A stretch of DNA of 64,000 nt from positions 7,068,001-7,132,000 of the forward strand of contig NZ_CP042997.1 in NCBI RefSeq assembly GCF_008087625.1, read 5' to 3'. This DNA is from Aquisphaera giovannonii (GTDB taxonomy: Bacteria; Planctomycetota; Planctomycetia; Isosphaerales; Isosphaeraceae). The notes beneath the pieces were generated by a model. It was not told the DNA's origin. It did not search any database and saw nothing but the letters and a program-made list of their open reading frames with translations. The translations under genes were made by a program, and so were the position numbers. Below are positions 1 through 64,000 of the stretch, in pieces. How positions within the stretch are numbered: the stretch's first letter is position 1; every line of letters starts with the position of its first letter.

Positions 1-1
1 G

Positions 2-1378
2 AAGCGGATCCTCGCGGAACGCCCCACGCCGATCGTCTTCACCGCACGCCGGGGCCCCGACGGCGGCCTCTGGCGCGGCAACGAGGAGAAGCGGCTCCAG
101 CTCCTCCGCGAGGCCATCGCGCTGGGCGTCGAGTACGTGGACCTGGAGCACGACGTCGCCGGAAAGATCCGCCGCTTCGGCAAGACGAAGCGGATCGTGA
201 GCTACCACAACCTCAAGAACACGCCGGCCGACATCCAGGACGTCGTCGAGGAGTGCGAGAAGCTCGACCCCGACATCATCAAGATCGCCACCAACGCCCC
301 GACGCTCGCCGACGCCAGCCGGGTCCTCCGCCTGGGGGAGACGGGCAAGTTCCCGACGATCCCGATCGCCATGGGCGAGTCCGGCGTCTTCACCCGGATC
401 TTCGGCGCGAAGTTCGGCTCGCCGTTCACCTACGCGGGCTTCAACCCCGAGCGCGTCTTCGCGGTCGGCATGCCCCAGTTCGGGGAGCTCAAGAACGACT
501 ACAACTACCGCCGGATCGACGACCGGACCGAGATCTACGGGGTCATCGGCGACCCGATCGGCCACAGCCTCAGCCCCGCCATCCACAACGCCGCCTTCCG
601 AGAGCTGGGCCTGAACAAGGTCCTCGTGCCGTTCCAGGTGCCCCAGGGGGGGCTCGAGTCGTTCCTCACGGACACGACGTGGCTCGGGCTCAAGGGCTTC
701 AGCGTCACGATCCCGCACAAGGAGGCGATCATTCCCCTCCTCCAGCAGAAGGAGAACGCGGTCGAGCGGACCGGCGCGTGCAACACCGTGGTGGTCGACG
801 CCGAGGGCCGCCGCTGCGGCTTCAACACCGACTACCGCGCCGCGATGGACTCGCTCGAGGTCGGCATGGGGAGCGTCGAGGGCTCCGACGGGCCGAGCCC
901 GCTGGTGGACAAGCAGGTCCTCGTGCTGGGCGCGGGGGGCGTGGCGCGGTCGATCGCCCGGGGGCTCTCGCGCCGCGGGGCCCACGTCACCATCTGCAAC
1001 CGCCACGACGAGCGGTCGACCGCGCTGGCCGAGGAGGTCGGCTGCCGGATGGTCACGTGGTCGCAGCGCGCGACGGTGATCGCCGACGTGATCGTCAACT
1101 GCACGCCGGTCGGGATGCACCCGAACGTGGACGACACGCCGCTGCCCCCCTCGGCCTTCCAGCGCACGGGCATCATCGTGTTCGACACGGTCTACCACCC
1201 GGAGCACACGATGCTCCTGAAGCTCGCCCGCGAGCGGCAGGCCGTCGCCATCTCCGGCGTGGACATGTTCCTCCGCCAGGCGGCGCTCCAGTTCAAGCTG
1301 TACACCGGGCAGGACGCCCCCCTGGACGTCATGCGGGCCACCCTCAAGCGCAAGCTCGGGCCGCTCCGGGAAGACTGA
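2..1378 (+). CDS. aroDE: Bifunctional 3-dehydroquinate dehydratase / shikimate dehydrogenase (5' partial)
   Basis: This fusion performs steps 3 and 4 of the shikimate pathway in the cytoplasm. The frame is open to the left edge, so the true start lies outside the window; a Met at 137 is internal because the upstream residues still match the type I dehydroquinase fold (TPIVFTARR, then GVEYVDLE). The dehydratase half shows the SYHN histidine region and the Schiff-base lysine in IIKIATNAP. From about base 535 the shikimate dehydrogenase half begins with YGVIGDPIGHSLSP, has the catalytic lysine in SVTIPHKEA, the NTDY substrate motif and the NADP loop GAGGVARSIA. aroK follows after 20 bases. The fusion is known from planctomycetes, chlamydiae and plants; the assignment is firm. 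Confidence 0.95.
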   Translation, partial: KRILAERPTPIVFTARRGPDGGLWRGNEEKRLQLLREAIALGVEYVDLEHDVAGKIRRFGKTKRIVSYHNLKNTPADIQDVVEECEKLDPDIIKIATNAPTLADASRVLRLGETGKFPTIPIAMGESGVFTRIFGAKFGSPFTYAGFNPERVFAVGMPQFGELKNDYNYRRIDDRTEIYGVIGDPIGHSLSPAIHNAAFRELGLNKVLVPFQVPQGGLESFLTDTTWLGLKGFSVTIPHKEAIIPLLQQKENAVERTGACNTVVVDAEGRRCGFNTDYRAAMDSLEVGMGSVEGSDGPSPLVDKQVLVLGAGGVARSIARGLSRRGAHVTICNRHDERSTALAEEVGCRMVTWSQRATVIADVIVNCTPVGMHPNVDDTPLPPSAFQRTGIIVFDTVYHPEHTMLLKLARERQAVAISGVDMFLRQAALQFKLYTGQDAPLDVMRATLKRKLGPLRED

Positions 1379-1398
1379 CGAAGGGGCTGGCGACGACG

Positions 1399-1950
1399 AT
1401 GCAGGCGAATCACGGAGAGCGAGGCCGCGGGCTGGTCCTGGTGGGCTATCGCGGCACGGGGAAGTCCACCGTCGGCCGGATCGTCGCCGATCGGGCCGGG
1501 CGGGAGTTCGTCGAGGTGGACGCCGAGATCGAGCGCCGGGCGGGGCGGTCGATCCGGGCCATCTTCGCCGAGGACGGGGAGCCGGCCTTCCGCGACATGG
1601 AGGAGGAAGCCGTCCGCGGGCTCGTCCGGGACTTCCCCGGCGCCGTGCTCGCCACGGGCGGCGGCACGGTCATGCGGGCGACGAACCGCGGGCTCCTCCG
1701 CGGCCACGGCCTCGTGGTCTGGCTGCGGGCCGAGCCGGCGGAGCTGGCCCGCCGGATCGAGGCCGACGCGATCTCGTTCGCCACCCGGCCCGCGCTCACC
1801 GCGGCCGGCCCCCTCGCGGAGATCCCCGCGGTCCTCGCGGCCCGCACGCCCGCCTATCGCGAGGCCGCGGATCACGAGGTGGAGGCCCAGGGCCACGCCC
1901 CCGAGCGGATCGCCGAGCAGATCCTGGCACTCTGGACCGCCGGAGCCTGA
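1399..1950 (+). CDS. aroK: Shikimate kinase
   Basis: This 183-residue kinase phosphorylates shikimate at O-3 with ATP, the step right after AroDE. The P-loop GYRGTGKST is near residue 15, the shikimate-binding DAEIE and FRDMEEEA follow, and GGGTVMR is the third conserved substrate loop. The lid region carries TRPAL. The length is normal for the family (170-190 aa). The ATG at 1399 is chosen because it leaves a short N-terminus before the P-loop; a much longer open frame upstream is only the shadow of aroDE. The gene is 20 bases downstream of aroDE and 30 bases upstream of a prepilin peptidase, so co-transcription is likely. Confidence 0.93.
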   Translation: MQANHGERGRGLVLVGYRGTGKSTVGRIVADRAGREFVEVDAEIERRAGRSIRAIFAEDGEPAFRDMEEEAVRGLVRDFPGAVLATGGGTVMRATNRGLLRGHGLVVWLRAEPAELARRIEADAISFATRPALTAAGPLAEIPAVLAARTPAYREAADHEVEAQGHAPERIAEQILALWTAGA

Positions 1951-1980
1951 GCCCGCGCGGGCAGGAAGGACGCGACCGCC

Positions 1981-2967
1981 GTGATGCCGATGGGGCCGGT
2001 GATGGTGATCCTGGGCGTCATCGTCTCCCTCATCGGGGCGGTCGTCGGCAGCTTCCTGAACGTCTGCATCTACCGCCTGCCCTGGGAAAAGAGCGTGATC
2101 TGGCCGGCCTCGCACTGCCCGAGATGCTGGAACCCGATCGCCGCGTATGACAACATCCCGATCCTGGGCTGGCTCCTCCTCCGCGGCAAGTGCCGCCGCT
2201 GCGGCCTGCCGATCTCCCCGCGATACCCGCTCATCGAGCTGCTGGTGGCCGTCCTCTTCGTCGCGATCTTCGTGGTGGACGTGGTCTACGGCCCCCGCGG
2301 CCGGTACGGCTACGAGATCGGCGTCCCGCTGGCCACCTGGTTCTACCACGCCATCCTCGTCTCCCTCCTCGTGGCGGCGACGTTCATCGACTACGACCTG
2401 TACATCATCCCGGACTCGATCACCCTGACCGGCATGATCCTGGGCGTGGCCGGCGGCTGGATCCTGCCGGAGATCCGCCCGGCCCCCTCCACGGCGGCCA
2501 CCTACTGGCAGGGCCTGGCCGTCGGGCTCGGCGGGCTGCTGGTCGGCGGGGGGTTGATGGAGTTCGTCCGGAGAGTGGCCAACCTGGTCTACTCGGCGAT
2601 CCTCAGCATCGGCAATCGCCGCGTGACCTCGGGCGAGGCCATGGGTTTCGGCGACGTGACGCTGATGGCGATGATCGGCGCGTTCCTCGGCTGGCAGGCG
2701 GCGTTGCTGACGTTCTTCATCGGCCCGTTCTTCGGACTCGGCACGGCGCTCGTGAAAATCGTCAATAAGTACCGGAAGCTGATTGCGGGACGCCAATTAT
2801 CCGTGACCGATCGCGAAGTCCCTTTCGGGCCCTATCTTTGCGCAGGGGCCCTGTTCCTGGTCCTCACCTGGCGATGGCTCTGGCCCGGCTGGGCGGCCGG
2901 CTTGTTCGACACCTTCCGCTGGATCTTCTGGTTCCTGCTGGGCGTGAATGCGGGCCCGCCGTACTGA
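1981..2967 (+). CDS. Prepilin peptidase (A24 family)
   Basis: This 328-residue inner-membrane aspartic protease should cleave, and perhaps N-methylate, type IV pilin or type II secretion pseudopilin leaders. The N-terminal cytoplasmic domain has two zinc CxxC pairs (C46/C49 in CPRC and C71/C74 in CRRC) after the GSFLNVCIYRLP motif. The catalytic aspartates are in FIDYDLYIIPD (about 137-145) and in MGFGDVTLMA (D225). Seven to eight hydrophobic segments fill the rest. A GTG at 1981 is followed directly by an ATG at 1984, and either may be the start. No pilin genes lie nearby, which is common for planctomycetes. Confidence 0.92.
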   Translation: MMPMGPVMVILGVIVSLIGAVVGSFLNVCIYRLPWEKSVIWPASHCPRCWNPIAAYDNIPILGWLLLRGKCRRCGLPISPRYPLIELLVAVLFVAIFVVDVVYGPRGRYGYEIGVPLATWFYHAILVSLLVAATFIDYDLYIIPDSITLTGMILGVAGGWILPEIRPAPSTAATYWQGLAVGLGGLLVGGGLMEFVRRVANLVYSAILSIGNRRVTSGEAMGFGDVTLMAMIGAFLGWQAALLTFFIGPFFGLGTALVKIVNKYRKLIAGRQLSVTDREVPFGPYLCAGALFLVLTWRWLWPGWAAGLFDTFRWIFWFLLGVNAGPPY

Positions 2968-3014
2968 GTCGACTCCTCCCCCTCCCGGCCCTCCTTGATG
3001 GATTGAGGCGTCCG

Positions 3015-3401
3015 ATGGCGTACCAGTACAAGCGGCGAAGGCCGTCGATCGTGAGGAACTTCTGGGTCTACCGCCGGCTCGTCGGCTTCGCCGTCCTCCT
3101 CGGCGTGCTCCTCTGGTTCGTCTGGGTGAACGACACCGTCGTCACGGTGTCGTTCCCGTTCCGCCTCGGCGAGCTGAGCAGCCGCCTGGGCGTCGTCATC
3201 CTCCTGAGCGCGCTCTTCGGGTCGCTCATGACCATCCTGATCGGCACCATCGTCGTCGCCCGACGCCGCATCTGGGGCGGCCAGGCCGCCGACCCGCCGG
3301 GAGTCAGCGGTACTGGCGCCCCGACCGAGGACGACCTGCCGCCCCCCGACTACGCCTCCAAGACCGGCGACGGGTTCACCGGGACGAAGTGGACGGGTTG
3401 A
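3015..3401 (+). CDS. Small membrane protein, LapA/DUF1049-like
   Basis: The 128-residue product has a very basic N-terminus (YKRRRP), two membrane segments at about 22-38 and 58-82, and a polar Pro-rich tail. The pattern of a first helix, a short NDTVVTVSFPF strand and a second helix with SALFGSLMT is the layout of the lipopolysaccharide assembly protein A domain (DUF1049). That family match is by pattern only and is moderate. The ATG at 3015 is chosen because it directly precedes the basic segment; the frame stays open further upstream but overlaps the peptidase gene. Confidence 0.7.
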   Translation: MAYQYKRRRPSIVRNFWVYRRLVGFAVLLGVLLWFVWVNDTVVTVSFPFRLGELSSRLGVVILLSALFGSLMTILIGTIVVARRRIWGGQAADPPGVSGTGAPTEDDLPPPDYASKTGDGFTGTKWTG

Positions 3402-3467
3402 ACCGACGGCGGGGCCTGCCGGAGAACATCCGCGAGGCAGCGATCCCGATCCGGCAACGGTAAGAGC

Positions 3468-3491
3468 CTGTCCCATAAGCGACGCTTCCTG
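3468..3491 (+). repeat. Solo copy of a dispersed repeat end
   Basis: This 24-base stretch, beginning CTGTCCCATAAG and ending CGCTTCCTG, matches the reverse complement of 16907-16930 at 23 of 24 positions. At the second site it forms the right end of a small inverted-repeat element. Here no partner end was found nearby, so it looks like a remnant. Confidence 0.6.
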
Positions 3492-3555
3492 GAAGCCTTG
3501 TGAAAAAGCCGGCCGACGTGGGCGGCTATCCTGGAGTTCGCAACCGGAGGCATGC

Positions 3556-4200
3556 ATGAGAGTCGTATCGCTGAGCGTCGGCCTCCCGCGCCAGGTCGAG
3601 TGGGAAGGCAGCACCGTCCTCACCTCGATCTTCAAGGAGCCGGTCGACCGCCGCCTGCGGGTCTCGAGGCTCAATTTCGAGGGCGATGAGCAGTCGGACC
3701 TGACGGTGCACGGCGGCGTGGACAAGGCCGTGTACGCCTACCCGGCCGAGCACTACGACGCATGGCGCCGGGAGCTGCCGGAGGTCGAGTTCTCCTGGGC
3801 CGCCTTCGGCGAGAACCTCACCGTCGAGGGGCTCTTCGAGGACGTGCGCATCGGCGATCGGTTCCGCATCGGGACGGCGGAGTTCGCCGTCACCCAGCCG
3901 CGCCTGCCCTGCTACAAGCTCGGCATCCGGTTCGGCCGCAAGGACATGCTGAAGCGCATGCTCCAGAACGGCCGCACCGGCTTCTACTTCGCCGTCGCGG
4001 CCGAGGGCGAGGTCGGCCCCGGAGATGCCATCGAGCCGATCGAGCGACTGACGGAAGGCCTGACCGTCGCCGACGTGGTCCGGCTCTACACGGTCGACGC
4101 GAAGAACCAGGAGTTGCTCCTCCGCGCGACGCAGACGCCCGGTCTGCCCGAGAGCTGGAAGGAGTACTTCCGAAAGCGGCTACGCAATCCGAACGCCTGA
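3556..4200 (+). CDS. MOSC domain protein (YiiM-like)
   Basis: The 214-residue protein belongs to the MOSC superfamily, which is related to the C-terminal domain of molybdenum cofactor sulfurases. Family motifs seen are the N-terminal VSLSVGLP, HGGVDKAVYAYP, FGENLTVEG and the conserved cysteine C119 in PRLPCYKLG, the proposed sulfur or molybdenum ligand. The C-terminal helical extension after about residue 165 (TVADVVRLYT) matches the YiiM subgroup, which acts in detoxifying N-hydroxylated compounds in E. coli. The start is supported by a GGAGG a few bases upstream of the ATG. It stands alone between short gaps. Confidence 0.88.
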   Translation: MRVVSLSVGLPRQVEWEGSTVLTSIFKEPVDRRLRVSRLNFEGDEQSDLTVHGGVDKAVYAYPAEHYDAWRRELPEVEFSWAAFGENLTVEGLFEDVRIGDRFRIGTAEFAVTQPRLPCYKLGIRFGRKDMLKRMLQNGRTGFYFAVAAEGEVGPGDAIEPIERLTEGLTVADVVRLYTVDAKNQELLLRATQTPGLPESWKEYFRKRLRNPNA

Positions 4201-4435
4201 TAGAGCTCGGCCTCGGACAGCGATACCGGGGGCAAGTCCACCCTTACCCCTCGATTTCATGCGAGCCCAGGGGCCATTTTGGTCGGCACACACATCTCCG
4301 AAAGGTTGCCCGGAACCGAGGCCCCCCCATGGCGACTCGGAGCGGTCGAGGAAATGGATCGGGAGGAGGTCCCGTTCTATCAAGAAGGGGCCACGATCCG
4401 CAGCCCGTCAAGATGACGGAGACGGAGAGCGAACG

Positions 4436-4960
4436 ATGATCCGCCCGGTACTCTTGCTCTCGATCCTCCTGATTTGCGTCCCGGCCTGGGCGTCCGACGG
4501 CCCTCCGGACGCGGGCAAGGCTGTCCGCAAGGTGGCCATGAAGTCGATGCCACCGTACGGTCCCTACCACGTCGCCGACCCCGCCAGGCACAGGAGCATG
4601 CCCAATCCGCGGGGTGGCGACATGGCACGGGCCATGATCAGCCTCTTCCGGCCGGTCCCCCCCGACCGGGCCCTGTACTTCGCCGCGCTCGACGACGACC
4701 CCGGGAACGACCTCTACCCGAGGCAGGGGTGGTGGGTCTACGTCCGCGACGTCGTGCCCCTGCCGGGCGGCGGATGGGAGGCCGAGGTCGCGGTCAAGGT
4801 CTCGTTCGACCAGGACCGCATGACGGGCCCGGGGTTCCCCCAGGTCAACGTGGAGTACATCGAGCGGTACCGCTTCGCCGGTGCGGGGCTGGAATACCTC
4901 GGCGGGCATGCGGAGGATCCCACCGGCCTCGGCCCCCGGATCGCGGTCCATCACTTCTGA
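4436..4960 (+). CDS. Secreted hypothetical protein
   Basis: The 174-residue product starts with a clear Sec signal (MIRPVLLLSILLICVPAWA, cleavage probably after AWA). The mature part is a small soluble domain with WWVYVRDVVPLPGG and VEYIERYRF, which reads as a beta-rich fold. I recognise no family. The ATG at 4436 follows a GGAGA-type ribosome site and leaves a proper signal peptide. A GC-rich hairpin follows the stop. A nuclear-transport-factor-like or immunity-like fold is conceivable but not shown by any motif. Confidence 0.75.
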   Translation: MIRPVLLLSILLICVPAWASDGPPDAGKAVRKVAMKSMPPYGPYHVADPARHRSMPNPRGGDMARAMISLFRPVPPDRALYFAALDDDPGNDLYPRQGWWVYVRDVVPLPGGGWEAEVAVKVSFDQDRMTGPGFPQVNVEYIERYRFAGAGLEYLGGHAEDPTGLGPRIAVHHF

Positions 4961-5333
4961 GGCCCGCGGCGTCGTTTGCCGTCGACCGGCCCGCCGCCTG
5001 GGGCGGGCCGGCCGGTCCTACGCGTCGCCCTTCTTGCAGGGAACCAAAGGGTCGGGGACCGATTCCAAAGGGTGGAAGTGTAGCGGGAGGCAGTCCTATC
5101 GAGCACCACGCGTCCCGGCCGTCAGGTGGGCTATGTCGGTCCGAGCCAGTACCATCGCGGTAGGTCCGCCCTGGCCTCCCGCGCGTCGTCAGAATCGGCC
5201 CGTTCCGCGATCGCGACCGGGCCGACGTCAAAGATCCGACCGGCCTCTAGCCGATGAGAAACACGAGACGGTGGCGCCTTCGGGATCGACCCTTCAACCG
5301 CGAGAAGCCGTGGACGCTCATTCGACGCGACGA
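4961..5333. other. Intergenic region, 373 bases
   Basis: No convincing gene is present. The first 60 bases hold a 10-bp GC hairpin that may end transcription of the secreted-protein gene. A stretch near 5040-5075 with two AAAGGGT-like words looks like a short repeat remnant, but no matching copy was found in the window. Confidence 0.5.
4986..5011 (+). terminator. GC hairpin after secreted-protein gene
   Basis: A perfect 10-bp stem (4986-4995 with 5002-5011) closes a six-base loop, 25 bases after the stop codon at 4960. It is not followed by a run of T, so it may be a weak or factor-dependent terminator. Confidence 0.45.
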
Positions 5334-5975
5334 ATGCATGCCCGGCGGGTGGGCCTGACGGCCGCGATGGCCGCGGTCCTGGCAGCGACGGGCTGCGCGA
5401 ATCGCGGGAATATCCTCACGGGGGATCCGCCGGCGTCGCAGATGAAGACGTCGCTGAGCCACGTCCAGTATGAGAACGAGAAGCTGCGGTCGGAGCTGGC
5501 GAAGGTGAAGGAGGAGAACCGCGGCCTGGACGATCAGCTCGTGCAGGAGCGGCTCCACAACGGCGACCTCGCCGCCCGGCTCGACGACGCGAGGAACCTG
5601 CTGCGGGACCGGGGCATCGACGGCGGGTCGAAGCTGAGCGCACGGTCGGAGGGACGAGGCTCCGGGGACGACCCGGACGGCTCCCTGTCCGGGCCGGTCG
5701 CCAGGCCGGCCGGCCGCAAGACCGTCAAGAAGCGTAAGCCCCCCGCGGCGAGCATCTCCGGCGACCTGGACGACCTGCCGACGGCGTCCGACCGCGACGA
5801 CACGTCGGGGGGGACGATCTCGCTCAACGACCCGACGCCCCTGCGGACCGAGACGCCCATCCGATCCCGGTCCGGCGACCGCGGCGGCGTGGCGGACGAG
5901 GCCGACGACGAGGACAAGATCCAGTGGCACCCCGTCGCATCGAGCCCCGAAGCCGCGGGCCTGCCTCGGCGCTGA
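5334..5975 (+). CDS. Coiled-coil lipoprotein, hypothetical
   Basis: The 213-residue product has a lipobox (VLAATGC, lipidated C21) after a basic, hydrophobic signal. Residues about 35-80 form a heptad-rich coiled coil (NEKLRSELAKVKEENRGLD). The remainder is a long disordered tail rich in Asp, Ser, Arg and Pro. It probably sits as a periplasmic lipoprotein attached to a membrane. The ATG at 5334 is chosen because it begins the signal; the frame is open upstream but has no signal there. No enzymatic motif is visible. A possible hisH promoter overlaps the end of this gene. Confidence 0.78.
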   Translation: MHARRVGLTAAMAAVLAATGCANRGNILTGDPPASQMKTSLSHVQYENEKLRSELAKVKEENRGLDDQLVQERLHNGDLAARLDDARNLLRDRGIDGGSKLSARSEGRGSGDDPDGSLSGPVARPAGRKTVKKRKPPAASISGDLDDLPTASDRDDTSGGTISLNDPTPLRTETPIRSRSGDRGGVADEADDEDKIQWHPVASSPEAAGLPRR

Positions 5976-6005
5976 TTGCGAGGCGGGGAAGGGGTCTGCT
6001 AGGAT
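5976..6005 (+). promoter_or_regulatory. Possible sigma70 promoter for hisH
   Basis: TTGCGA at 5976-5981 and TAGGAT at 6000-6005 are 18 bases apart, and the -10 is preceded by TG (extended -10). The leader to hisH would be about 250 bases and would contain the dispersed repeat. Confidence 0.4.
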
Positions 6006-6082
6006 CGTCGGTTCGGAGCTTGCCCCGGTGGCTCGACGGCGTGGCCAAACGCCCTCAGGCTCCCCTGGTCTGGTGAAGGGCC

Positions 6083-6203
6083 GTATCCCGCTTCCCACCT
6101 GGCAACGTGGGGATGCAGAGGGTGGGTCCGAGCGCCACGGCCCGGAAGATGCACCCCCCTCTGACTCCCCCTTCGTAAGGGGGAGAACCGGATTTGGCGT
6201 CGG
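6083..6203. repeat. Dispersed repeat with CTCCCCC hairpin (copy 1)
   Basis: The segment runs from CCCGCTTCCCACCTG to just past GGGGGAGAACCGG and holds a perfect 7-bp hairpin at 6165-6185. The same order of words recurs at 16771-16890. Translated on the minus strand both copies give PPYEGGVRGG, a sign of a shared nucleotide repeat rather than a gene. Confidence 0.7.
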
Positions 6204-6262
6204 TTGCGGGGGCTCCGGGGCAGACTCTCATTGCCACGCTCCTCCGACGAAGGCCGGCCGCC

Positions 6263-6871
6263 ATGATCGCGATCATCGACTACGGGATGGGGAACCTCCG
6301 CAGCGTCCAGAAGGCCGTGGAGGCCGTCGGCGGCCACGCCGAGGTCACTTCGGATCCGACCCATATCCGCAAGGCGAGCCACGTGATCCTGCCCGGCGTG
6401 GGGGCCTTCGAGGATGCGATGGCGGAGCTGCGTCGAACCGGGCTGGGCGACGCGTTCGTCGAGGCGGTGCGATCCGGCAAGCCCTGCCTGGGCGTCTGCC
6501 TGGGGCTCCAGCTCCTCTTCGACGCGAGCGAGGAGGACGGGGAGCATAGGGGCCTGGGCCTGCTCCCCGGGAGGGTCGTCCGGTTCCGGTCGCACCCGGG
6601 CCTGAAGGTGCCGCACATGGGCTGGAACACGCTGAAGAAGCGCCGGCCCGTGCCGCTGCTGGAAGGGCTCGGGCCGGAGCCCTCGGTCTACTTCGTGCAC
6701 TCGTACCACGCGGCCCCCGCCGATCCCGGGGACGTCGCCGCCGAGGCCGAGTATCCGGAGCCGTTCGCGGCCCTCGTCTGGCGGGACAACCTGATGGCCT
6801 GCCAGTTCCACCCGGAGAAGAGCCAGGCCGTCGGCCTGCGGATGTACGCGAATTTCGCGGCACTCACCTGA
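6263..6871 (+). CDS. hisH: Imidazole glycerol phosphate synthase, glutamine amidotransferase subunit
   Basis: HisH releases ammonia from glutamine and channels it to HisF in histidine synthesis. The 202-residue chain has the class I amidotransferase triad: nucleophile C79 in GVCLGLQ, and H183 and E185 in QFHPEKS. The N-terminal IDYGMGNLRSV and the oxyanion PGVGAFEDAM are typical. The ATG at 6263 gives exactly the family N-terminus. hisA follows 139 bases downstream; no hisF is in the window. The leader contains a dispersed repeat. Confidence 0.95.
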   Translation: MIAIIDYGMGNLRSVQKAVEAVGGHAEVTSDPTHIRKASHVILPGVGAFEDAMAELRRTGLGDAFVEAVRSGKPCLGVCLGLQLLFDASEEDGEHRGLGLLPGRVVRFRSHPGLKVPHMGWNTLKKRRPVPLLEGLGPEPSVYFVHSYHAAPADPGDVAAEAEYPEPFAALVWRDNLMACQFHPEKSQAVGLRMYANFAALT

Positions 6872-7010
6872 GCCGCGGGGCGGATGGCGCGGGCCTCCCG
6901 ATCGGGCCGGATCCGTCCGCGGACTCGGCCCGGGTCGGTCCTTGCGGGGGCCCTGCGCCGGGTATAGAGTGAAGCGAGTGCAAGGCTCTTTGTGGGTTTG
7001 GTGAAGATCC

Positions 7011-7751
7011 ATGCGAGTGATCCCGGCGATCGACCTGCGGGCCGGCAAGTGCGTGCGGCTCCGCCAGGGCGATTACGACCGCGAGACGGTCTTCGGCGAC
7101 GATCCGGCGGCGATGGCCGCACGCTGGGAGGCCGGCGGAGCGAGCCGCATCCACCTCGTCGACCTGGACGGGGCGAAGGCCGGCCGGCCCGTGAACGTGG
7201 ATGCGGTCCGGGGGATCCTGGGGCGGGTCTCCGTCCCTTGCCAGCTCGGCGGCGGCGTGCGAGACGGGGCGACGATCTCGGCCTGGCTCCAAGCGGGGCT
7301 GGAGCGCGTGATCGTCGGCACCCAGGCGCTGCGCGACCCGGACTGGTTCGTGTCGATGCTCGAGGCGTATCCGCAACGGCTCGTCCTGGGGCTGGACGCC
7401 CGCGAGGGGAAGGTCGCGACGGAGGGCTGGCTGGAGACGTCCTCGGTGGACGCCGTCACCCTGGCCCGCCGCTTCGACGGCCTGCCGCTGGCGGCGATCA
7501 TCTACACGGACATCGCCCGCGACGGCACGCTCGACGGCCCGAACCTGGAGGCGACCCGAGCCCTGGCGGAGAGCACGCGGACCCCCGTCATCGCGTCGGG
7601 GGGCGTGGGGACGCTTGCGGACCTGGAGCGGCTGAAGGCCCTGCCGATCGACGGGGTCATCGTGGGGCGCGCCCTCTACGAGGGCCGATTCACGCTGGCC
7701 GAGGCGATCGCCGCGGCCGGGCCCCCCGAGCCGCCGGCGAGTCCGACCTGA
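7011..7751 (+). CDS. hisA: ProFAR isomerase
   Basis: HisA performs the Amadori isomerisation of ProFAR to PRFAR in histidine synthesis, feeding HisF-HisH. The 246-residue TIM barrel has the N-terminal catalytic Asp in IPAIDLRAGKCVRL, the first phosphate site around QLGGGVRD, the second acid in GLDAREGK and the second phosphate loop ASGGVGTLADL. The ending GVIVGRALYEG is also typical. The start is certain because MRVIPAID is the normal N-terminus. A possible -10 (TATAGA, 6963-6968) lies about 45 bases upstream. Confidence 0.95.
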   Translation: MRVIPAIDLRAGKCVRLRQGDYDRETVFGDDPAAMAARWEAGGASRIHLVDLDGAKAGRPVNVDAVRGILGRVSVPCQLGGGVRDGATISAWLQAGLERVIVGTQALRDPDWFVSMLEAYPQRLVLGLDAREGKVATEGWLETSSVDAVTLARRFDGLPLAAIIYTDIARDGTLDGPNLEATRALAESTRTPVIASGGVGTLADLERLKALPIDGVIVGRALYEGRFTLAEAIAAAGPPEPPASPT

Positions 7752-7855
7752 GGCCGCCGACCGATCGACTCGGTCCCCTCGGGCCTGGATCTCCGCCTTG
7801 CCTGCACGTCGATGCGTTCCCGGGCAAGTCACCCTCCGATGCGGAGATCCGACCC

Positions 7856-9931
7856 ATGACCACGACCTATCACATCGCCGACATCCGGAACGTCGCCCTG
7901 GCTGGACATGGGGCGTCGGGCAAGACCAGCCTTGCCGACGCCCTCCTCTTCGCCGCCGGCGCCATCAACCGCAAGGGCTCGGTCGACGACGGCACGAGCA
8001 CCCTCGACATCGACGACGAGGAGAAGCGCCGGCATTTCACGATCGACTGCCACATGGGGCACCTCGCCTGGAACGGCAAGCAGGTCCACCTGATCGACTC
8101 CCCCGGCTATCCCGATTTCATCGGCAACGCCCTGAGCGCCCTGGCGGCGGTGGAGAACGTGGTCCTCGCCGTGTCCGGGCCCTCCGGGATCGAGGTCAAC
8201 ACGCGGCGGCTCTTCCAGGAGGCGAGGAAGCTCGGGCTGGGACGCTTCATCGCCGTGACGAAGATGGATGCGGAGAACGTGGACTACCGCGCCGACCTCG
8301 CCGCCATCCGCGAGACGTTCGGCAACCAGTGCGTCCCGTTCAACGTGCCCGTCGGCCAGGGGGCCTCGTTCCAGGGGGTCGTGGACGTCCTCCAGCAGCA
8401 TGACGAGGACCCGGCGGGCTGCCCGCTGCCGCCGACCGAGGCCTACCAGATGGTCGTCGAGCAGATCGTCGAGTCCGACGAGGCGCTCATGAACCGTTAC
8501 CTCGAGGGCGAGTCCATCGGCGTGGACGAGCTCCGCAAGGCGGCCCACGACGCGATCGCCGCCGGCAAGCTCGTCCCGGTGCTCTGCGTCTGCACCCGCA
8601 AGGACCTGGGCATCAAGGAGCTGCTGGACCTGGTCACGGTCTGCGGGCTCTCGCCGGAGGACGTCCATCGGTTCGGCACCCGCGGCGAGGGCGAGGGCCC
8701 GGAGGAGGAGATCACCCCGGCCGAGGACGGCACGCTCGTGGCCCAGGTCTTCAAGACGGCGAACGACCAGTTCATGGGCAAGATGAGCTACCTGAGGATA
8801 CTGAGCGGCCGGATCGCGCCCGACACGAACCTCGTCAACCTCCGCAGCGGCAAGACGGCCAAGGCGGGGCACATCTACGTGCTCCAGGGCAAGCAGCAGG
8901 AGGAGGTCCCGGAGGCGATCGCGGGCGACATCGTGGCGATCGCCAAGTTCGACGACCTGCACGTCTCGGACACGGTGAGCAACGTCGGCGGCAACACGAC
9001 GGTGAGCCAGCTCAAGGTCGCCCCGATCCACTTCCCGGCCCCGATGGTCCCCCGCGCCGTGATCCCCAAGGCCCGCGAGGACGAGGCGAAGATGTCCGCC
9101 GGCCTGGCCAAGATCGCCGACGAGGACCCGACGTTCTCGATCCGCCGGGACACCCAGACGCACGAGCTGATCATCTCCGGGATGAGCGACCTGCACCTGG
9201 AGATCATCCAGCAGCGGCTCAAGAACCGCTACAAGCTGGAGATGAGCACGCACGTCCCCCACGTGCCCTACCTGGAGACGATCACCGCGAACGCCGAGGC
9301 CGACCATCGCCACAAGAAGCAGACCGGCGGGCGCGGGCAGTTCGGCGAGGTCCACCTGCGGGTCCGCCCGCTGGAGCGCGGCAAGGGCTTCAACTTCGTG
9401 GACGCGGTGAAGGGCGGCACCATCCCGGGCCAGTATATCCCGGCGGTGGAGAAGGGCGTCCGCGAGCAGATGGACAAGGGGATCATCTCCGGCAACCAGG
9501 TCGTCGACCTGGAGGTCGAGGTCTACTTCGGCAAGGACCACCCCGTCGACAGCTCCGAGCAGGCGTTCAAGACGGCCGCGGCCAACGCCCTGCGCAAGGC
9601 CTTCGAGAAGGCGCGCCCGGCGCTCCTCGAGCCGATCGTGGCCGCCGAGATCACCGTGCCGGCGGCCAACTTCGGCGACATCACGGCCGACCTGTCCACC
9701 CGGCGGGGGCACATCACGGGGATGGACACCCTTCCCGGCGGGCTCCAGACGATCCAGGCCATCGTGCCGCTGGCCGAGATGCTCTCGTACGCCACCCAGC
9801 TCAAGAGCATGACGTCGGGCCAGGGCTCGTTCGCGATGGAGCTGCGCGGCTACGAGCCGGTGCCGCCGAACGTCCAGCAGCAGATCGTCGAGAAGTACCA
9901 GAAGTCCCGTACGGGCGTCGAGGAAGACTGA
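7856..9931 (+). CDS. Elongation factor G-like GTPase (EF-G2 type)
   Basis: The 691-residue protein has the full EF-G domain set: a GTPase with G1 GHGASGKTS (17-25), G3 DSPGYPDF (81-88) and G4 TKMD (135-138), then domain II, and domains III-V with GGRGQFGEV and RGHITGMD. Two deviations mark it as the EF-G2 paralogue group rather than the main translocase: threonine replaces Asn in G4, and the switch I region reads EEKRRHFTI instead of RGITI. In the EF-G2 group the ribosome-linked role is not well settled. It stands alone, 104 bases after hisA, and is followed by a strong hairpin. Confidence 0.9.
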   Translation: MTTTYHIADIRNVALAGHGASGKTSLADALLFAAGAINRKGSVDDGTSTLDIDDEEKRRHFTIDCHMGHLAWNGKQVHLIDSPGYPDFIGNALSALAAVENVVLAVSGPSGIEVNTRRLFQEARKLGLGRFIAVTKMDAENVDYRADLAAIRETFGNQCVPFNVPVGQGASFQGVVDVLQQHDEDPAGCPLPPTEAYQMVVEQIVESDEALMNRYLEGESIGVDELRKAAHDAIAAGKLVPVLCVCTRKDLGIKELLDLVTVCGLSPEDVHRFGTRGEGEGPEEEITPAEDGTLVAQVFKTANDQFMGKMSYLRILSGRIAPDTNLVNLRSGKTAKAGHIYVLQGKQQEEVPEAIAGDIVAIAKFDDLHVSDTVSNVGGNTTVSQLKVAPIHFPAPMVPRAVIPKAREDEAKMSAGLAKIADEDPTFSIRRDTQTHELIISGMSDLHLEIIQQRLKNRYKLEMSTHVPHVPYLETITANAEADHRHKKQTGGRGQFGEVHLRVRPLERGKGFNFVDAVKGGTIPGQYIPAVEKGVREQMDKGIISGNQVVDLEVEVYFGKDHPVDSSEQAFKTAAANALRKAFEKARPALLEPIVAAEITVPAANFGDITADLSTRRGHITGMDTLPGGLQTIQAIVPLAEMLSYATQLKSMTSGQGSFAMELRGYEPVPPNVQQQIVEKYQKSRTGVEED

Positions 9932-10020
9932 CCCGCGCCGGGCCCGCCCCCGCGGCACCGCCGGGCCCCCGCCGGCGCGTGCCGCGATCGCACGGGCCGC
10001 GGCTCGCGCGATCCGAACCC

Positions 10021-10092
10021 GTGGGAGCCGCCTCCGTGCCGCGACCGCGCAGGCCGAGGCTCGCGCGGTCGCCGCACGGAGGCGGCTCCCAC
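10021..10092. terminator. 30-bp stem hairpin between convergent genes
   Basis: Bases 10021-10050 pair with 10063-10092 with a single C-C mismatch, around a 12-base loop. It lies between the stops of the EF-G2 gene (+) and the glycine-rich gene (-), so it can serve both directions. There is no T run. The upstream segment 9979-10018 is an imperfect direct copy of its inner part. Confidence 0.6.
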
Positions 10093-10140
10093 GGAGGATG
10101 ATCGACCGTCTCGGCGAACCGGCCTGTTTGAGTCCGGCAC

Positions 10141-10677
10141 TCAGTAGAAGCCGCCGAAGCCTCCCCCGAAGCCGAATCCGAAGCCGAAGACCATCGGCGG
10201 CCGGGCATAATTGTCGATGTGCTGCTGGAGGGCGAAGTTGCTGGCGATGCCGAGCTTCTGGGCCTCGAACTGGTCCATCCGGGTCGGGGCGCCGCCCGCG
10301 TTGCCGAAGCGTGCGACCCGCGTCGGGTCGCCGTGGCTGTAGTACTGGTCCGGGACCTGGGCGGTCTCGGGATGACGCACCGGGGCGGCCGGAGAACGGT
10401 ACCCATAGCCCTCGTCGCGACCGTAAGGTCCGGAGTACTGGCTGGGGACGTGATGCTGGAGCATGCTCCGACGCCGGGGCGCGTGCCGCGTCCTCGGCCG
10501 GAGCGCGGCCGGGCCCCAGACCGCGCCCACGCTCGGGGCCATCGAGGCCGCGTCCTCACCCTCGCTCTCGGGGATCGCCGCCGTCGTCCCCTGGGCGTGT
10601 GCCGTCGGTGCGAGCGTGCAGAACGCGACGCCGAGGCCGGCCGCGAGCCATGTCACCGTCCCCCCACGCCTGATCAT
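10141..10677 (-). CDS. Secreted glycine/aromatic-tail protein, hypothetical
   Basis: The 178-residue product has a Sec signal ending in PTAHA (cleavage before Q29). The mature part is basic with His, Tyr and Pro, and the last 16 residues alternate Phe and Gly (FGFGFGFGGGFGG) and end in Tyr. Such tails are seen in surface or matrix proteins, but no family is recognised. The start at 10677 is chosen because it opens the signal peptide. It converges with the EF-G2 gene and is 82 bases downstream of the metH stop on the same strand. Confidence 0.72.
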   Translation of the reverse strand: MIRRGGTVTWLAAGLGVAFCTLAPTAHAQGTTAAIPESEGEDAASMAPSVGAVWGPAALRPRTRHAPRRRSMLQHHVPSQYSGPYGRDEGYGYRSPAAPVRHPETAQVPDQYYSHGDPTRVARFGNAGGAPTRMDQFEAQKLGIASNFALQQHIDNYARPPMVFGFGFGFGGGFGGFY

Positions 10678-10759
10678 GATCGGTTGCCCCGATGAATGAG
10701 TCGGATCGTACCCGGCCGACCTGCCCCGCGGGGGCGGGCGTCGCCGCGGCCCGCCCGCA

Positions 10760-14482
<3,723 letters not shown>

Positions 14483-14485
14483 CAA

Positions 14486-14885
14486 CGTCCTGGGTTGGGG
14501 GATGTCGAGCGGGGTCGAACGGATCGACGGGAGTGGCTCGACCTCGGGGTCCGTCGCGGGCGGTCACCATCACCGGTCGTCGCGAGAGGCAGGCTGCGAC
14601 TGATTATCTTAGGTATCGCGGAAAGCTGTCAAGCAGCCGTGGCCCCGGGGCGACGCCGGGCGGGCCGCCCGGCCGGTCCGCCGGATCGTTCCCGCCGCCC
14701 CGCGGGTCTCGGCGACGGGACCTCGGGCCCGCCCGGCGGATTCTCGGCCGGGACTTCGGTCGGAAGGGGTCGATGCGGACAAGTAATGCCGGGGCGACCG
14801 GCGGGCCCGCGTCGGACGCCATCCGATCCGCCCGGTCGGCAGCCCGATCCTCCCCTCGCCCGCGCCCGAGAGATTGGAGTCCGCG
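14486..14885. other. Divergent intergenic region, 400 bases
   Basis: The region separates metH (-) from the RoxA-like gene (+). It holds the metH promoter near 14603-14632. The metH leader (about 110 nt) was read for cobalamin, SAM and SAH riboswitch motifs and none was convincing. The right half is extremely GC-rich and shows no gene. Confidence 0.5.
14603..14632 (-). promoter_or_regulatory. sigma70-like promoter of metH
   Basis: On the minus strand TTGACA (14632-14627, a perfect -35) is followed after 18 bases by GATAAT (14608-14603), five of six matches to the -10. This AT-richer patch stands out in a GC-rich region and points at metH, whose ATG is at 14482. Confidence 0.6.
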
Positions 14886-16676
14886 ATGAGCCAATCGAGA
14901 CAATCAGCCCGGCCCCTCCCGCTCGGTCCGTTGCTCCTGCTCCTGGGATTGGCCGCCGGCTGCGGGCGATCGCCCGTGGATCCCGTCGACCCGGCCCATC
15001 CCGGCGACGCGGCCGCCGATCGGAACGCCAGCCCGGGCAGGGAAGACCCGCTGGGGGAAGGCGTGGACCGGGTCGTCTACCCGGACCAGGGATGGTCGCC
15101 GGCCGACAGCCGGCGGTTCTACTGGACCTCCCAGGGCTCGCAGATCATGCCGTACGACTGGTTCCTCGCCCTGGAGCAGGCCGACAGCGAGAAGCCGTTT
15201 CGGAGCCAGGAGAACCTCCTCCGCTACCGTTATCTGCCGCAGAAGCCCGATTCCTCGAATCCGGATGGCCTGCCGGTCGGGTTCGTGAAGGACTCCGGGG
15301 CGAAGCGGGACTGGTTCGGCTTCACCTGCGCCGCATGCCACACGGGGGAGGTCCACTACAAGAAGGTCGCCTACCGGATCGACGGCGGCCCGTCGCTCGC
15401 GGACACGACGGGATTCCTCACCGCCCTGACCGCGGCCATCAAGGCGACGCAGGATCGGCCCGAGAAGTTCGACAGGTTCGCGGCAAAGGTGCTCGGCAAG
15501 GCCGACTCGGCCGAGGCCCGATCCACGCTCACGTCGGACCTCGCCGTGATCGCGGGCCGGCGGAAGGGATACGACTCGCGGAACTTCCCGCCGGGCAAGC
15601 CCGCCGGCAACGGCAGGATCGACGCCTTCGGCGCGATCCAGAACGAGGTCTTCCACCGCGCCGCGAAGCCGGACGAGCCGGATGACAGCACGGCCAGCGC
15701 CCGGCCGGCCGACGCCCCGGTCTCCATCCCGTTCCTCTGGGACACGCCCCAGCACGACATCGTCCAGTGGAACGGTGCGGCCAAAAATACCCCGCGCGTC
15801 GTCGGCCCCCTGGGGCGGAACGTCGGCGAGGTCCTGGGCGTCTTCGGGGACTTCGACATCCCCGAACACCCGTCGATCCTCGGCTATCGATCGTCGGTGC
15901 AGGTCGACAACCTGAAGAGGATGGAGGAGTGGCTCACCACCCTCTGGTCGCCCCAGTGGCCGGCCGAATTCCCCGCGATCGACGCCGGGAAGCGTGACAG
16001 GGGCAAGGTCCTGTACGACCAGAATTGCGTGAAGTGCCACGACCTCATCGACCGCAAGAGTCCTACCCGCAAGGTCATCGCCAGGATGGAACCGACCGGC
16101 ACCGATCCCCTGATGGCGATGAACTTCGACGCCCGCCGGGGGCGTTCGGGGAAGCTGGAGGGCGCCTTCAGCCGCTTCCTGCCGCTCATCCCGGGCAGCA
16201 CGAAGATCGGACCCGAGGCCGCCGGGGCCGAGCTGCTCGGCAACGCCGTCATCGGGACGATCGTCGGCTCCTGGCGGGAGGCGCCCAAGGATGAGCTGGG
16301 GCAGTTCGAGTACCGCCGCGGCCGGTCCACCAGCGCGGACATCACGGAGGGCCCGGACCTCGGCCCGCCCTACAAGGGCCGGCCGCTCAACGGCATCTGG
16401 GCCACGGCGCCGTACCTGCACAACGGATCGGTGCCCACCCTCTACGACCTGCTCAGCCCCGCGGAGAAGCGCCCCGAGCACTTCGGGGTCGGCAGCCGGG
16501 AATTCGACACCGAGAAGGTGGGATTGAAGACCACCGAGGCGGGCTTCTTCACGTTCCGGGTGCGCGACGAAAAGGGCCAACTCATCCCCGGGAACTCGAA
16601 CGCGGGCCACGCCTTCGGCGCGAAGCTGAACGAGGGGGAGCGGCTGGACCTGCTCGAATACCTGAAGTCGCTCTGA
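14886..16676 (+). CDS. RoxA-like dihaem cytochrome c lipoprotein
   Basis: The 596-residue product begins with a lipoprotein signal (lipobox GLAAGC, C26). It has two haem c sites, CAACH at 148-152 and CVKCH at 381-385, plus YWTSQGSQIMPYDWF and the C-terminal APYLHNGSVPTLYDLL followed by a REFDTEKVG segment. These motifs match the dihaem peroxidase-like superfamily that includes rubber oxygenase RoxA. It would act in the periplasm as an oxidase, peroxidase or oxygenase; the substrate is unknown. The ATG at 14886 has a TTGGAG upstream. It is divergent from metH. Confidence 0.82.
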   Translation: MSQSRQSARPLPLGPLLLLLGLAAGCGRSPVDPVDPAHPGDAAADRNASPGREDPLGEGVDRVVYPDQGWSPADSRRFYWTSQGSQIMPYDWFLALEQADSEKPFRSQENLLRYRYLPQKPDSSNPDGLPVGFVKDSGAKRDWFGFTCAACHTGEVHYKKVAYRIDGGPSLADTTGFLTALTAAIKATQDRPEKFDRFAAKVLGKADSAEARSTLTSDLAVIAGRRKGYDSRNFPPGKPAGNGRIDAFGAIQNEVFHRAAKPDEPDDSTASARPADAPVSIPFLWDTPQHDIVQWNGAAKNTPRVVGPLGRNVGEVLGVFGDFDIPEHPSILGYRSSVQVDNLKRMEEWLTTLWSPQWPAEFPAIDAGKRDRGKVLYDQNCVKCHDLIDRKSPTRKVIARMEPTGTDPLMAMNFDARRGRSGKLEGAFSRFLPLIPGSTKIGPEAAGAELLGNAVIGTIVGSWREAPKDELGQFEYRRGRSTSADITEGPDLGPPYKGRPLNGIWATAPYLHNGSVPTLYDLLSPAEKRPEHFGVGSREFDTEKVGLKTTEAGFFTFRVRDEKGQLIPGNSNAGHAFGAKLNEGERLDLLEYLKSL

Positions 16677-16694
16677 TAGCCAGGCGGGCCCGAC

Positions 16695-16938
16695 CTGAGT
16701 GACTGTCCCACAAGTGCTGTCCCCCAGGCAGCGTCTCGTCGCGACCAGTCTCCGGCAGGAGGATCGTCCGGATCCGCTTCCCACCTGACAGAGGGGGGAT
16801 ACAGGCGGGTGAATCCGATCGCCTCGGCCCGGATCGATACACCTCCTCGGACTCCCCCTTCGTAGGGGGGAGGACCGGGATCGGCTCGCCTTCTTGAGGG
16901 GGATTGCAGGAAGCGTTGCTTATGGGACAGACCCTCAG
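16695..16938. mobile_element. Small non-autonomous element with inverted ends
   Basis: The ends 16695-16714 and 16919-16938 are inverted copies (17 of 20 bases the same; core CTGTCCCAYAAG). The 244-base element contains no gene, but the interior carries the PPYEGGVRGG repeat. It fills the gap between the convergent RoxA-like and PKS genes, and its right end includes the PKS stop codon. The ends resemble terminal repeats of some DDE insertion sequences (inference). Confidence 0.5.
16771..16890. repeat. Dispersed repeat with CTCCCCC hairpin (copy 2)
   Basis: This is the second copy of the repeat at 6083-6203, in the same orientation. Shared blocks are CCGCTTCCCACCTG, CGGCCCGGA and GACTCCCCCTTCGTA, the last forming a hairpin at about 16852-16872. 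By eye roughly two thirds of the bases agree. Confidence 0.65.
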
Positions 16939-18026
16939 TCGAGGATCGCCGCCTCGACGGCCAGGCCCGGCCCGAAGGCCAGCGCGACGCAAGGCCCCGG
17001 CGCACCCGCGCGGGCCAGCCGATCCAGGATGAAGAGGATGGTGGGCGAGGACATGTTGCCGTGCTCCGCGAGGACGCGCTGGGAGACGCCCAGCGCGTCG
17101 TGGCCGAGGCCGAGCGCCTCGGCGACCGCGGAGAGGATCCTCGGGCCGCCGGGATGGACGGCCCACGAGCCGACCGAGGCCAGGTCCAGGCCGTGCCTCG
17201 CCAGCCACGACTCGAGCCAGGGCCGGAGGTGCGTGCCGATCAGGTCCGGCACCCGGTTGGAGAGCGTCATCTGGAAGCCGTGGTCGCCGATCCGCCAGGA
17301 CATGGCGTCCTCCGAATCCGCGATCAGCGTCGATCCCGACGCGACCAGGCGGAGGCGTCGCGACGCACGAGCAACGCCCGCGGACGCGGCCTCCGGCACG
17401 GCCACGACCGCCGCGGCGCCGTCGGCGAACAGGGAATTGGAGACGATCCGCTCCGCGTCCCAGCCGTACTGGTGGTGGAGGCTGCAGAGCTCCAGGGCGC
17501 AGAGCAGCACGCACGCGTCGGGGTCGGCCCGCAGGAAGGCGTCGGCGACCCGGAGGCCGTTGAGCGCCCCGTGGCAGCCCATGAACCCGACGTGAGTCCT
17601 CGCCGCCTCCGCGCGGAGCGGCAAATGACCGATGAGCGTGACGTCGAGCCCGGGCGCGTGGAAGCCGCTGCAGGAGACGGTGATCAGGTGGGTCACCCGC
17701 CCCGGTGGGATGCCGGCCGCGTCCAAGGCGGCCTTCGCGGCGAGGAGCCCCAGCGGCCCGGCCTCCGCCTCGTAACGCCGCATCCGCTCCAGCGTCGAGG
17801 GGGCCGCCTCGCCGTAGAACGTCTGCCGTCCTTCGAGCGGGCCGTCGGACCGGTCCAGCACCACGCAGCCCCGGCCCTCGACGCCGGCCCGCCGGTAGAG
17901 CGCCGCGAAGAGCCGCTCCTGCGACGGGCTCTCGCAGGCGTACTTCCGGGCGATGAGTGCCGCGTCCTCCTGGCTGATCCGATGCGGCGGCAGCGCCGTG
18001 CCGATGCCCGCGATGACGGTGCTCAT
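16935..18026 (-). CDS. Type III polyketide synthase
   Basis: The 363-residue ketosynthase of the chalcone/stilbene synthase family should condense malonyl-CoA onto a starter, with no carrier protein. The catalytic triad is visible: C151 in GFMGCHGALNG, H291 in WAVHPGGPRIL and N324 in EHGNMSSPT. Its start is 3 bases after the stop of an FAD oxidoreductase, itself overlapping a methyltransferase, so the three form one operon. The order and functions resemble srsABC-type phenolic-lipid/quinone clusters, suggesting an alkylresorcinol or pyrone later hydroxylated and methylated. The starter is unknown. The stop codon lies in a repeat end. Confidence 0.92.
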   Translation of the reverse strand: MSTVIAGIGTALPPHRISQEDAALIARKYACESPSQERLFAALYRRAGVEGRGCVVLDRSDGPLEGRQTFYGEAAPSTLERMRRYEAEAGPLGLLAAKAALDAAGIPPGRVTHLITVSCSGFHAPGLDVTLIGHLPLRAEAARTHVGFMGCHGALNGLRVADAFLRADPDACVLLCALELCSLHHQYGWDAERIVSNSLFADGAAAVVAVPEAASAGVARASRRLRLVASGSTLIADSEDAMSWRIGDHGFQMTLSNRVPDLIGTHLRPWLESWLARHGLDLASVGSWAVHPGGPRILSAVAEALGLGHDALGVSQRVLAEHGNMSSPTILFILDRLARAGAPGPCVALAFGPGLAVEAAILD

Positions 18027-18029
18027 GTT

Positions 18030-19202
18030 TCAGCTCGATTGCCCCAGGAGGGATGTGCCGTCAAGACGGCGGGTCGTGGCGCCGGCGAGCGCGGGGAAGC
18101 GGCCCGCCGCGGCGAAGGCGGCCCGGGCGATCCAGGGCCGTCGCAGCACGGCGGCGACCCCCCGGCAGAGCCGCTGCCTTTGCAAGACGCATGCTTCATG
18201 GGCGCGCCGCCATTCCCGCGCCAGCCCCGGCTCCCAGCGTGCGGCCGCCCGTTCGGACAGCGGCACGACCTCGGCCGCGGCCCGGATCGCCCAGGCCATG
18301 CCCTCGCCCGTGAACGGCTCGACGTATCCCGCCGCATCGCCGAGCACGAAGAGTCGCTCCGCGGCCATCGGACGGGTCCGCCGGGAGAGCGGCAATGTCC
18401 CCTGCCAATCGGCCCGCTCCAGGCCCTCCGCGGCCCGGAAGCCCGCCTGCCCCAGGATTTCTCGCGCGGCCGCGGCGGGCCCGCCGGCCGAGCGGAGCAG
18501 CCCGGCGTCGAGGGCCGCCGCCACGTTGAGCGACCCGTCCTCCAGGCGTACGAGGCCGACATAGCCGCGGCGGCCGACGGCCATGGCGATGGTGCCCTCG
18601 CGGGGGAAGCCGTGATCGCCCGGCAGGCGGCAGCCCGCGCCGATGCGGCTGCCCGGCGAGGCCACGCTCCGGACGCCCTCGTCGCGCTCGAATCGAGGCA
18701 GGCCGAGGCCCGTCGCCACGAGCACGACGCTCGCCCTCGCGACGACCTGGCGGGGGCCCTCGGCCAGCGTGATCCGCCGGAGTCCGCCCTCGGCGGGGCC
18801 GACCGTCGCCTCGATGCCGTCCCGGAACCAGGCCCCCGCGGCCACGGCCTCGCCGGCGAGCGCGGAATCGAGCGCGGAGCGGGACACGGCGGTCCCGCCG
18901 GGCAGCGCCAGGGAGATCGAGCGGCCCTCGAGGCCGATCTCCAGCCGATCCAGGGCGGGGCCGCCGAGCCCGCGGAGTGCCGGCCCGAGCCCCGCGGCCT
19001 CGAGTGCCCCCACCGCGTCCCGGTTGAGGCACGCCCCGCAGACCTTCCGCCTCGGGAACGGCTTTCGGTCCACGAGGAGCGTCCGCAGCCCTCGGAGCGC
19101 CAGCCCGCGGGCCGCGACGGAACCCGCCGGTCCGGCCCCCAGGACGATGGCGTCCCACGGGCGGCGTGCCAGGTCCTCGATGTCCCGAGGCGTCGTGCTC
19201 AT
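18030..19202 (-). CDS. FAD-dependent oxidoreductase (geranylgeranyl reductase-like)
   Basis: The 390-residue flavoprotein has the dinucleotide loop LGAGPAGSVAA (22-27), the RKVCGACL segment found in geranylgeranyl reductase and related aromatic hydroxylases, and the second FAD motif GDAAGYVEPFTGEGM. In this operon it probably oxidises or hydroxylates the polyketide ring. The ATG at 19202 overlaps the TGA of the methyltransferase (ATGA), so translation is likely coupled; a longer open frame upstream is ignored. The PKS starts 3 bases after its stop. Confidence 0.88.
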   Translation of the reverse strand: MSTTPRDIEDLARRPWDAIVLGAGPAGSVAARGLALRGLRTLLVDRKPFPRRKVCGACLNRDAVGALEAAGLGPALRGLGGPALDRLEIGLEGRSISLALPGGTAVSRSALDSALAGEAVAAGAWFRDGIEATVGPAEGGLRRITLAEGPRQVVARASVVLVATGLGLPRFERDEGVRSVASPGSRIGAGCRLPGDHGFPREGTIAMAVGRRGYVGLVRLEDGSLNVAAALDAGLLRSAGGPAAAAREILGQAGFRAAEGLERADWQGTLPLSRRTRPMAAERLFVLGDAAGYVEPFTGEGMAWAIRAAAEVVPLSERAAARWEPGLAREWRRAHEACVLQRQRLCRGVAAVLRRPWIARAAFAAAGRFPALAGATTRRLDGTSLLGQSS

Positions 19203-20011
19203 CGCGTGCGGGGCCTCCAGCTCAGGAGGAAGCGTCGCGGCCAGTGTCGCGTGAGGCGGACCGGCCCTCCCGCCGCCCGCTCCGCCAGGCCCAGCGCCTC
19301 GGCGGCCGTGAAGGCCGCGGCCACGGAGGCCGGGCCGTCGGCGTGGACGATCGGGGAACGGGAGAGGAGCCGGCATCCGGCGACGGCCAATCCGTAGCCG
19401 AGCCGGCTCCGGATGAGGTCATCCACCAGCACGAGGTCCAGGGCCGCATCGTCCATCCGGCGGAGCAGCGCGACCGCATCCGCCTCGTCGAGGTGATGCA
19501 GGAAGAGCGAGCAGGTCAGGACGTTGTAGTCCCCCGGCAGCGGGCCGGCGAGGGCATCCCGGGCGAAATAACGGCACGACGATCCCCGCCCGGCCGCGCG
19601 GGACGCGGCCAGCCCGACGGCCGTCTCGCTGATGTCGCAGCCGTCGAACCGGGCGTCCAGGCCGGCGGCCCGCGCCTTCTTCTCCAGGGCGAGCGGCAGG
19701 GATCCGCCGCCCGTCGCCACGTCGAGGACCCGGAGCGGCCCGGCGGCCGAGGGCCTGGACGACGCCAGGCCCTCGATCTGCCGCCAGAGGATGGAGGCCG
19801 TGCGGCTGATCGCGTTGATCCGCCTCAGGCCCTCCAGCGCCCGGGCGTGCTCGGCCGCGGGCAGGCCCGGCTGGTCCATCAGCTCGGGCTCTCGGCGACG
19901 ACATCGCAGGTCGGGCAGAAGTGACGTCAAGGGAAGCATCCGGGAGGGCATTCTCGGCTTCGGCCCGGCCCCCGCGGCCTCGCCCGCCGTCGCGGTGGAG
20001 GCGGGAAGCAA
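19199..20011 (-). CDS. SAM-dependent methyltransferase
   Basis: The up-to-270-residue protein carries SAM motif I VLDVATGGGSLP, an acidic motif II (FDGCDISETAVG) and LTCSLFLHHLDEAD, placing it among class I small-molecule methyltransferases. It is the first gene of the methyltransferase-oxidoreductase-PKS operon and likely methylates the phenolic product. The start is uncertain: ATGs at 20011, 19951 and 19939 are all in frame, and a later one at 19879 begins MDQPGLP. Homologous proteins usually begin shortly before the RRREPELMD segment, which favours the inner ones. Confidence 0.85.
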   Translation of the reverse strand: MLPASTATAGEAAGAGPKPRMPSRMLPLTSLLPDLRCRRREPELMDQPGLPAAEHARALEGLRRINAISRTASILWRQIEGLASSRPSAAGPLRVLDVATGGGSLPLALEKKARAAGLDARFDGCDISETAVGLAASRAAGRGSSCRYFARDALAGPLPGDYNVLTCSLFLHHLDEADAVALLRRMDDAALDLVLVDDLIRSRLGYGLAVAGCRLLSRSPIVHADGPASVAAAFTAAEALGLAERAAGGPVRLTRHWPRRFLLSWRPRTR

Positions 20012-20047
20012 GGGGGAGGGCCTGGCGGCCGCGACGGCGAGTGTGGA

Positions 20048-21169
20048 TTATTGCCGGATCAGTCGCCGCTGGCCGTCGCCGACGCGGAAGATCCCGCTCT
20101 CCACCCGCCCGCGGTCGTCCTTCCGGAACGTGATCTCGGCGTCGGTGCGGGGCAGGGCGAGGACGGTCTCGGACACCGGGACCAGCGGGATCGGGACGGG
20201 CTTGAAGGGAAGCTTCAGGAGCAGGCGATCGCCGTCCCGGGTGATCGTCGCCGTCACCTCGTGGGGGTTCGACTCGGCGAAGTAGGAGCCGGTGAAGCCG
20301 TCGAGGGCCTCCGGCGCCAGCCGGATGCCCTTGGGCGGCCCGGCGAGCTCGGCCGGCGGGCTGGAACGCTCCGGGATCTCGCGCAGCCAGACGTTCCGGA
20401 ACCGCACGGGATGCCCGTGGTCCTGGAGCTCGATGGGCCCGCGAGTCTGGCTCGGGTCATAGAGCCCCGGCTCCAGCCAGCTCGTCGGCCCCCATGGCTC
20501 CTCGTTGTTCTGGACGAGGACGCCGTTGAGGAAGACCGTGATGCGGGGCGGGCTCTGGAGCTTCCCGGACGGGTCGAACCGCGGGCGGCGGAAGGCGATG
20601 TCGTAGGCCTGCCACTCGCCGGGGGGCCGGGTCGCGTTGGCCAGCGGGGAATACTGCCCGTAGATGGCCCCGGCCATCCCGTCCGCGTAGGTGTCCGCCT
20701 TGTAGGAGTCGATGACCTGGATCTCGAATTGCCCCATCAGGAAGATGCCGCTGTTCCCCCGGTCCTGACCGACGCCGCGCGGCGGGCTGGGCGAGGCCCA
20801 TTCCACGTGGAGCTGGACGTCGCCGAAGGCCGCCTTCGTGCGGATCGCCCCCGAGCCCGGGGTCACCTCGAAGTGGCCATCGCTCACCTTCCAACCGGCG
20901 GGCTTGCCCTCGGGGGTCTGCCACGCGTCCAGGGCCTTGCCGTCGAAGAGGACCACGGCATCGCCGGGCGGCGGGGCGGGAGTGGCCGGCGCGGGGCCGC
21001 CCGGCTCGACGACCTGGGGCCTAGGCCGGTGGATGTCGTGCTGCTTCCATCGGGCGGCCGGCGCCTCCGATGCGGCGGCCGGCTCATCGCCGCGGACGGC
21101 GGTCATACCGGCGAGGGAGGCGATCCCGATGGTGAGGGCGAGCCAGGATTCGAGCGGGCATTGCGGCAT
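20048..21169 (-). CDS. Secreted DUF1080 (3-keto-disaccharide hydrolase-like) protein
   Basis: The 373-residue product has an N-terminal signal (hydrophobic up to AVRG) followed by the DUF1080 domain: VLFDGKALDAWQ, the GNSGIFLMGQFEIQVIDSY strand region and GEWQAYDIAFRRPRFD. This concanavalin-like fold is very abundant in planctomycetes, and some members hydrolyse 3-keto-glucosides. A C-terminal extra domain (about 285-373, LAPEALDGFTGSYF) adds a lipocalin-like tail. The start at 21169 opens the signal. It lies 36 bases upstream of the longest methyltransferase form, on the same strand, so it might belong to the operon. Confidence 0.87.
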   Translation of the reverse strand: MPQCPLESWLALTIGIASLAGMTAVRGDEPAAASEAPAARWKQHDIHRPRPQVVEPGGPAPATPAPPPGDAVVLFDGKALDAWQTPEGKPAGWKVSDGHFEVTPGSGAIRTKAAFGDVQLHVEWASPSPPRGVGQDRGNSGIFLMGQFEIQVIDSYKADTYADGMAGAIYGQYSPLANATRPPGEWQAYDIAFRRPRFDPSGKLQSPPRITVFLNGVLVQNNEEPWGPTSWLEPGLYDPSQTRGPIELQDHGHPVRFRNVWLREIPERSSPPAELAGPPKGIRLAPEALDGFTGSYFAESNPHEVTATITRDGDRLLLKLPFKPVPIPLVPVSETVLALPRTDAEITFRKDDRGRVESGIFRVGDGQRRLIRQ

Positions 21170-21349
21170 GGGAGTGGTTCTCGGCTGGGCTCCGGGTCCT
21201 GCGTCTGGGCAAGCGACCCCAGTATAGGAGGCCGCGACGGCGCGGGGCAACGATGCGGAGGGGGGCGAAGCATCACGCCGACGGGGGCGGTCTGGGGCGG
21301 CAAACCCCGAGGTCTGCGCCTGAGGCGTGCTCCGTCGGGGCAGGGCCGT

Positions 21350-22663
21350 TCAGCCGCCGGTTTCAGGCCGCTCGAAGTAGCGGCGGCCCCGCAGGGATTC
21401 CGGGAGGCAGGTCATCTCCTCGCGCGCGGCGGGGTCGTCGTGGACGTAGCGGTAGCCCTGCCCGTACCCCACGTCCTTCATGAGGGAGGTCACCGCGTTC
21501 CGGAGGTGCAGGGGGACCGGCTCGCGCGCCGTGGTGGAGGCGTCGGCCGCGGCGGCGGCATAGGCCTTCTTGACGGCGCCCGACTTGGGGGCGGTCGCCA
21601 GGTAGATCGTCGCCTGCGAGAGCGGATAGAGCCCCTCCGGCATGCCGATCTGGTGGACAATCTGCGCGGCGGCGGCGGCCTGCACCATCGCCTGCGGGTC
21701 GGCGAGGCCGATGTCCTCCGAGGCCAGGATGCAGAGCCGACGCGCGATGAAGAGCGGATCGGCCCCGCCTTCGATGAGCCGGGCCAGCCAGTACAGAGCC
21801 GCGTCGGCGTCCGAGTTCCGCAGGCTCTTGATCAGCGCCGAGGCGAGGTTGTAATGGTTTTCGCCCTGGCGGTCGTAGGCGTAGCGGGCCTGGCCGAGCG
21901 CCTCGGCGAGGGCCTGCTCGGTCACGACCCGCGAGCCGTCCGCCGCCGGGGGCGTGGCCAGCACGGCCTGCTCGAGCGTCGTCAGGGCGACGCGGGCGTC
22001 CCCCTCGGCCCAGCCGGCCAGCTTCCGCACCACCTCGGCATCGATCCGCGGCGCGAGGCCCGCAAGCCCACGCTCGGGATGCGTCAGGGCGCGGTCCAGG
22101 ATCGCGGCGATGTCGTCGCGGGAGAGCGGCTCGAGGACGGCCACGCGGCACCGGGAGAGCAGGGCGGCGTTCACCTCGAAGGACGGGTTCTCGGTCGTCG
22201 CGCCGATGAGCGTGACGGTCCCCTGCTCGACGGCGTGCAGGAGGGCATCCTGCTGGGCCTTGTTGAAGCGGTGGATCTCGTCGATGAAGAGCAGGACGCG
22301 GGTGCCCCGGCGGCTCAGCCGCTTCGCCTCGTCGATGGCCGCCCGGACCTCCTTGACGCCGGAGAAGACCGCGGAGAGGGGGAGGAACCGGAGGCCCGCC
22401 GCGGCGGCGACCAGGCGGGCGAGCGTCGTCTTCCCCGTCCCCGGCGGGCCCCAGAGGATCATCGACGGGATCCGCCCCTCGGCGCGGAGGGCCCGGCCCA
22501 GGAGCGAGCCCGGGCCGATCACGCGGGACTGGCCCGCGTACTCCGCCAGCGTCCGGGGCCGCATCCGCTCCGCGAGCGGGGCATTCGGGTCATCGGCCGG
22601 CTCCGGATCGCGGCCCTCGTCCTCGAACTCGTCGAAGAGCCCCCTGGTTGCATCCCGATTCAT
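21350..22663 (-). CDS. rarA: Replication-associated recombination protein A (AAA+ ATPase)
   Basis: RarA/MgsA is the bacterial WRNIP1 relative that acts at stalled replication forks, loading at SSB-bound ends. The 437-residue chain has MRPRTLAEYAGQ, Walker A GPPGTGKTT (72-80), Walker B FIDEIHRF (about 127-134), sensor 1 GATTENPSFEV and the C-terminal tetramerisation domain (KSLRNSDADAALYWLARLIEGG, SEDIGLADP). The start at 22663 is chosen by family alignment; the open frame upstream has no support. It is divergent from the beta-helix gene. Confidence 0.95.
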   Translation of the reverse strand: MNRDATRGLFDEFEDEGRDPEPADDPNAPLAERMRPRTLAEYAGQSRVIGPGSLLGRALRAEGRIPSMILWGPPGTGKTTLARLVAAAAGLRFLPLSAVFSGVKEVRAAIDEAKRLSRRGTRVLLFIDEIHRFNKAQQDALLHAVEQGTVTLIGATTENPSFEVNAALLSRCRVAVLEPLSRDDIAAILDRALTHPERGLAGLAPRIDAEVVRKLAGWAEGDARVALTTLEQAVLATPPAADGSRVVTEQALAEALGQARYAYDRQGENHYNLASALIKSLRNSDADAALYWLARLIEGGADPLFIARRLCILASEDIGLADPQAMVQAAAAAQIVHQIGMPEGLYPLSQATIYLATAPKSGAVKKAYAAAAADASTTAREPVPLHLRNAVTSLMKDVGYGQGYRYVHDDPAAREEMTCLPESLRGRRYFERPETGG

Positions 22664-22890
22664 CGCGGTGGCCCTCCCGACGTCAACTCCGGGGACGGTG
22701 ATGATGCGTACAGAGCTTACCATACTTCGGGTCGCCGCGGGCGGGCCGCCCGCGCCCGCGTCGCCGTGTGGTATGCTCCCTGATGCGCCCACGCCGGGTC
22801 GTTGACGCGTGGCGGGATGGACGCAGCGACGCGGCCGGGGCGCCGTGCGGAGCGGGGAGGTTCGGTCGCACAACGACAGGGGAGGTCACG

Positions 22891-25761
22891 ATGCGGCTCT
22901 TCGCGGTTGCCGTCACGGTGGCATGCTCGCTCATCCCCGCGGTGGTCGAGGCGCAGTCCTCGCCGAGGCAGCGAAGCGCGAGGGCCCCGTCGATCCGTTG
23001 GATCGGCCAGGACGGGCACGACTACGTGGCGCCGAACAACCGCCGCGAGCCGAGCGGCGTGCAGGACGTGCACCTCGTCCTGGAGGGGCTGGACCCGGCC
23101 CGCGAGGTCACCCACGTCGACGTGAAGGCGGAATCGCCCTGGAATGAGTGGGAGTACGACCGGCCCAACTTCTCGTGGAAGCTCGAGCTGAAGCGAGCCA
23201 GGGGGGCCCGGTCGGCCGACCTCTTCCTCGAGCCCGGGGACACCGAGGCGGCCCGGACCTATCACTTCCTGGTCGAGGACGACGCCGGAAACAAGTGGGA
23301 GTTCGACGTCCGCGGCCGGAAGGTCGATCGCGGCCTGCGGATGCCGGGGCTCGCCATGCAGGCCAAATGGCTGGGCCAGGACCGGCACGACCGGGTCGCG
23401 AGCGGCCCGTCCGTCGGCCCGGACGGCATCCAGGACGCCCGGATCCGCCTCTCGGGCATCTCCGCGAAGATCGCCGTGAAGTCCATCCGGATCGAGGGGC
23501 AGGGGGGGACGAAATGGCAGTCCGGCACCAATCCGGACCTCCTGCCGAACGCCGAGTTCTGGGCCGACCCGAAGACGACGGGCGCGGGCGACCTTCACTT
23601 CCAGCCCACGCGCGACGTGAAGGGCCAGAAGCTCAAGGTGGTCGTCCGCTACGACAACGACACGGAAGACTCGGCGACGGTCCTCGCCGGCCGCCTCGAT
23701 CCGAAGCTGCGGATGCCCGAGACGCCCCTGCCTCGGCTGACGACCGCGGCGGCGAAGGCCGAATGGCTGGGCCAGGACGGCCAGGGCCCCGGGGGCCCCG
23801 GCGACGTCCACGTCCGCCTCTCCGGCATGCCGCGGCCGTCCTCGCTCGCCGAGGCGGTGCTGACCGACGGCGTGACCAGCACCTGGGCCTTCCGCCAGGG
23901 CCCGGCCGGGAGGGTTCAGGACGCCGACGGCAACGTCTTCGCGCCCCTCGTCGTCCGCCCGGCGGCGGATGACTCCGCGCTGGACCTCTTCTTCGCCCCC
24001 GACCGCGACGAGGCGAAGGCCGGCTTCACGTTCCGGTTCGCGGACACCGCCGGACGGATGACGGTCGCCCGCTTCGAGGGCGGCGCGTGCGATCCCGGCC
24101 GCAGGGCACCCCGTCCGGCCGGGACGCGCGCGACGGCCCAGCCCGGCGACGACCTGAACCGGCTGGCGGACCAGAATGGGACGCTGATCCTGTCGCCCGG
24201 CACGTATCGGCTCGCGAGCCCCCTCGTCCTCGAGAATCCGGTGACCATCGACGGCGGCGGCAAGGCGACGCTCGTCTTCGCCCAGGGGGCCGGCGAGCCG
24301 CCCTGGACGGCGGCCATCAAGATCCACGCGGGCAACACCACGCTCAACGGCTTCGCCGTCCGGTTCGTGGGGAAGGTCCGCTGGGACGGCGCGGTCAGCT
24401 ACGGGCCGGCGGTCATCGGCACGACGGACAACAAGGACCGGCCCCGGGGCGGCCCGCGGGTGAACATCAGCCTCACCCGGCTGGACCTGGAATCCCCGGC
24501 CGCCGAGGATCCGTCGAAGTGGGCCGAGGCCATCCGGCTCGTCCGGCTGACGAACGCCGCGGGCGGCATGATCGCGGGCAATGTGCTCCGGGGCGGGACG
24601 ATCGAGTTCTTCGACGGCCCCTGGCAGATCCTCAACAACGACTTCCGCGGCACGCCCGCCGGCACGATCTCGCACGGGATCTTCTCGGCCCACGGGACCC
24701 ACGACCTGGTCGTGAAGGGCAACCGGGCGAAGCCCGTCGAGCCGGCCGGCAAGACCTGGCGGTTCCTGGTTCTGACCCATCGCGGCGTCCGGGACATCGT
24801 GGAGGAGAACACGATCGAGGGCCTGGGAGCCCGGCCGGACGACGCGGCCCCCTGGGTGAACGACCCCGAGATCGTCCTCACCGAGGCCTACCACGTCGCC
24901 TACGAGGGGCGGATCCAGGCCCTCTCGGCCGACGGCCTCGTCCTGCGGACGCACCGCCGCCAGGGGAATCCGGTGGGCAGCGGCGACGCGGTCTCGCTCC
25001 TGGACGGCCCCTCGGCGGGCGAGTTCCGCAGGATCGCCCAGGTGATCGACGCCGAGACGTACCTGCTCGAGGCGCCCATCCCGAAGGGGACCGACGCCGT
25101 GTCGGTCGCGCGAGGCTTCGTGGATACGAGCTTCCTCAAGAACCGGATCGCCATGAGCCCCGGGCGGCGGGCCGACGGGTTCACCTCGGACGGCCTGATC
25201 CTCCCGGGCAACCACTTCGGCACCCGCGTCGAGGGCAACCACATCTCGGGCGGCGGGCTCGCCATGAAGCTGGCCGCCTACCCGAGCGAGACGCCCGTCG
25301 CCTGGGGCTGGTCGCACGCCCCCTTCCTGGGCGGGGTCGTCGACGGGAACATCCTCGAGGACGCGATCGCCGGGGCACGGCTGACCGTGGACCACTCCGC
25401 GCGGTACGTGAAGTCGAACCGGGGCCGGGTGTACATGTCGATCCGGCTGGATAACAACGTCGTCCGCTGGACCGACGCGTTCCTGAAGTGGCGTTCGTCC
25501 TCCGGCGAGAAGACGCCGCTCGCGGGGCTGGTCCTCGGCGAGCTCCCCTCGCACGACCCGGCCGAGCTGGCGGTCCGCGCCTCGTGCAACCGCCTCGAGG
25601 CCCCGCCCGGCCCGGAGGCCGGCGCGAGCCTGGTCGTGGACGCGGCCGAGTACAACGGGCAGAAGCTGCACCGCCGAAGGTACTCACTCCCCGCGGCCCC
25701 GGGTGCGGCCCGGAGCTCCGCCACGACGGCCCCGCGGGCGGACTCCTCGGCGAGGCGGTGA
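22891..25761 (+). CDS. Secreted beta-helix protein with three WLGQDGHD modules
   Basis: The 956-residue product starts with a Sec signal (cleaved near VEA/Q22). Residues about 35-415 hold three related modules of 120-130 residues, each opening with W(I/L)GQDxxx (W37, W160, W292) and followed by a DVHxxLxG(L/I/M) strand. From about 421 the chain turns into a right-handed parallel beta-helix (ILSPGTYRLASPLVLENP, TIDGGG, then repeated GN and N-rich turns), as in polysaccharide lyases or surface adhesins. I know no name for the front module. It is probably extracellular. A GGGGAGGT site precedes the ATG, and a TG-extended -10 (TATGCT, 22772-22777) may drive it. Confidence 0.85.
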   Translation: MRLFAVAVTVACSLIPAVVEAQSSPRQRSARAPSIRWIGQDGHDYVAPNNRREPSGVQDVHLVLEGLDPAREVTHVDVKAESPWNEWEYDRPNFSWKLELKRARGARSADLFLEPGDTEAARTYHFLVEDDAGNKWEFDVRGRKVDRGLRMPGLAMQAKWLGQDRHDRVASGPSVGPDGIQDARIRLSGISAKIAVKSIRIEGQGGTKWQSGTNPDLLPNAEFWADPKTTGAGDLHFQPTRDVKGQKLKVVVRYDNDTEDSATVLAGRLDPKLRMPETPLPRLTTAAAKAEWLGQDGQGPGGPGDVHVRLSGMPRPSSLAEAVLTDGVTSTWAFRQGPAGRVQDADGNVFAPLVVRPAADDSALDLFFAPDRDEAKAGFTFRFADTAGRMTVARFEGGACDPGRRAPRPAGTRATAQPGDDLNRLADQNGTLILSPGTYRLASPLVLENPVTIDGGGKATLVFAQGAGEPPWTAAIKIHAGNTTLNGFAVRFVGKVRWDGAVSYGPAVIGTTDNKDRPRGGPRVNISLTRLDLESPAAEDPSKWAEAIRLVRLTNAAGGMIAGNVLRGGTIEFFDGPWQILNNDFRGTPAGTISHGIFSAHGTHDLVVKGNRAKPVEPAGKTWRFLVLTHRGVRDIVEENTIEGLGARPDDAAPWVNDPEIVLTEAYHVAYEGRIQALSADGLVLRTHRRQGNPVGSGDAVSLLDGPSAGEFRRIAQVIDAETYLLEAPIPKGTDAVSVARGFVDTSFLKNRIAMSPGRRADGFTSDGLILPGNHFGTRVEGNHISGGGLAMKLAAYPSETPVAWGWSHAPFLGGVVDGNILEDAIAGARLTVDHSARYVKSNRGRVYMSIRLDNNVVRWTDAFLKWRSSSGEKTPLAGLVLGELPSHDPAELAVRASCNRLEAPPGPEAGASLVVDAAEYNGQKLHRRRYSLPAAPGAARSSATTAPRADSSARR

Positions 25762-26176
25762 GAGGGCGCCCGCGATCGGGAGGGCCCTCTCGCCGCGCCC
25801 AAGGCTGCTGCATCTCCGGTTGCAGGAGCCTCGGGATGGGCGGCGTAACCCCGTCCCCGCAGTGGGCCTCTTTTGTAGAGTGCGTCAAGCGGCAGCGCGG
25901 ACGCGCCGGACCGCCTCGTCACCGCGACAAGGCTCATCCCTTTCACATGCGGGACCGCTTCTTTGATCGCCCCGCTGGTTCCTGGTGAAGAGGCGATCCG
26001 GTGCGTCCGCGCTGCCGCTTGACGCACCCTACAGAGGAAATCAAGAGATCCAGGAGGCCATCGCCAAAAATCTCTGCGGATCTGGAATCGAGGAGAGCGT
26101 GTGCGGGACCGTATGGGATGAAAGTTCCAGGATCCGTCTGCACCAATCCGACTCCTCGACCGGGAGGCAACCGACG
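25762..26176. other. Intergenic region, 415 bases, mostly a MITE
   Basis: Between the beta-helix gene and the next hypothetical gene the main content is the 160-base inverted-repeat element at 25874-26033. The remaining bases show no gene. Confidence 0.6.
25874..26033. mobile_element. MITE with 50-bp terminal inverted repeats
   Basis: The arms 25874-25923 and 25984-26033 are inverted copies with 46 of 50 bases identical; each outer end begins TGTAG(A/G)GTGCGTCAAGCGG. The 60-base centre has no gene. No clear target-site duplication was seen. GTAGGGTGCGT-type ends are known from miniature elements in several bacterial phyla, mobilised in trans by a full IS, which is absent here. Confidence 0.8.
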
Positions 26177-27400
26177 ATGGCCGAGCAACCTCAGGGACGC
26201 GTCAGCCCGCAGGATGGGCCGGGGGCCGCCGCCCGCACGAGGGCGCGGGGAAGGTCGGGGAGGAGGATCGACGGGGTGGGGTCGCACGCGTCCCGGGAAT
26301 CCCGCGAGCCCGGGGCCGGCATTGGCGAGAGCCTGGCCGAGCGGGCAATGCGGTTGCTCCGGGACCTGGAGCGTGCCGATCGTGCCGAGTCGGCCGCCCT
26401 GTCCCGGGCGATCCTCGAGGCGCATCGGAGGGAGAGGCGGCGAGCGCCCGAGCTGTCGGCCCGGGCCGAGCGGCTCGGAAGGATGCTCCTCGCCGAATGG
26501 CCGCGCCGGGGGGACGAGGATGCCGAGGGCGAGCACCCGCGGGTGATCGTGGCCGGGCTCGAGGGCTCCGTGGAAGGGCGGGGCCTCCTCATCCGGGAGT
26601 GGCGACGGGTCCGCGACGGCGTGCAGGCCGGCGCCGCATTCCCGCCCGAGGAGCGGTACCGCGTGCTCCGCCTCCTCGGCCTGGAGCCGGTTGACGTCGG
26701 GCGGAACGTGGAGGCCAATGCCCTGTTCCTGGCGTGGAACGCCCTCGGTGCCGAGGGCGAGGCCGAATGCGAGGCGTTCTTCGCGACGGCACGCGAGAAG
26801 GCTGCGGGCAGCAACCCCTTCTTCCTCATGGACCTCTCCTGGCGCGCGATGGGGCCGTCGCCGTGCTCGGCGGTGAATGCCCGCGCCTTCCTGGTTGCAT
26901 TCTCCGATCGACGGATCGCACGGCTCGAGGAGATCCAGGCGCAGGCCGCCGCGGACCTCTGCGAGTGGGATGCCACGCGGGACGACGTGGAGGCTCACGC
27001 CGCGGCCGCCTCGCTCCATCGGCATCGCGGCAAGAGCGCCGCGCTCAGCCGGGAACTCTCGCGGACCATCGCCGAGATGCGTCGTGCGCGGCTGCGTGAG
27101 ACGGAGGCTCACGAGCCGGGCCAGCTCGCGCAGATCGAGGAGAGCAAGCCGGCCGATGCGGATCCCGTCGCCACGACGACGCTCGCGGGCGTCCCTCATG
27201 AGGCCGTGTCGTGCCGGGGGCCGGACGTTTCGGAGAGGGCGCCGGATGCCGAGGACGCCCGGAAATCCCTAGAAATCGCCGACGGCGCATCGGCCGAAGA
27301 TGGCGTCGAAGTGATTCTGTCGCAGGGGGTTACGGAAGAATCTCGGGCTGCAGGAGGCGACGAGCAAACCCACCGGGTCGGGCACGTCGGGGCGACCGGG
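26177..27400 (+). CDS. Planctomycete hypothetical protein, 3' end undefined
   Basis: The product is charged and helical: an Arg-rich start (TRARGRSGRR), a helix LLRDLERADRAESAALSRAI, a central segment with VEANALFLAWNALG, and a coiled tail. I believe it belongs to a multi-copy planctomycete family of unknown function (moderate). The first in-frame stop is only at 28868-28870, deep inside the sialidase gene, which is read in another frame. Codon bias fades after about 27300, so the real end is probably lost through a frameshift or decay there; the end given is approximate. It follows a MITE. Confidence 0.5.
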
Positions 27401-27659
27401 GGGAGGGCAGGGCAACGCCCGGCGGCCTGGGCAGGCCCCATGCTGAAAGGGGCACTCGCGGGGCGGCGTAGACCCGGTCGAGGGGCGCGGCCGGCACACG
27501 CGGCGCGGGGCACGGGGCCCTGGCTAGCTCGCCGGCTCGATGCTGGAGGGCCGATTCCCGAGGGCCCGAGATGTCGCCGGCGGCCCTTGAGGGCGTGCCG
27601 CGCGCGGGATAGACTCGTGCGGCGACATGGTCCCACGGCGGCACCCTTCGAGAGAATTC

Positions 27660-28892
27660 ATGCTCATTTCCGCACTCCGCACCGCGACGACGGCGCTCGG
27701 CCTGGTCCTGCTCGCGGCGGGCCCGGCCGGGGCCGACGGGCCCGATTTCGCGTCGTCCATCCTCTTCCCGGAGGAGGACAAGCACAACCACGCCTCGTGC
27801 GTGATCGAGACGGCCCCGGGCCGGCTCCTGGCGACCTGGTACTCCGGCGGCGGGGAGCGCAAGTCGGACGACGTGGCGGTGCAGGGGGCCTGGCTCGAGC
27901 CGGGGCGGGCCGGCTGGGGCCCGCGGTTCGTGATGGCGGACACCCCCGGGTATCCCGACTGCAACCCCGCGCTCTTCCCCAGCCCGACCGGCGAGGTCTG
28001 GCTCTTCTGGCCGACGATCCTCGACCATCGCTGGGAGGGCGCGCTCCTCAAGTTCCAGGTCTCCGGCCCGTCCCCGCCGACGGGCCCCATCTCCTGGTCC
28101 CGATCGGGGGTCCTCCACGTGACGCCCGCGAGCGACGAGTTCGCGGCCGTCGTCCAGCGGGCCATGGACCTGCTGACGCCCCAGGAGAAGGAGAGCTACC
28201 GGGAGGAGCTCGCCCCGTTCGCCGCACGCTCGAGGGACCTGCTCTATCAGCGGCTCGGGTGGATGCCCCGCGTCCGCGCGATCGAGCTGCGCCGGGATGG
28301 GGCGTCGGGGCACCCCGGGCGATGGATCCTGCCCCTCTACTGCGACACGTTCTCCCTGTCGCTGATGGCGATCAGCGACGACGGCGGCAAGACGTGGAAG
28401 GCGGGCCGGCCGATGGCCGGCTTCGGCAACATCCAGCCGAGCCTCGTCGAGAAGAAGGACGGCACCCTGGTGGCCTTCATGCGGGACAACGGGCCGCATC
28501 ATCGCATCCGCGTGAGCACCTCGGCCGACGCGGGCGAGACCTGGGGGCCGGTCGTCGATTCGAGCTTCCCGAACCCGGGGGCGGGGATCGAGGCGGCCCG
28601 ACTCCGCGATGGATGCTGGGCCCTCATCTACAACGACGCGGATCGCGGCCGGCACACCCTCGCGGTCTCGCTCTCCGACGACGAGGGGGCTTCCTGGAAG
28701 TGGACCAGGCACCTGGAGCGGCGGGAGCCGGGGGCCGGCCAGTACCATTACCCGTCGATGTTCCAGGGCTCCGACGGCAACCTGCACGCGACGTACACGT
28801 ATCGCGACAAGGGGAAGGGCTCCACGATCAAATACGCCCGATTCGACGAGGCGTGGATCCGGCAGGGTGACCCGGCGTCCGGGGGACGCTGA
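27660..28892 (+). CDS. Secreted sialidase-like (BNR repeat) protein
   Basis: The 410-residue product has a Sec signal (cleavage near AGA/D25) and a six-bladed propeller with Asp-box motifs SDDGGKTW, SADAGETW and SDDEGASW. RLLATWYSGGGERK near the N-terminus carries the conserved Arg region. The family includes sialidases but also many planctomycete enzymes on other sugars, so the substrate is unsure. The ATG at 27660 opens the signal. The MFS gene starts 14 bases downstream with an AAGGAGG between, so the two are an operon. Confidence 0.85.
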   Translation: MLISALRTATTALGLVLLAAGPAGADGPDFASSILFPEEDKHNHASCVIETAPGRLLATWYSGGGERKSDDVAVQGAWLEPGRAGWGPRFVMADTPGYPDCNPALFPSPTGEVWLFWPTILDHRWEGALLKFQVSGPSPPTGPISWSRSGVLHVTPASDEFAAVVQRAMDLLTPQEKESYREELAPFAARSRDLLYQRLGWMPRVRAIELRRDGASGHPGRWILPLYCDTFSLSLMAISDDGGKTWKAGRPMAGFGNIQPSLVEKKDGTLVAFMRDNGPHHRIRVSTSADAGETWGPVVDSSFPNPGAGIEAARLRDGCWALIYNDADRGRHTLAVSLSDDEGASWKWTRHLERREPGAGQYHYPSMFQGSDGNLHATYTYRDKGKGSTIKYARFDEAWIRQGDPASGGR

Positions 28893-28906
28893 AGGAGGCA
28901 AGCGGC

Positions 28907-30238
28907 GTGTCGAAATCCGGCGTGGCGGGGCCCTCGGGGACGCGAGGGGCCTATCCCTGGGTCGTGCTCGGCCTGCTCTGGTTCTGCGGCTTCTTCAACT
29001 ACGCCGACCGCCAGGCGGTGAACTCGGTCTTCCCCATGCTGGCGAAGGAGTTCTCCCTCAGCGACATCCAGCTCGGCGTGATCGGCTCGGCGTTCATGAT
29101 CGTCTACGCCACGACGTCGCCCTTCGCGGGATACGTCGTGGACCGCGTCCGTCGGCGCATCCTGATCCCGGCGGGGCTCGCCTTCTGGAGCCTGATCTGC
29201 GCGGCGACGGGGCTGTCGAGCTCCTTCGCGCAGCTCGTCTTCTTCCGCGGCGCGGAGGGCCTGGGCGAGTCGTTCTACTTCCCAGCCTCGCTGTCGTTCC
29301 TGGCCGACTACCACGGCAGGGCGACTCGATCGAGGGCCCTCGGGATCCACCAGACGAGCGTGTATCTGGGCACGGCCGGCGGTGCGGCGCTCGCCGGAAA
29401 GCTCGCCGAGCACTACGGCTGGCGATCGCCGTTCTACGCCCTGGGCCTGGCCGGGCTGGTCTATGCCGTGATCCTCGGGTTCCTCCTGATCGAGCCCAAG
29501 CGGGGCCAGTCGGACGCGGCGAAGGGGCCGGGGGATGAGGACTTCGGGATCGACGAGCTGGAGGCGCTCCGGGCCCACGACCCGATCTCGGCGAAGGCGT
29601 CGCGGATCCTCGGGAATCCGGCCGCGCTGCTGCTGCTCTGCGTCTTCGTCGGGGCGAACTTCGTGGCGTCGGCCTTCCTGACCTGGCTGCCAACGTTCCT
29701 GTTCCGGAAGTTCACCATGGGGATCGCGGCGTCGTCGCTGACCTCGACCGTCTGGCCGCTCGCGAGCCTCTTCGGGGCGCTCCTGGGCGGGCTGCTCGCG
29801 GACCTGGCGGCGGCGCGGCGGCGGGGCGGGCGGATCCTGGTCCAGGCCCTCGGCCTGATCCTGGGCGCCCCGTTCGTGTTCGCGACCGGATGGACGGAAT
29901 CGCGGGGCCTCACGGTGGTCGCGATGGCGGCGGCGGGGCTCTGCAAGGGGATCTACGACGCCAACATCTTCGCCTCGCTCTTCGACGTGGTACGGCCGGA
30001 GGACCGCGGGACGGCGGCGGGGCTGATGAACTCGCTCGGCTGGGCGGGGGGCTTCCTGGCGCCGGTGGCGGTCGGGGCGGCCTCGAATTCGTTCGGGCTT
30101 GACGTGGCGATCGCCTCGACGGCTCTGGTCTACTTGCTGGTCGGAATGCTCGCGCTGGCCGCGGCGAAGGTCGCCGAGGCCGGCACCCCCTCCCGCGAGA
30201 CGGACATCCTCCCTCCTGACGAAAGGCCCGGCTCGTGA
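28907..30238 (+). CDS. MFS transporter
   Basis: The 443-residue inner-membrane protein has 12 predicted helices and the MFS signature after helix 2 (GYVVDRVRRRILIP), plus FNYADRQAVNSVFP in helix 1, typical of the anion/organic acid and spinster-like groups. It starts with GTG, supported by a strong AAGGAGG. Lying between a sialidase and a purine-type permease, it may import the released sugar acid (inference). Its stop overlaps the start of the next gene (GTGA). Confidence 0.85.
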   Translation: MSKSGVAGPSGTRGAYPWVVLGLLWFCGFFNYADRQAVNSVFPMLAKEFSLSDIQLGVIGSAFMIVYATTSPFAGYVVDRVRRRILIPAGLAFWSLICAATGLSSSFAQLVFFRGAEGLGESFYFPASLSFLADYHGRATRSRALGIHQTSVYLGTAGGAALAGKLAEHYGWRSPFYALGLAGLVYAVILGFLLIEPKRGQSDAAKGPGDEDFGIDELEALRAHDPISAKASRILGNPAALLLLCVFVGANFVASAFLTWLPTFLFRKFTMGIAASSLTSTVWPLASLFGALLGGLLADLAAARRRGGRILVQALGLILGAPFVFATGWTESRGLTVVAMAAAGLCKGIYDANIFASLFDVVRPEDRGTAAGLMNSLGWAGGFLAPVAVGAASNSFGLDVAIASTALVYLLVGMLALAAAKVAEAGTPSRETDILPPDERPGS

Positions 30239-31908
30239 GCTCTGTTCCGGAAGCGGAGGCGGGGGCATCGCCCCGCCGGGGGTGGTCCCGCGGGGGCGAC
30301 CTGAACGCGTTCTTCGGCCTGATGATCGACAACATCGGCGGCATGATCCTGATGACCAGCCTGCTGGTCGGCTTCGGGATGCCGCGCGACTTCGTGCTCT
30401 CGCGGATGATCCCTGGCACGGCGGTGGGGGTCCTCGTCGGCGACCTGATCTACACGGCCATGGCCTGGCGGATGGCCCGCAAGACCGGGCGCACCGACGT
30501 GACCGCGATGCCGCTGGGCCTGGACACGCCCAGCACCTTCGGCTCGGTCATCCTGATCATCGGCCCGTCGTACAACGCGGCCCTGGGCCGGGGCCTGGAC
30601 CCATCGGCCGCGGCGGAGCACGCCTGGTTCATCGGGCTGTCGATGCTGCTTGCCTCCGGGATCTTCAAGCTGGCCTGCGCGGCGGTGAGCGGCTGGGTCC
30701 GGGGCGCCGTCCCGAGGGCCGGGCTGCTCGGGTCGCTCGCGGCGATCGCGCTGGTGATCATCAGCTTCCTGCCGCTGCGGGACATCACGGCGCACCCGGT
30801 CGCGGGGCTCGTCTCGATGGCGATCATCCTGGCCACGCTCACCGCCCGCTGGAAGCTGCCGGGCCAGATCCCCGGCGCCCTCGCGGCCGTCGTGGCGGGC
30901 TGCGCGGTCTACTACGGGATGCACGTCGCGGGGCTGGGCCCGGGGCCCGGGGAAGGGGGGCCGGCGCCGTCGAGCCTCCTCCGCGTGGCCCTGCCGATGC
31001 CGCACGACGCCTGGTGGGCCTGGATCGGGCACGCCTGGCCCGAGGTCGTCGGCTACCTCCCGGTGGCGATCCCCCTGGCGCTGGCCACCGTGGTCGGCGG
31101 CATCGATTGCACCGAGAGCGCGGCGGCCGCCGGGGATGATTACCACACCGGGTCCGTCATCGCGGTCGAGGGGTTCGCCACGGTGGTCGCCGGCCTCTTC
31201 GGCGGCGTGATCCAGACGACGCCGTACATCGGCCACCCGGCGTACAAGGCGATGGGGGCGCGGTCGGGCTACACGCTGGCCACCGCGCTCTTCGTCGGCG
31301 CGGCGGGGATCTTCGGCTACTTCGACTGGATCTTCTTCCTGCTGCCCAGGACGGTGGTCTTCCCGATCCTGGTCTTCATCGGCCTGGAGATCACGGCGCA
31401 GTCGTTCCACGCCACGACGTATCGGCACTATCCCGCGGTCGGCCTCGCCTGCGTGCCGGCACTCGGATATCTGGCCATGATCACGATCAATAATCTCCTC
31501 TCCGACATGGGCAAGCCGTTCGGCGAGCTGCGCGCGGAGACGCAGGGGTGGATCGCCACCGTGACCATGCTCTCGGGCGGCTTCATCGTGACCTCGCTGC
31601 TCTGGGGGACTTTCCTGGCGCACCTCATCGACGCGAAGGTCCGGCCCGCGGTCGTCACCCTGGTCCTCGCGGCCGTCTGCGCCTGGTTCGGCGTCATCCA
31701 CTCGCCGCTGCCGTCGGGGGAGATCAACATGCCCGGCGCCGTGCTGGACAAGCTCCAGGCCGCGGGCAGGGCCGCCGCGTCCGCCCAGCAGACGCCCTAC
31801 CACTGGGCCGCGGCCTACCTCGCCATGGCGGCGACCGTCTGGCTGCTCGGCAAGTTCGGCCAGCCGCCGACGGCGGCGGAGCAGGGGGAGGAGCCGATCG
31901 CGATTTAG
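30235..31908 (+). CDS. NCS2-like permease
   Basis: The 557-residue protein has about 12-14 hydrophobic segments. TTPYIGHPAYKAMGARSGYT resembles the conserved helix of the nucleobase-cation symporter (AzgA/xanthine-uracil) group, and GLDTPSTFGSVILI the family half-helix. The substrate cannot be read. The GTG start overlaps the MFS stop by four bases, so it is translated with it. A second possible role is transport of an organic anion linked to the upstream sialidase. A short dispersed repeat follows the stop. Confidence 0.78.
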   Translation: MSSVPEAEAGASPRRGWSRGGDLNAFFGLMIDNIGGMILMTSLLVGFGMPRDFVLSRMIPGTAVGVLVGDLIYTAMAWRMARKTGRTDVTAMPLGLDTPSTFGSVILIIGPSYNAALGRGLDPSAAAEHAWFIGLSMLLASGIFKLACAAVSGWVRGAVPRAGLLGSLAAIALVIISFLPLRDITAHPVAGLVSMAIILATLTARWKLPGQIPGALAAVVAGCAVYYGMHVAGLGPGPGEGGPAPSSLLRVALPMPHDAWWAWIGHAWPEVVGYLPVAIPLALATVVGGIDCTESAAAAGDDYHTGSVIAVEGFATVVAGLFGGVIQTTPYIGHPAYKAMGARSGYTLATALFVGAAGIFGYFDWIFFLLPRTVVFPILVFIGLEITAQSFHATTYRHYPAVGLACVPALGYLAMITINNLLSDMGKPFGELRAETQGWIATVTMLSGGFIVTSLLWGTFLAHLIDAKVRPAVVTLVLAAVCAWFGVIHSPLPSGEINMPGAVLDKLQAAGRAAASAQQTPYHWAAAYLAMAATVWLLGKFGQPPTAAEQGEEPIAI

Positions 31909-31920
31909 CGCGGGACTCAC

Positions 31921-31945
31921 CACAGAGGCACAGAGGGCACGGAGA
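31921..31945 (+). repeat. CACAGAGGCACAGAGG-type repeat
   Basis: The segment reads CACAGAGGCACAGAGGGCAC and continues GGAGA. This word, with small changes, is scattered through intergenic DNA of many unrelated bacteria (established knowledge, from memory). Only one copy is in the window. Confidence 0.5.
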
Positions 31946-32005
31946 AGACCGGAAGAGAGGAAGCCGAGGGCAAAACGTCGGAATCAGGGGCGCCTGCTGG
32001 GGCGC

Positions 32006-33916
32006 TCACCAGTTCGCCTCGACCGCGTGCTCCCAGTGGGGGTAGAGCTTTTCCAGCTTCTCCTTGAGGGCCGCGTGGCGGTCCTGGGTCTTCACGGCGG
32101 TCAGGGCGTCGCGGTAGGTCGCCGGCTGGCCGAGGAGGTCCTCGACCTCGGCGAGCTCGGCCTCCGCCTCGGAGATCTCCCGTTCGAGGTCCGCGGCCTT
32201 GCGGTAGGAGAACTTCTTCTTCGGCGGGGTGCGGGCCGAGGCGTTGTCCGCCGCGGGGGGCGGCGCGGGAGGGGCCTTGGGCCGGGACTTCTCGGCCGCG
32301 GCTTCCTTCTCCCGCTCAATCAGATGTTGATACGTCTCGTAATTGCCCTCGATGACGCGGGCCCGGCCGTCGCCCAGGACGAGCAGGCGATCAGCCACGG
32401 CGTTGAGGAAGTAGCGGTCGTGGCTGACGACGAGCACCGTCCCCTCGAACTCGCGGATCGACCGCTCGAGGGCCTCGCACGACCAGATGTCCAGGTGGTT
32501 CGTGGGCTCGTCCATGACCAGCAGGTTCGCCCCGGTGGCGCACAGCCTCGCGAGCGCGGCCTTGGCCTTCTCGCCGCCGGAGAGCTGGCCCACCGTCTGG
32601 AAGGCGATCTCGCCCGTCAGGCCGAATCGGGCCAGCAGGCCGCGGACGTCCCCCTCCACCCAGTCGGGGTCGTCCTCCGGCCAGACGGCGCGGACGACGG
32701 TGGTCCCGTGGGAGAGCGACTGGAGCCCCTGGTCGTGGTAGCCGACCTGGACCTTGTGGCCGAGCCGGACCTCGCCCTTGTCCGCCTTGTCGCGGCCGAT
32801 CAGCGTCTTGATGAGGGTCGTCTTGCCGGAGCCGTTGGGGCCCATGACGCCCATGCATTCCCCGCGCCCGACGGCCACGTTGAGGTCGGTGAACAGCGGC
32901 TTGTCGAAGGACTTGGTGAGGTGCCGGGCCTCGATGACGATGTCGCCGGAGCGGTCGACCTCCTCGAAGCCCATGACCGGGCCGACGATCTCGCGCATCG
33001 TCTCCACGCGGTCCTTCTCGAGCTTCTCGAGCTTGCGCTCGCGGTCGTGGGCCTGCTTGGCCCGCTGCCCCGCGCCGTACTTGCGGATGTAGGCCTCGAG
33101 CTTCTCCGCCTGCTCCTCCTGCCGCTCGGCCTGGCGCTCCAGGACCTTGGCCTTCTCCTGGCGGAGCTTCCAGTATTGCGAGTAATTGCCGGGGTAGACC
33201 TCGAGCCTGCCCTCGTTCAGCTCCCAGACCTTGTTGACGACCCGGTCCAGGAAATAGCGGTCGTGGCTCACGACGACCATGGCGACAGGCTGGCGGGAGA
33301 GGTAGTTCTCCAGCCATTCCGTCGTCTCGATGTCCAGGTGGTTGGACGGCTCGTCCAGGAGCATGACGTCAGGGCTCTCGAGCAGGAGCTTGGCGAGCAT
33401 GAGCCGGGACTGCTGGCCGCCGGAGAACGTCCGCGCGGGGCGGTTGAACTCGGCCTCGGTGAAGCGGAGGCCCGTGAGGATCTCCTCGACGCGGTGCTCG
33501 ATCGAGTAGGCGTCCTGGTGGAGCAGCTGCTCGTGGAGGGCGTCGTACCGCTTGGTGGCGCGGTCGCGGTCGGCCTGGTCCTCCGCCTCGGCCATCTCCT
33601 GGGCTGCCTCCTCCATCTCCCGCTGGAGGTCCAGGAGCGAGGCGAGGCCGGAGCGGGCCACGTCCATCAGGGTCTCGTCGGGGCCGAATTCCGGCTGCTG
33701 CCGGAGGAGGCTGACGCGGATGCCCGGGCGGACGTAGACGCGGCCGTACTCCGGCTGCTCCAGGCCGTCGAGCAGCTTCATGAGCGTCGTCTTGCCCGCG
33801 CCGTTGGGCCCGACGAGCCCGATGCGCTCGCCGGCGCGGACCTCGAAGGCGAGGTCGAGGAAGATCGGGTCGCCGGCGTACTGGCGGCCCAGCCCCTGGG
33901 CGGAGATCAGGATCAT
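32006..33916 (-). CDS. ABC-F family ATPase
   Basis: The 636-residue soluble protein has two ABC domains and no membrane part. Domain 1 shows GPNGAGKTT, the signature FSGGQQSRLM and LLDEPSNHLD; domain 2 shows GPNGSGKTT, LSGGEKAKAAL and MDEPTNHLD. An arm with a charged linker (about 235-310) and a C-terminal coiled coil (SYRKAADLEREISEAE) fit the Uup/EttA-type translation factors, acting at the ribosomal E site. The best subgroup guess is Uup-like. It starts 7 bases after the uvrC stop, so the two are co-transcribed. Confidence 0.92.
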   Translation of the reverse strand: MILISAQGLGRQYAGDPIFLDLAFEVRAGERIGLVGPNGAGKTTLMKLLDGLEQPEYGRVYVRPGIRVSLLRQQPEFGPDETLMDVARSGLASLLDLQREMEEAAQEMAEAEDQADRDRATKRYDALHEQLLHQDAYSIEHRVEEILTGLRFTEAEFNRPARTFSGGQQSRLMLAKLLLESPDVMLLDEPSNHLDIETTEWLENYLSRQPVAMVVVSHDRYFLDRVVNKVWELNEGRLEVYPGNYSQYWKLRQEKAKVLERQAERQEEQAEKLEAYIRKYGAGQRAKQAHDRERKLEKLEKDRVETMREIVGPVMGFEEVDRSGDIVIEARHLTKSFDKPLFTDLNVAVGRGECMGVMGPNGSGKTTLIKTLIGRDKADKGEVRLGHKVQVGYHDQGLQSLSHGTTVVRAVWPEDDPDWVEGDVRGLLARFGLTGEIAFQTVGQLSGGEKAKAALARLCATGANLLVMDEPTNHLDIWSCEALERSIREFEGTVLVVSHDRYFLNAVADRLLVLGDGRARVIEGNYETYQHLIEREKEAAAEKSRPKAPPAPPPAADNASARTPPKKKFSYRKAADLEREISEAEAELAEVEDLLGQPATYRDALTAVKTQDRHAALKEKLEKLYPHWEHAVEANW

Positions 33917-33923
33917 GGAACCT

Positions 33924-35255
33924 TCAGCTCTCCTCTCCGAGAGTCTTCTTGCTCCGGAGCATGTGATGATAGTGCTGCGCGAATCGGTGGGCCTCGTCGC
34001 GGACGTACTGGAGCAGGCGCAGCGCGAACGAGCGGCGGCGGAGGACGATCGGGTCGGACCGGCCCGGGACGTAGATCTCCTCCTCCCGCTTGGCCAGGGA
34101 GATGACCGTCGGGGGCGTCACGCCCAGGGCCTGGAACGCGTCGATCGCCGCGTTGAGCTGCCCCTTGCCGCCGTCGATGAGGAAGATGTCCGGGAAGGGC
34201 TCGTCGCGCTCCTGCAGGCCCTGGATGCGGCGTGTGACCACCTCGCGGATGGAGGCGAAGTCGTCGATCCCCCGGACGGTCTTGATCCGGTATCGCCGAT
34301 ATCCGGGCTTGAACGGCAGGCCGTCCACGAAGGTCACGAGCGAGCCGACGGTCTCGCTGCCGGCGAGGTGCGCGATGTCCACGCCGTTGATCGTCCGGGG
34401 CGCGGACTCCAGGCCGAGCACGCGCTGGAGGCCCTTCAGCCCCTTGCGCGGGTCCACGTAGAAGACCTCGGGCTGGGCGTGCTTCGCGAGGTCGCCGCGG
34501 AGGTTGAGGTTCTCCAGGGCCTTGATCTCGTCGCGGAGCCGGGCGGCCTTCTCGAACTGGAGGAGCTTGCTGGCCTCGCGCATCTCCTCGTTCATCTCCT
34601 TGAGGACCACGTCCTTCTTGCCGTCGAGGAAGAGGCGGAGGCGGTTGATGTCGCGGCGGTAGGCCTCGCGATCGATCCGGAGGTTGCAGGGGGCGGTGCA
34701 CTGGTTGATCGAGGCGAGCAGGCAGGGCCGGAACCAGCGCCAGCGGGGGTCGTCCTCGTCGATGTCCAGCGAGCAGGTGCGGAACTTGAAGATCCGCTGG
34801 AGGACCTGGATCGCCCCGCGGAGGCTCTTGGCCCGGGGGAAGGGGCCGTAGAGCTTCACGCCGGAGTCCTTGGGCTCGCGGGTGAAGTTGACCCGGGGGA
34901 AGTCCTCGCCCGTGGTCACCTGGAGATACGGGAAGCTCTTGTCGTCCTTCAGGTCCTTGTTGTGGCGGGGCTGGATGTCCTTGATCAGGCGCGCCTCCAT
35001 CAGGAGCGCGTCGACCTCGCTGTCGGCGGGGAGGAAGTCTACGTCGGCGACCTCCTCGATCCAGTCGCAGATGCGGCGGTCCTGCTGGGCGGTCTTGTGG
35101 AAGTACGAGCCGGCGCGGGCGCGCAGGTTCTTGGCCTTGCCGATGTAGACGACCCGGCCCTGGGCATCCTTCATGAGGTAGATGCCCGGGGTGGTCGGGA
35201 ACGTCTTCACCTTCTCGGCCGGGACGGCCGTCGCCGACGCGTGGGACTCGGACAT
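33924..35255 (-). CDS. uvrC: UvrC-type excinuclease subunit lacking HhH domain
   Basis: UvrC makes the dual incisions in nucleotide excision repair. The 443-residue chain has the GIY-YIG nuclease (GIY 24-26, YIG 37-39), four cysteines likely holding an Fe-S cluster (C161, C178, C186, C190), the UVR segment (about 212-247) and the RNase H-like domain (D293, D361 in IDGGKGQ, H423 in DEAHRF). It stops right after that, so the C-terminal helix-hairpin-helix pair of normal 600-residue UvrC is missing. The reading frame ends cleanly with no frameshift sign. It is the first gene before ABC-F. Confidence 0.88.
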   Translation of the reverse strand: MSESHASATAVPAEKVKTFPTTPGIYLMKDAQGRVVYIGKAKNLRARAGSYFHKTAQQDRRICDWIEEVADVDFLPADSEVDALLMEARLIKDIQPRHNKDLKDDKSFPYLQVTTGEDFPRVNFTREPKDSGVKLYGPFPRAKSLRGAIQVLQRIFKFRTCSLDIDEDDPRWRWFRPCLLASINQCTAPCNLRIDREAYRRDINRLRLFLDGKKDVVLKEMNEEMREASKLLQFEKAARLRDEIKALENLNLRGDLAKHAQPEVFYVDPRKGLKGLQRVLGLESAPRTINGVDIAHLAGSETVGSLVTFVDGLPFKPGYRRYRIKTVRGIDDFASIREVVTRRIQGLQERDEPFPDIFLIDGGKGQLNAAIDAFQALGVTPPTVISLAKREEEIYVPGRSDPIVLRRRSFALRLLQYVRDEAHRFAQHYHHMLRSKKTLGEES

Positions 35256-35361
35256 GGAAGCCTCGCACGATCCGACCCGTGGCGGAGCGGGTGACTCGAT
35301 GGTGCGGCGCGGCCCCGCGAGGATCCCGGCGCGGCCATCCCGCCGCGCCGGTGGTCCCCGC

Positions 35362-37200
35362 TCAGCTCGGGCGAGCCAGGGCGGCCGTCACATATTCTTC
35401 GATATCCCTGACCATATGGTCAAGTCGCGTCCGCGTCTCCGCCTTGGCCTCGGCGAGCTTGCCGGGCCCCTTCACCTCGCTGCGGGCGAAGAGATAGAAC
35501 TTGATCTTGGGCTCCGTGCCGGAGGGCCGGGCGGCGAAGCGGACGCCCGGAACCGACGTGTGGAAGATCAGCAGGTCGCCGGAAGGATGGGGCAGAGGGC
35601 GGGCCGCGGCCGTCCCCTTCAGGGCTCGGATCTCGTGGGCCTGGTAGTCGTAGACCTCGGTCACCTCCGCCCCGCCGACGCTCTTCGGCGGGCCCGACCG
35701 GAAGGCGGCCATGAGGGCCTTGATCTGCTCCACGCCCTCGCGTCCCTTGTAGGTCTTGTTGATGAGGTGCTCGCCGTAGTGGCCGACGTCGACGTAGAGG
35801 TCGTCCAGGTATTCCAGGACCGTCTGGTTGCGGTCCTTCACCGTGGCCGCGAGTTCCGCGAAGAGGAGCGAGGCGACGGCCGCGTCCTTGTCGCGGGCAT
35901 AGGTCCCCTTGAGGTACCCGTGCGACTCCTCGAAGCCGAAGAGGAACCCGGCCGGCCCCTCGCGGTCGATCCGCTCGCCGATCCACTTGAAGCCGACGAG
36001 CAGGTCGTCCTCGGTCTTGATCCCCTCCCGCTTGCCGATGGCGGCGGTCATCTGGGTGGAGACGAGGGTGGTCACCAGGTAATGGTCCGACCGGAGCTTG
36101 CCCCGGGCCTCCATCTCCTTCATCACGAAGGCGGCGATCAGCACGCCGATCTGGTTGCCGTCGAGCGTGACCCAGGGGCCGGCCTTGTCGGCGGTCGCGG
36201 GGAGCCCGACGCCGATGCGGTCGGCGTCCGGGTCGCTGGCCAGGACGAGGTCGGCGCCGGTGGCCTTCGCCTCGGCGATGGCCGCCTCCAGGGCGCTGGG
36301 GTTCTCCGGGTTGGCGACGTGGTTCGGGACGTTCGGGAAGTCGCCGTCGGGGGTCCGCTGGGAGGCCAGGATGTTGACCCGCTTGAAGCCGGCCGTCGCC
36401 AGCGCCGCGGCCACCGAGGTCTCGCCGACGCCGTGGAGCGGGGTGTACACGATCGAGATGTCCCGGGCGTTGCCGACCGACTCGCCCACCACCGAGGCGA
36501 TGTAGGCCTCGTCGACCTCGGCCCCGACGAGGACGAGCTTCCCCTCGGCCTTCGCCCGGTCGAGGGGCATCTCCGGGATCTCGCCGTCGGAGACCTCCTT
36601 CACGCAGCCGATGATGCCGGCGTCGTCCGGGGGGATGACCTGGCCGCCGGTCGCGGCGTAGCACTTGAAGCCGTTGTCGGAGGGGGGATTATGAGATGCC
36701 GTGATCATGATCCCGGCGTCGCATTTGAGGTGCCGCACCGCGAACGACAGCAGGGGGGTGGAACGCGCCTCCGGGAAGAGGTACACCGTGAAGCCGGCCG
36801 CGGCCAGGACGCGGGCGCAGAGGTCCGCGAACTCCGGCGAGTTGTGCCGCGAGTCCCGGGCGATGACGCAGGACCGAGGCGAGCCCTCGCCCTTGCGGCC
36901 GGTCACGTAGTCGGCCAGCCCGCGGGCGCTCTCCGCCATCGTCCGCGCATTCAGGACGTTCGTCCCGACCGGATACATCACGCCCCGCCGGCCGCCGGTG
37001 CCGAACTCGAGGACCGCGAAGAAGGCGTCGTCGAGCGTCTTCCACCGCTTCGCCTCGATGTCCTCCAGCAGGCGGGGGCGGTACTGGGCGAAGGGGCTCT
37101 CCGTGAGCCAGCGGCGGATCGCCGAGGCGGCGGGGGGGGACAACTGCTGCGAGGCCTCTGCCTGGCCGACCGCGGCCTGCGCGTCGTCGACGGTGATCAT
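35362..37200 (-). CDS. Phospho-sugar mutase (phosphoglucomutase/phosphomannomutase)
   Basis: This 612-residue alpha-D-phosphohexomutase moves phosphate between C1 and C6 of hexoses. The phosphoserine loop is TASHNPPSDNGFK (S169), the metal loop DPDADR (323-328), the sugar loop EESHG (424-428), and the C-terminal phosphate site RPSGTEPKIKFY. The length suits the larger PGM2-like group. The ATG at 37200 is chosen by family alignment and a long open frame upstream is discarded. It is divergent from the CAP gene across 525 bases. Confidence 0.93.
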   Translation of the reverse strand: MITVDDAQAAVGQAEASQQLSPPAASAIRRWLTESPFAQYRPRLLEDIEAKRWKTLDDAFFAVLEFGTGGRRGVMYPVGTNVLNARTMAESARGLADYVTGRKGEGSPRSCVIARDSRHNSPEFADLCARVLAAAGFTVYLFPEARSTPLLSFAVRHLKCDAGIMITASHNPPSDNGFKCYAATGGQVIPPDDAGIIGCVKEVSDGEIPEMPLDRAKAEGKLVLVGAEVDEAYIASVVGESVGNARDISIVYTPLHGVGETSVAAALATAGFKRVNILASQRTPDGDFPNVPNHVANPENPSALEAAIAEAKATGADLVLASDPDADRIGVGLPATADKAGPWVTLDGNQIGVLIAAFVMKEMEARGKLRSDHYLVTTLVSTQMTAAIGKREGIKTEDDLLVGFKWIGERIDREGPAGFLFGFEESHGYLKGTYARDKDAAVASLLFAELAATVKDRNQTVLEYLDDLYVDVGHYGEHLINKTYKGREGVEQIKALMAAFRSGPPKSVGGAEVTEVYDYQAHEIRALKGTAAARPLPHPSGDLLIFHTSVPGVRFAARPSGTEPKIKFYLFARSEVKGPGKLAEAKAETRTRLDHMVRDIEEYVTAALARPS

Positions 37201-37725
37201 GGTGCGGATGCTCCGGAAGCGGACGGAAACAACGGCCTCCAAGGCTATCGTGCCCCCGGCCCAATTGCGAGATCCGGCACGTCCGTCAAGGCTTCGCCGC
37301 CCCCCCCGTCGGTCGGCGCAAGTCGGGACTTTAGACGAAGATTCGCGGAGATCCCGGGCCCACGCGGGCGTGTAAAAACCGGCCTTTTGTAAGTTCGTCT
37401 TGACGCGGCCGGCGGTCCGGGTAGGGCTGCCCCGCGGCCGTCGGCCAGGAGCTTCGAAGTCGGCCCCCTGCTCCAAATGGGAAAGCGTCCTTCCCATCTT
37501 GACTTAGGGCACGTCCCCGGGAAATGGGCAGCCGCGTTCTCAGTTGTGGCACGTCGGTTGCCTTATGTAGGGACCGTCGGCCCGCGAGTGAAAGCCCGGA
37601 ACCCCGGATTTTCACTCAAGTTGCGAAGGGCCCCTGACGCGGCCTCCAGGTTGAGGGGGGCCGCAGCTACCGACCGGCCGGACGACCCAATCCGGCCGAG
37701 ACCATAGACGACAGGGAGGTTCCTG
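37201..37725. other. Divergent intergenic region, 525 bases, structured
   Basis: No gene was found. The stretch is less GC-rich than the neighbours and holds two hairpins: 37477-37497 (7-bp stem, 7-base loop) and 37586-37617 (8-bp outer stem, 4-bp inner stem). A TTGACT at about 37499 has no good -10 partner. It may contain long leaders for both flanking genes or a small RNA. Confidence 0.5.
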
Positions 37726-38841
37726 ATGACTCGGCCCCGGTTTCAGCGCTCGCTCCGGTTCGACAACCTCGAAGGCCGCCAGCTCCTCTCGGGCGTGGCG
37801 ACCCAGCCGACCGCCGAGCAGCAATACATGCTGTACATGCTGAACCAGGCCCGGACCAATCCGCAGGAGACCGCCCAGCATCTCTCGAACCTCTCCAACA
37901 CGGACCTCGCGGCGACGCTGAACTACTACCACGTGGACCTCAACGCCACGACCCAGGCCATCGCCAGCACGCCGGCGAAGCCCCCGCTTGCCTGGAACTC
38001 GAACCTGGCCGCCTCGGCCCAGGGTCACAGCCAGGACATGGTCAACAACCAGTACCAGTCGCACACCGGCTCCGACGGGAGCACGGCCAACCAGCGGATG
38101 CAAGCGGCCGGCTACGGCAACGCGTCCTCGATGGGCGAGAACGCCTACGCCTACGCCGACTCGGTGGACCAGGCGATGGACGCGTTCCTCGTGGATTGGG
38201 GCGTGTCGGACCAGGGCCATCGCCGCAACATCCTCCAGCCGAACGTCTCCTCCGGCGATGCGTACCGCGAGGTGGGCATCGGCATCGCCAGCTCGTCCGG
38301 CAGCTCGAAGGTGGGCCCGCTGGTCATCACCCAGGACTTCGGCAGCCAGTCCGGCGCCAAGGCCCAGCTCGTAGGCGTGGCCTACAACGACGGCAACGGC
38401 GACGGCAGCTACAGCCTCGGCGAGGGGCAGGGGAACGTCCAGATCGACGCCACCAACCTCTCCACCGGCCGGACCACCACGACCCAGAGCTGGGGCGCCG
38501 GCGGCTATCAGATGGCCCTCGACCCCGGCAAGTACCAGGTGACGGCCAGCGTCAACGGCAAGGTCGTCAAGACGGGGACGGTCTCGATCGGCGGCGACAA
38601 CGTCGAGCAGGACTTCGACCTCAGCGACAGCTGGGACGGCCGCTCCCGCGACCAGGTCATCGCCTCCGTGACGCCGTCGAACAACGTCGCCACGATCCAA
38701 ACCGCGGCAACGGTCGCCGCGTCCGTCCCGACCGTCCAGACGGTCAGCATCCCGACGGCGAAGACCTTCGTCGCCGCGAAGTCCGCCACCACGCCCTCGC
38801 TCAGCGGGTCCTGGACGTCGTGGATGGCCCAGAAGGCCTGA
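37726..38841 (+). CDS. Secreted CAP (SCP/PR-1) domain protein
   Basis: The 371-residue protein begins with the planctomycete N-terminal motif F.NLEGRQLLSG (13-23) common to their large extracellular proteins. A CAP domain covers about 30-190 (LNQARTNP, WNSNLAASAQGHSQDM, GENAYAYADS, GHRRNIL). It is followed by a Cna-B/SdrD-like beta domain opening with an Asp-rich DGNGDGSYSLGEG loop that may bind calcium, and a Thr/Val-rich tail. Activity of bacterial CAP proteins is poorly known. It is probably cell-surface or secreted. A hairpin terminator follows. Confidence 0.9.
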   Translation: MTRPRFQRSLRFDNLEGRQLLSGVATQPTAEQQYMLYMLNQARTNPQETAQHLSNLSNTDLAATLNYYHVDLNATTQAIASTPAKPPLAWNSNLAASAQGHSQDMVNNQYQSHTGSDGSTANQRMQAAGYGNASSMGENAYAYADSVDQAMDAFLVDWGVSDQGHRRNILQPNVSSGDAYREVGIGIASSSGSSKVGPLVITQDFGSQSGAKAQLVGVAYNDGNGDGSYSLGEGQGNVQIDATNLSTGRTTTTQSWGAGGYQMALDPGKYQVTASVNGKVVKTGTVSIGGDNVEQDFDLSDSWDGRSRDQVIASVTPSNNVATIQTAATVAASVPTVQTVSIPTAKTFVAAKSATTPSLSGSWTSWMAQKA

Positions 38842-38886
38842 CGGACGCCACGGACCGTCGCCGGTCGATCTCAACCTCGGTCGGCT

Positions 38887-38916
38887 GCAGGAGGCGGGAA
38901 GGATCCCGCCTCCTGC
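38887..38916 (+). terminator. Hairpin after CAP gene
   Basis: A perfect 13-bp stem (38887-38899 with 38904-38916) closes a four-base loop, 45 bases after the stop. It is followed by CGTTTCG, so there is only a weak T stretch. The minus-strand YjbQ gene ends nearby, so it could serve both. Confidence 0.6.
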
Positions 38917-39011
38917 CGTTTCGAAAGCGAGACGCCCTCCGCCCCGCTCCTGCCGCTCCTTGAATCCCCGATGTGCATGCAGTGATGTTCAGCTGAGATT
39001 CGGTGGCCGTC

Positions 39012-39431
39012 TCATGCGTCGCCCATGACCGTCACCGCGATGGTCCTCCGGTGCGGCGCCGTGCGGTGCTCCCAGAGGAAGAGGCCCTGCCAGGTGCCGA
39101 GCTTGCATCGCCCGTCCTCGACGGGGACGGTGATCGACGCCTGCGTGAAGATCGACCGGATGTGGGCGGGCATGTCGTCCGGGCCCTCCAGGTCGTGTAC
39201 GAACGTCGGGTCGCCGTCCTTCACGAAACGGGCCGCGAACGTCTCCAGGTCTCGCCGGACCGTCGGGTCGGCGTTCTCGCAGAGGATCAACGACGCGCTC
39301 GTGTGCATCAGGAAGATGTTGCACAGGCCCCGGGCGATGCCCGAACGGCCCACGGCTTCCTCGACCGCGGAGGTGATCTCGTAGGTCCCGCGCCCGCGAG
39401 TCTGGATCTTCAGGGTTTCCGCGTGGGTCAT
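39012..39431 (-). CDS. YjbQ family protein (UPF0047)
   Basis: The 139-residue protein matches YjbQ: VEEAVGRSGIARGLC, HTSASLILCENADPTVRRD with the conserved His, and the C-terminal DGRCKLGTWQGLFLWEHR. Members show weak thiamine phosphate synthase activity in E. coli and have a trimeric fold with a metal-like site. The start at 39431 removes a longer, unsupported frame. It converges with the CAP gene. A weak promoter-like pair (GATAAT at 39606-39601 on the minus strand) lies upstream. Confidence 0.88.
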   Translation of the reverse strand: MTHAETLKIQTRGRGTYEITSAVEEAVGRSGIARGLCNIFLMHTSASLILCENADPTVRRDLETFAARFVKDGDPTFVHDLEGPDDMPAHIRSIFTQASITVPVEDGRCKLGTWQGLFLWEHRTAPHRRTIAVTVMGDA

Positions 39432-39664
39432 CGTCGGACCTCCCTTGGCGGTAAAGCGCAGGAGGGGGATTGTCGCCGATGGATCGGATGCGACGCCAGC
39501 GGGGCCGGCGTCGAATTCCGGGCGGGCGTCGATCCTGGCGGTCGCGAAGGCCCGGCAACCAGGGTCGCCGCTACGGTGGAGCGAGTGGAACATAAGGCCC
39601 ATTATCAGACGCAGGAGAACACGACGAAAAGGACGCGGGGTCGGCGTTCTGTCGTCTCCCCCGT

Positions 39665-40198
39665 TCAGGGAGTCTGCGGCGGGGCGTGGACGAAGAAGAG
39701 GGAGACGATGACGCCGATGCCGAGGATGTGGAGCAGGACGATCAGGGTGGCCACGCCGATGATCGTCTGCTTCCCCTCGTCCGGCCTCGCCTTGGTGTGC
39801 AGCACCTGGGTGGCGACGACGGAGCACACCCAGTTCCAGTGCAGCATGACGTGCAGGACGACGCCGAAGGCGAACAGGCAGAGCGTGCCGAACTGGATGT
39901 CCCGCCACTGGTCGTAGGTCAGCCCGAAGAGGGTCCAGCCGGCGGAGAGCGTCGGCGCCGGCAGGAGGAACTGGAGGCTCGCCGCCTCCCAGCTCATGAG
40001 CACGAACACGATCAGCAGGCTGAGGTCCAGCCAGAAATTGACCACGGACATCGATAGTCGCCGTTTCGCCGGGTGTTCCCCGCGCAGGCCGGTCGGCGTG
40101 GACTTGGCGGGCGGGGGCACGGGCACGCTCGCGATGCCATCTTGATTGGTGGGCATGGAGGGTCGATTAGGCTCCGGTTTGGATAGGGGGCGACTCAT
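39665..40198 (-). CDS. Membrane protein of unknown function (DUF4405-like)
   Basis: The 177-residue protein has a Pro-rich cytoplasmic head and three membrane helices (about 50-70, 102-125, 148-170). The middle helix carries HVMLHWNWV, His residues that could hold haem b as in DUF4405-type proteins. It lies divergently next to the cytochrome oxidase operon with a 179-base shared gap. A role as a small electron-transfer or haem protein is inferred only. Starts at 40198 or 40156 are both possible; the helices are unaffected. Confidence 0.65.
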   Translation of the reverse strand: MSRPLSKPEPNRPSMPTNQDGIASVPVPPPAKSTPTGLRGEHPAKRRLSMSVVNFWLDLSLLIVFVLMSWEAASLQFLLPAPTLSAGWTLFGLTYDQWRDIQFGTLCLFAFGVVLHVMLHWNWVCSVVATQVLHTKARPDEGKQTIIGVATLIVLLHILGIGVIVSLFFVHAPPQTP

Positions 40199-40251
40199 CC
40201 GTCATGGGATTCATTGCTGTCACACCTATTGGAAATCGCGCACCCGAACTC

Positions 40252-40280
40252 TTGCAACCCACCTGAAGAACCGTTAATGT
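40252..40280 (+). promoter_or_regulatory. Possible promoter of the cytochrome oxidase operon
   Basis: TTGCAA (40252-40257) and TAATGT (40275-40280) are exactly 17 bases apart, each with four of six matches to the sigma70 consensus. The GTG start of the dihaem cytochrome gene is about 97 bases downstream. No FNR box was found. Confidence 0.45.
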
Positions 40281-40377
40281 CGCGGCGGGCCGACGAATCA
40301 CCCGGACCAACTGGCCGCGGTGGCCGCCGACGCTGGCGGGCATGCCCAGGTCGATATCTCTACCAGCGAGGGCAACC

Positions 40378-41493
40378 GTGAGGCAACGCATCCCGATCGG
40401 GCTGACGATCGGTCTGCTCCTGGCATCGGGGGCGGGCTGCGCGCGTCAGCCGGAGCCCCGTTTCACGCTGAGCGCCGCGTCACAGAAGTTGAAGCCGGAG
40501 TTCCAGCAGCAGATCGCCAAGATCCTCGCGGAGCGTTGCGGCCGCCCCCTCGCCCCGAAGCTGGTCGGCTCTCCCAGCGCGGCGCCCGCGTACCTCGGAC
40601 GCGGGGCGGAGATCTACGCCCGCTACTGCGTGCAGTGCCACGGCGTCAACGGCGACGGCAACGGAGTGGCCGCGGCATACCTGATCCCCCGGCCGCGGAA
40701 TTACCAGCTCGGCATCTTCAAGTTCACCTCGACCACCTATGGATCGAAGCCCCTCCGGGACGACCTGATCCGCACCGTGCGGCGGGGGATCCGGGGCACG
40801 TCGATGCCCGCCTTCCCGCTCTTCGCCCCGAAGGACGTCGAGGCCGTCGTCGACTACGTCCTGGCCCTGACCCACCGCGGCGAGCTCGAGGCCAAGCTGG
40901 CCGAGGCGGCGGAATTCGACGAGCAGATCGACGAGGCGAAGCTGCCGGAGATGGCGGCCGAGATCGCGACGCGTTGGGACGACGCCAAGGCGCATGTCGT
41001 CTATCCCGCCACGCCCATGCCGACCTTCAAGAAGGCCAACCTCGAGGCCGGCAAGAAGGCGTTCGAGACGGTCGGCTGCGCCAAGTGTCACGGCGAGGAC
41101 GGCCGCGGCATGATGGCGTCGAACGTCGGCACCGACGCCTGGGGCTTCCCGACGAAGGCCGCCGACCTGACCTCGGGCATGCTCCGGGGCGGAACGGAGC
41201 CGCTGGACATCTACCGGCACATCGACTCCGGGATCAACGGCACCCCGATGCCCTCGTTCCGCGACACGCTGAAGGCCCAGCCGGAAACGGTCTGGAACCT
41301 CGTGTCCTACGTGCTCCACGTCGCCGACATCCGCCGCGGCGGGGCGATCCCCGACTCCGGCCTGCTCGAGGACGGCTACCTGAAGCCGCTGCCGGGCGTC
41401 AAGCTCGGGGAGCCGGGCGTCACGCCCCCACCCGCGGCCGCCGCCGGGGCGACGCACGCCGGGGCCGCCGCCGCGGGCGTCGCCGCTCGTTGA
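40378..41493 (+). CDS. Dihaem cytochrome c lipoprotein (possible CcoP substitute)
   Basis: The 371-residue product has a lipobox (ASGAGC, C21) and two class I cytochrome c domains with CVQCH (84-88) and CAKCH (234-238); GTSMPAF (near 143) and GTPMPSF supply the Met ligands. It heads the cbb3 oxidase operon and probably feeds electrons to CcoO, in the place of the absent CcoP. The GTG at 40378 is preferred since it begins a clean lipoprotein signal; an ATG at 40342 adds 12 residues. The tail is Ala-rich. Confidence 0.85.
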   Translation: MRQRIPIGLTIGLLLASGAGCARQPEPRFTLSAASQKLKPEFQQQIAKILAERCGRPLAPKLVGSPSAAPAYLGRGAEIYARYCVQCHGVNGDGNGVAAAYLIPRPRNYQLGIFKFTSTTYGSKPLRDDLIRTVRRGIRGTSMPAFPLFAPKDVEAVVDYVLALTHRGELEAKLAEAAEFDEQIDEAKLPEMAAEIATRWDDAKAHVVYPATPMPTFKKANLEAGKKAFETVGCAKCHGEDGRGMMASNVGTDAWGFPTKAADLTSGMLRGGTEPLDIYRHIDSGINGTPMPSFRDTLKAQPETVWNLVSYVLHVADIRRGGAIPDSGLLEDGYLKPLPGVKLGEPGVTPPPAAAAGATHAGAAAAGVAAR

Positions 41494-41545
41494 AGCCACT
41501 CCCCCTCGTGGACATTCCTCTCCGGGCAAGATCTCGAGGCGATCG

Positions 41546-42217
41546 ATGACCACGGAACTGGAAGCGAAGCTCGCGGAGCTCGAGGCGCTGAAGGCCCAGG
41601 TCGAGAAGCTGGAGAACGACATCCAGGCCGCCCAGCTCGGCCCGAGCTGGCGCGCCACCGGTTATTACGGGGCCTACTACGCCACGGCCGGGTTCGTGCT
41701 CGGGGGCGTCGCCGCGCTCGTCAGCCTCCTCGTCAACGTCTTAGCCGCCCCGCTGGCGGGCAAGAGCCCGCTGGAGCTGGTCCGCGTGTACCTGACGTTC
41801 CCCCTCGGGGAGAAGGCACTCCAGCTCACTCAGGGCCAGAATGCCTATGCCGTGAACGACCGCGTGATCCTCGCCTTCGGGTGCTGCCTGTACGTGGCGA
41901 CGGGGATGCTCGTCGGCATACCGATCGCCATGGCGCTCGGGCGATTCGCGGCGAAAGGGGGAGTCGCCCGGCGGCTCGTCGTCGCCTCGATCGTCTCCCT
42001 CGCGGTCTGGGCGATCATGTTCTACGGCATCCTTTCCTGGCTCCAGCCGCTGCTCGTCGAGGGCGATCCCGGGAACTGGATCACGAACCCGGCCTACCTC
42101 CCGTGGTGGGTCGCCGCGGCCACGCATCTGGTCTTCGGATGGACGGTCGCACTGCTGTACCCGCTGGCGGAGTACCACCCCTACCGCCGGCTCCTCGAGC
42201 CTGCGCCGCAGCCGTGA
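41546..42217 (+). CDS. Four-helix membrane protein, hypothetical
   Basis: The 223-residue product starts with a coiled coil of about 25 residues (LEAKLAELEALKAQVEKLEN) and then has four membrane helices (about 42-70, 105-135, 145-165, 190-210). I recognise no family. It lies between the dihaem cytochrome and CcoN genes in the same direction, with a 52-base and a 69-base gap, so it is probably an accessory or assembly subunit of the oxidase. Such a gene is not part of the usual ccoNOQP set. Confidence 0.78.
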   Translation: MTTELEAKLAELEALKAQVEKLENDIQAAQLGPSWRATGYYGAYYATAGFVLGGVAALVSLLVNVLAAPLAGKSPLELVRVYLTFPLGEKALQLTQGQNAYAVNDRVILAFGCCLYVATGMLVGIPIAMALGRFAAKGGVARRLVVASIVSLAVWAIMFYGILSWLQPLLVEGDPGNWITNPAYLPWWVAAATHLVFGWTVALLYPLAEYHPYRRLLEPAPQP

Positions 42218-42286
42218 CCCGCCCCGGCCCGGCATGGCCGGCCCGGCCGACCCCCGAATACAGAACGCCCGGATCAACCCGCAGAC

Positions 42287-43717
42287 ATGGAACCGAGTGA
42301 GGAAAGAACCTTGGAAAAGGAACACCCTCGCCACGCGGACCTGGTGGACGAGAAGCTGGTCTACTGGCACTTCATGGCCGCCTTGATCTTCATGGGCGCC
42401 TCGATGCTGGGGGGGCTGCTGATGGCCCTCCAGCTCCTGCGGATCAACCCGTTCAGCGGGATCGAGCTCCTCTCCCCCGGCCGCTGGCGGATGGTCCACA
42501 CCAACGCGATCGCCTATGGTTTCATCGCCAACGCGTTCCTGGGGGTCCTCCAGTGGGTCGTCCCCCGGCTCACCCTCCGCCCCTGCTACAATCCGCGGCT
42601 CCCGGTGCTGGGGCTCAACCTCTCGTGGGCCATCTTCTGGGCCTGGCAGCTCGTGGTCGCCTCCACCGCGGTCGGCCTGCTCGTCGGCCAGGCGCAGGCC
42701 CTCGAGTGGGGCGAGACGCCCGTCTGGATCGACCCTGTGGCGCAACTCGGCCTGCTGCTGGTGGCGATCAACTACATCCCGCCGATCGCCCGGGTCCAGG
42801 GGCCGCTGTACGTCTCGCTCTGGTATTTCCTGGCCGCCTTCGTCTGGACGTTCCTGACGTACGCGATGGGCAACTTCATGCCCCAGTACTTCGTGACCGG
42901 CACGGCGGCCGGCGCCGTGGGCGGGCTGTTCATCCACGACCTGGTGGGCCTCTTCGTGACCCCGCTGGGATGGGGCCTGATGTACTACTTCGTGCCCATC
43001 CTCCTGAAGAAGCCGATCTGGAGCCACGGACTCTCGCTGGTCGGCTTCTGGGGGATCGCGTTCTTCTACCCGCTGCAGGGGATTCACCACTTCCTCTACA
43101 CGCCGATCCCGATGTTCCTCCAGTACGGCGCGGTCATCTCGACGATCGCCGTCGAGCTCGTGGTGGCCACGGTCATCTTCAACTTCCACGCGACGCTCCG
43201 CGGGTCGACGGGCGCCCTGACGACGAACCTGCCGATCCGATGGTTCTACACGGGCATGTTCTTCTACTTCCTGACCTGCCTCCAGTGCGCCTTCCAGACG
43301 ACCCTGACCTTCCAGCAGCTCATCCACTTCAGCGACTGGGTCGTCGGCCACGCGCACATGGTGATGTTCGGCGTCTTCGCGATGTGGCAGCTCGGGATGA
43401 TGACGTACCTGATCCCCCGCCTCCTGAAGACGCCCTGGTACAGCCAGCGGCTGCTGGAGTTCCACTACTGGAGCTCGTTCATCGGCATCTTCGTCATGGC
43501 CGCGGACCTGATCACGCTCGGCGTCTTCCAGGGGCTCTCCTGGTCGTCGCTCATGCCGTGGGAGCACTCGATCGACATCTCGATCCCGTTCTGGGCCGTC
43601 CGCGCCGTCGCCGGGATCCTGATGATCCTGGGCTACCTCGCCTTCGTGCTCAACATCATCCAGACCTACCTGGCGTCCCGCCCGGCTCCCCAGGAGGCGG
43701 CCGTCGCCGCCGCCTGA
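42287..43717 (+). CDS. ccoN: cbb3-type cytochrome c oxidase subunit I
   Basis: The catalytic subunit reduces O2 and pumps protons. In 476 residues with 12 helices the ligands are visible: low-spin haem H71 (MVHTNA) and H357, high-spin haem H355 (VVGHAH), CuB H217, H267 and H268 (GIHHF). Tyr261 sits six residues before H267, as the cross-linked Tyr of cbb3 enzymes does, so this is a true C-family enzyme. The ATG at 42287 is supported by the family start. The ccoO gene follows 55 bases later. Confidence 0.93.
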   Translation: MEPSEERTLEKEHPRHADLVDEKLVYWHFMAALIFMGASMLGGLLMALQLLRINPFSGIELLSPGRWRMVHTNAIAYGFIANAFLGVLQWVVPRLTLRPCYNPRLPVLGLNLSWAIFWAWQLVVASTAVGLLVGQAQALEWGETPVWIDPVAQLGLLLVAINYIPPIARVQGPLYVSLWYFLAAFVWTFLTYAMGNFMPQYFVTGTAAGAVGGLFIHDLVGLFVTPLGWGLMYYFVPILLKKPIWSHGLSLVGFWGIAFFYPLQGIHHFLYTPIPMFLQYGAVISTIAVELVVATVIFNFHATLRGSTGALTTNLPIRWFYTGMFFYFLTCLQCAFQTTLTFQQLIHFSDWVVGHAHMVMFGVFAMWQLGMMTYLIPRLLKTPWYSQRLLEFHYWSSFIGIFVMAADLITLGVFQGLSWSSLMPWEHSIDISIPFWAVRAVAGILMILGYLAFVLNIIQTYLASRPAPQEAAVAAA

Positions 43718-43772
43718 TCGGGGGCCAGGCCAGGTCCGACGTCCTTCCAGCAGACACGAGGATCCGCAACCC

Positions 43773-44474
43773 ATGTTGGAGTCGAAAGCGGGAGTGCTGT
43801 TTGTGGCCGGCCTCGGCTTCTTCGCGCTGGCGTTCCTGTCCAACGCGCTCGTGCCGGCCCTGATGTATCGGGACCTGCCCGAGAAGACCGTCGAGCAGCT
43901 CGTCCGCGACAACGGCAACCTGCGGTTCCAGGTCGAGGACCTGGCCCGCCGCTTCCCGGAGAGCTTCACGACGGCCTTCGGCAAGCCGCCGGAGTCGGTC
44001 GCCGAGCGGGAGAGGTGGCTCGACCGGACGACCCAGGAGGCCCTCCGGGTCGGCCACCGGGTCTACGTCGGCGAGGCCTGCTGGCACTGCCACAGCCAGT
44101 TCGTACGCCCGGTCTCGAACGAGGATCGCCGCTTCGGCCCGGTCTCCAGGACCGAGGAGTACCAGAACGAGCTCCAGCGGCCGGTCCTCTTCGGCACCCG
44201 CCGCGTCGGCCCGGACCTCTCCCGCGAGGGGGGCCGGCGCTCCAACGACTGGCACGCGGTCCACTTCTTCAAGCCGACCACGCTATCCACCGGTTCGCCC
44301 ATGCCCGAATACCCCTGGCTCTTCGACGGCAGCCCGGACCGGCCCAACAAGAAGGGCCTGGCCCTGATGGCGTACGTCCAGTGGCTGGGCTCGTGGCTCG
44401 ACAGCTACCCCTACTACGAGGACTACAAGGCCTCGCCCCTGCCCGGCGGCGAGCCGTCGAAGGGAGCGAAGTGA
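43773..44474 (+). CDS. ccoO: cbb3-type cytochrome c oxidase subunit II
   Basis: The 233-residue monohaem subunit is anchored by one N-terminal helix (about 5-28). The haem site is ACWHCHSQFVRP (C103, C106, H107), the hallmark of CcoO, with a later GSPMPEYPWLF giving the Met ligand. It passes electrons from soluble or lipoprotein cytochromes to CcoN. Its TGA overlaps the ATG of the next gene (TGATG). The length is close to normal. Confidence 0.93.
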   Translation: MLESKAGVLFVAGLGFFALAFLSNALVPALMYRDLPEKTVEQLVRDNGNLRFQVEDLARRFPESFTTAFGKPPESVAERERWLDRTTQEALRVGHRVYVGEACWHCHSQFVRPVSNEDRRFGPVSRTEEYQNELQRPVLFGTRRVGPDLSREGGRRSNDWHAVHFFKPTTLSTGSPMPEYPWLFDGSPDRPNKKGLALMAYVQWLGSWLDSYPYYEDYKASPLPGGEPSKGAK

Positions 44475-44788
44475 TGGGCGACGCGATGACGGCCCGCGGC
44501 AGGACCTCCCGGGCGCAGACGATCACGACGATCGCCTTCGCCCTGGTCATCCTGGTCCCGAGCATGGTCGGGTTCGCGAACAAGTTCCGCGAGTTCATCC
44601 TGCTCTACCGGGGCGACGTCGACGGGGTCTTCGCGATCACGCCGATCGTGAATTACCTGCTCGCGAGCCTCGGCTTCTTCTGCCTGTTCTTCTGGGCCAT
44701 CTATCACGGGATGTTCCGAGACATCGAGGCCCCCAAGTACGCCATGCTCGAGCACGAGAAGATGCTCGACGCCGACGAGTCCGACTGA
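44474..44788 (+). CDS. Small membrane protein of the oxidase operon (1)
   Basis: The 104-residue product has two membrane helices (about 18-36 and 57-77) joined by an NKFREFILLYRG loop, and a charged tail (PKYAMLEHEKMLD). Its ATG overlaps the ccoO stop, so translation is coupled and it is almost surely real. It is longer than CcoQ and has no haem site. I infer a structural or assembly subunit of the oxidase. Confidence 0.82.
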   Translation: MGDAMTARGRTSRAQTITTIAFALVILVPSMVGFANKFREFILLYRGDVDGVFAITPIVNYLLASLGFFCLFFWAIYHGMFRDIEAPKYAMLEHEKMLDADESD

Positions 44789-44863
44789 ACCTGGCCAGGC
44801 CCGCGCCGGCCGCGGCGCGACCTCCTTGCGGCGGGACACGCGTCGAGCAGAGGAGAGGAGATC

Positions 44864-45136
44864 ATGTCGCAGACACACGCGAGCCCCCCCGGGCCGGCCG
44901 AAGCGTCCACCGTCCCCGACCCGAACGCGATGGCCGACGACCTCTTCGCGGTCGGTGGCGCCGTGCCGTTCGACAGGACCTCGCCCGAGCAGGAGAACGT
45001 CTTCCACACGTACACGGGGAATGCCATCCCGTGGATCATCCGCGGGATCTGGATCGCCTTCTGGTGCTTCGCGATCACCTACTTCGTGGTCTTCCTCCTC
45101 CCCGCGCTCCAGCACGAACTCCTGACGCCGCCATGA
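44864..45136 (+). CDS. Small membrane protein of the oxidase operon (2)
   Basis: The 90-residue product has a long polar head, rich in Pro and Asp, and one C-terminal helix (about 60-82, WIAFWCFAITYFVVFLLPAL). The stop overlaps the ATG of the copper ATPase (ATGA). An AGGAGAGGAG ribosome site precedes the ATG. It lacks haem or metal motifs. It may replace CcoQ or the anchor of CcoP, which is missing (inference). Confidence 0.82.
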   Translation: MSQTHASPPGPAEASTVPDPNAMADDLFAVGGAVPFDRTSPEQENVFHTYTGNAIPWIIRGIWIAFWCFAITYFVVFLLPALQHELLTPP

Positions 45137-47391
45137 GGCCGAGAAGGCCCGATCCGAGGCCCTGCGAGTACTGCCAGTCCCCCGTCCCCTCCGGATGGTG
45201 GAAGCCCGCGAGGACAGGTCGACCGGCGGACGGGCCGGTCTTCTGCTGCCTCGGCTGCCGGATGGCCGCGGCCATCATCGAGGAGCACGGCGAGGCCGGC
45301 GCGGCGAGGTCCATCCTGACCCGCCTGGGCCTCTCGATCTTCTCCTCGATGAACGTCATGGCCTTCACCATGGCCCTGTGGACGACGGACGTCTACGAGG
45401 CCGGCGGGCAGGCGAGCCCGCTGATGCCCGCCATGCAGGGGCTCCTCCGGCACGTCGTGCTCCTCTTCTCGCTCCCGGTCCTCTACCTGCTCGGGCTGCC
45501 CCTGGCCTCGAACGCCTGGGAATCGCTGCGTCGCGGGGTCGTCTCGACGGACGCCCTGCTCGCTCTCGGCGTCGGCGCCGCGTTCGCCACGTCGGTCGCG
45601 TCGGTGCTCCGGGGCGAGGGGCCCATCTACTTCGAGGTCGGCTGCGTCATCCTCGTCATGACGGCCCTGGGACGTTGGCTCGAGGCGGCCGGACGACTGA
45701 AGGCCAGCTCGGCCCTGGACGCCCTGTCGAAGCTCCTGCCTGCCACCGTGAGGCGGATCTCGGACGGGGGCGAGGAGTCGATCCCGATCGCCCTGGTCGC
45801 CCCCGGCGACCGCCTGCGCATCCTCCCGGGCGAGAGGTTCCCGGCGGACGGCCGCGTGATCACGAACGCCGCGCTCGTGGACGAACAGCTCCTCACGGGA
45901 GAGAGCCGGCCGGCATTCAAGGATCGCGGCTCTACGGTCCTCGGGGGCACGCTGGACCTGGACGGCGACCTCGTGGTCGAGGTGACGGCGGCGGGGGCGG
46001 AGGCGACGCTCGCCCGGGTGGTCGAGCTCGTGAGGCAGGCGAGGATGTCCAAGGGACGGTACCAACGCCTCGTCGACCGGATCTCGGCGTGGTTCTTCCC
46101 GGTCGTGGGGGGCATCGCCCTGCTCTCGTTCCTCGCGCACTGGTACCTCGGCTCCCTCGAACAGGGGCTCATGGCGGCGCTCGCGGTGAGCCTGATCGCC
46201 TGCCCGTGTGCGCTGGGCCTCGCCACCCCGCTCGCCGTCTGGAGCGCCATCGGCCAGGCCGCGCGTCATCAGGTCCTTTTCCGGAGCGGCGAGGCCCTGG
46301 AGAGGCTGGCAGACATCCGCGCGATCCGGTTCGACAAGACCGGCACGCTCACGAGCGGGACCGCCGCGATGGAGCGGCTCGATGCGGAAGAGCCCGAGGA
46401 GGCCCGCCTCTCCCTGGCCAGGGCGGCCGCCCTGGCCCGCTCCTCGTCGCACGCCCTGAGTACCGCCATCGTCGAGCACGCCAGGAATGCCGGTCACCTC
46501 GGCAGCGAACGAATCCCCGCCGCGGAGGCCGTGCGCGTCATCCCGGGCCTCGGGATCGTCGGAGACTTCCCGTGCGAAGCGGGACCTCCGGCGTCCGTGG
46601 CGCTCGGCAGCATGAGGCTGATGGAATCGCGCGGACTCCGGATCGGGACGCGCCTGGCCGGGATGCTGGAGGACGCGACGGGCCGGGGCCTGCCGGTGAC
46701 CCTGGTGGGATGGGGCGGCGGGGTCCGGGGCGTTTTCGTGTTCGAGGAAGAGTGGCGCGAGGGCTTCGATCGCACCCTGGATGCCTTGAGGCACGCCGGG
46801 CTGGACATCGCCATCCTGACGGGGGACCACCCCGCCAGGGGCCGCGCGATCGCCTCGGAGCTGGGCGTCGCGGTCGAGGCCGGGTTGCTGCCCGAGCAGA
46901 AGGTCGACGCCGTCCGGCGTGCCCGACGCGACCTGGGGGCCGTGGCCATGGTCGGCGACGGGGTGAACGACGCCCCCGCCCTCGCGGCCAGCGACGTCGG
47001 CATCGCGATGGGCTGCGGCACCGATGTCTCGCGCGACTCCGCCTCGGTCTGCCTGCTTGGCAACGACCTGGCCCGGATACCCTGGAGCCTGGAGCTGGCC
47101 CGACGGACCGTCTCGGTGATCAAGCGGAACCTCTTCTGGGCCTTCGGGTACAATGTCCTCGGCGTCGTCGCGGCCGCGATGGGATGGCTGAACCCGGCGA
47201 TCGCCGCGCTCCTCATGGTCGCCAGCAGCGGGATGGTGATCGGCAACTCGCTCCGGCTCCGCGGGCCGCTCGCCGCGGAGGCGATCCCATCCGCCGCCCT
47301 CGACGATGCCTCGGCGCCCGATCCGGGAGGCGGCGGAAGGGAGCCCTCCGAGGACTGTCGGCCGCTCCTGGTCGGAGGCATCGGGCGATGA
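45133..47391 (+). CDS. ccoI: Copper-translocating P-type ATPase (CcoI-like)
   Basis: The 752-residue P1B ATPase moves Cu out of the cytoplasm for insertion into the cbb3 active site. It has a Cys-rich N-terminal zinc-ribbon-like part (C11, C14, C38, C39, C42), the TGES-type loop (LTGES), CPC (357-359), DKTGT with phosphoacceptor D401, and GDGVNDAPAL. There is no HMA domain, as in several CcoI/FixI. It overlaps both its neighbours by four bases, so the operon is tightly coupled. Confidence 0.92.
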   Translation: MRPRRPDPRPCEYCQSPVPSGWWKPARTGRPADGPVFCCLGCRMAAAIIEEHGEAGAARSILTRLGLSIFSSMNVMAFTMALWTTDVYEAGGQASPLMPAMQGLLRHVVLLFSLPVLYLLGLPLASNAWESLRRGVVSTDALLALGVGAAFATSVASVLRGEGPIYFEVGCVILVMTALGRWLEAAGRLKASSALDALSKLLPATVRRISDGGEESIPIALVAPGDRLRILPGERFPADGRVITNAALVDEQLLTGESRPAFKDRGSTVLGGTLDLDGDLVVEVTAAGAEATLARVVELVRQARMSKGRYQRLVDRISAWFFPVVGGIALLSFLAHWYLGSLEQGLMAALAVSLIACPCALGLATPLAVWSAIGQAARHQVLFRSGEALERLADIRAIRFDKTGTLTSGTAAMERLDAEEPEEARLSLARAAALARSSSHALSTAIVEHARNAGHLGSERIPAAEAVRVIPGLGIVGDFPCEAGPPASVALGSMRLMESRGLRIGTRLAGMLEDATGRGLPVTLVGWGGGVRGVFVFEEEWREGFDRTLDALRHAGLDIAILTGDHPARGRAIASELGVAVEAGLLPEQKVDAVRRARRDLGAVAMVGDGVNDAPALAASDVGIAMGCGTDVSRDSASVCLLGNDLARIPWSLELARRTVSVIKRNLFWAFGYNVLGVVAAAMGWLNPAIAALLMVASSGMVIGNSLRLRGPLAAEAIPSAALDDASAPDPGGGGREPSEDCRPLLVGGIGR

Positions 47392-48095
47392 TCGAGCTGC
47401 CGCTCGTCTTCCTGGGAGGGCTCCTCGGCTCCGCGCACTGCGTGGGGATGTGCGGCGGGTTCGCCGTGAGCATCGGCGTCGGCGCCCGGGGGCTCCCGGA
47501 TAACCTCCGCAGGCAGCTCCTGTACTCGCTCGGCCGGGTGCTCACCTACGCGTTCCTCGGGATCGTGGCGGGCTACGCCGGCCTGCGGCTCGCCCAGCTT
47601 GCCGGGACACTCGTCAACGTCCAGGCGGGGCTGTCGATCCTGGCCGGGTCGGTGCTCGCCTTCCAGGGATTGTCGGCCCTCGGGCTGGTGCCTCGATCGC
47701 CGCGGACGCTCGGCAACGGGGGGGGCCCCTGCCTGGCCGGTTCGTTCGTCGGCCCGTTCCTCCGCGCGCCGGGGTGGTGCAACGTCCTGCTCGCGGGGGT
47801 GCTGACGGGCTTCCTGCCGTGCGGCCTCGTCTACGGCTTCCTGACGCTGGCGGGCAGCTCGGGCAGCGTGCTGCACGGGCTCCTGACGATGGCCGCATTC
47901 GGCCTCGGCACCGCGCCGCTCATGATCCTGGCCGGGGCGGGAGGCTCGCTGCTGTCGCACGCTTCGAGGAGGCATCTGCTGCGGATCTCCGCGGCCTGCG
48001 TGCTGGCGACGGGCCTCGTCTCGGTCTCCAGGGGCCTGATCTTCCTGCATGCCCCGGGGGCGGCCGCGGCCCAGTCCTGCCCGTTCTGCCGGTAG
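47388..48095 (+). CDS. SafE/DsbD-like membrane protein of the oxidase operon
   Basis: The 235-residue protein has six helices and the motif SAHCVGMCGGF near the N-terminus, with a further Cys in GFLPCGLVYGF, the hallmark of the sulfite exporter TauE/SafE family (CcoH/CycZ-like) found next to cbb3 operons. These proteins help copper or haem c maturation. The ATG overlaps the stop of the copper ATPase. Another Cys pair lies at the end (SCPFC). Confidence 0.86.
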   Translation: MIELPLVFLGGLLGSAHCVGMCGGFAVSIGVGARGLPDNLRRQLLYSLGRVLTYAFLGIVAGYAGLRLAQLAGTLVNVQAGLSILAGSVLAFQGLSALGLVPRSPRTLGNGGGPCLAGSFVGPFLRAPGWCNVLLAGVLTGFLPCGLVYGFLTLAGSSGSVLHGLLTMAAFGLGTAPLMILAGAGGSLLSHASRRHLLRISAACVLATGLVSVSRGLIFLHAPGAAAAQSCPFCR

Positions 48096-48205
48096 CCGCC
48101 AAGCCCGGACGCCTTGCCGGGCCCGCGAATTCTCCTAACATGAGAGGGGAAAAGGGAGGCGGGGCAACCCGCCGAGTATCCGCCGCGGCCCCGGCTGGAC
48201 TGCAC

Positions 48206-49492
48206 ATGAAGCGCTCACCCATCCCGCGGACGGCCCCGGCCCTGGTGCTTATGATCATGCTTGGGCTCCCCGCATACGGCGCCGAACGGACGATCCGGAT
48301 CCCGCTGGACGACAAGGGCCGCGTGCCGGTCGCCGAGGTCGTCTCCGCGATCGGCGCCGCGACCGGCGTGGCGATCGAGCGGCCCGCTGTGGACCTCTCC
48401 CTGCCGACCAAGGGTATCGCCGGGTCGCTCACCCGCACGCTGCTCCAGGAGTGCCTGGGGGCCGACGTCCGCGTCGCCTATCGGCCGGGCGCGCTCGAGC
48501 TGGGCGTGGACGAGGCCGGCCTGGGGGAGCCCCATCGCGGCGAATGGAAGACCAGATTGGACGAGCTCGCCGAGCGCAGCCTCCAGGCGAGCCGTCGCAA
48601 GCAGTATTACGGCATGTCGGCGAGGCCCTCGTACCGGGCCAACGACGCGGGTCGCCCGACGGTCTGCCTCGTGCACGGGCTCAACTCGTCGTCCGGCGGG
48701 TTCGCGCACCTGATCCCCCACCTGGAACAGGCCGGCTACGGCGTCGTGGTGTTCGACTACCCATTCAACCAGCCGATCGACGACTCGTGCGCCCAGTTCC
48801 GCTGCGACTGGCAGGCCTTCCGCGCGCGGGTGGAGGAGAAGCGGGCCTGGGCCATCCTGGCGCACTCGATGGGGGCGCTGGTGGCGCGATCGTATGTCGA
48901 GGGCCCGGGGCGGGGCAAGGAGGACGTCTCATCCCTGATCCTGGTGGCCCCCGTGAACCAGGGGGCCCACGTCGCGCGGTTGCAGCCGATCTTGCAGACG
49001 ATCACCAGCCTCTACGCGATCAACGGCGGCCGCACCGGCCACGCGCTCGCCCAGCTCTCCGACGGCATCGGCCAGGCGGCCGACGACATGCTCCCCGGCA
49101 GCCCGTTCCTGAGGAGGATCAACGCCGCGGGCCCGGCGCCCGGGGTCCGCTACCACATCGTCGCCGGCAGCGTGGGCGTCCTCTCCGGCGATGTCCGCAG
49201 GCAGGTGGAGGAGCGGCTGGAGGCCATGAGCCGCGGTGCCGGGCTCTTCGGCATGGTCACGCGCGTCGCGGGGCGGGACCTGCCGGCCGTGCTCGACGAG
49301 CTCGCCGACGGCACGGGGGACGGCTGCGTGGCGATCGAGCGGACGCGGCTGCCGGGCGTGGACGATCACGTGGTCATCCGGGCCAACCACGCGGAGCTCA
49401 TACGGGCCCCCCTGCTCTTCGCGGACGACGGCCCCGTGCCGTGCATGCCCCACGTCCTGGACTGGCTGCGAGAAGACTTCAAGGAGCGCTAA
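48206..49492 (+). CDS. Secreted alpha/beta hydrolase with STN-like N-domain
   Basis: The 428-residue product has a signal (MKRSPIPRTAPALVLMIML, cleavage near AYGA/E). Residues about 25-105 (VPVAEVVSAIGAATGVAIE, RTLLQECLGADVRVAYRPG) look like the small secretin/TonB N-terminal fold. The rest is an alpha/beta hydrolase with LVHGLNSSSGGF as oxyanion segment and the nucleophile S221 in AHSMGALVARSY; a late HAEL near GVDDHVVIRANHAEL may give the His. It is likely a lipase or esterase. The ATG at 48206 opens the signal; 48140 is also in frame. Confidence 0.8.
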   Translation: MKRSPIPRTAPALVLMIMLGLPAYGAERTIRIPLDDKGRVPVAEVVSAIGAATGVAIERPAVDLSLPTKGIAGSLTRTLLQECLGADVRVAYRPGALELGVDEAGLGEPHRGEWKTRLDELAERSLQASRRKQYYGMSARPSYRANDAGRPTVCLVHGLNSSSGGFAHLIPHLEQAGYGVVVFDYPFNQPIDDSCAQFRCDWQAFRARVEEKRAWAILAHSMGALVARSYVEGPGRGKEDVSSLILVAPVNQGAHVARLQPILQTITSLYAINGGRTGHALAQLSDGIGQAADDMLPGSPFLRRINAAGPAPGVRYHIVAGSVGVLSGDVRRQVEERLEAMSRGAGLFGMVTRVAGRDLPAVLDELADGTGDGCVAIERTRLPGVDDHVVIRANHAELIRAPLLFADDGPVPCMPHVLDWLREDFKER

Positions 49493-49614
49493 GCCGTGGA
49501 GCCGGCCCCTCCTGCCGGGCCCCCAGGGCGGACGTCCGCAATGGGCTTGGGTTTGCGGCTTCCAGTGAGTAATCTGGTGCCACCCAGCGAGGAACGGCAG
49601 CCAGAGGACGAGCC

Positions 49615-51105
49615 ATGTCGCAACCGGTAGGCGTCGCGGACGAGTATTTCGAGGGCTCGGCGGGGCCCGAGCCGAAGGAGAGGCACCCCTGGGGCCTCTA
49701 TGCCCTCTTCGCGACCGAGATGTGGGAGCGGTTCGGCTTCTACACCGCCGCGGCCATCATGACGCTCTACCTGCAACGCGGCGGATTCGGCTGGTCGCGC
49801 GAGAAGGCCACCGATCTCTGGTCCTACTACCTGATGTTCGTCTACGCGACGCCGCTCGTCGGCGGCTGGCTCGCGGACAAGTACCTCGGCTACCGTCGCA
49901 GCGTGCTGATCGGCGGCGTGCTCTTCGTGCTCGGATACGCGATGCTCGGCCGCGGGACGCTGGAGACGTACTATCCGGCGCTCGCCCTGATCTTCGCGGG
50001 CAACGGCTTCTTCAAGCCGAACATCTCCACCATGGTCGGCAACCTCTACCCCGCCGGTAGCCGGCTCAAGGATTCCGCGTACAACATCTTCTACATGGGC
50101 ATCAATGTCGGGGCCCTGCTCGCCCCGATCGTGGCCGAGGTCCTGCTGCAGACGATCGCCGGGAATGAGGTCCTCGAGCTGGCCAAGAAGGGCACCCCCC
50201 TCTCCGCCCCCCAGGCGGCCGACCTCCGCAGCGCGTTCCTCGCCGCCTTCAATACCGCCGCCCTGGGGCTGACGCTGGGCACGGTCCTCTTCCTTTTCCT
50301 GTACAAGAGCCTTGCCGCCGTGGAGCGACCGCATGCCCTCGCGGATCATGCCTCGTCGGAGGTCGCCCTGGCGGAAGACCTGGCGCCGGCGGCCGAGGCC
50401 TCGGAGCTGGAGAAGGTCCCCGAACGCAACCGGATCCTGGCCTTGCTCACGGTCTACGGGATCGTCATCGTCTTCTGGATGGTCTTCCACCAGAACGGCA
50501 GCACGATGACCTACTGGGCCGACGAGAATACGGACTGGAACGTCTCGGGCGTGATCTCGAATTCGATCAACGCATTCTGGATCGTCGTGCTGTCCATCCC
50601 GCTGGTCTGGTTCTGGGGCTGGCTCGGGCGCAGGGGCCTGGAGCCGTCGACGCCCGTGAAGATCCTCTTCGGCATGCTCCTGACGAGCCTGGCGTTCTTC
50701 ATCCTCTACGTGGCCGCGAAGTCGGGCGGCGACCAGACCTTCCTCACCGACGAGGCGGGGAACCTCCTCCGGGATGCCAAGGGGGCCTTCAAGGTCGAGC
50801 AGCATCGCGTGTCCCCGGCCTGGCTGATCTCCGCATACATGGTGATCTCGCTCGGCGAGCTCATGCTCAGCCCCATGGGACTGTCCCTCGTCTCGAAGGT
50901 CGCGCCGGTCCGCATGCGGGGCCTGATGATGGGCGGCTGGTTCGTCGCCACGGCGATCGGCAACAAGCTCACGGCCATCGGCAAGCTCTGGGATCCCTGG
51001 TATCACTCGTCCTTCTGGCTCCTCTGCTGCCTCTCCGCCCTGGGGATGGCCCTGGTGCTCATGGTGATCCTGAAGCCCCTCAAACGCGCCATGCCCGGCG
51101 TCTGA
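49615..51105 (+). CDS. POT/PTR family peptide transporter
   Basis: The 496-residue proton-coupled oligopeptide symporter has the family motif EMWERFGFY (ExxERFxYY) in helix 1, GGWLADKYLGYRRSV after helix 2, and FKPNISTMVGNLY. Twelve to fourteen helices are predicted. It imports di- and tripeptides. An S9 peptidase starts 40 bases downstream on the same strand, so uptake and hydrolysis of peptides seem coupled. The ATG at 49615 agrees with the family start. Confidence 0.93.
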   Translation: MSQPVGVADEYFEGSAGPEPKERHPWGLYALFATEMWERFGFYTAAAIMTLYLQRGGFGWSREKATDLWSYYLMFVYATPLVGGWLADKYLGYRRSVLIGGVLFVLGYAMLGRGTLETYYPALALIFAGNGFFKPNISTMVGNLYPAGSRLKDSAYNIFYMGINVGALLAPIVAEVLLQTIAGNEVLELAKKGTPLSAPQAADLRSAFLAAFNTAALGLTLGTVLFLFLYKSLAAVERPHALADHASSEVALAEDLAPAAEASELEKVPERNRILALLTVYGIVIVFWMVFHQNGSTMTYWADENTDWNVSGVISNSINAFWIVVLSIPLVWFWGWLGRRGLEPSTPVKILFGMLLTSLAFFILYVAAKSGGDQTFLTDEAGNLLRDAKGAFKVEQHRVSPAWLISAYMVISLGELMLSPMGLSLVSKVAPVRMRGLMMGGWFVATAIGNKLTAIGKLWDPWYHSSFWLLCCLSALGMALVLMVILKPLKRAMPGV

Positions 51106-51145
51106 GATCGCCAACAACTTCGCTATCCAGGGAGGTCATGCTTTC

Positions 51146-53221
51146 ATGCGACTCGCTCGTTGCGCTCCGGTGGTGCGATGGACCTTGGCGGCGGTCCTGG
51201 GATACGCCGTCGCCGCGTCCGGCGGCGTGGCAAGGGCCGGCGGACGTCCGATGACGATCGACGACCTCCTCGCGGTCAAGGGGGTCTCGGACCCTCAGAT
51301 CTCGCCGGACGGCGAGTCGGTCGTCTACCTCGTCTCCGAGCTCGACCGGGCCACCGACAAGACGAACAGCAGCCTGTGGCTCGTCCCGGCCGCCGGCGGC
51401 GAGCCCCGTCGGTTGACCACGGCGCCGGGGACGAACAATCACCCGCGGTGGAGCCCGGACGGCAAGACCATCGCCTTCGTCTCCACCCGCGGCGGCTCGT
51501 CGCAGATCTGGCTCCTGCCGATGGAAGGCGGCGAGGCCCGGCCGCTCACCAGCCTGCCGATCGACGTCTCCGGGCCGATCTGGTCGCCCAAGGGGGACCG
51601 GATCGCCTTCGCCGCCGAGGTCTTCCCCGGGACGACGCCGGATCAGACCGCCGCGAAAGATAAGGAGAAGGCCGCCGGCAAGAGCAAGGTGCGGACCTTC
51701 GACCACCTGATGATCCGCCACTGGAGCGCCTGGGACGAGGGCAAGAAGAGCCACCTCTTCGTCGCCGACGCGACGACCGGAGCGGCCCGCGACCTGACGC
51801 CGAGGCTCGAGGTCAACACCCCCCCTGCCCCGTTCGGAGGCTCGAGCGACTACGCCTGGTCGCCCGACGGCAAGGAGCTGGCCTTCACGGCGGAGCCCGT
51901 CAAGGACACGGCCTGGTCCACCAACACCGACATCTGGACGGTCCCCGCCGAGGGCGGCGAGCCGAGGAACGTGACGGCGTCCAACCCCGGGGCCGACGCC
52001 CAGCCGGCCTACTCCCCGGACGGGGCGTGGCTCTCGTACGTCAGCCAGGCCCGCGCCGGTTTCGAGGCCGATCTCTGGGTGCTCAAGGCGTCGAAGCGCG
52101 GCGGCGGGGAGACGCTGGACGTCAGCTCCTATCTCGATCGCCCCGTCATGTCCTACGCCTGGAAGGGCGGGGACTCGATCGCGGCCGTCATCGACAGCCA
52201 CGGCACCGAGCCGATCGTCGTCTTCCGCCTCCGCGAGCCGACGGAGAGCCGCGACCGCATGACCGGGAGGCCGGTGACCGGCGGGGCGAGCACCTCGCTG
52301 TCCATAGGCCCCGGCGGCCGACAGATGGCCTTCATCCATCATGCGGCAAATGTCCCGGGCGAGGTCTACCTCTTCGAGGAGGGCAGTCCGAAGGCCCGGG
52401 CCCTCACGTCGCACAACGAGCCGCTGATCTCGCAGCTCGACCTGCCCCCCGCCGAGGCGTTCACCTTCGAGGGGGCGGACCATGACAAGGTGCAGGGCTG
52501 GCTCCTGCGGCCCCCGGGCTTCGACCCAAAGAAGAACTATCCCGTGGTCTTCCTCATCCACGGCGGCCCGCAGGGGGCCTGGCACGACGAATGGCACGGG
52601 CGCTGGAATTATTCGATGTTCGCGTCGCCCGGCTACGTCGTCGTCGCCATCAATCCGCGGGGGTCGACGGGCTACGGCCAGAAGTTCACCGACCAGATCA
52701 GCCAGGACTGGACCGGCCGGGTCTACGAGGACCTGATGAAGGGCCTCGATCATGCCCTGGAGCATTACCCGTTCCTGGACAGGGCGAAGCTCGCCGCGGC
52801 CGGCGGCTCGTACGGCGGGTTCATGGTGAACTGGATCTGCGGCCACACCGACCGCTTCAAGGCGCTCATCAGCCACGCCGGCGTCTTCGACCTGGTGAGC
52901 ATGTACGGGTCGACGGAGGAGCTCTGGTTCCCCGAGTGGGAATACGGCGGCTACCCCTGGGACCGCGGGGAGCATTACCGCGAGCGGTCGCCGAGCACCT
53001 ACGCCCGCGCCTTCCGCACGCCGACCCTGGTCATCCACGGGGCGCTCGACTTCCGCGTGCCGGACGTCCAGGGCATCGGCATGTTCACCTGCCTCCAGCG
53101 GCTCGGCGTGCCGAGCCGCCTGGTCTACTTCCCCGACGAGGGGCACTGGATCGCCAAGCCGCCGAACCGGATCGTCTGGTGGCGCGAGGTGCAGGACTGG
53201 CTGGCCCGCTATCTAAAGTAG
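51146..53221 (+). CDS. Secreted S9 family peptidase
   Basis: The 691-residue enzyme is a prolyl-oligopeptidase-like serine peptidase (DPP4/acylaminoacyl type). A Sec signal ends around residue 31. A propeller with WD40-like PD40 repeats (SPDGKTIAFVSTRG, SPDGKELAFT) spans to about 430. The hydrolase has S555 in GGSYGGFMVNW, D635 in HGALDFRVP and H667 in DEGHWI. It cleaves peptides, probably after Pro or small residues. It lies after a peptide transporter and before an ABC ATPase (44 bases). Confidence 0.93.
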   Translation: MRLARCAPVVRWTLAAVLGYAVAASGGVARAGGRPMTIDDLLAVKGVSDPQISPDGESVVYLVSELDRATDKTNSSLWLVPAAGGEPRRLTTAPGTNNHPRWSPDGKTIAFVSTRGGSSQIWLLPMEGGEARPLTSLPIDVSGPIWSPKGDRIAFAAEVFPGTTPDQTAAKDKEKAAGKSKVRTFDHLMIRHWSAWDEGKKSHLFVADATTGAARDLTPRLEVNTPPAPFGGSSDYAWSPDGKELAFTAEPVKDTAWSTNTDIWTVPAEGGEPRNVTASNPGADAQPAYSPDGAWLSYVSQARAGFEADLWVLKASKRGGGETLDVSSYLDRPVMSYAWKGGDSIAAVIDSHGTEPIVVFRLREPTESRDRMTGRPVTGGASTSLSIGPGGRQMAFIHHAANVPGEVYLFEEGSPKARALTSHNEPLISQLDLPPAEAFTFEGADHDKVQGWLLRPPGFDPKKNYPVVFLIHGGPQGAWHDEWHGRWNYSMFASPGYVVVAINPRGSTGYGQKFTDQISQDWTGRVYEDLMKGLDHALEHYPFLDRAKLAAAGGSYGGFMVNWICGHTDRFKALISHAGVFDLVSMYGSTEELWFPEWEYGGYPWDRGEHYRERSPSTYARAFRTPTLVIHGALDFRVPDVQGIGMFTCLQRLGVPSRLVYFPDEGHWIAKPPNRIVWWREVQDWLARYLK

Positions 53222-53265
53222 ATATCGGTCGATCCTGATGGACCTCGGAGGCCGGGCGGGCGAGC

Positions 53266-54045
53266 ATGATCCAGCTCGAAGACATCACGCACCATTACGG
53301 GGTGAAGCCGGTCCTCCGCGGGGTGAGCCTGCGGATCGAGCGCGGCGAGCTCGTGGTGATCCTGGGCCCTAACGGGATGGGCAAGACCACGCTGCTCGGC
53401 GTCATGGCCGGCGTCCTGTCCCCCCAGAGGGGCTCGGTCTGGATCCATGGACTTCGACGCCGGGGATCCGCGGCGGAGGAGCTGGAGATCCGCAGGAACT
53501 CCGTCTACCTGCCGGACCAGCCCTGGCTCCCCGCCGCGAGGACGGGCCGCGAATTCCTCCTCGCCGTCGGCCGGCTGTACGAGCTCGATGACGGGCGGCT
53601 CACCGCCCACATCGAACAGCTGCTCGACCTGTTCGACCTCCGCGACCAGGGGAACAGCCCGATCCGCACTTACTCGGCCGGCCAGAAGAAGAAGATCGCG
53701 ATCTGTTCCGCGCTGGTGACCGAGGCGCCGGTGCTGTTCCTGGACGAGCCCTTCTCCGGCGGCCTCGACCCGTCGGGCCTGCTCACCGTCAAGCGGATCC
53801 TCCAGCATCACGCCCGCCGCAAGGAGCTGACGATCGTCCTGACGAGCCCCGTGCCGGAGTTGGTCGAGGAGATCGCGACGCGGATCATCGTGCTGCACCA
53901 GGGCCAGATCCTGGCGTTCGATACCCTGGACGGCCTCCGGCGCATGACCGGCCGCCGCGGGTCGCTCGGGGACGTGCTGGAACGCCTGATCTTCCCGGAC
54001 ACCACGCGCAAGCTGGACGCGTACTTCCAGGAATTCCGCCGATGA
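53266..54045 (+). CDS. ABC transporter ATP-binding protein
   Basis: The 259-residue ATPase has Walker A GPNGMGKTT (34-42), a signature reading YSAGQKKKIAI (the usual S-G-G is S-A-G) and LFLDEPFSGGLD. It fits the CcmA/ABC-2 exporter group. Its stop overlaps the ATG of the next gene, a membrane protein, forming the transporter. The substrate cannot be told. Confidence 0.9.
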   Translation: MIQLEDITHHYGVKPVLRGVSLRIERGELVVILGPNGMGKTTLLGVMAGVLSPQRGSVWIHGLRRRGSAAEELEIRRNSVYLPDQPWLPAARTGREFLLAVGRLYELDDGRLTAHIEQLLDLFDLRDQGNSPIRTYSAGQKKKIAICSALVTEAPVLFLDEPFSGGLDPSGLLTVKRILQHHARRKELTIVLTSPVPELVEEIATRIIVLHQGQILAFDTLDGLRRMTGRRGSLGDVLERLIFPDTTRKLDAYFQEFRR

Positions 54046-55202
54046 TCGACCGGATCCGCCGCGTCCTGCCGCCCCCGCCTTTCACGCTCCTCTTCCTGAT
54101 CAGCTTCATCGTGATCGAGGGGCCGCTCCTCTACCTCGAGTGGAAGTTCGAAGCTCGCGCCGACTTGAGGGTGCGCCCGGGGGAGTTGCTGGTCGGCCTG
54201 GCGACCCTGGTGCTGGGATCCTATCGGGTTCTCGCGTTCCACCCCTTCTACCTCCGGAGCTACCGCAAGTGGCTCGAGCAGACCCCCTGGACCATCCACA
54301 AGCCGCTGCCCCTGGGGCCGATCTCCCTGACCTGGGCCGACGGCATCGCGGTCGGGCTCCTCGTGATATTGACGCTGAATCGGCTGGAGACGCACGCGAT
54401 CCGGATCTGCACCCTGTTCCTGATCGCCCACGCCGTGTGGCTTGCCCTGACCTTCTGGCCGACGGGCATCGGGACGCAGGGATACCTCTGCGTCTTCGGG
54501 CTGGGCTTTTGCGTCCGCTTCTGGCATGAGCCCTGGGCCTGCCTCGCGGCGGCGGTCGTCGCGTCCCTCGTGGCCCACGCGGGACTTCGCCGCTCCCTGG
54601 CCCGGTTCCCCTGGCGGGGGCACGCCGCGGAGTACCTGACGATCCATGGGCCGGACCTGGAAGAGCTGGTCGGCTGGCCGTGCGGCTGGCCGTTCGACCA
54701 GCTCTATCGCGACGTGCGAATCGCGGGTCGCTTCCGGATGAACACCGCCGATGCCATCCTCGTGAGCATGCTCGCCGGCTGGGCGGCCTTCTGCCTGGCC
54801 GGGCTGCACCACGACAGCGACGAGCGGGGCGGATTCGCGTTAGTGATGCAGGTGCCTTGCATGCTGTTCGTCCCCCTGCTCCGCCTCGGCATCTACGTCG
54901 GATGCTACCGTCCGCCGGTCAGCCTTGTGGGACGCATCCGATCCGGCCGATGGATCATCCCGGGCTATGATCGCTGCCTGGCGGCCCCGCTGCTGGCGAT
55001 GCTCTGCGGCGGGGCGACGGTGCTGGTCCTCAGGAAATGGTTGCCGACAGAGGTCGCGGCCTCGATCGCGATCTGTACAATCATGCTGATCTCGCTCGCC
55101 TCTCCGCCGGGCCTGCGGGAGTGGCGGCTGACCGGTGCCCACCGGATCACGCACGGCATCCTGGCAAAGGGTCCCAACGCCCCGTTCGTCGAGGTGGGCT
55201 GA
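54042..55202 (+). CDS. Putative ABC transporter membrane protein
   Basis: The 386-residue protein has about eight hydrophobic segments and overlaps the ATPase stop by four bases (ATGA), so it is most likely the permease. No ABC-2 sequence motif can be read with certainty; the family is unknown to me. A 25-base gap separates it from the first DUF983 gene. Confidence 0.75.
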   Translation: MIDRIRRVLPPPPFTLLFLISFIVIEGPLLYLEWKFEARADLRVRPGELLVGLATLVLGSYRVLAFHPFYLRSYRKWLEQTPWTIHKPLPLGPISLTWADGIAVGLLVILTLNRLETHAIRICTLFLIAHAVWLALTFWPTGIGTQGYLCVFGLGFCVRFWHEPWACLAAAVVASLVAHAGLRRSLARFPWRGHAAEYLTIHGPDLEELVGWPCGWPFDQLYRDVRIAGRFRMNTADAILVSMLAGWAAFCLAGLHHDSDERGGFALVMQVPCMLFVPLLRLGIYVGCYRPPVSLVGRIRSGRWIIPGYDRCLAAPLLAMLCGGATVLVLRKWLPTEVAASIAICTIMLISLASPPGLREWRLTGAHRITHGILAKGPNAPFVEVG

Positions 55203-55227
55203 GGGAGGCGTCGGGGACTGGCACACC

Positions 55228-55623
55228 ATGAACATGAGATTCCAACCCACGCCCTTGACCGTACTCCGACGCGGATGCCCGCGGTGCGGCCGCCCCATGT
55301 TCGGCGGCCTGTTCACGATGCACGAGCGCTGCCCCGGCTGCCGCCTGCTATTCGACCGGGGCGAGCCGGGATACTACACCGGGGCGATGTCGCTGGCCTC
55401 GGTCTTCAGCTTCCCGCTGGTGGTCTTCCTTCTGGCCGTGGTACATCTGCTGTTCCCGAGGTGGTCGCTGACCGCCGCCGCCTCCGCGGCGACGGCCCTC
55501 TGCGTCGCGCTGACCCCCTGGATCTGGCAGTTCTCGCGGACGATCTGGATCCACCTCGACCAGTCGGTCGATCCGGTCAGTCGCGATTACCGCGGCCCCC
55601 ATAGCAGGCGACGCCGGGGATAG
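55228..55623 (+). CDS. DUF983 protein (copy 1)
   Basis: The 131-residue protein has a zinc ribbon RRGCPRCGRPMF and CPGCRLLF, then FDRGEPGYYTGAM and two membrane helices (about 55-75 and 82-105). This is the DUF983 pattern. The function is unknown; in Alphaproteobacteria related genes lie near cytochrome oxidase genes. The start at 55228 is the ATG nearest the ribbon. A close relative sits next to it. Confidence 0.85.
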   Translation: MNMRFQPTPLTVLRRGCPRCGRPMFGGLFTMHERCPGCRLLFDRGEPGYYTGAMSLASVFSFPLVVFLLAVVHLLFPRWSLTAAASAATALCVALTPWIWQFSRTIWIHLDQSVDPVSRDYRGPHSRRRRG

Positions 55624-55664
55624 TCGCTCCCTGGTGTGCACCCCTTCGCAGGCGGCCCCCGCCG

Positions 55665-56045
55665 ATGAAATACCTCTTCCATCCGCCCACGCTGCTCCGC
55701 CGCGGCTGCCCGCGGTGCGGCCACGCCATCTTCGCCGGGCCGTTCGCGATGCACGAGGAATGCCCGGGGTGCGGGTACGACTTCGACCGCGGGGAGCCGG
55801 GCTATTTCACCGGGGCGATGTACGTCAGCTACGCCCTGGCCGTCCCGCTGATCGCCGTGCTGACGGGGATCGAATACCTGCTGCTCCCGCACTGGACTCT
55901 GTTCCGACTGGTCCTCCTGGCCTGGGTCCTCTGCGTCCCGCTCGTCCCCTGGATCTGGCAATATTCCCGGGCCATCTGGATCCACTTCGACCAGTGGGTC
56001 GACCCCGTGGATCGCGGGAATCCCGGCCCCCATTCCAACCCCTGA
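55665..56045 (+). CDS. DUF983 protein (copy 2)
   Basis: The 126-residue protein is a tandem relative of the preceding gene: TLLRRGCPRCGHAIF, CPGCGYDFDRGEPGYFTGAM, two helices, then IWIHFDQWVDPV. The two share most motifs and end similarly. Formate-THF ligase follows after 13 bases. Confidence 0.87.
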   Translation: MKYLFHPPTLLRRGCPRCGHAIFAGPFAMHEECPGCGYDFDRGEPGYFTGAMYVSYALAVPLIAVLTGIEYLLLPHWTLFRLVLLAWVLCVPLVPWIWQYSRAIWIHFDQWVDPVDRGNPGPHSNP

Positions 56046-56058
56046 GAGAAACACGACC

Positions 56059-57711
56059 ATGGCTCGCAACGTCGAACACGGGCTCCGGCCGATCGCGGAA
56101 GTGGCCCGGGACCTGGACCTCTCCGAGTCGTTCCTGGAGCCGTATGGCCGCGACAAGGCCAAGGTCCGCCTGGAGGCGACCGACGCGCTCGGGCGCAAGC
56201 CCGGCAAGCTGATCCTGGTCTCCGCGATCACGCCCACGCCGGCCGGGGAGGGCAAGACCACGACGTCGATCGGCCTGGCGCAGGGGCTGCGTCGCATCGG
56301 CAAGCGCGCCGCCCTGGCGCTTCGGCAGCCGTCCATGGGGCCGGTGTTCGGCCGCAAGGGGGGCGCCACCGGCGGCGGCGCGAGCAAGCTGGAGCCGTCG
56401 AACACGATCAACCTCCAGTTCACCGGCGACTTCCACGCGATCACGGCCGCTCACAACCTCCTGGCCGCCGCGATCGACAACCGCCTCCACTTCCGCGACA
56501 CCGACCTCGACCCGACGCGGGTGATGTGGAAGCGCGTGCTCGACATGAACGACCGGGCCCTCAGGCACATCCTCGTGGGGCTAGGCGGCCGGTCGCAGGG
56601 CATCCCCCGCGAGAGCGGGTTCGACATCACCGCCGCGAGCGAGGTCATGGCCATCCTCTGCCTCGCCGACTCGCGCCAGGACCTGCGGGCCCGCCTCGAC
56701 CGGATCCTCGTCGGCTTCACGAAGGCCAACGAGCCGGTCCTGGCGAAGCAGCTCAAGGTCGTCGGCTCCATGGCCGCGATCCTGAACGAGGCCATCCAGC
56801 CCAACCTCGTGCAGTCCACGGAGTCGGTGCCCGCGTTCGTCCACGGCGGCCCGTTCGCGAACATCGCCCACGGCTGCAATTCGGTCGTCGCCACGAAGAT
56901 GGCCCTCGGCCTGGCCGACTACGCGGTGACCGAGGCGGGCTTCGCCTTCGACCTGGGGGGGGAGAAGTTCTTCGACCTGAAGTGCCGCTCGGCGGGGCTC
57001 AATCCCGCGGCCGTCGTCATCGTGGCCACGATCCGGGCGCTCAAGATGCACGGCGGCGTCGCCCTGAGCTCGACGAGCGAGCCCGATCCCGCGGCCGTCG
57101 AACGCGGGCTGGTCAACCTGGCCGCGCACCTGGACAGCGCCGCGTTCTTCGGCAAGCCGATCGTCGTCGCGATCAATCAGTTCGGCACCGACACGCCCGA
57201 GGAGCTGGGGGTCGTCCACGAGTACTGCCACGACCGCGGCGTCGGCTGCGCCACGGCGAACGTCTTCGGCCAGGGGGGCGCCGGGGCCGTCGAGCTGGCC
57301 GAGAAGGTGGTCGAGGCGGCGGCCGCCCCCGAGGCCCCCCTGAAGACGCTCTACGAGCTCGACTGGCCGGCCGAGAAGAAGATCGAGGAGATCGCCCGCG
57401 TGATGTACGGCGCGGCGGGGGTGAGCATCCAGCAGGAGGCCGAATCGAAGCTCAAGAAGGCCCGCAGGCTCGGCTACGGCGACCTGCCGATCTGCATGGC
57501 CAAGACCCAGGACTCGCTCTCCGACAACCCCAAGCTGCGGGGCCGCCCCAAGGGCTTCACCGTCCACGTCCGCGACGTCGAGATCGCCGCCGGCGCGGGC
57601 TTCCTCGTCGCCCTCACCGGCGAGCTCATGCGGATGCCCGGCCTGCCCGAGAGGCCCGCCGCGGAGAGGATCGACGTCGACGCCGAGGGCCGGATCACGG
57701 GGCTTTCGTGA
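56059..57711 (+). CDS. fhs: Formate-tetrahydrofolate ligase
   Basis: Fhs makes 10-formyl-THF from formate, THF and ATP in one-carbon metabolism. The 550-residue chain (family about 556) has the P-loop TPAGEGKTTTSIGLAQGL, GRKGGATGGGASKLEP, the folate region and FDLGGEKFFDLKCR. The ATG at 56059 begins the usual N-terminus. It converges with the next gene, with 29 bases between the stops. No further folate genes lie nearby. Confidence 0.96.
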   Translation: MARNVEHGLRPIAEVARDLDLSESFLEPYGRDKAKVRLEATDALGRKPGKLILVSAITPTPAGEGKTTTSIGLAQGLRRIGKRAALALRQPSMGPVFGRKGGATGGGASKLEPSNTINLQFTGDFHAITAAHNLLAAAIDNRLHFRDTDLDPTRVMWKRVLDMNDRALRHILVGLGGRSQGIPRESGFDITAASEVMAILCLADSRQDLRARLDRILVGFTKANEPVLAKQLKVVGSMAAILNEAIQPNLVQSTESVPAFVHGGPFANIAHGCNSVVATKMALGLADYAVTEAGFAFDLGGEKFFDLKCRSAGLNPAAVVIVATIRALKMHGGVALSSTSEPDPAAVERGLVNLAAHLDSAAFFGKPIVVAINQFGTDTPEELGVVHEYCHDRGVGCATANVFGQGGAGAVELAEKVVEAAAAPEAPLKTLYELDWPAEKKIEEIARVMYGAAGVSIQQEAESKLKKARRLGYGDLPICMAKTQDSLSDNPKLRGRPKGFTVHVRDVEIAAGAGFLVALTGELMRMPGLPERPAAERIDVDAEGRITGLS

Positions 57712-57740
57712 GGATCTCGAGCGGCCTCACCGAGCTCGCA

Positions 57741-59924
57741 TCAGGGGAGCCCGAGGGCCCTCGAGACGGCCTCCTTGATGCGATCTCCCATCAAGTCCGA
57801 GGCGATCTCGATCCCATCGGGCCCGAACAGGGAGACGCCCCAGCCGATGCCGGTGGTCTCTCCCTGCTTCTCGACCACCTTCAATCGCCTCCAGGGATTC
57901 ACGGTTCCCGCCCGAAGGTGCGGCAGGTCTCTCCCCGCCAGATCCTCTCGAATACTCTGGAGCCGCTCCTCGATCGTTTGCTGGACGAAAGTCCCATCCG
58001 CACGGCGATTATAGTGCTCGTCACACAGGCCGATGAGGACCAGCCGCGGATCCGCCCCGTAGCAATCGTCCACGTCCTCGAGCGAGGCCAGGTCATTAGC
58101 CAGGGATTCATCGCGAACTTGCCAACGTAAGAAGAGGATGTACTTGCCCCGGTAATCGTCGATGAGATGTCCCTTGCCGTCCAGGCCGAGGAAATCCCAG
58201 CTCGGCTTCCTCGGACCCGCGCGGAGGGCCAATTCCCGCACGGCACCTTCGGGGAGTTTCACCACGGTCTTCGAGGGCTCGAAGTCGTCGGCGTAAACCG
58301 TGATCGCCATCTCCTGATCGGGTACCAGGCCCGCGGAGAGGAACCGGCCATCCGGCTGGAGGACGAAATCCTTGCCGATGTAGGTGCGCTTATCGACGGT
58401 GAAGCTGAAGCCCAACCTGAGCCCCCTGGGACGTTCTCCTGCTTCGGGGATAACGCTGGCGACGACGACGGGGCACCTCCGGCTGCGGATCACGATGTCG
58501 GTCCGGTCCGCGTCGAGCGTGTCGAGGCTGCCACCGCCGCCGATCCGCGGGGATGCACCCCTCGTGAGCTGGGTCTTGAACGACGTGTTGGCCCCCACCG
58601 GGAACGTCCAGAGCGTCGCATCCTTCAATCCCTTGGGGGCCCGGAAGGTGACGAGACCGTCGGCATCCGGGACGTTCTGGACATTCCAGCGGAGTTCAAC
58701 GCCGTCCACCCTCGCCTCGACTTCGTTGATGGAGGACGCGCCGGGATAGATGCTGATTCCCTGGAGGGAATCCTTGTTCGATTCCGTCAATACACCCGAG
58801 AGTTTAACCGCATTGCCCGGCGCTGGGCGGTCGCTGGAATCCCGGAACCTCACCTCGACCCGGACGGTTGGCATCTCTCGGAGCGTCAGCGACTCGAGCG
58901 GCCGGCTGCCATCGATGTAGTGGTGCACGGGCCGGATCAGGCGGGCGGTCGAGGGCATGGGCCGGTCATCGGGATTATGACCGACGAACTTGGACTGACC
59001 CTCGCCGTACAGGAGGTAGTTCCCGGGCCTCAATGGGGCGAATTGGAAGCGGCCGGTCGCATCGGTCGTTGCCGAGCGGCTCGCCGTACCATTGAAAGTT
59101 GTTGCCACGATGGTCTGGTTGGCGAGGGGGCGATCCTTCAAATCCAGGACCACGCCGGTGAGCGATACGCCGGACTCAAGGATCAGCGTCCCGAGATCAG
59201 TCGGCACATAGATGTCGGGGTGCTGGCCCGGCCGGTCCGTACCCCAGAAGCGCTGGAACAAAGCATGCTGCTTGGGCTTGAGGTAGAGGGCGAGGCTCTG
59301 CGACCTCGACGTGCGGAACCTGAGGATGCCGTCGGAATTCGTGCGTACGACGTTCTGATCCTGGAAGTCGCTCGTGCGTTCCGACCAGGTCCAGTTCACG
59401 ATGAAGCATTCGACATCCGCGGCCGGCTTGCCCGCGGGCGTCACGACGCGGGCCGTGTACTCCACGCCCTTCTCGAGCGAAATCGAGGCGAAGAAGGGTC
59501 GCCCGTCGGGTCCGCCGTCGAGCCCCTCGAGCACGTCGCTCAACGCGACCGGGCTCGATCTCCTGGCGATGTACTCCGGGTGAGAGACCTCAATCTCGAT
59601 CAGGAGTTGGGAGTCGGACATCTGCTCCGGAGTGAACGTGACCTTGAATCTGCCGCGTGAATCCGAGTGGGGCACGTCCGTGCCCGTGGGCGCCGGCGGA
59701 TCGACGGCGTCGCGGCCATAGAGCCGTCGACGGACGAGGACTTTCGCGCCGGCGATCCGCCGCATGGTGCCGTGTTCTTGGACGACACCGTCGAACGACC
59801 GCGACGCGGCCGGCCTCATCTCTTCACCGGGGCCAGGGCTCTGCCCGTCCGCTCGGGGCATCAGGTCGAGCTTCGCGAGGGAGAGGCCGGCCTGGATGGC
59901 CGTGCGTCGATCGACTTGGGGCAT
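57741..59924 (-). CDS. Carboxypeptidase-regulatory / degenerate thioredoxin-fold protein
   Basis: The 727-residue protein has an N-terminal hydrophobic segment starting DRRTAIQAGLSL (Tat-like, weak), several beta-sandwich carboxypeptidase-regulatory modules (SGVSLTGVVLDLKDRPL, SGRFQFAPLRPG type), and a C-terminal thioredoxin-like part (about 590-720, DYRGKYILFLRWQV). The latter has no CxxC, so it is not a redox enzyme. The start at 59924 is chosen near the signal. Codon third positions look less GC-rich than in neighbours. The role is unknown. Confidence 0.72.
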   Translation of the reverse strand: MPQVDRRTAIQAGLSLAKLDLMPRADGQSPGPGEEMRPAASRSFDGVVQEHGTMRRIAGAKVLVRRRLYGRDAVDPPAPTGTDVPHSDSRGRFKVTFTPEQMSDSQLLIEIEVSHPEYIARRSSPVALSDVLEGLDGGPDGRPFFASISLEKGVEYTARVVTPAGKPAADVECFIVNWTWSERTSDFQDQNVVRTNSDGILRFRTSRSQSLALYLKPKQHALFQRFWGTDRPGQHPDIYVPTDLGTLILESGVSLTGVVLDLKDRPLANQTIVATTFNGTASRSATTDATGRFQFAPLRPGNYLLYGEGQSKFVGHNPDDRPMPSTARLIRPVHHYIDGSRPLESLTLREMPTVRVEVRFRDSSDRPAPGNAVKLSGVLTESNKDSLQGISIYPGASSINEVEARVDGVELRWNVQNVPDADGLVTFRAPKGLKDATLWTFPVGANTSFKTQLTRGASPRIGGGGSLDTLDADRTDIVIRSRRCPVVVASVIPEAGERPRGLRLGFSFTVDKRTYIGKDFVLQPDGRFLSAGLVPDQEMAITVYADDFEPSKTVVKLPEGAVRELALRAGPRKPSWDFLGLDGKGHLIDDYRGKYILFLRWQVRDESLANDLASLEDVDDCYGADPRLVLIGLCDEHYNRRADGTFVQQTIEERLQSIREDLAGRDLPHLRAGTVNPWRRLKVVEKQGETTGIGWGVSLFGPDGIEIASDLMGDRIKEAVSRALGLP

Positions 59925-60052
59925 GATGGTCGCCCGGGCCCAGTCGCGTGAGGAATCCACGACCCGCCATATGACAGTAGTCATACGCGAGAGCGAGTCG
60001 CGGACGCAACGCCAAGCGTGCGGGGAATCGCGAGGCTTCGATCAGGCGGGGC

Positions 60053-61942
60053 TCAGCGGGCCGCGGATTTCGGCGGTGCGCCCACGATCTGCGTGTCCGG
60101 GCCGTCGAGGTTCCAGGGGATCTGGCGGCCGAGGCCCCGGAGGATGAAGCGGTCCATCCGGGCGAGCGCCTGCTCGTTCGCCCCCTGCTCACGGCGGAGC
60201 ACCTTGCCCTGGCGGTCGAGGAGGACCATGGTCGGAAGGTACTGCACCTGCAAGGCTTCCTGCACCGGGCACGTCCCGTCCATGGTCGTGACCAGCACGG
60301 GGTAAGCGATCTTCAGACGCCTGGCGACCTCGATGACCTTGGCGTTGCGGGTCTTGGCGGGGGTCTGCTCGCAGGCGATGCCGATGACCTGGACCCGCTT
60401 GCCGCCGAAGGTCTTCTGGATGTCGTTCAGGTGCGGGATCGCGGTGAGGCACGGCGGGCAGTTCGTCCCCCAGAAGTCCAGGAGGATGAGGTCGGCGTCG
60501 AAGTCGCGCAGGGAGACCATGCGCCCCTGGGTATCCGGCAGCCGCAGGTCGCGGACGCGGTTCTCCGTCCGGTCGAAGTCGCACGAGATCCCGGCCTGCG
60601 TGGGGCTCGCCGCGGCGGCGGTCCGGGCGGCCCGGTCCGGCGGGGTCGGCTGCGGCCCGTTGGGCGCCTTGGCGGGCCGCGTCGAGACGGCCGCCTTGAG
60701 GAGGGACTCGTCGAGGGGGATGGATTGTTTCTCGAGCGCCAGCTCGCCCCAGGTTGGTCGCGATCGGGCGACGGACCCCGACTCGCGCGAGGGCCTCGGC
60801 GGCAGGCTGGCGACCGGCTCGGCCTCGACGACGGCGAGCCGGGAAGGTCGTCCGGGACGCCGCGCGACGGGCGGGGGGCCGCTCATCAGCGACCTGGCAT
60901 CCGGTGCAACCGCGGAGGCCATCGCCGGCGCCATTTCCTCCGCCGTCGGGCGGTCGTCGTCCGGGACGAGGCCCGCGGGAAGCGGCCTGGGGTCGGCTTC
61001 CGCGGAAGCCGAGGCTTCCGTCGAGACGGGCTGGCTACTCGCAGGCGACCATCGAGGCATGAGGGGCTGCTTCCCCCCTTCATCCCCCCTGAGGACGTCT
61101 CGGCCCGTCAGCACGACGGACTCGTCGGCGGACCGCCGGGCATCCGAGGTCTGGTCGGGAGGGTCGAGGGCCGGCGGCAGCGGGTTCTCGTCCGCCTCAT
61201 CTCCACCGCCGGAAGGAGCCCGGACGCCTCGATGCTGGGGCTCCTCGATTTCGTCGGTGGGGATCGAAAGCCGCGGTGTGCCTCGGCGCGGCTTGCGGGC
61301 CCTGACGGCTTCGGCCTCGGGCGCCGGGGCATCGAGGTCTTCCGGATTGACCTGGGACGAGACGCCAGGGGCCGCTTCCTCGTCCTCGACCTCCTCGACA
61401 TTGGAAGCCGGGGCGATCGTGGGGCGGGCGGGTCGCATGCTCGACCGGTCGTCGCCCCTGGAAGCGGACGGCGGCTTCAGGGTGATGCGGACGTCCGTAT
61501 CGGGCACCCGGACCTCGACGCGTCCCGTCGCGGTCCCTCCCTCCTCGTCGGAGTGGCGGGCGATCACGGTGTAGGTCGAGCCGGCACGGACGCCCCGGAG
61601 GGTGAACGCCCCGGAACGATCGGTGACCGCCGTGACGGCCTTGCCGCCGGCCTCACCACCGACACCCAGCCGGACCGTCGCCTCGGGGACCGGCTTGCCG
61701 CGCTCGTCGAAGACTCGGCCGGAAATCCGCGGGGCGTTCTTCGACGAGACGATGGGCGGCGTCTCGGCGGCCTGGACGGAGGAGTCGATGGCGCCTTCTC
61801 GGGTCGCCAGCGGCCGGTCGCCGACGGAGGCGACCGTGCGGAAGCCCTCGTCGGAATGCGTCCGCAGCACCCCCGGCTGGGAGCAGCCGGACACCATCGG
61901 GAGGGACACGAGAAGGCAGAGCGAGCCTCGCTGAAGGCGCAT
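60053..61942 (-). CDS. TlpA-like lipoprotein thioredoxin
   Basis: The 629-residue product has a lipobox (SLPMVSGC), a carboxypeptidase-regulatory module (about 70-155, SGRVFDERGKPVPEATVRL), a very long disordered Pro/Ala/Arg middle (160-450), and a C-terminal AhpC/TSA-TlpA domain with active site WGTNCPPC (C495, C498). It is probably a periplasmic thiol reductase in envelope biogenesis. The start at 61942 gives the lipoprotein signal. It lies 128 bases upstream of the degenerate relative on the same strand. Confidence 0.86.
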   Translation of the reverse strand: MRLQRGSLCLLVSLPMVSGCSQPGVLRTHSDEGFRTVASVGDRPLATREGAIDSSVQAAETPPIVSSKNAPRISGRVFDERGKPVPEATVRLGVGGEAGGKAVTAVTDRSGAFTLRGVRAGSTYTVIARHSDEEGGTATGRVEVRVPDTDVRITLKPPSASRGDDRSSMRPARPTIAPASNVEEVEDEEAAPGVSSQVNPEDLDAPAPEAEAVRARKPRRGTPRLSIPTDEIEEPQHRGVRAPSGGGDEADENPLPPALDPPDQTSDARRSADESVVLTGRDVLRGDEGGKQPLMPRWSPASSQPVSTEASASAEADPRPLPAGLVPDDDRPTAEEMAPAMASAVAPDARSLMSGPPPVARRPGRPSRLAVVEAEPVASLPPRPSRESGSVARSRPTWGELALEKQSIPLDESLLKAAVSTRPAKAPNGPQPTPPDRAARTAAAASPTQAGISCDFDRTENRVRDLRLPDTQGRMVSLRDFDADLILLDFWGTNCPPCLTAIPHLNDIQKTFGGKRVQVIGIACEQTPAKTRNAKVIEVARRLKIAYPVLVTTMDGTCPVQEALQVQYLPTMVLLDRQGKVLRREQGANEQALARMDRFILRGLGRQIPWNLDGPDTQIVGAPPKSAAR

Positions 61943-62175
61943 GGATGATGAGACCTCCTCGTCGTGCCGGCATTGGAGAATTAGCCCGACGGATGTCCGG
62001 ACGATCATCCTGATCGCCTGTCGGGCTCGCGCACCGGGTCAACTCTTGGGGCGGATACATCCGTAGGTGCAAGGCAGGCGCGCGAACGACGGCACTTCAT
62101 CCCTCTCTTCGGCCAGGGGGGGCGATCGCCTTGAGGAAATTTCGGGAAGCGGGCGGCCGTGGCTGGATGGCGACC

Positions 62176-63012
62176 TCAGTTCCACTCGGCGATGGTCCGG
62201 CGGGCGGCACCCAGCAGGGCGGCGACCGTCCGGGAATCGTCGGCGGCCGGATGGGCCTCGAGATACGCGCGAAGCGGGTCGATCGCCTCGCCGGGGCGAT
62301 CGACCTGGACGCAGATCATGCCGAGGTCGCGATGCTCGAGGAGGTCGTCGTCGTCCAGCGCGGCGAGCCTTCTCTGGACCGGGAGCGCCGACATGTAGTC
62401 GCTCGTCGCCAGGTAGACGGCCTTCAGGTTGCGGAGCATCCGGGCGACGACCGTCCGCGGGGTGCAGGGCCCGAAATCGATGGCCGAGAGGTTGACGGGG
62501 TTCCGGGTTCGCTCCTCGAGCCGCCGGATGCAGCCTTCGCGATCGAGGAACTCCCCGCCTTGGAAGCAATCGATGAAGAGCTCCGAGAGGCCCTCGCCGT
62601 GGCGGAGCATGAAGTGCGCGGGGAAGTTGACCCCGTCGAGGAGGAGCCCCGCGCGCTCCGCGAGGGCCGCGTAGAGGATCGACAGGGAGATCGGGATCCC
62701 CATCTTCCGGTCCATGACCTCGTTGAGATAGCTGTTCCGCGGGTCGAAATAGTTCTCCCGATCGGGGCCGTAGCCCTCCTCGAGGTACATCGCCCAGTTG
62801 ATCTGGCCGAGCACCTTGCGGGGCCTGGCGTTGGGCTCGCACCGCGAGCGGATCCGCTCCGCGAGATGCTCGACGCGGGCGACATACTCCTCGATGGGGA
62901 GCTCCGGGTAGGCGTCCCGGGCGATCTCGAATGCGATCCGGAGCAGCGAGGGCCGCTCGGCCCCCTCCACCAATCGCTGGAACTCCGGGCTGTGAACGAA
63001 GCGTTTCGCCAC
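62176..63012 (-). CDS. SirB1-like transglutaminase-family protein
   Basis: The 278-residue protein has NSYLNEVMDRKMGIPISLSILY, the centre of the SirB1/YchA transglutaminase-core2 domain, with NFPAHFMLR holding a conserved His, and a C-terminal TPR-like part (PGEAIDPLRAYLEAHP). The protease-type Cys seems absent, as in most of the family. The function is not established. It lies 22 bases after the EamA gene on the same strand. Confidence 0.9.
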   Translation of the reverse strand: MAKRFVHSPEFQRLVEGAERPSLLRIAFEIARDAYPELPIEEYVARVEHLAERIRSRCEPNARPRKVLGQINWAMYLEEGYGPDRENYFDPRNSYLNEVMDRKMGIPISLSILYAALAERAGLLLDGVNFPAHFMLRHGEGLSELFIDCFQGGEFLDREGCIRRLEERTRNPVNLSAIDFGPCTPRTVVARMLRNLKAVYLATSDYMSALPVQRRLAALDDDDLLEHRDLGMICVQVDRPGEAIDPLRAYLEAHPAADDSRTVAALLGAARRTIAEWN

Positions 63013-63034
63013 TCGAATCCTCCTGGGAACCCGA

Positions 63035-63928
63035 TCAGGGCCGGTCGGCGGGCTCCGCGCGAATCCTCCCCCTCCGGGCCGTGACCCAGGCCGTGGGGCC
63101 CAGGACGAGCAAGAACCCGGCGACCGAGACCGGGCCGAGCAGCCGGCCGTCGATCAGGACATCGAAAATCATGCCGAAGAGCACCTGCGTCAAGCTGAGC
63201 ACGGCGACGCGCGACGGCAGCCCCGCCCCGTACGCCTTCGTCAGGAAGATCTGGCCGATCGTCCCGGACAGGCCGACGCCAAGCAGGACCAGGGCCGTGA
63301 CGGCGTCCATGTCGGACCGACGGAGGAGCGCGGGGTGGAGGGCGGTCCAGGCGAGCAGCACGAGCGTCGCCAGGCCCGAGAAATGCGCGACGACGGCCCT
63401 GGAATCGACGTGACGCAGCCGATGCAGTCCCAGCATCGCCACGGCGGTCGCGAACGACGCCGCGAGGGCCACCGGGGCGGCCAAATTGGCGGCGCTCTCG
63501 GCGTGCGGCCGCTGGATCAGGGCCACGCCCGCCACGCCGGCCAGCACGCACGCCAGGTCCGCCGCGACCTCGCGGGGGGGCGATCCGTGCACGGACATCA
63601 ACACGATCCAGAGCGGGTACGCGTTCGTCAGCGTCAGCACGTCCGCCACGGGGAGCCGGGACAGTGCATAGAAGGTGCAGATCAGGCCGATTGTCCCCGC
63701 GGCGCTCCGCAACCAGAGGGTCCGCGGCCTCCAGACGACGAGCCCGGCCCCCGCCATCGCCGCGAGCGACGCCGACATGACGAAGGAGCAGGAGACGCGG
63801 ACCAGCGCGATGAGGATCCAGTCGCATCGGGGTGCCACGGCGTGCGTCAGGGCCCCCATCGTCGCGAACCAGAAGGCCGCGGCGATCATCCACGCGGCGG
63901 GGCGGCCCGAGGACGGCTCAGCGCCCAT
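63035..63928 (-). CDS. EamA/DMT family transporter
   Basis: The 297-residue protein has ten predicted helices in two EamA halves (FYALSRLPVADVLTLTNAYPLW; GLSGTIGQIFLTKAYGAG). It exports or imports small metabolites of unknown kind. The ATG at 63928 is the first in frame. It is followed by the SirB1-like gene. The last 72 bases of the window show nothing else. Confidence 0.9.
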   Translation of the reverse strand: MGAEPSSGRPAAWMIAAAFWFATMGALTHAVAPRCDWILIALVRVSCSFVMSASLAAMAGAGLVVWRPRTLWLRSAAGTIGLICTFYALSRLPVADVLTLTNAYPLWIVLMSVHGSPPREVAADLACVLAGVAGVALIQRPHAESAANLAAPVALAASFATAVAMLGLHRLRHVDSRAVVAHFSGLATLVLLAWTALHPALLRRSDMDAVTALVLLGVGLSGTIGQIFLTKAYGAGLPSRVAVLSLTQVLFGMIFDVLIDGRLLGPVSVAGFLLVLGPTAWVTARRGRIRAEPADRP

Positions 63929-64000
63929 GGCCGGCGGCGGGGCGTTCGTCGCCGAGACGCTCGCAATCGGGGGACTGGTCGAGTAGGCTGGGCGGGTCGA

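Follow-up and report, generated by a model that had tools for sequence, protein, structure and literature searches.

A repeated Ig-like module in front of a predicted beta-helix in Aquisphaera giovannonii and its distribution in the Isosphaeraceae

The window gene and its three modules

Which building blocks make up the 956-aa protein encoded by the open reading frame 22891-25761 (+) of the A. giovannonii window, and what might they do? By the window we mean the whole stretch of DNA that was analysed, 64,000 nucleotides in length. A preliminary description of the sequence had proposed that a signal peptide, three modules starting with W(I/L)GQD and a parallel beta-helix follow each other in this protein, and that the modules are not a named domain. 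The features of the gene used throughout this study are the following.

22891..22953 (+): probable signal peptide, aa 1-21, MRLFAVAVTVACSLIPAVVEA, read from the translation
22996..23346 (+): module M1, aa 36-152; it matches M2 and M3 above all shuffles, and its strands appear in the full-length model
23011..23067 (+): acidic loop of M1, D41 to D59 (DGHDYVAPNNRREPSGVQD); first, second and last Asp kept in 92%, 100% and 100% of M1 copies
23362..23721 (+): module M2, aa 158-277, for which the single-module prediction gave an Ig-like beta-sandwich
23380..23436 (+): acidic loop of M2, D164 to D182 (DRHDRVASGPSVGPDGIQD); first, second and last Asp kept in 77%, 97% and 97% of M2 copies
23758..24117 (+): module M3, aa 290-409, divergent, with a shortened acidic loop; profile score 95 bits
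24124..25707 (+): predicted right-handed parallel beta-helix, aa 412-939, of lyase/epimerase-like shape (residues 384-911 of the full-length model)

The N-terminal 380 residues hold the three modules and the C-terminal 530 the beta-helix; the stretch in front of them looks, as proposed, like a signal peptide. The modules start with RWIGQD at residue 36, KWLGQD at 159 and EWLGQD at 291, and the tryptophans of these starts (W37, W160 and W292) lie 123 and 132 residues apart, exactly as first described. A self-match of the three modules, which had been suggested as a check, was obtained. Smith-Waterman scores are 94 for M1-M2, 81 for M1-M3 and 59 for M2-M3 (z 13.1, 11.6 and 5.9), and none of 2000 shuffles reached any of them; windows taken from the beta-helix half as a control for module similarity gave a maximum of 42. 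An AlphaFold2 model of the full-length protein (pLDDT 87.6, pTM 0.84, 15 sequences) has the same strand order three times in succession, followed by the beta-helix. The three modules of the window protein are thus homologous. Against an iterated module profile, M1 scores 123 bits (copy L001 98-214; numbers with L denote loci).

A full module comprises about 118 residues and closes with a DPxLRMP-like end. The DVH/DAR strand and the LxG(L/I/M) motif noted in the preliminary description are present, but they do not mark the end of the module: according to the models and the alignment, both sit in its first third, in strand 2 and the turn after it. W3 and W52 are conserved in the module (here and below, single module positions are given in M2 numbering).

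Most module copies keep an acidic loop of the pattern QDGxD...DGxQD, which is lost from M3: little remains there of the loop that joins strands 1 and 2. D7, D10 and D25 of this loop are found in 88-100% of the C-terminal copies of longer proteins and in 100% of the S8 copies. Among the M3 copies, D10 is kept in 42% and D25 in 60%, and the loop columns in between are gapped in about 90%. M3 is nevertheless modelled with the same strand series, so that the loop is probably not required for the fold, and a role as metal- or ligand-binding site becomes plausible. The putative acidic site is not kept everywhere, since the NPCBM proteins of the Isosphaeraceae (L003, L047-L050) carry a long Pro/Ala-rich insert between strands 1 and 2 and have GQPN in place of GQD. 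The insert is absent from the homologues of these proteins in other families.

Predicted folds of the module and the beta-helix

The window protein has no match in Pfam or NCBIfam and no convincing match among the PDB sequences. When 60 diverse module copies were compared with Pfam, none matched significantly; weak matches were scattered, the best of them (E 0.0052) being confined to one copy. Module profiles retrieved nothing secure from the PDB sequences, and searches of phages and plasmids gave no match. The viral structure library yielded just beta-helix and Ig repeats and no match specific to the module, and the module motif was not found in the literature searched. The initial view that this is not a named domain is thus upheld: no known Pfam domain covers each module, and structure prediction returns the repeat.

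Modelled alone from an alignment of 51 module sequences, M2 is predicted by AlphaFold2 with a mean pLDDT of 94.9 and a pTM of 0.86. With its eight strands, the model falls into the Ig-like beta-sandwich class, defined as a two-sheet sandwich of 7-9 strands in Ig-like order. Foldseek found nothing better than E 7e-3 for the module model in the PDB. By VIA-align, domains 1-2 of the Sap S-layer protein of Bacillus anthracis (8rw9_F) come first with Z 7.2 over 82 aligned residues (rmsd 2.8), the following matches being one unit lower, although a Z below 8 may mean merely a common arrangement. The archaellum stator proteins FlaF/FlaG reach a Z of about 6 and many Ig-like domains 5-6; overall, the matches listed are overwhelmingly Ig, FnIII, filamin and similar sandwiches with Z 5-7. 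Sap is a surface protein that consists, like the window protein, of repeated domains, but it shares 15% identity with the module and no sequence profile match. According to these models, the module folds as an Ig-like sandwich to which no known structure is closely related.

Behind the modules, the full-length model forms the beta-helix that had been postulated, right-handed and parallel. VIA-align places this part (model residues 384-911) next to the mannuronan C5-epimerases AlgE6 (Z 29.0) and AlgE4 (28.4), followed by the RbmB lyase (27.5), phage TSP3 (27.4), NosD (26.6), the PfbA adhesin (25.9) and PL6 lyases at about 25 (Pedsa0632 25.2). The likeness to AlgE-type epimerases and PL6 lyases (5lw3, 2pyh, 7o84) lies in the right-handed beta-helix shape and extends over about 330 residues with Z 25-29, at an identity of 10-17%. 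Sequence profiles of the full protein matched no entry of the AlgE/PL6 lyase-epimerase type, and the aligned epimerase A-modules contain nothing that corresponds to the Ig-like modules. Among 15 sequences of about 40% identity, R463, D577, R596, E632, E637, E644, E772, W777, W779, K813 and R818 of the helix (model numbering) are invariant. The predicted shape is that of polysaccharide-acting enzymes and also that of adhesins; as the fold is common to adhesins and tailspikes (PfbA, TSP3), it does not imply catalysis.

Distribution, architectures and history of the module

The module is present in 44 of 45 Isosphaeraceae genomes, with 2 to 23 matches per positive genome; the sole genome without a match has a completeness of 68%. 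Assignment to the family follows the names of the matching records, among them Singulisphaera acidiphila DSM 18658, Singulisphaera sp. GP187 and Paludisphaera soli. A. giovannonii itself has eight copies in four genes, namely the window gene, its beta-helix paralogue of 1385 aa (L004), a gene for a subtilase with F5/8C (L002) and one for an NPCBM protein (L003). Outside the family, the profile matched 6 of 352 Planctomycetia genomes, a lower bound on its presence with 11 first-look candidates scored per genome. Four of these cases are clear, each with one module in an NPCBM protein of 570-594 aa that resembles L084 from a Pirellulales MAG. The beta-helix half was found in 44 of 45 Isosphaeraceae and in none of the 352 other Planctomycetia genomes, at most three first-look candidates being scored per genome. 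The module had been introduced as one of planctomycetes. This is correct for its occurrence in secreted planctomycete proteins, but not for planctomycetes in general, as it is centred on the Isosphaeraceae.

Several candidates were rejected. At class level, the weak matches G446 and G450 (E 4e-4) come from short, unrelated proteins whose C-terminus carries a metal-binding-like motif, and at phylum level G399/L057 (E 1.2e-4) is a repetitive protein matched by chance. Separately, a contig labelled Abditibacteriaceae (L070) encodes a complete orthologue that shares 42% identity with the window protein; it may be a mis-binned Isosphaeraceae contig or a case of transfer.

The iterated profile detected 162 copies in 53 ORFs of the set of loci to which it was applied, some of which overlap. 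A protein has 1-10 copies, and the domains that accompany them are beta-helices, subtilases, F5/8C, NPCBM and Big. Four types of architecture recur.

Window type: three modules and the helix
Long type: three modules, the helix and one to seven C-terminal modules
Protease type: a subtilase-type protein with one or two modules (L002, L079)
NPCBM type: a single module (L003, L084)

Within the protease type, L002 combines F5/8C with a subtilase, and L079 a subtilase-like protease with PKD/Big; L069 and L041 contain Big_13. In a few of the helix proteins (L014, L022, L024), only two N-terminal modules are seen. The 1970-aa protein L035 of S. acidiphila carries ten modules, seven of them in a C-terminal tandem, and the near-identical copies of this tandem, with branch lengths near zero, suggest a recent change in copy number. 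The module is thus mobile and repeat-forming. In NPCBM/NEW2 proteins of Planctomycetia, inside and outside the Isosphaeraceae, one copy lies upstream of the C-terminal NPCBM domain; the module itself is not NPCBM, and the window protein, unlike these proteins, has no NPCBM domain.

In long module proteins (L026, L036, L041, L074, L083), a basic N-terminal stretch with an LExRxLLS-like motif replaces the ordinary signal peptide, a start which we regard as characteristic of surface proteins in planctomycetes. No motif of the LExRxLLS type was named when L069 and L074 were scanned against NCBIfam.

The history of the repeat was approached with an unrooted tree of 89 modules; the small number of alignment columns leaves many of its forks unresolved. 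Three groups each come together on a single branch, namely the M3 copies (support 100/99), the NPCBM-linked copies (100/98) and the S8 copies (100/91). M2 copies also fall on one branch, with a weaker support of 82/15, and do so in 83% of bootstrap trees. Neither the M1 copies nor the C-terminal copies form one single branch. As M2 and M3 lie on separate branches, the simplest reading of the tree is that the triplication predates the radiation of the Isosphaeraceae. For the C-terminal arrays, the simplest reading is later growth in separate lineages, because of the near-identical copies in L035. The NPCBM protein with its single module is the sole form seen in other families and, in this unrooted tree, may represent the older context.

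In sum, the module represents a genuine domain family, hitherto undescribed, whose lineage signature is clear, while its fold and architecture are of known kinds.

Possible role and genomic neighbourhood

Our preferred reading, which we hold tentatively and at slightly less than an even chance, is that the Ig-like modules serve as an attachment and spacer arm that positions a polysaccharide-acting beta-helix, with the acidic loop as working site. The arm would keep the helix on the cell surface or on a polymer outside the cell. The putative site would belong to M1 and M2, with a metal, for instance calcium, most likely stabilising it, and M3, having lost the loop, would act as a rigid connector to the helix. 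The helix in turn would act on or bind a polysaccharide, probably in the matrix of the cell itself or of a neighbour. The loop Asp hardly vary among the M1, M2, C-terminal and S8 copies and have been lost specifically in M3, a pattern that argues for a functional loop rather than one needed for the fold. The company of the module, i.e., NPCBM (L003, L084), F5/8C with subtilase (L002), PKD/Big (L079) and Big_13 (L069, L041), consists of glycan- and surface-handling domains and supports the attachment arm. Against the loop as its site, the Asp could merely cap a turn. A wider proposal, in our opinion an improbable one, would make the module a lineage-specific, metal-dependent docking domain and the general attachment unit of the Isosphaeraceae. 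It would have been recruited from a single copy in an older NPCBM protein of planctomycetes and would later have entered beta-helix enzymes, subtilases and long repeat proteins, fixing them to a common polymer of the envelope or matrix.

The same observations can be read in a plainer way, with the module as a mere structural stalk unit, similar to Big or Rib repeats, that has no ligand and whose loop is a fold-stabilising turn. Tandem arrays vary in number between relatives and contain near-identical copies in L035, which a plain spacer fits equally well, and the fold matches are Ig-like stalk and S-layer domains. However, single copies inside subtilases and NPCBM proteins are no stalks, and M1, M2 and C-terminal copies show very little variation in the loop Asp, even though the M3 model reaches the fold in their absence; we therefore regard a pure stalk as rather unlikely. 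Less credit still goes to a carbohydrate-binding module that recognises a glycan directly, which the preliminary description had suggested as one option besides surface binding. It would explain the co-occurrence with NPCBM, F5/8C and the polysaccharide lyase/epimerase-like helix as well as the conserved W3, W52 and acidic residues, but no structural or sequence match to any CBM family stood out, and the conserved Trp lie in strands and may be core residues.

Least probable, and in our judgement very unlikely, is the view that the module belongs to a known Ig-like family, for example Rib/RibLong (PF08428, PF18957), and has diverged so far that current profiles miss it. Both are tandem Ig-like surface repeats with a similar Y-x-DG beta hairpin near the C-terminus. 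RibLong reached 25.9 bits, against a Pfam gathering score of 27, for the 1970-aa protein L035, and one module alignment (A1) gave a profile match to the R4 Rib domain with E 0.0011. With profile A5, on the other hand, E was 0.16 over 28 residues only, corresponding to a generic Y-x-DG hairpin; no single stretch of L035 passes alone, and 2 of 60 copies match RibLong, with a best E of 0.046. The similarity is confined to about 28-40 residues, whereas the module has about 118 residues with a distinct N-terminal strand and the acidic loop. When aligned, the kinship to Rib was reduced to a generic beta-hairpin and was rejected. A further alternative concerns the helix, which could be an adhesin or scaffold like PfbA, the whole protein then serving attachment. 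PfbA is a surface adhesin of the same helix fold (Z 25.9), and repeats ahead of a helix are typical of adhesins; the top structure matches, however, are epimerases, and the many charged and aromatic residues invariant in 15 sequences are as expected of an active groove. We doubt this alternative, about as much as we doubt the pure stalk.

The module and its helix partner occur in 44 of 45 Isosphaeraceae without Pfam or NCBIfam annotation and were not found in the literature searched. A module profile would label several copies in almost every genome of the family and would link proteases, NPCBM proteins and beta-helices, which probably share their place of action outside the cell. How these planctomycetes keep enzymes at the envelope or on polysaccharides is poorly known; if the acidic loop binds a ligand, it would offer a direct handle on this question.

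Two neighbours of the gene were followed in other genomes.

21353..22873 (-): rarA/mgsA-type AAA+ ATPase, divergent neighbour (Pfam MgsA_C 2.4e-59)
30235..31908 (+): hydrophobic permease-like protein, with 65-74% identical homologues in L071, L072, L076, L078 and L081

The divergent rarA-type gene also adjoins the orthologue in L072, L076 and L078 (S. acidiphila, Singulisphaera GP187 and the 71-10 MAG). In the Singulisphaera-type loci L071, L072 and L076, the permease-like frame starts 3-40 bp behind the orthologue frame, counting stop-to-stop frames. The permease-like protein has no NCBIfam or PDB match, and its residues 15-556 match no Pfam entry. The module gene and the permease-like gene of the window are separated by a BNR-repeat (sialidase-like) gene and an MFS transporter, and a sialidase-like homologue adjoins the orthologue in L078, too. 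This neighbourhood hints weakly that the protein takes part in glycan use or in matrix handling.

A short distance downstream of the gene, at 25869-26038, there is an element of about 170 bp, the 55-nt inverted arms of which are 89% complementary. Its core, GTGCGTCAAGCGGCAGCGCGGACGC, occurs 9 times in the genome at <=3 mismatches, compared with 0 for the reversed control, so that the element is a small dispersed repeat. Elsewhere in the window, at 16935-20011 (-), a chalcone/stilbene-synthase-like gene, with a weak DpgA match far below its cut-off, stands in a row with an FAD-dependent oxidoreductase and a methyltransferase-like gene, an arrangement that resembles a type III polyketide cluster.
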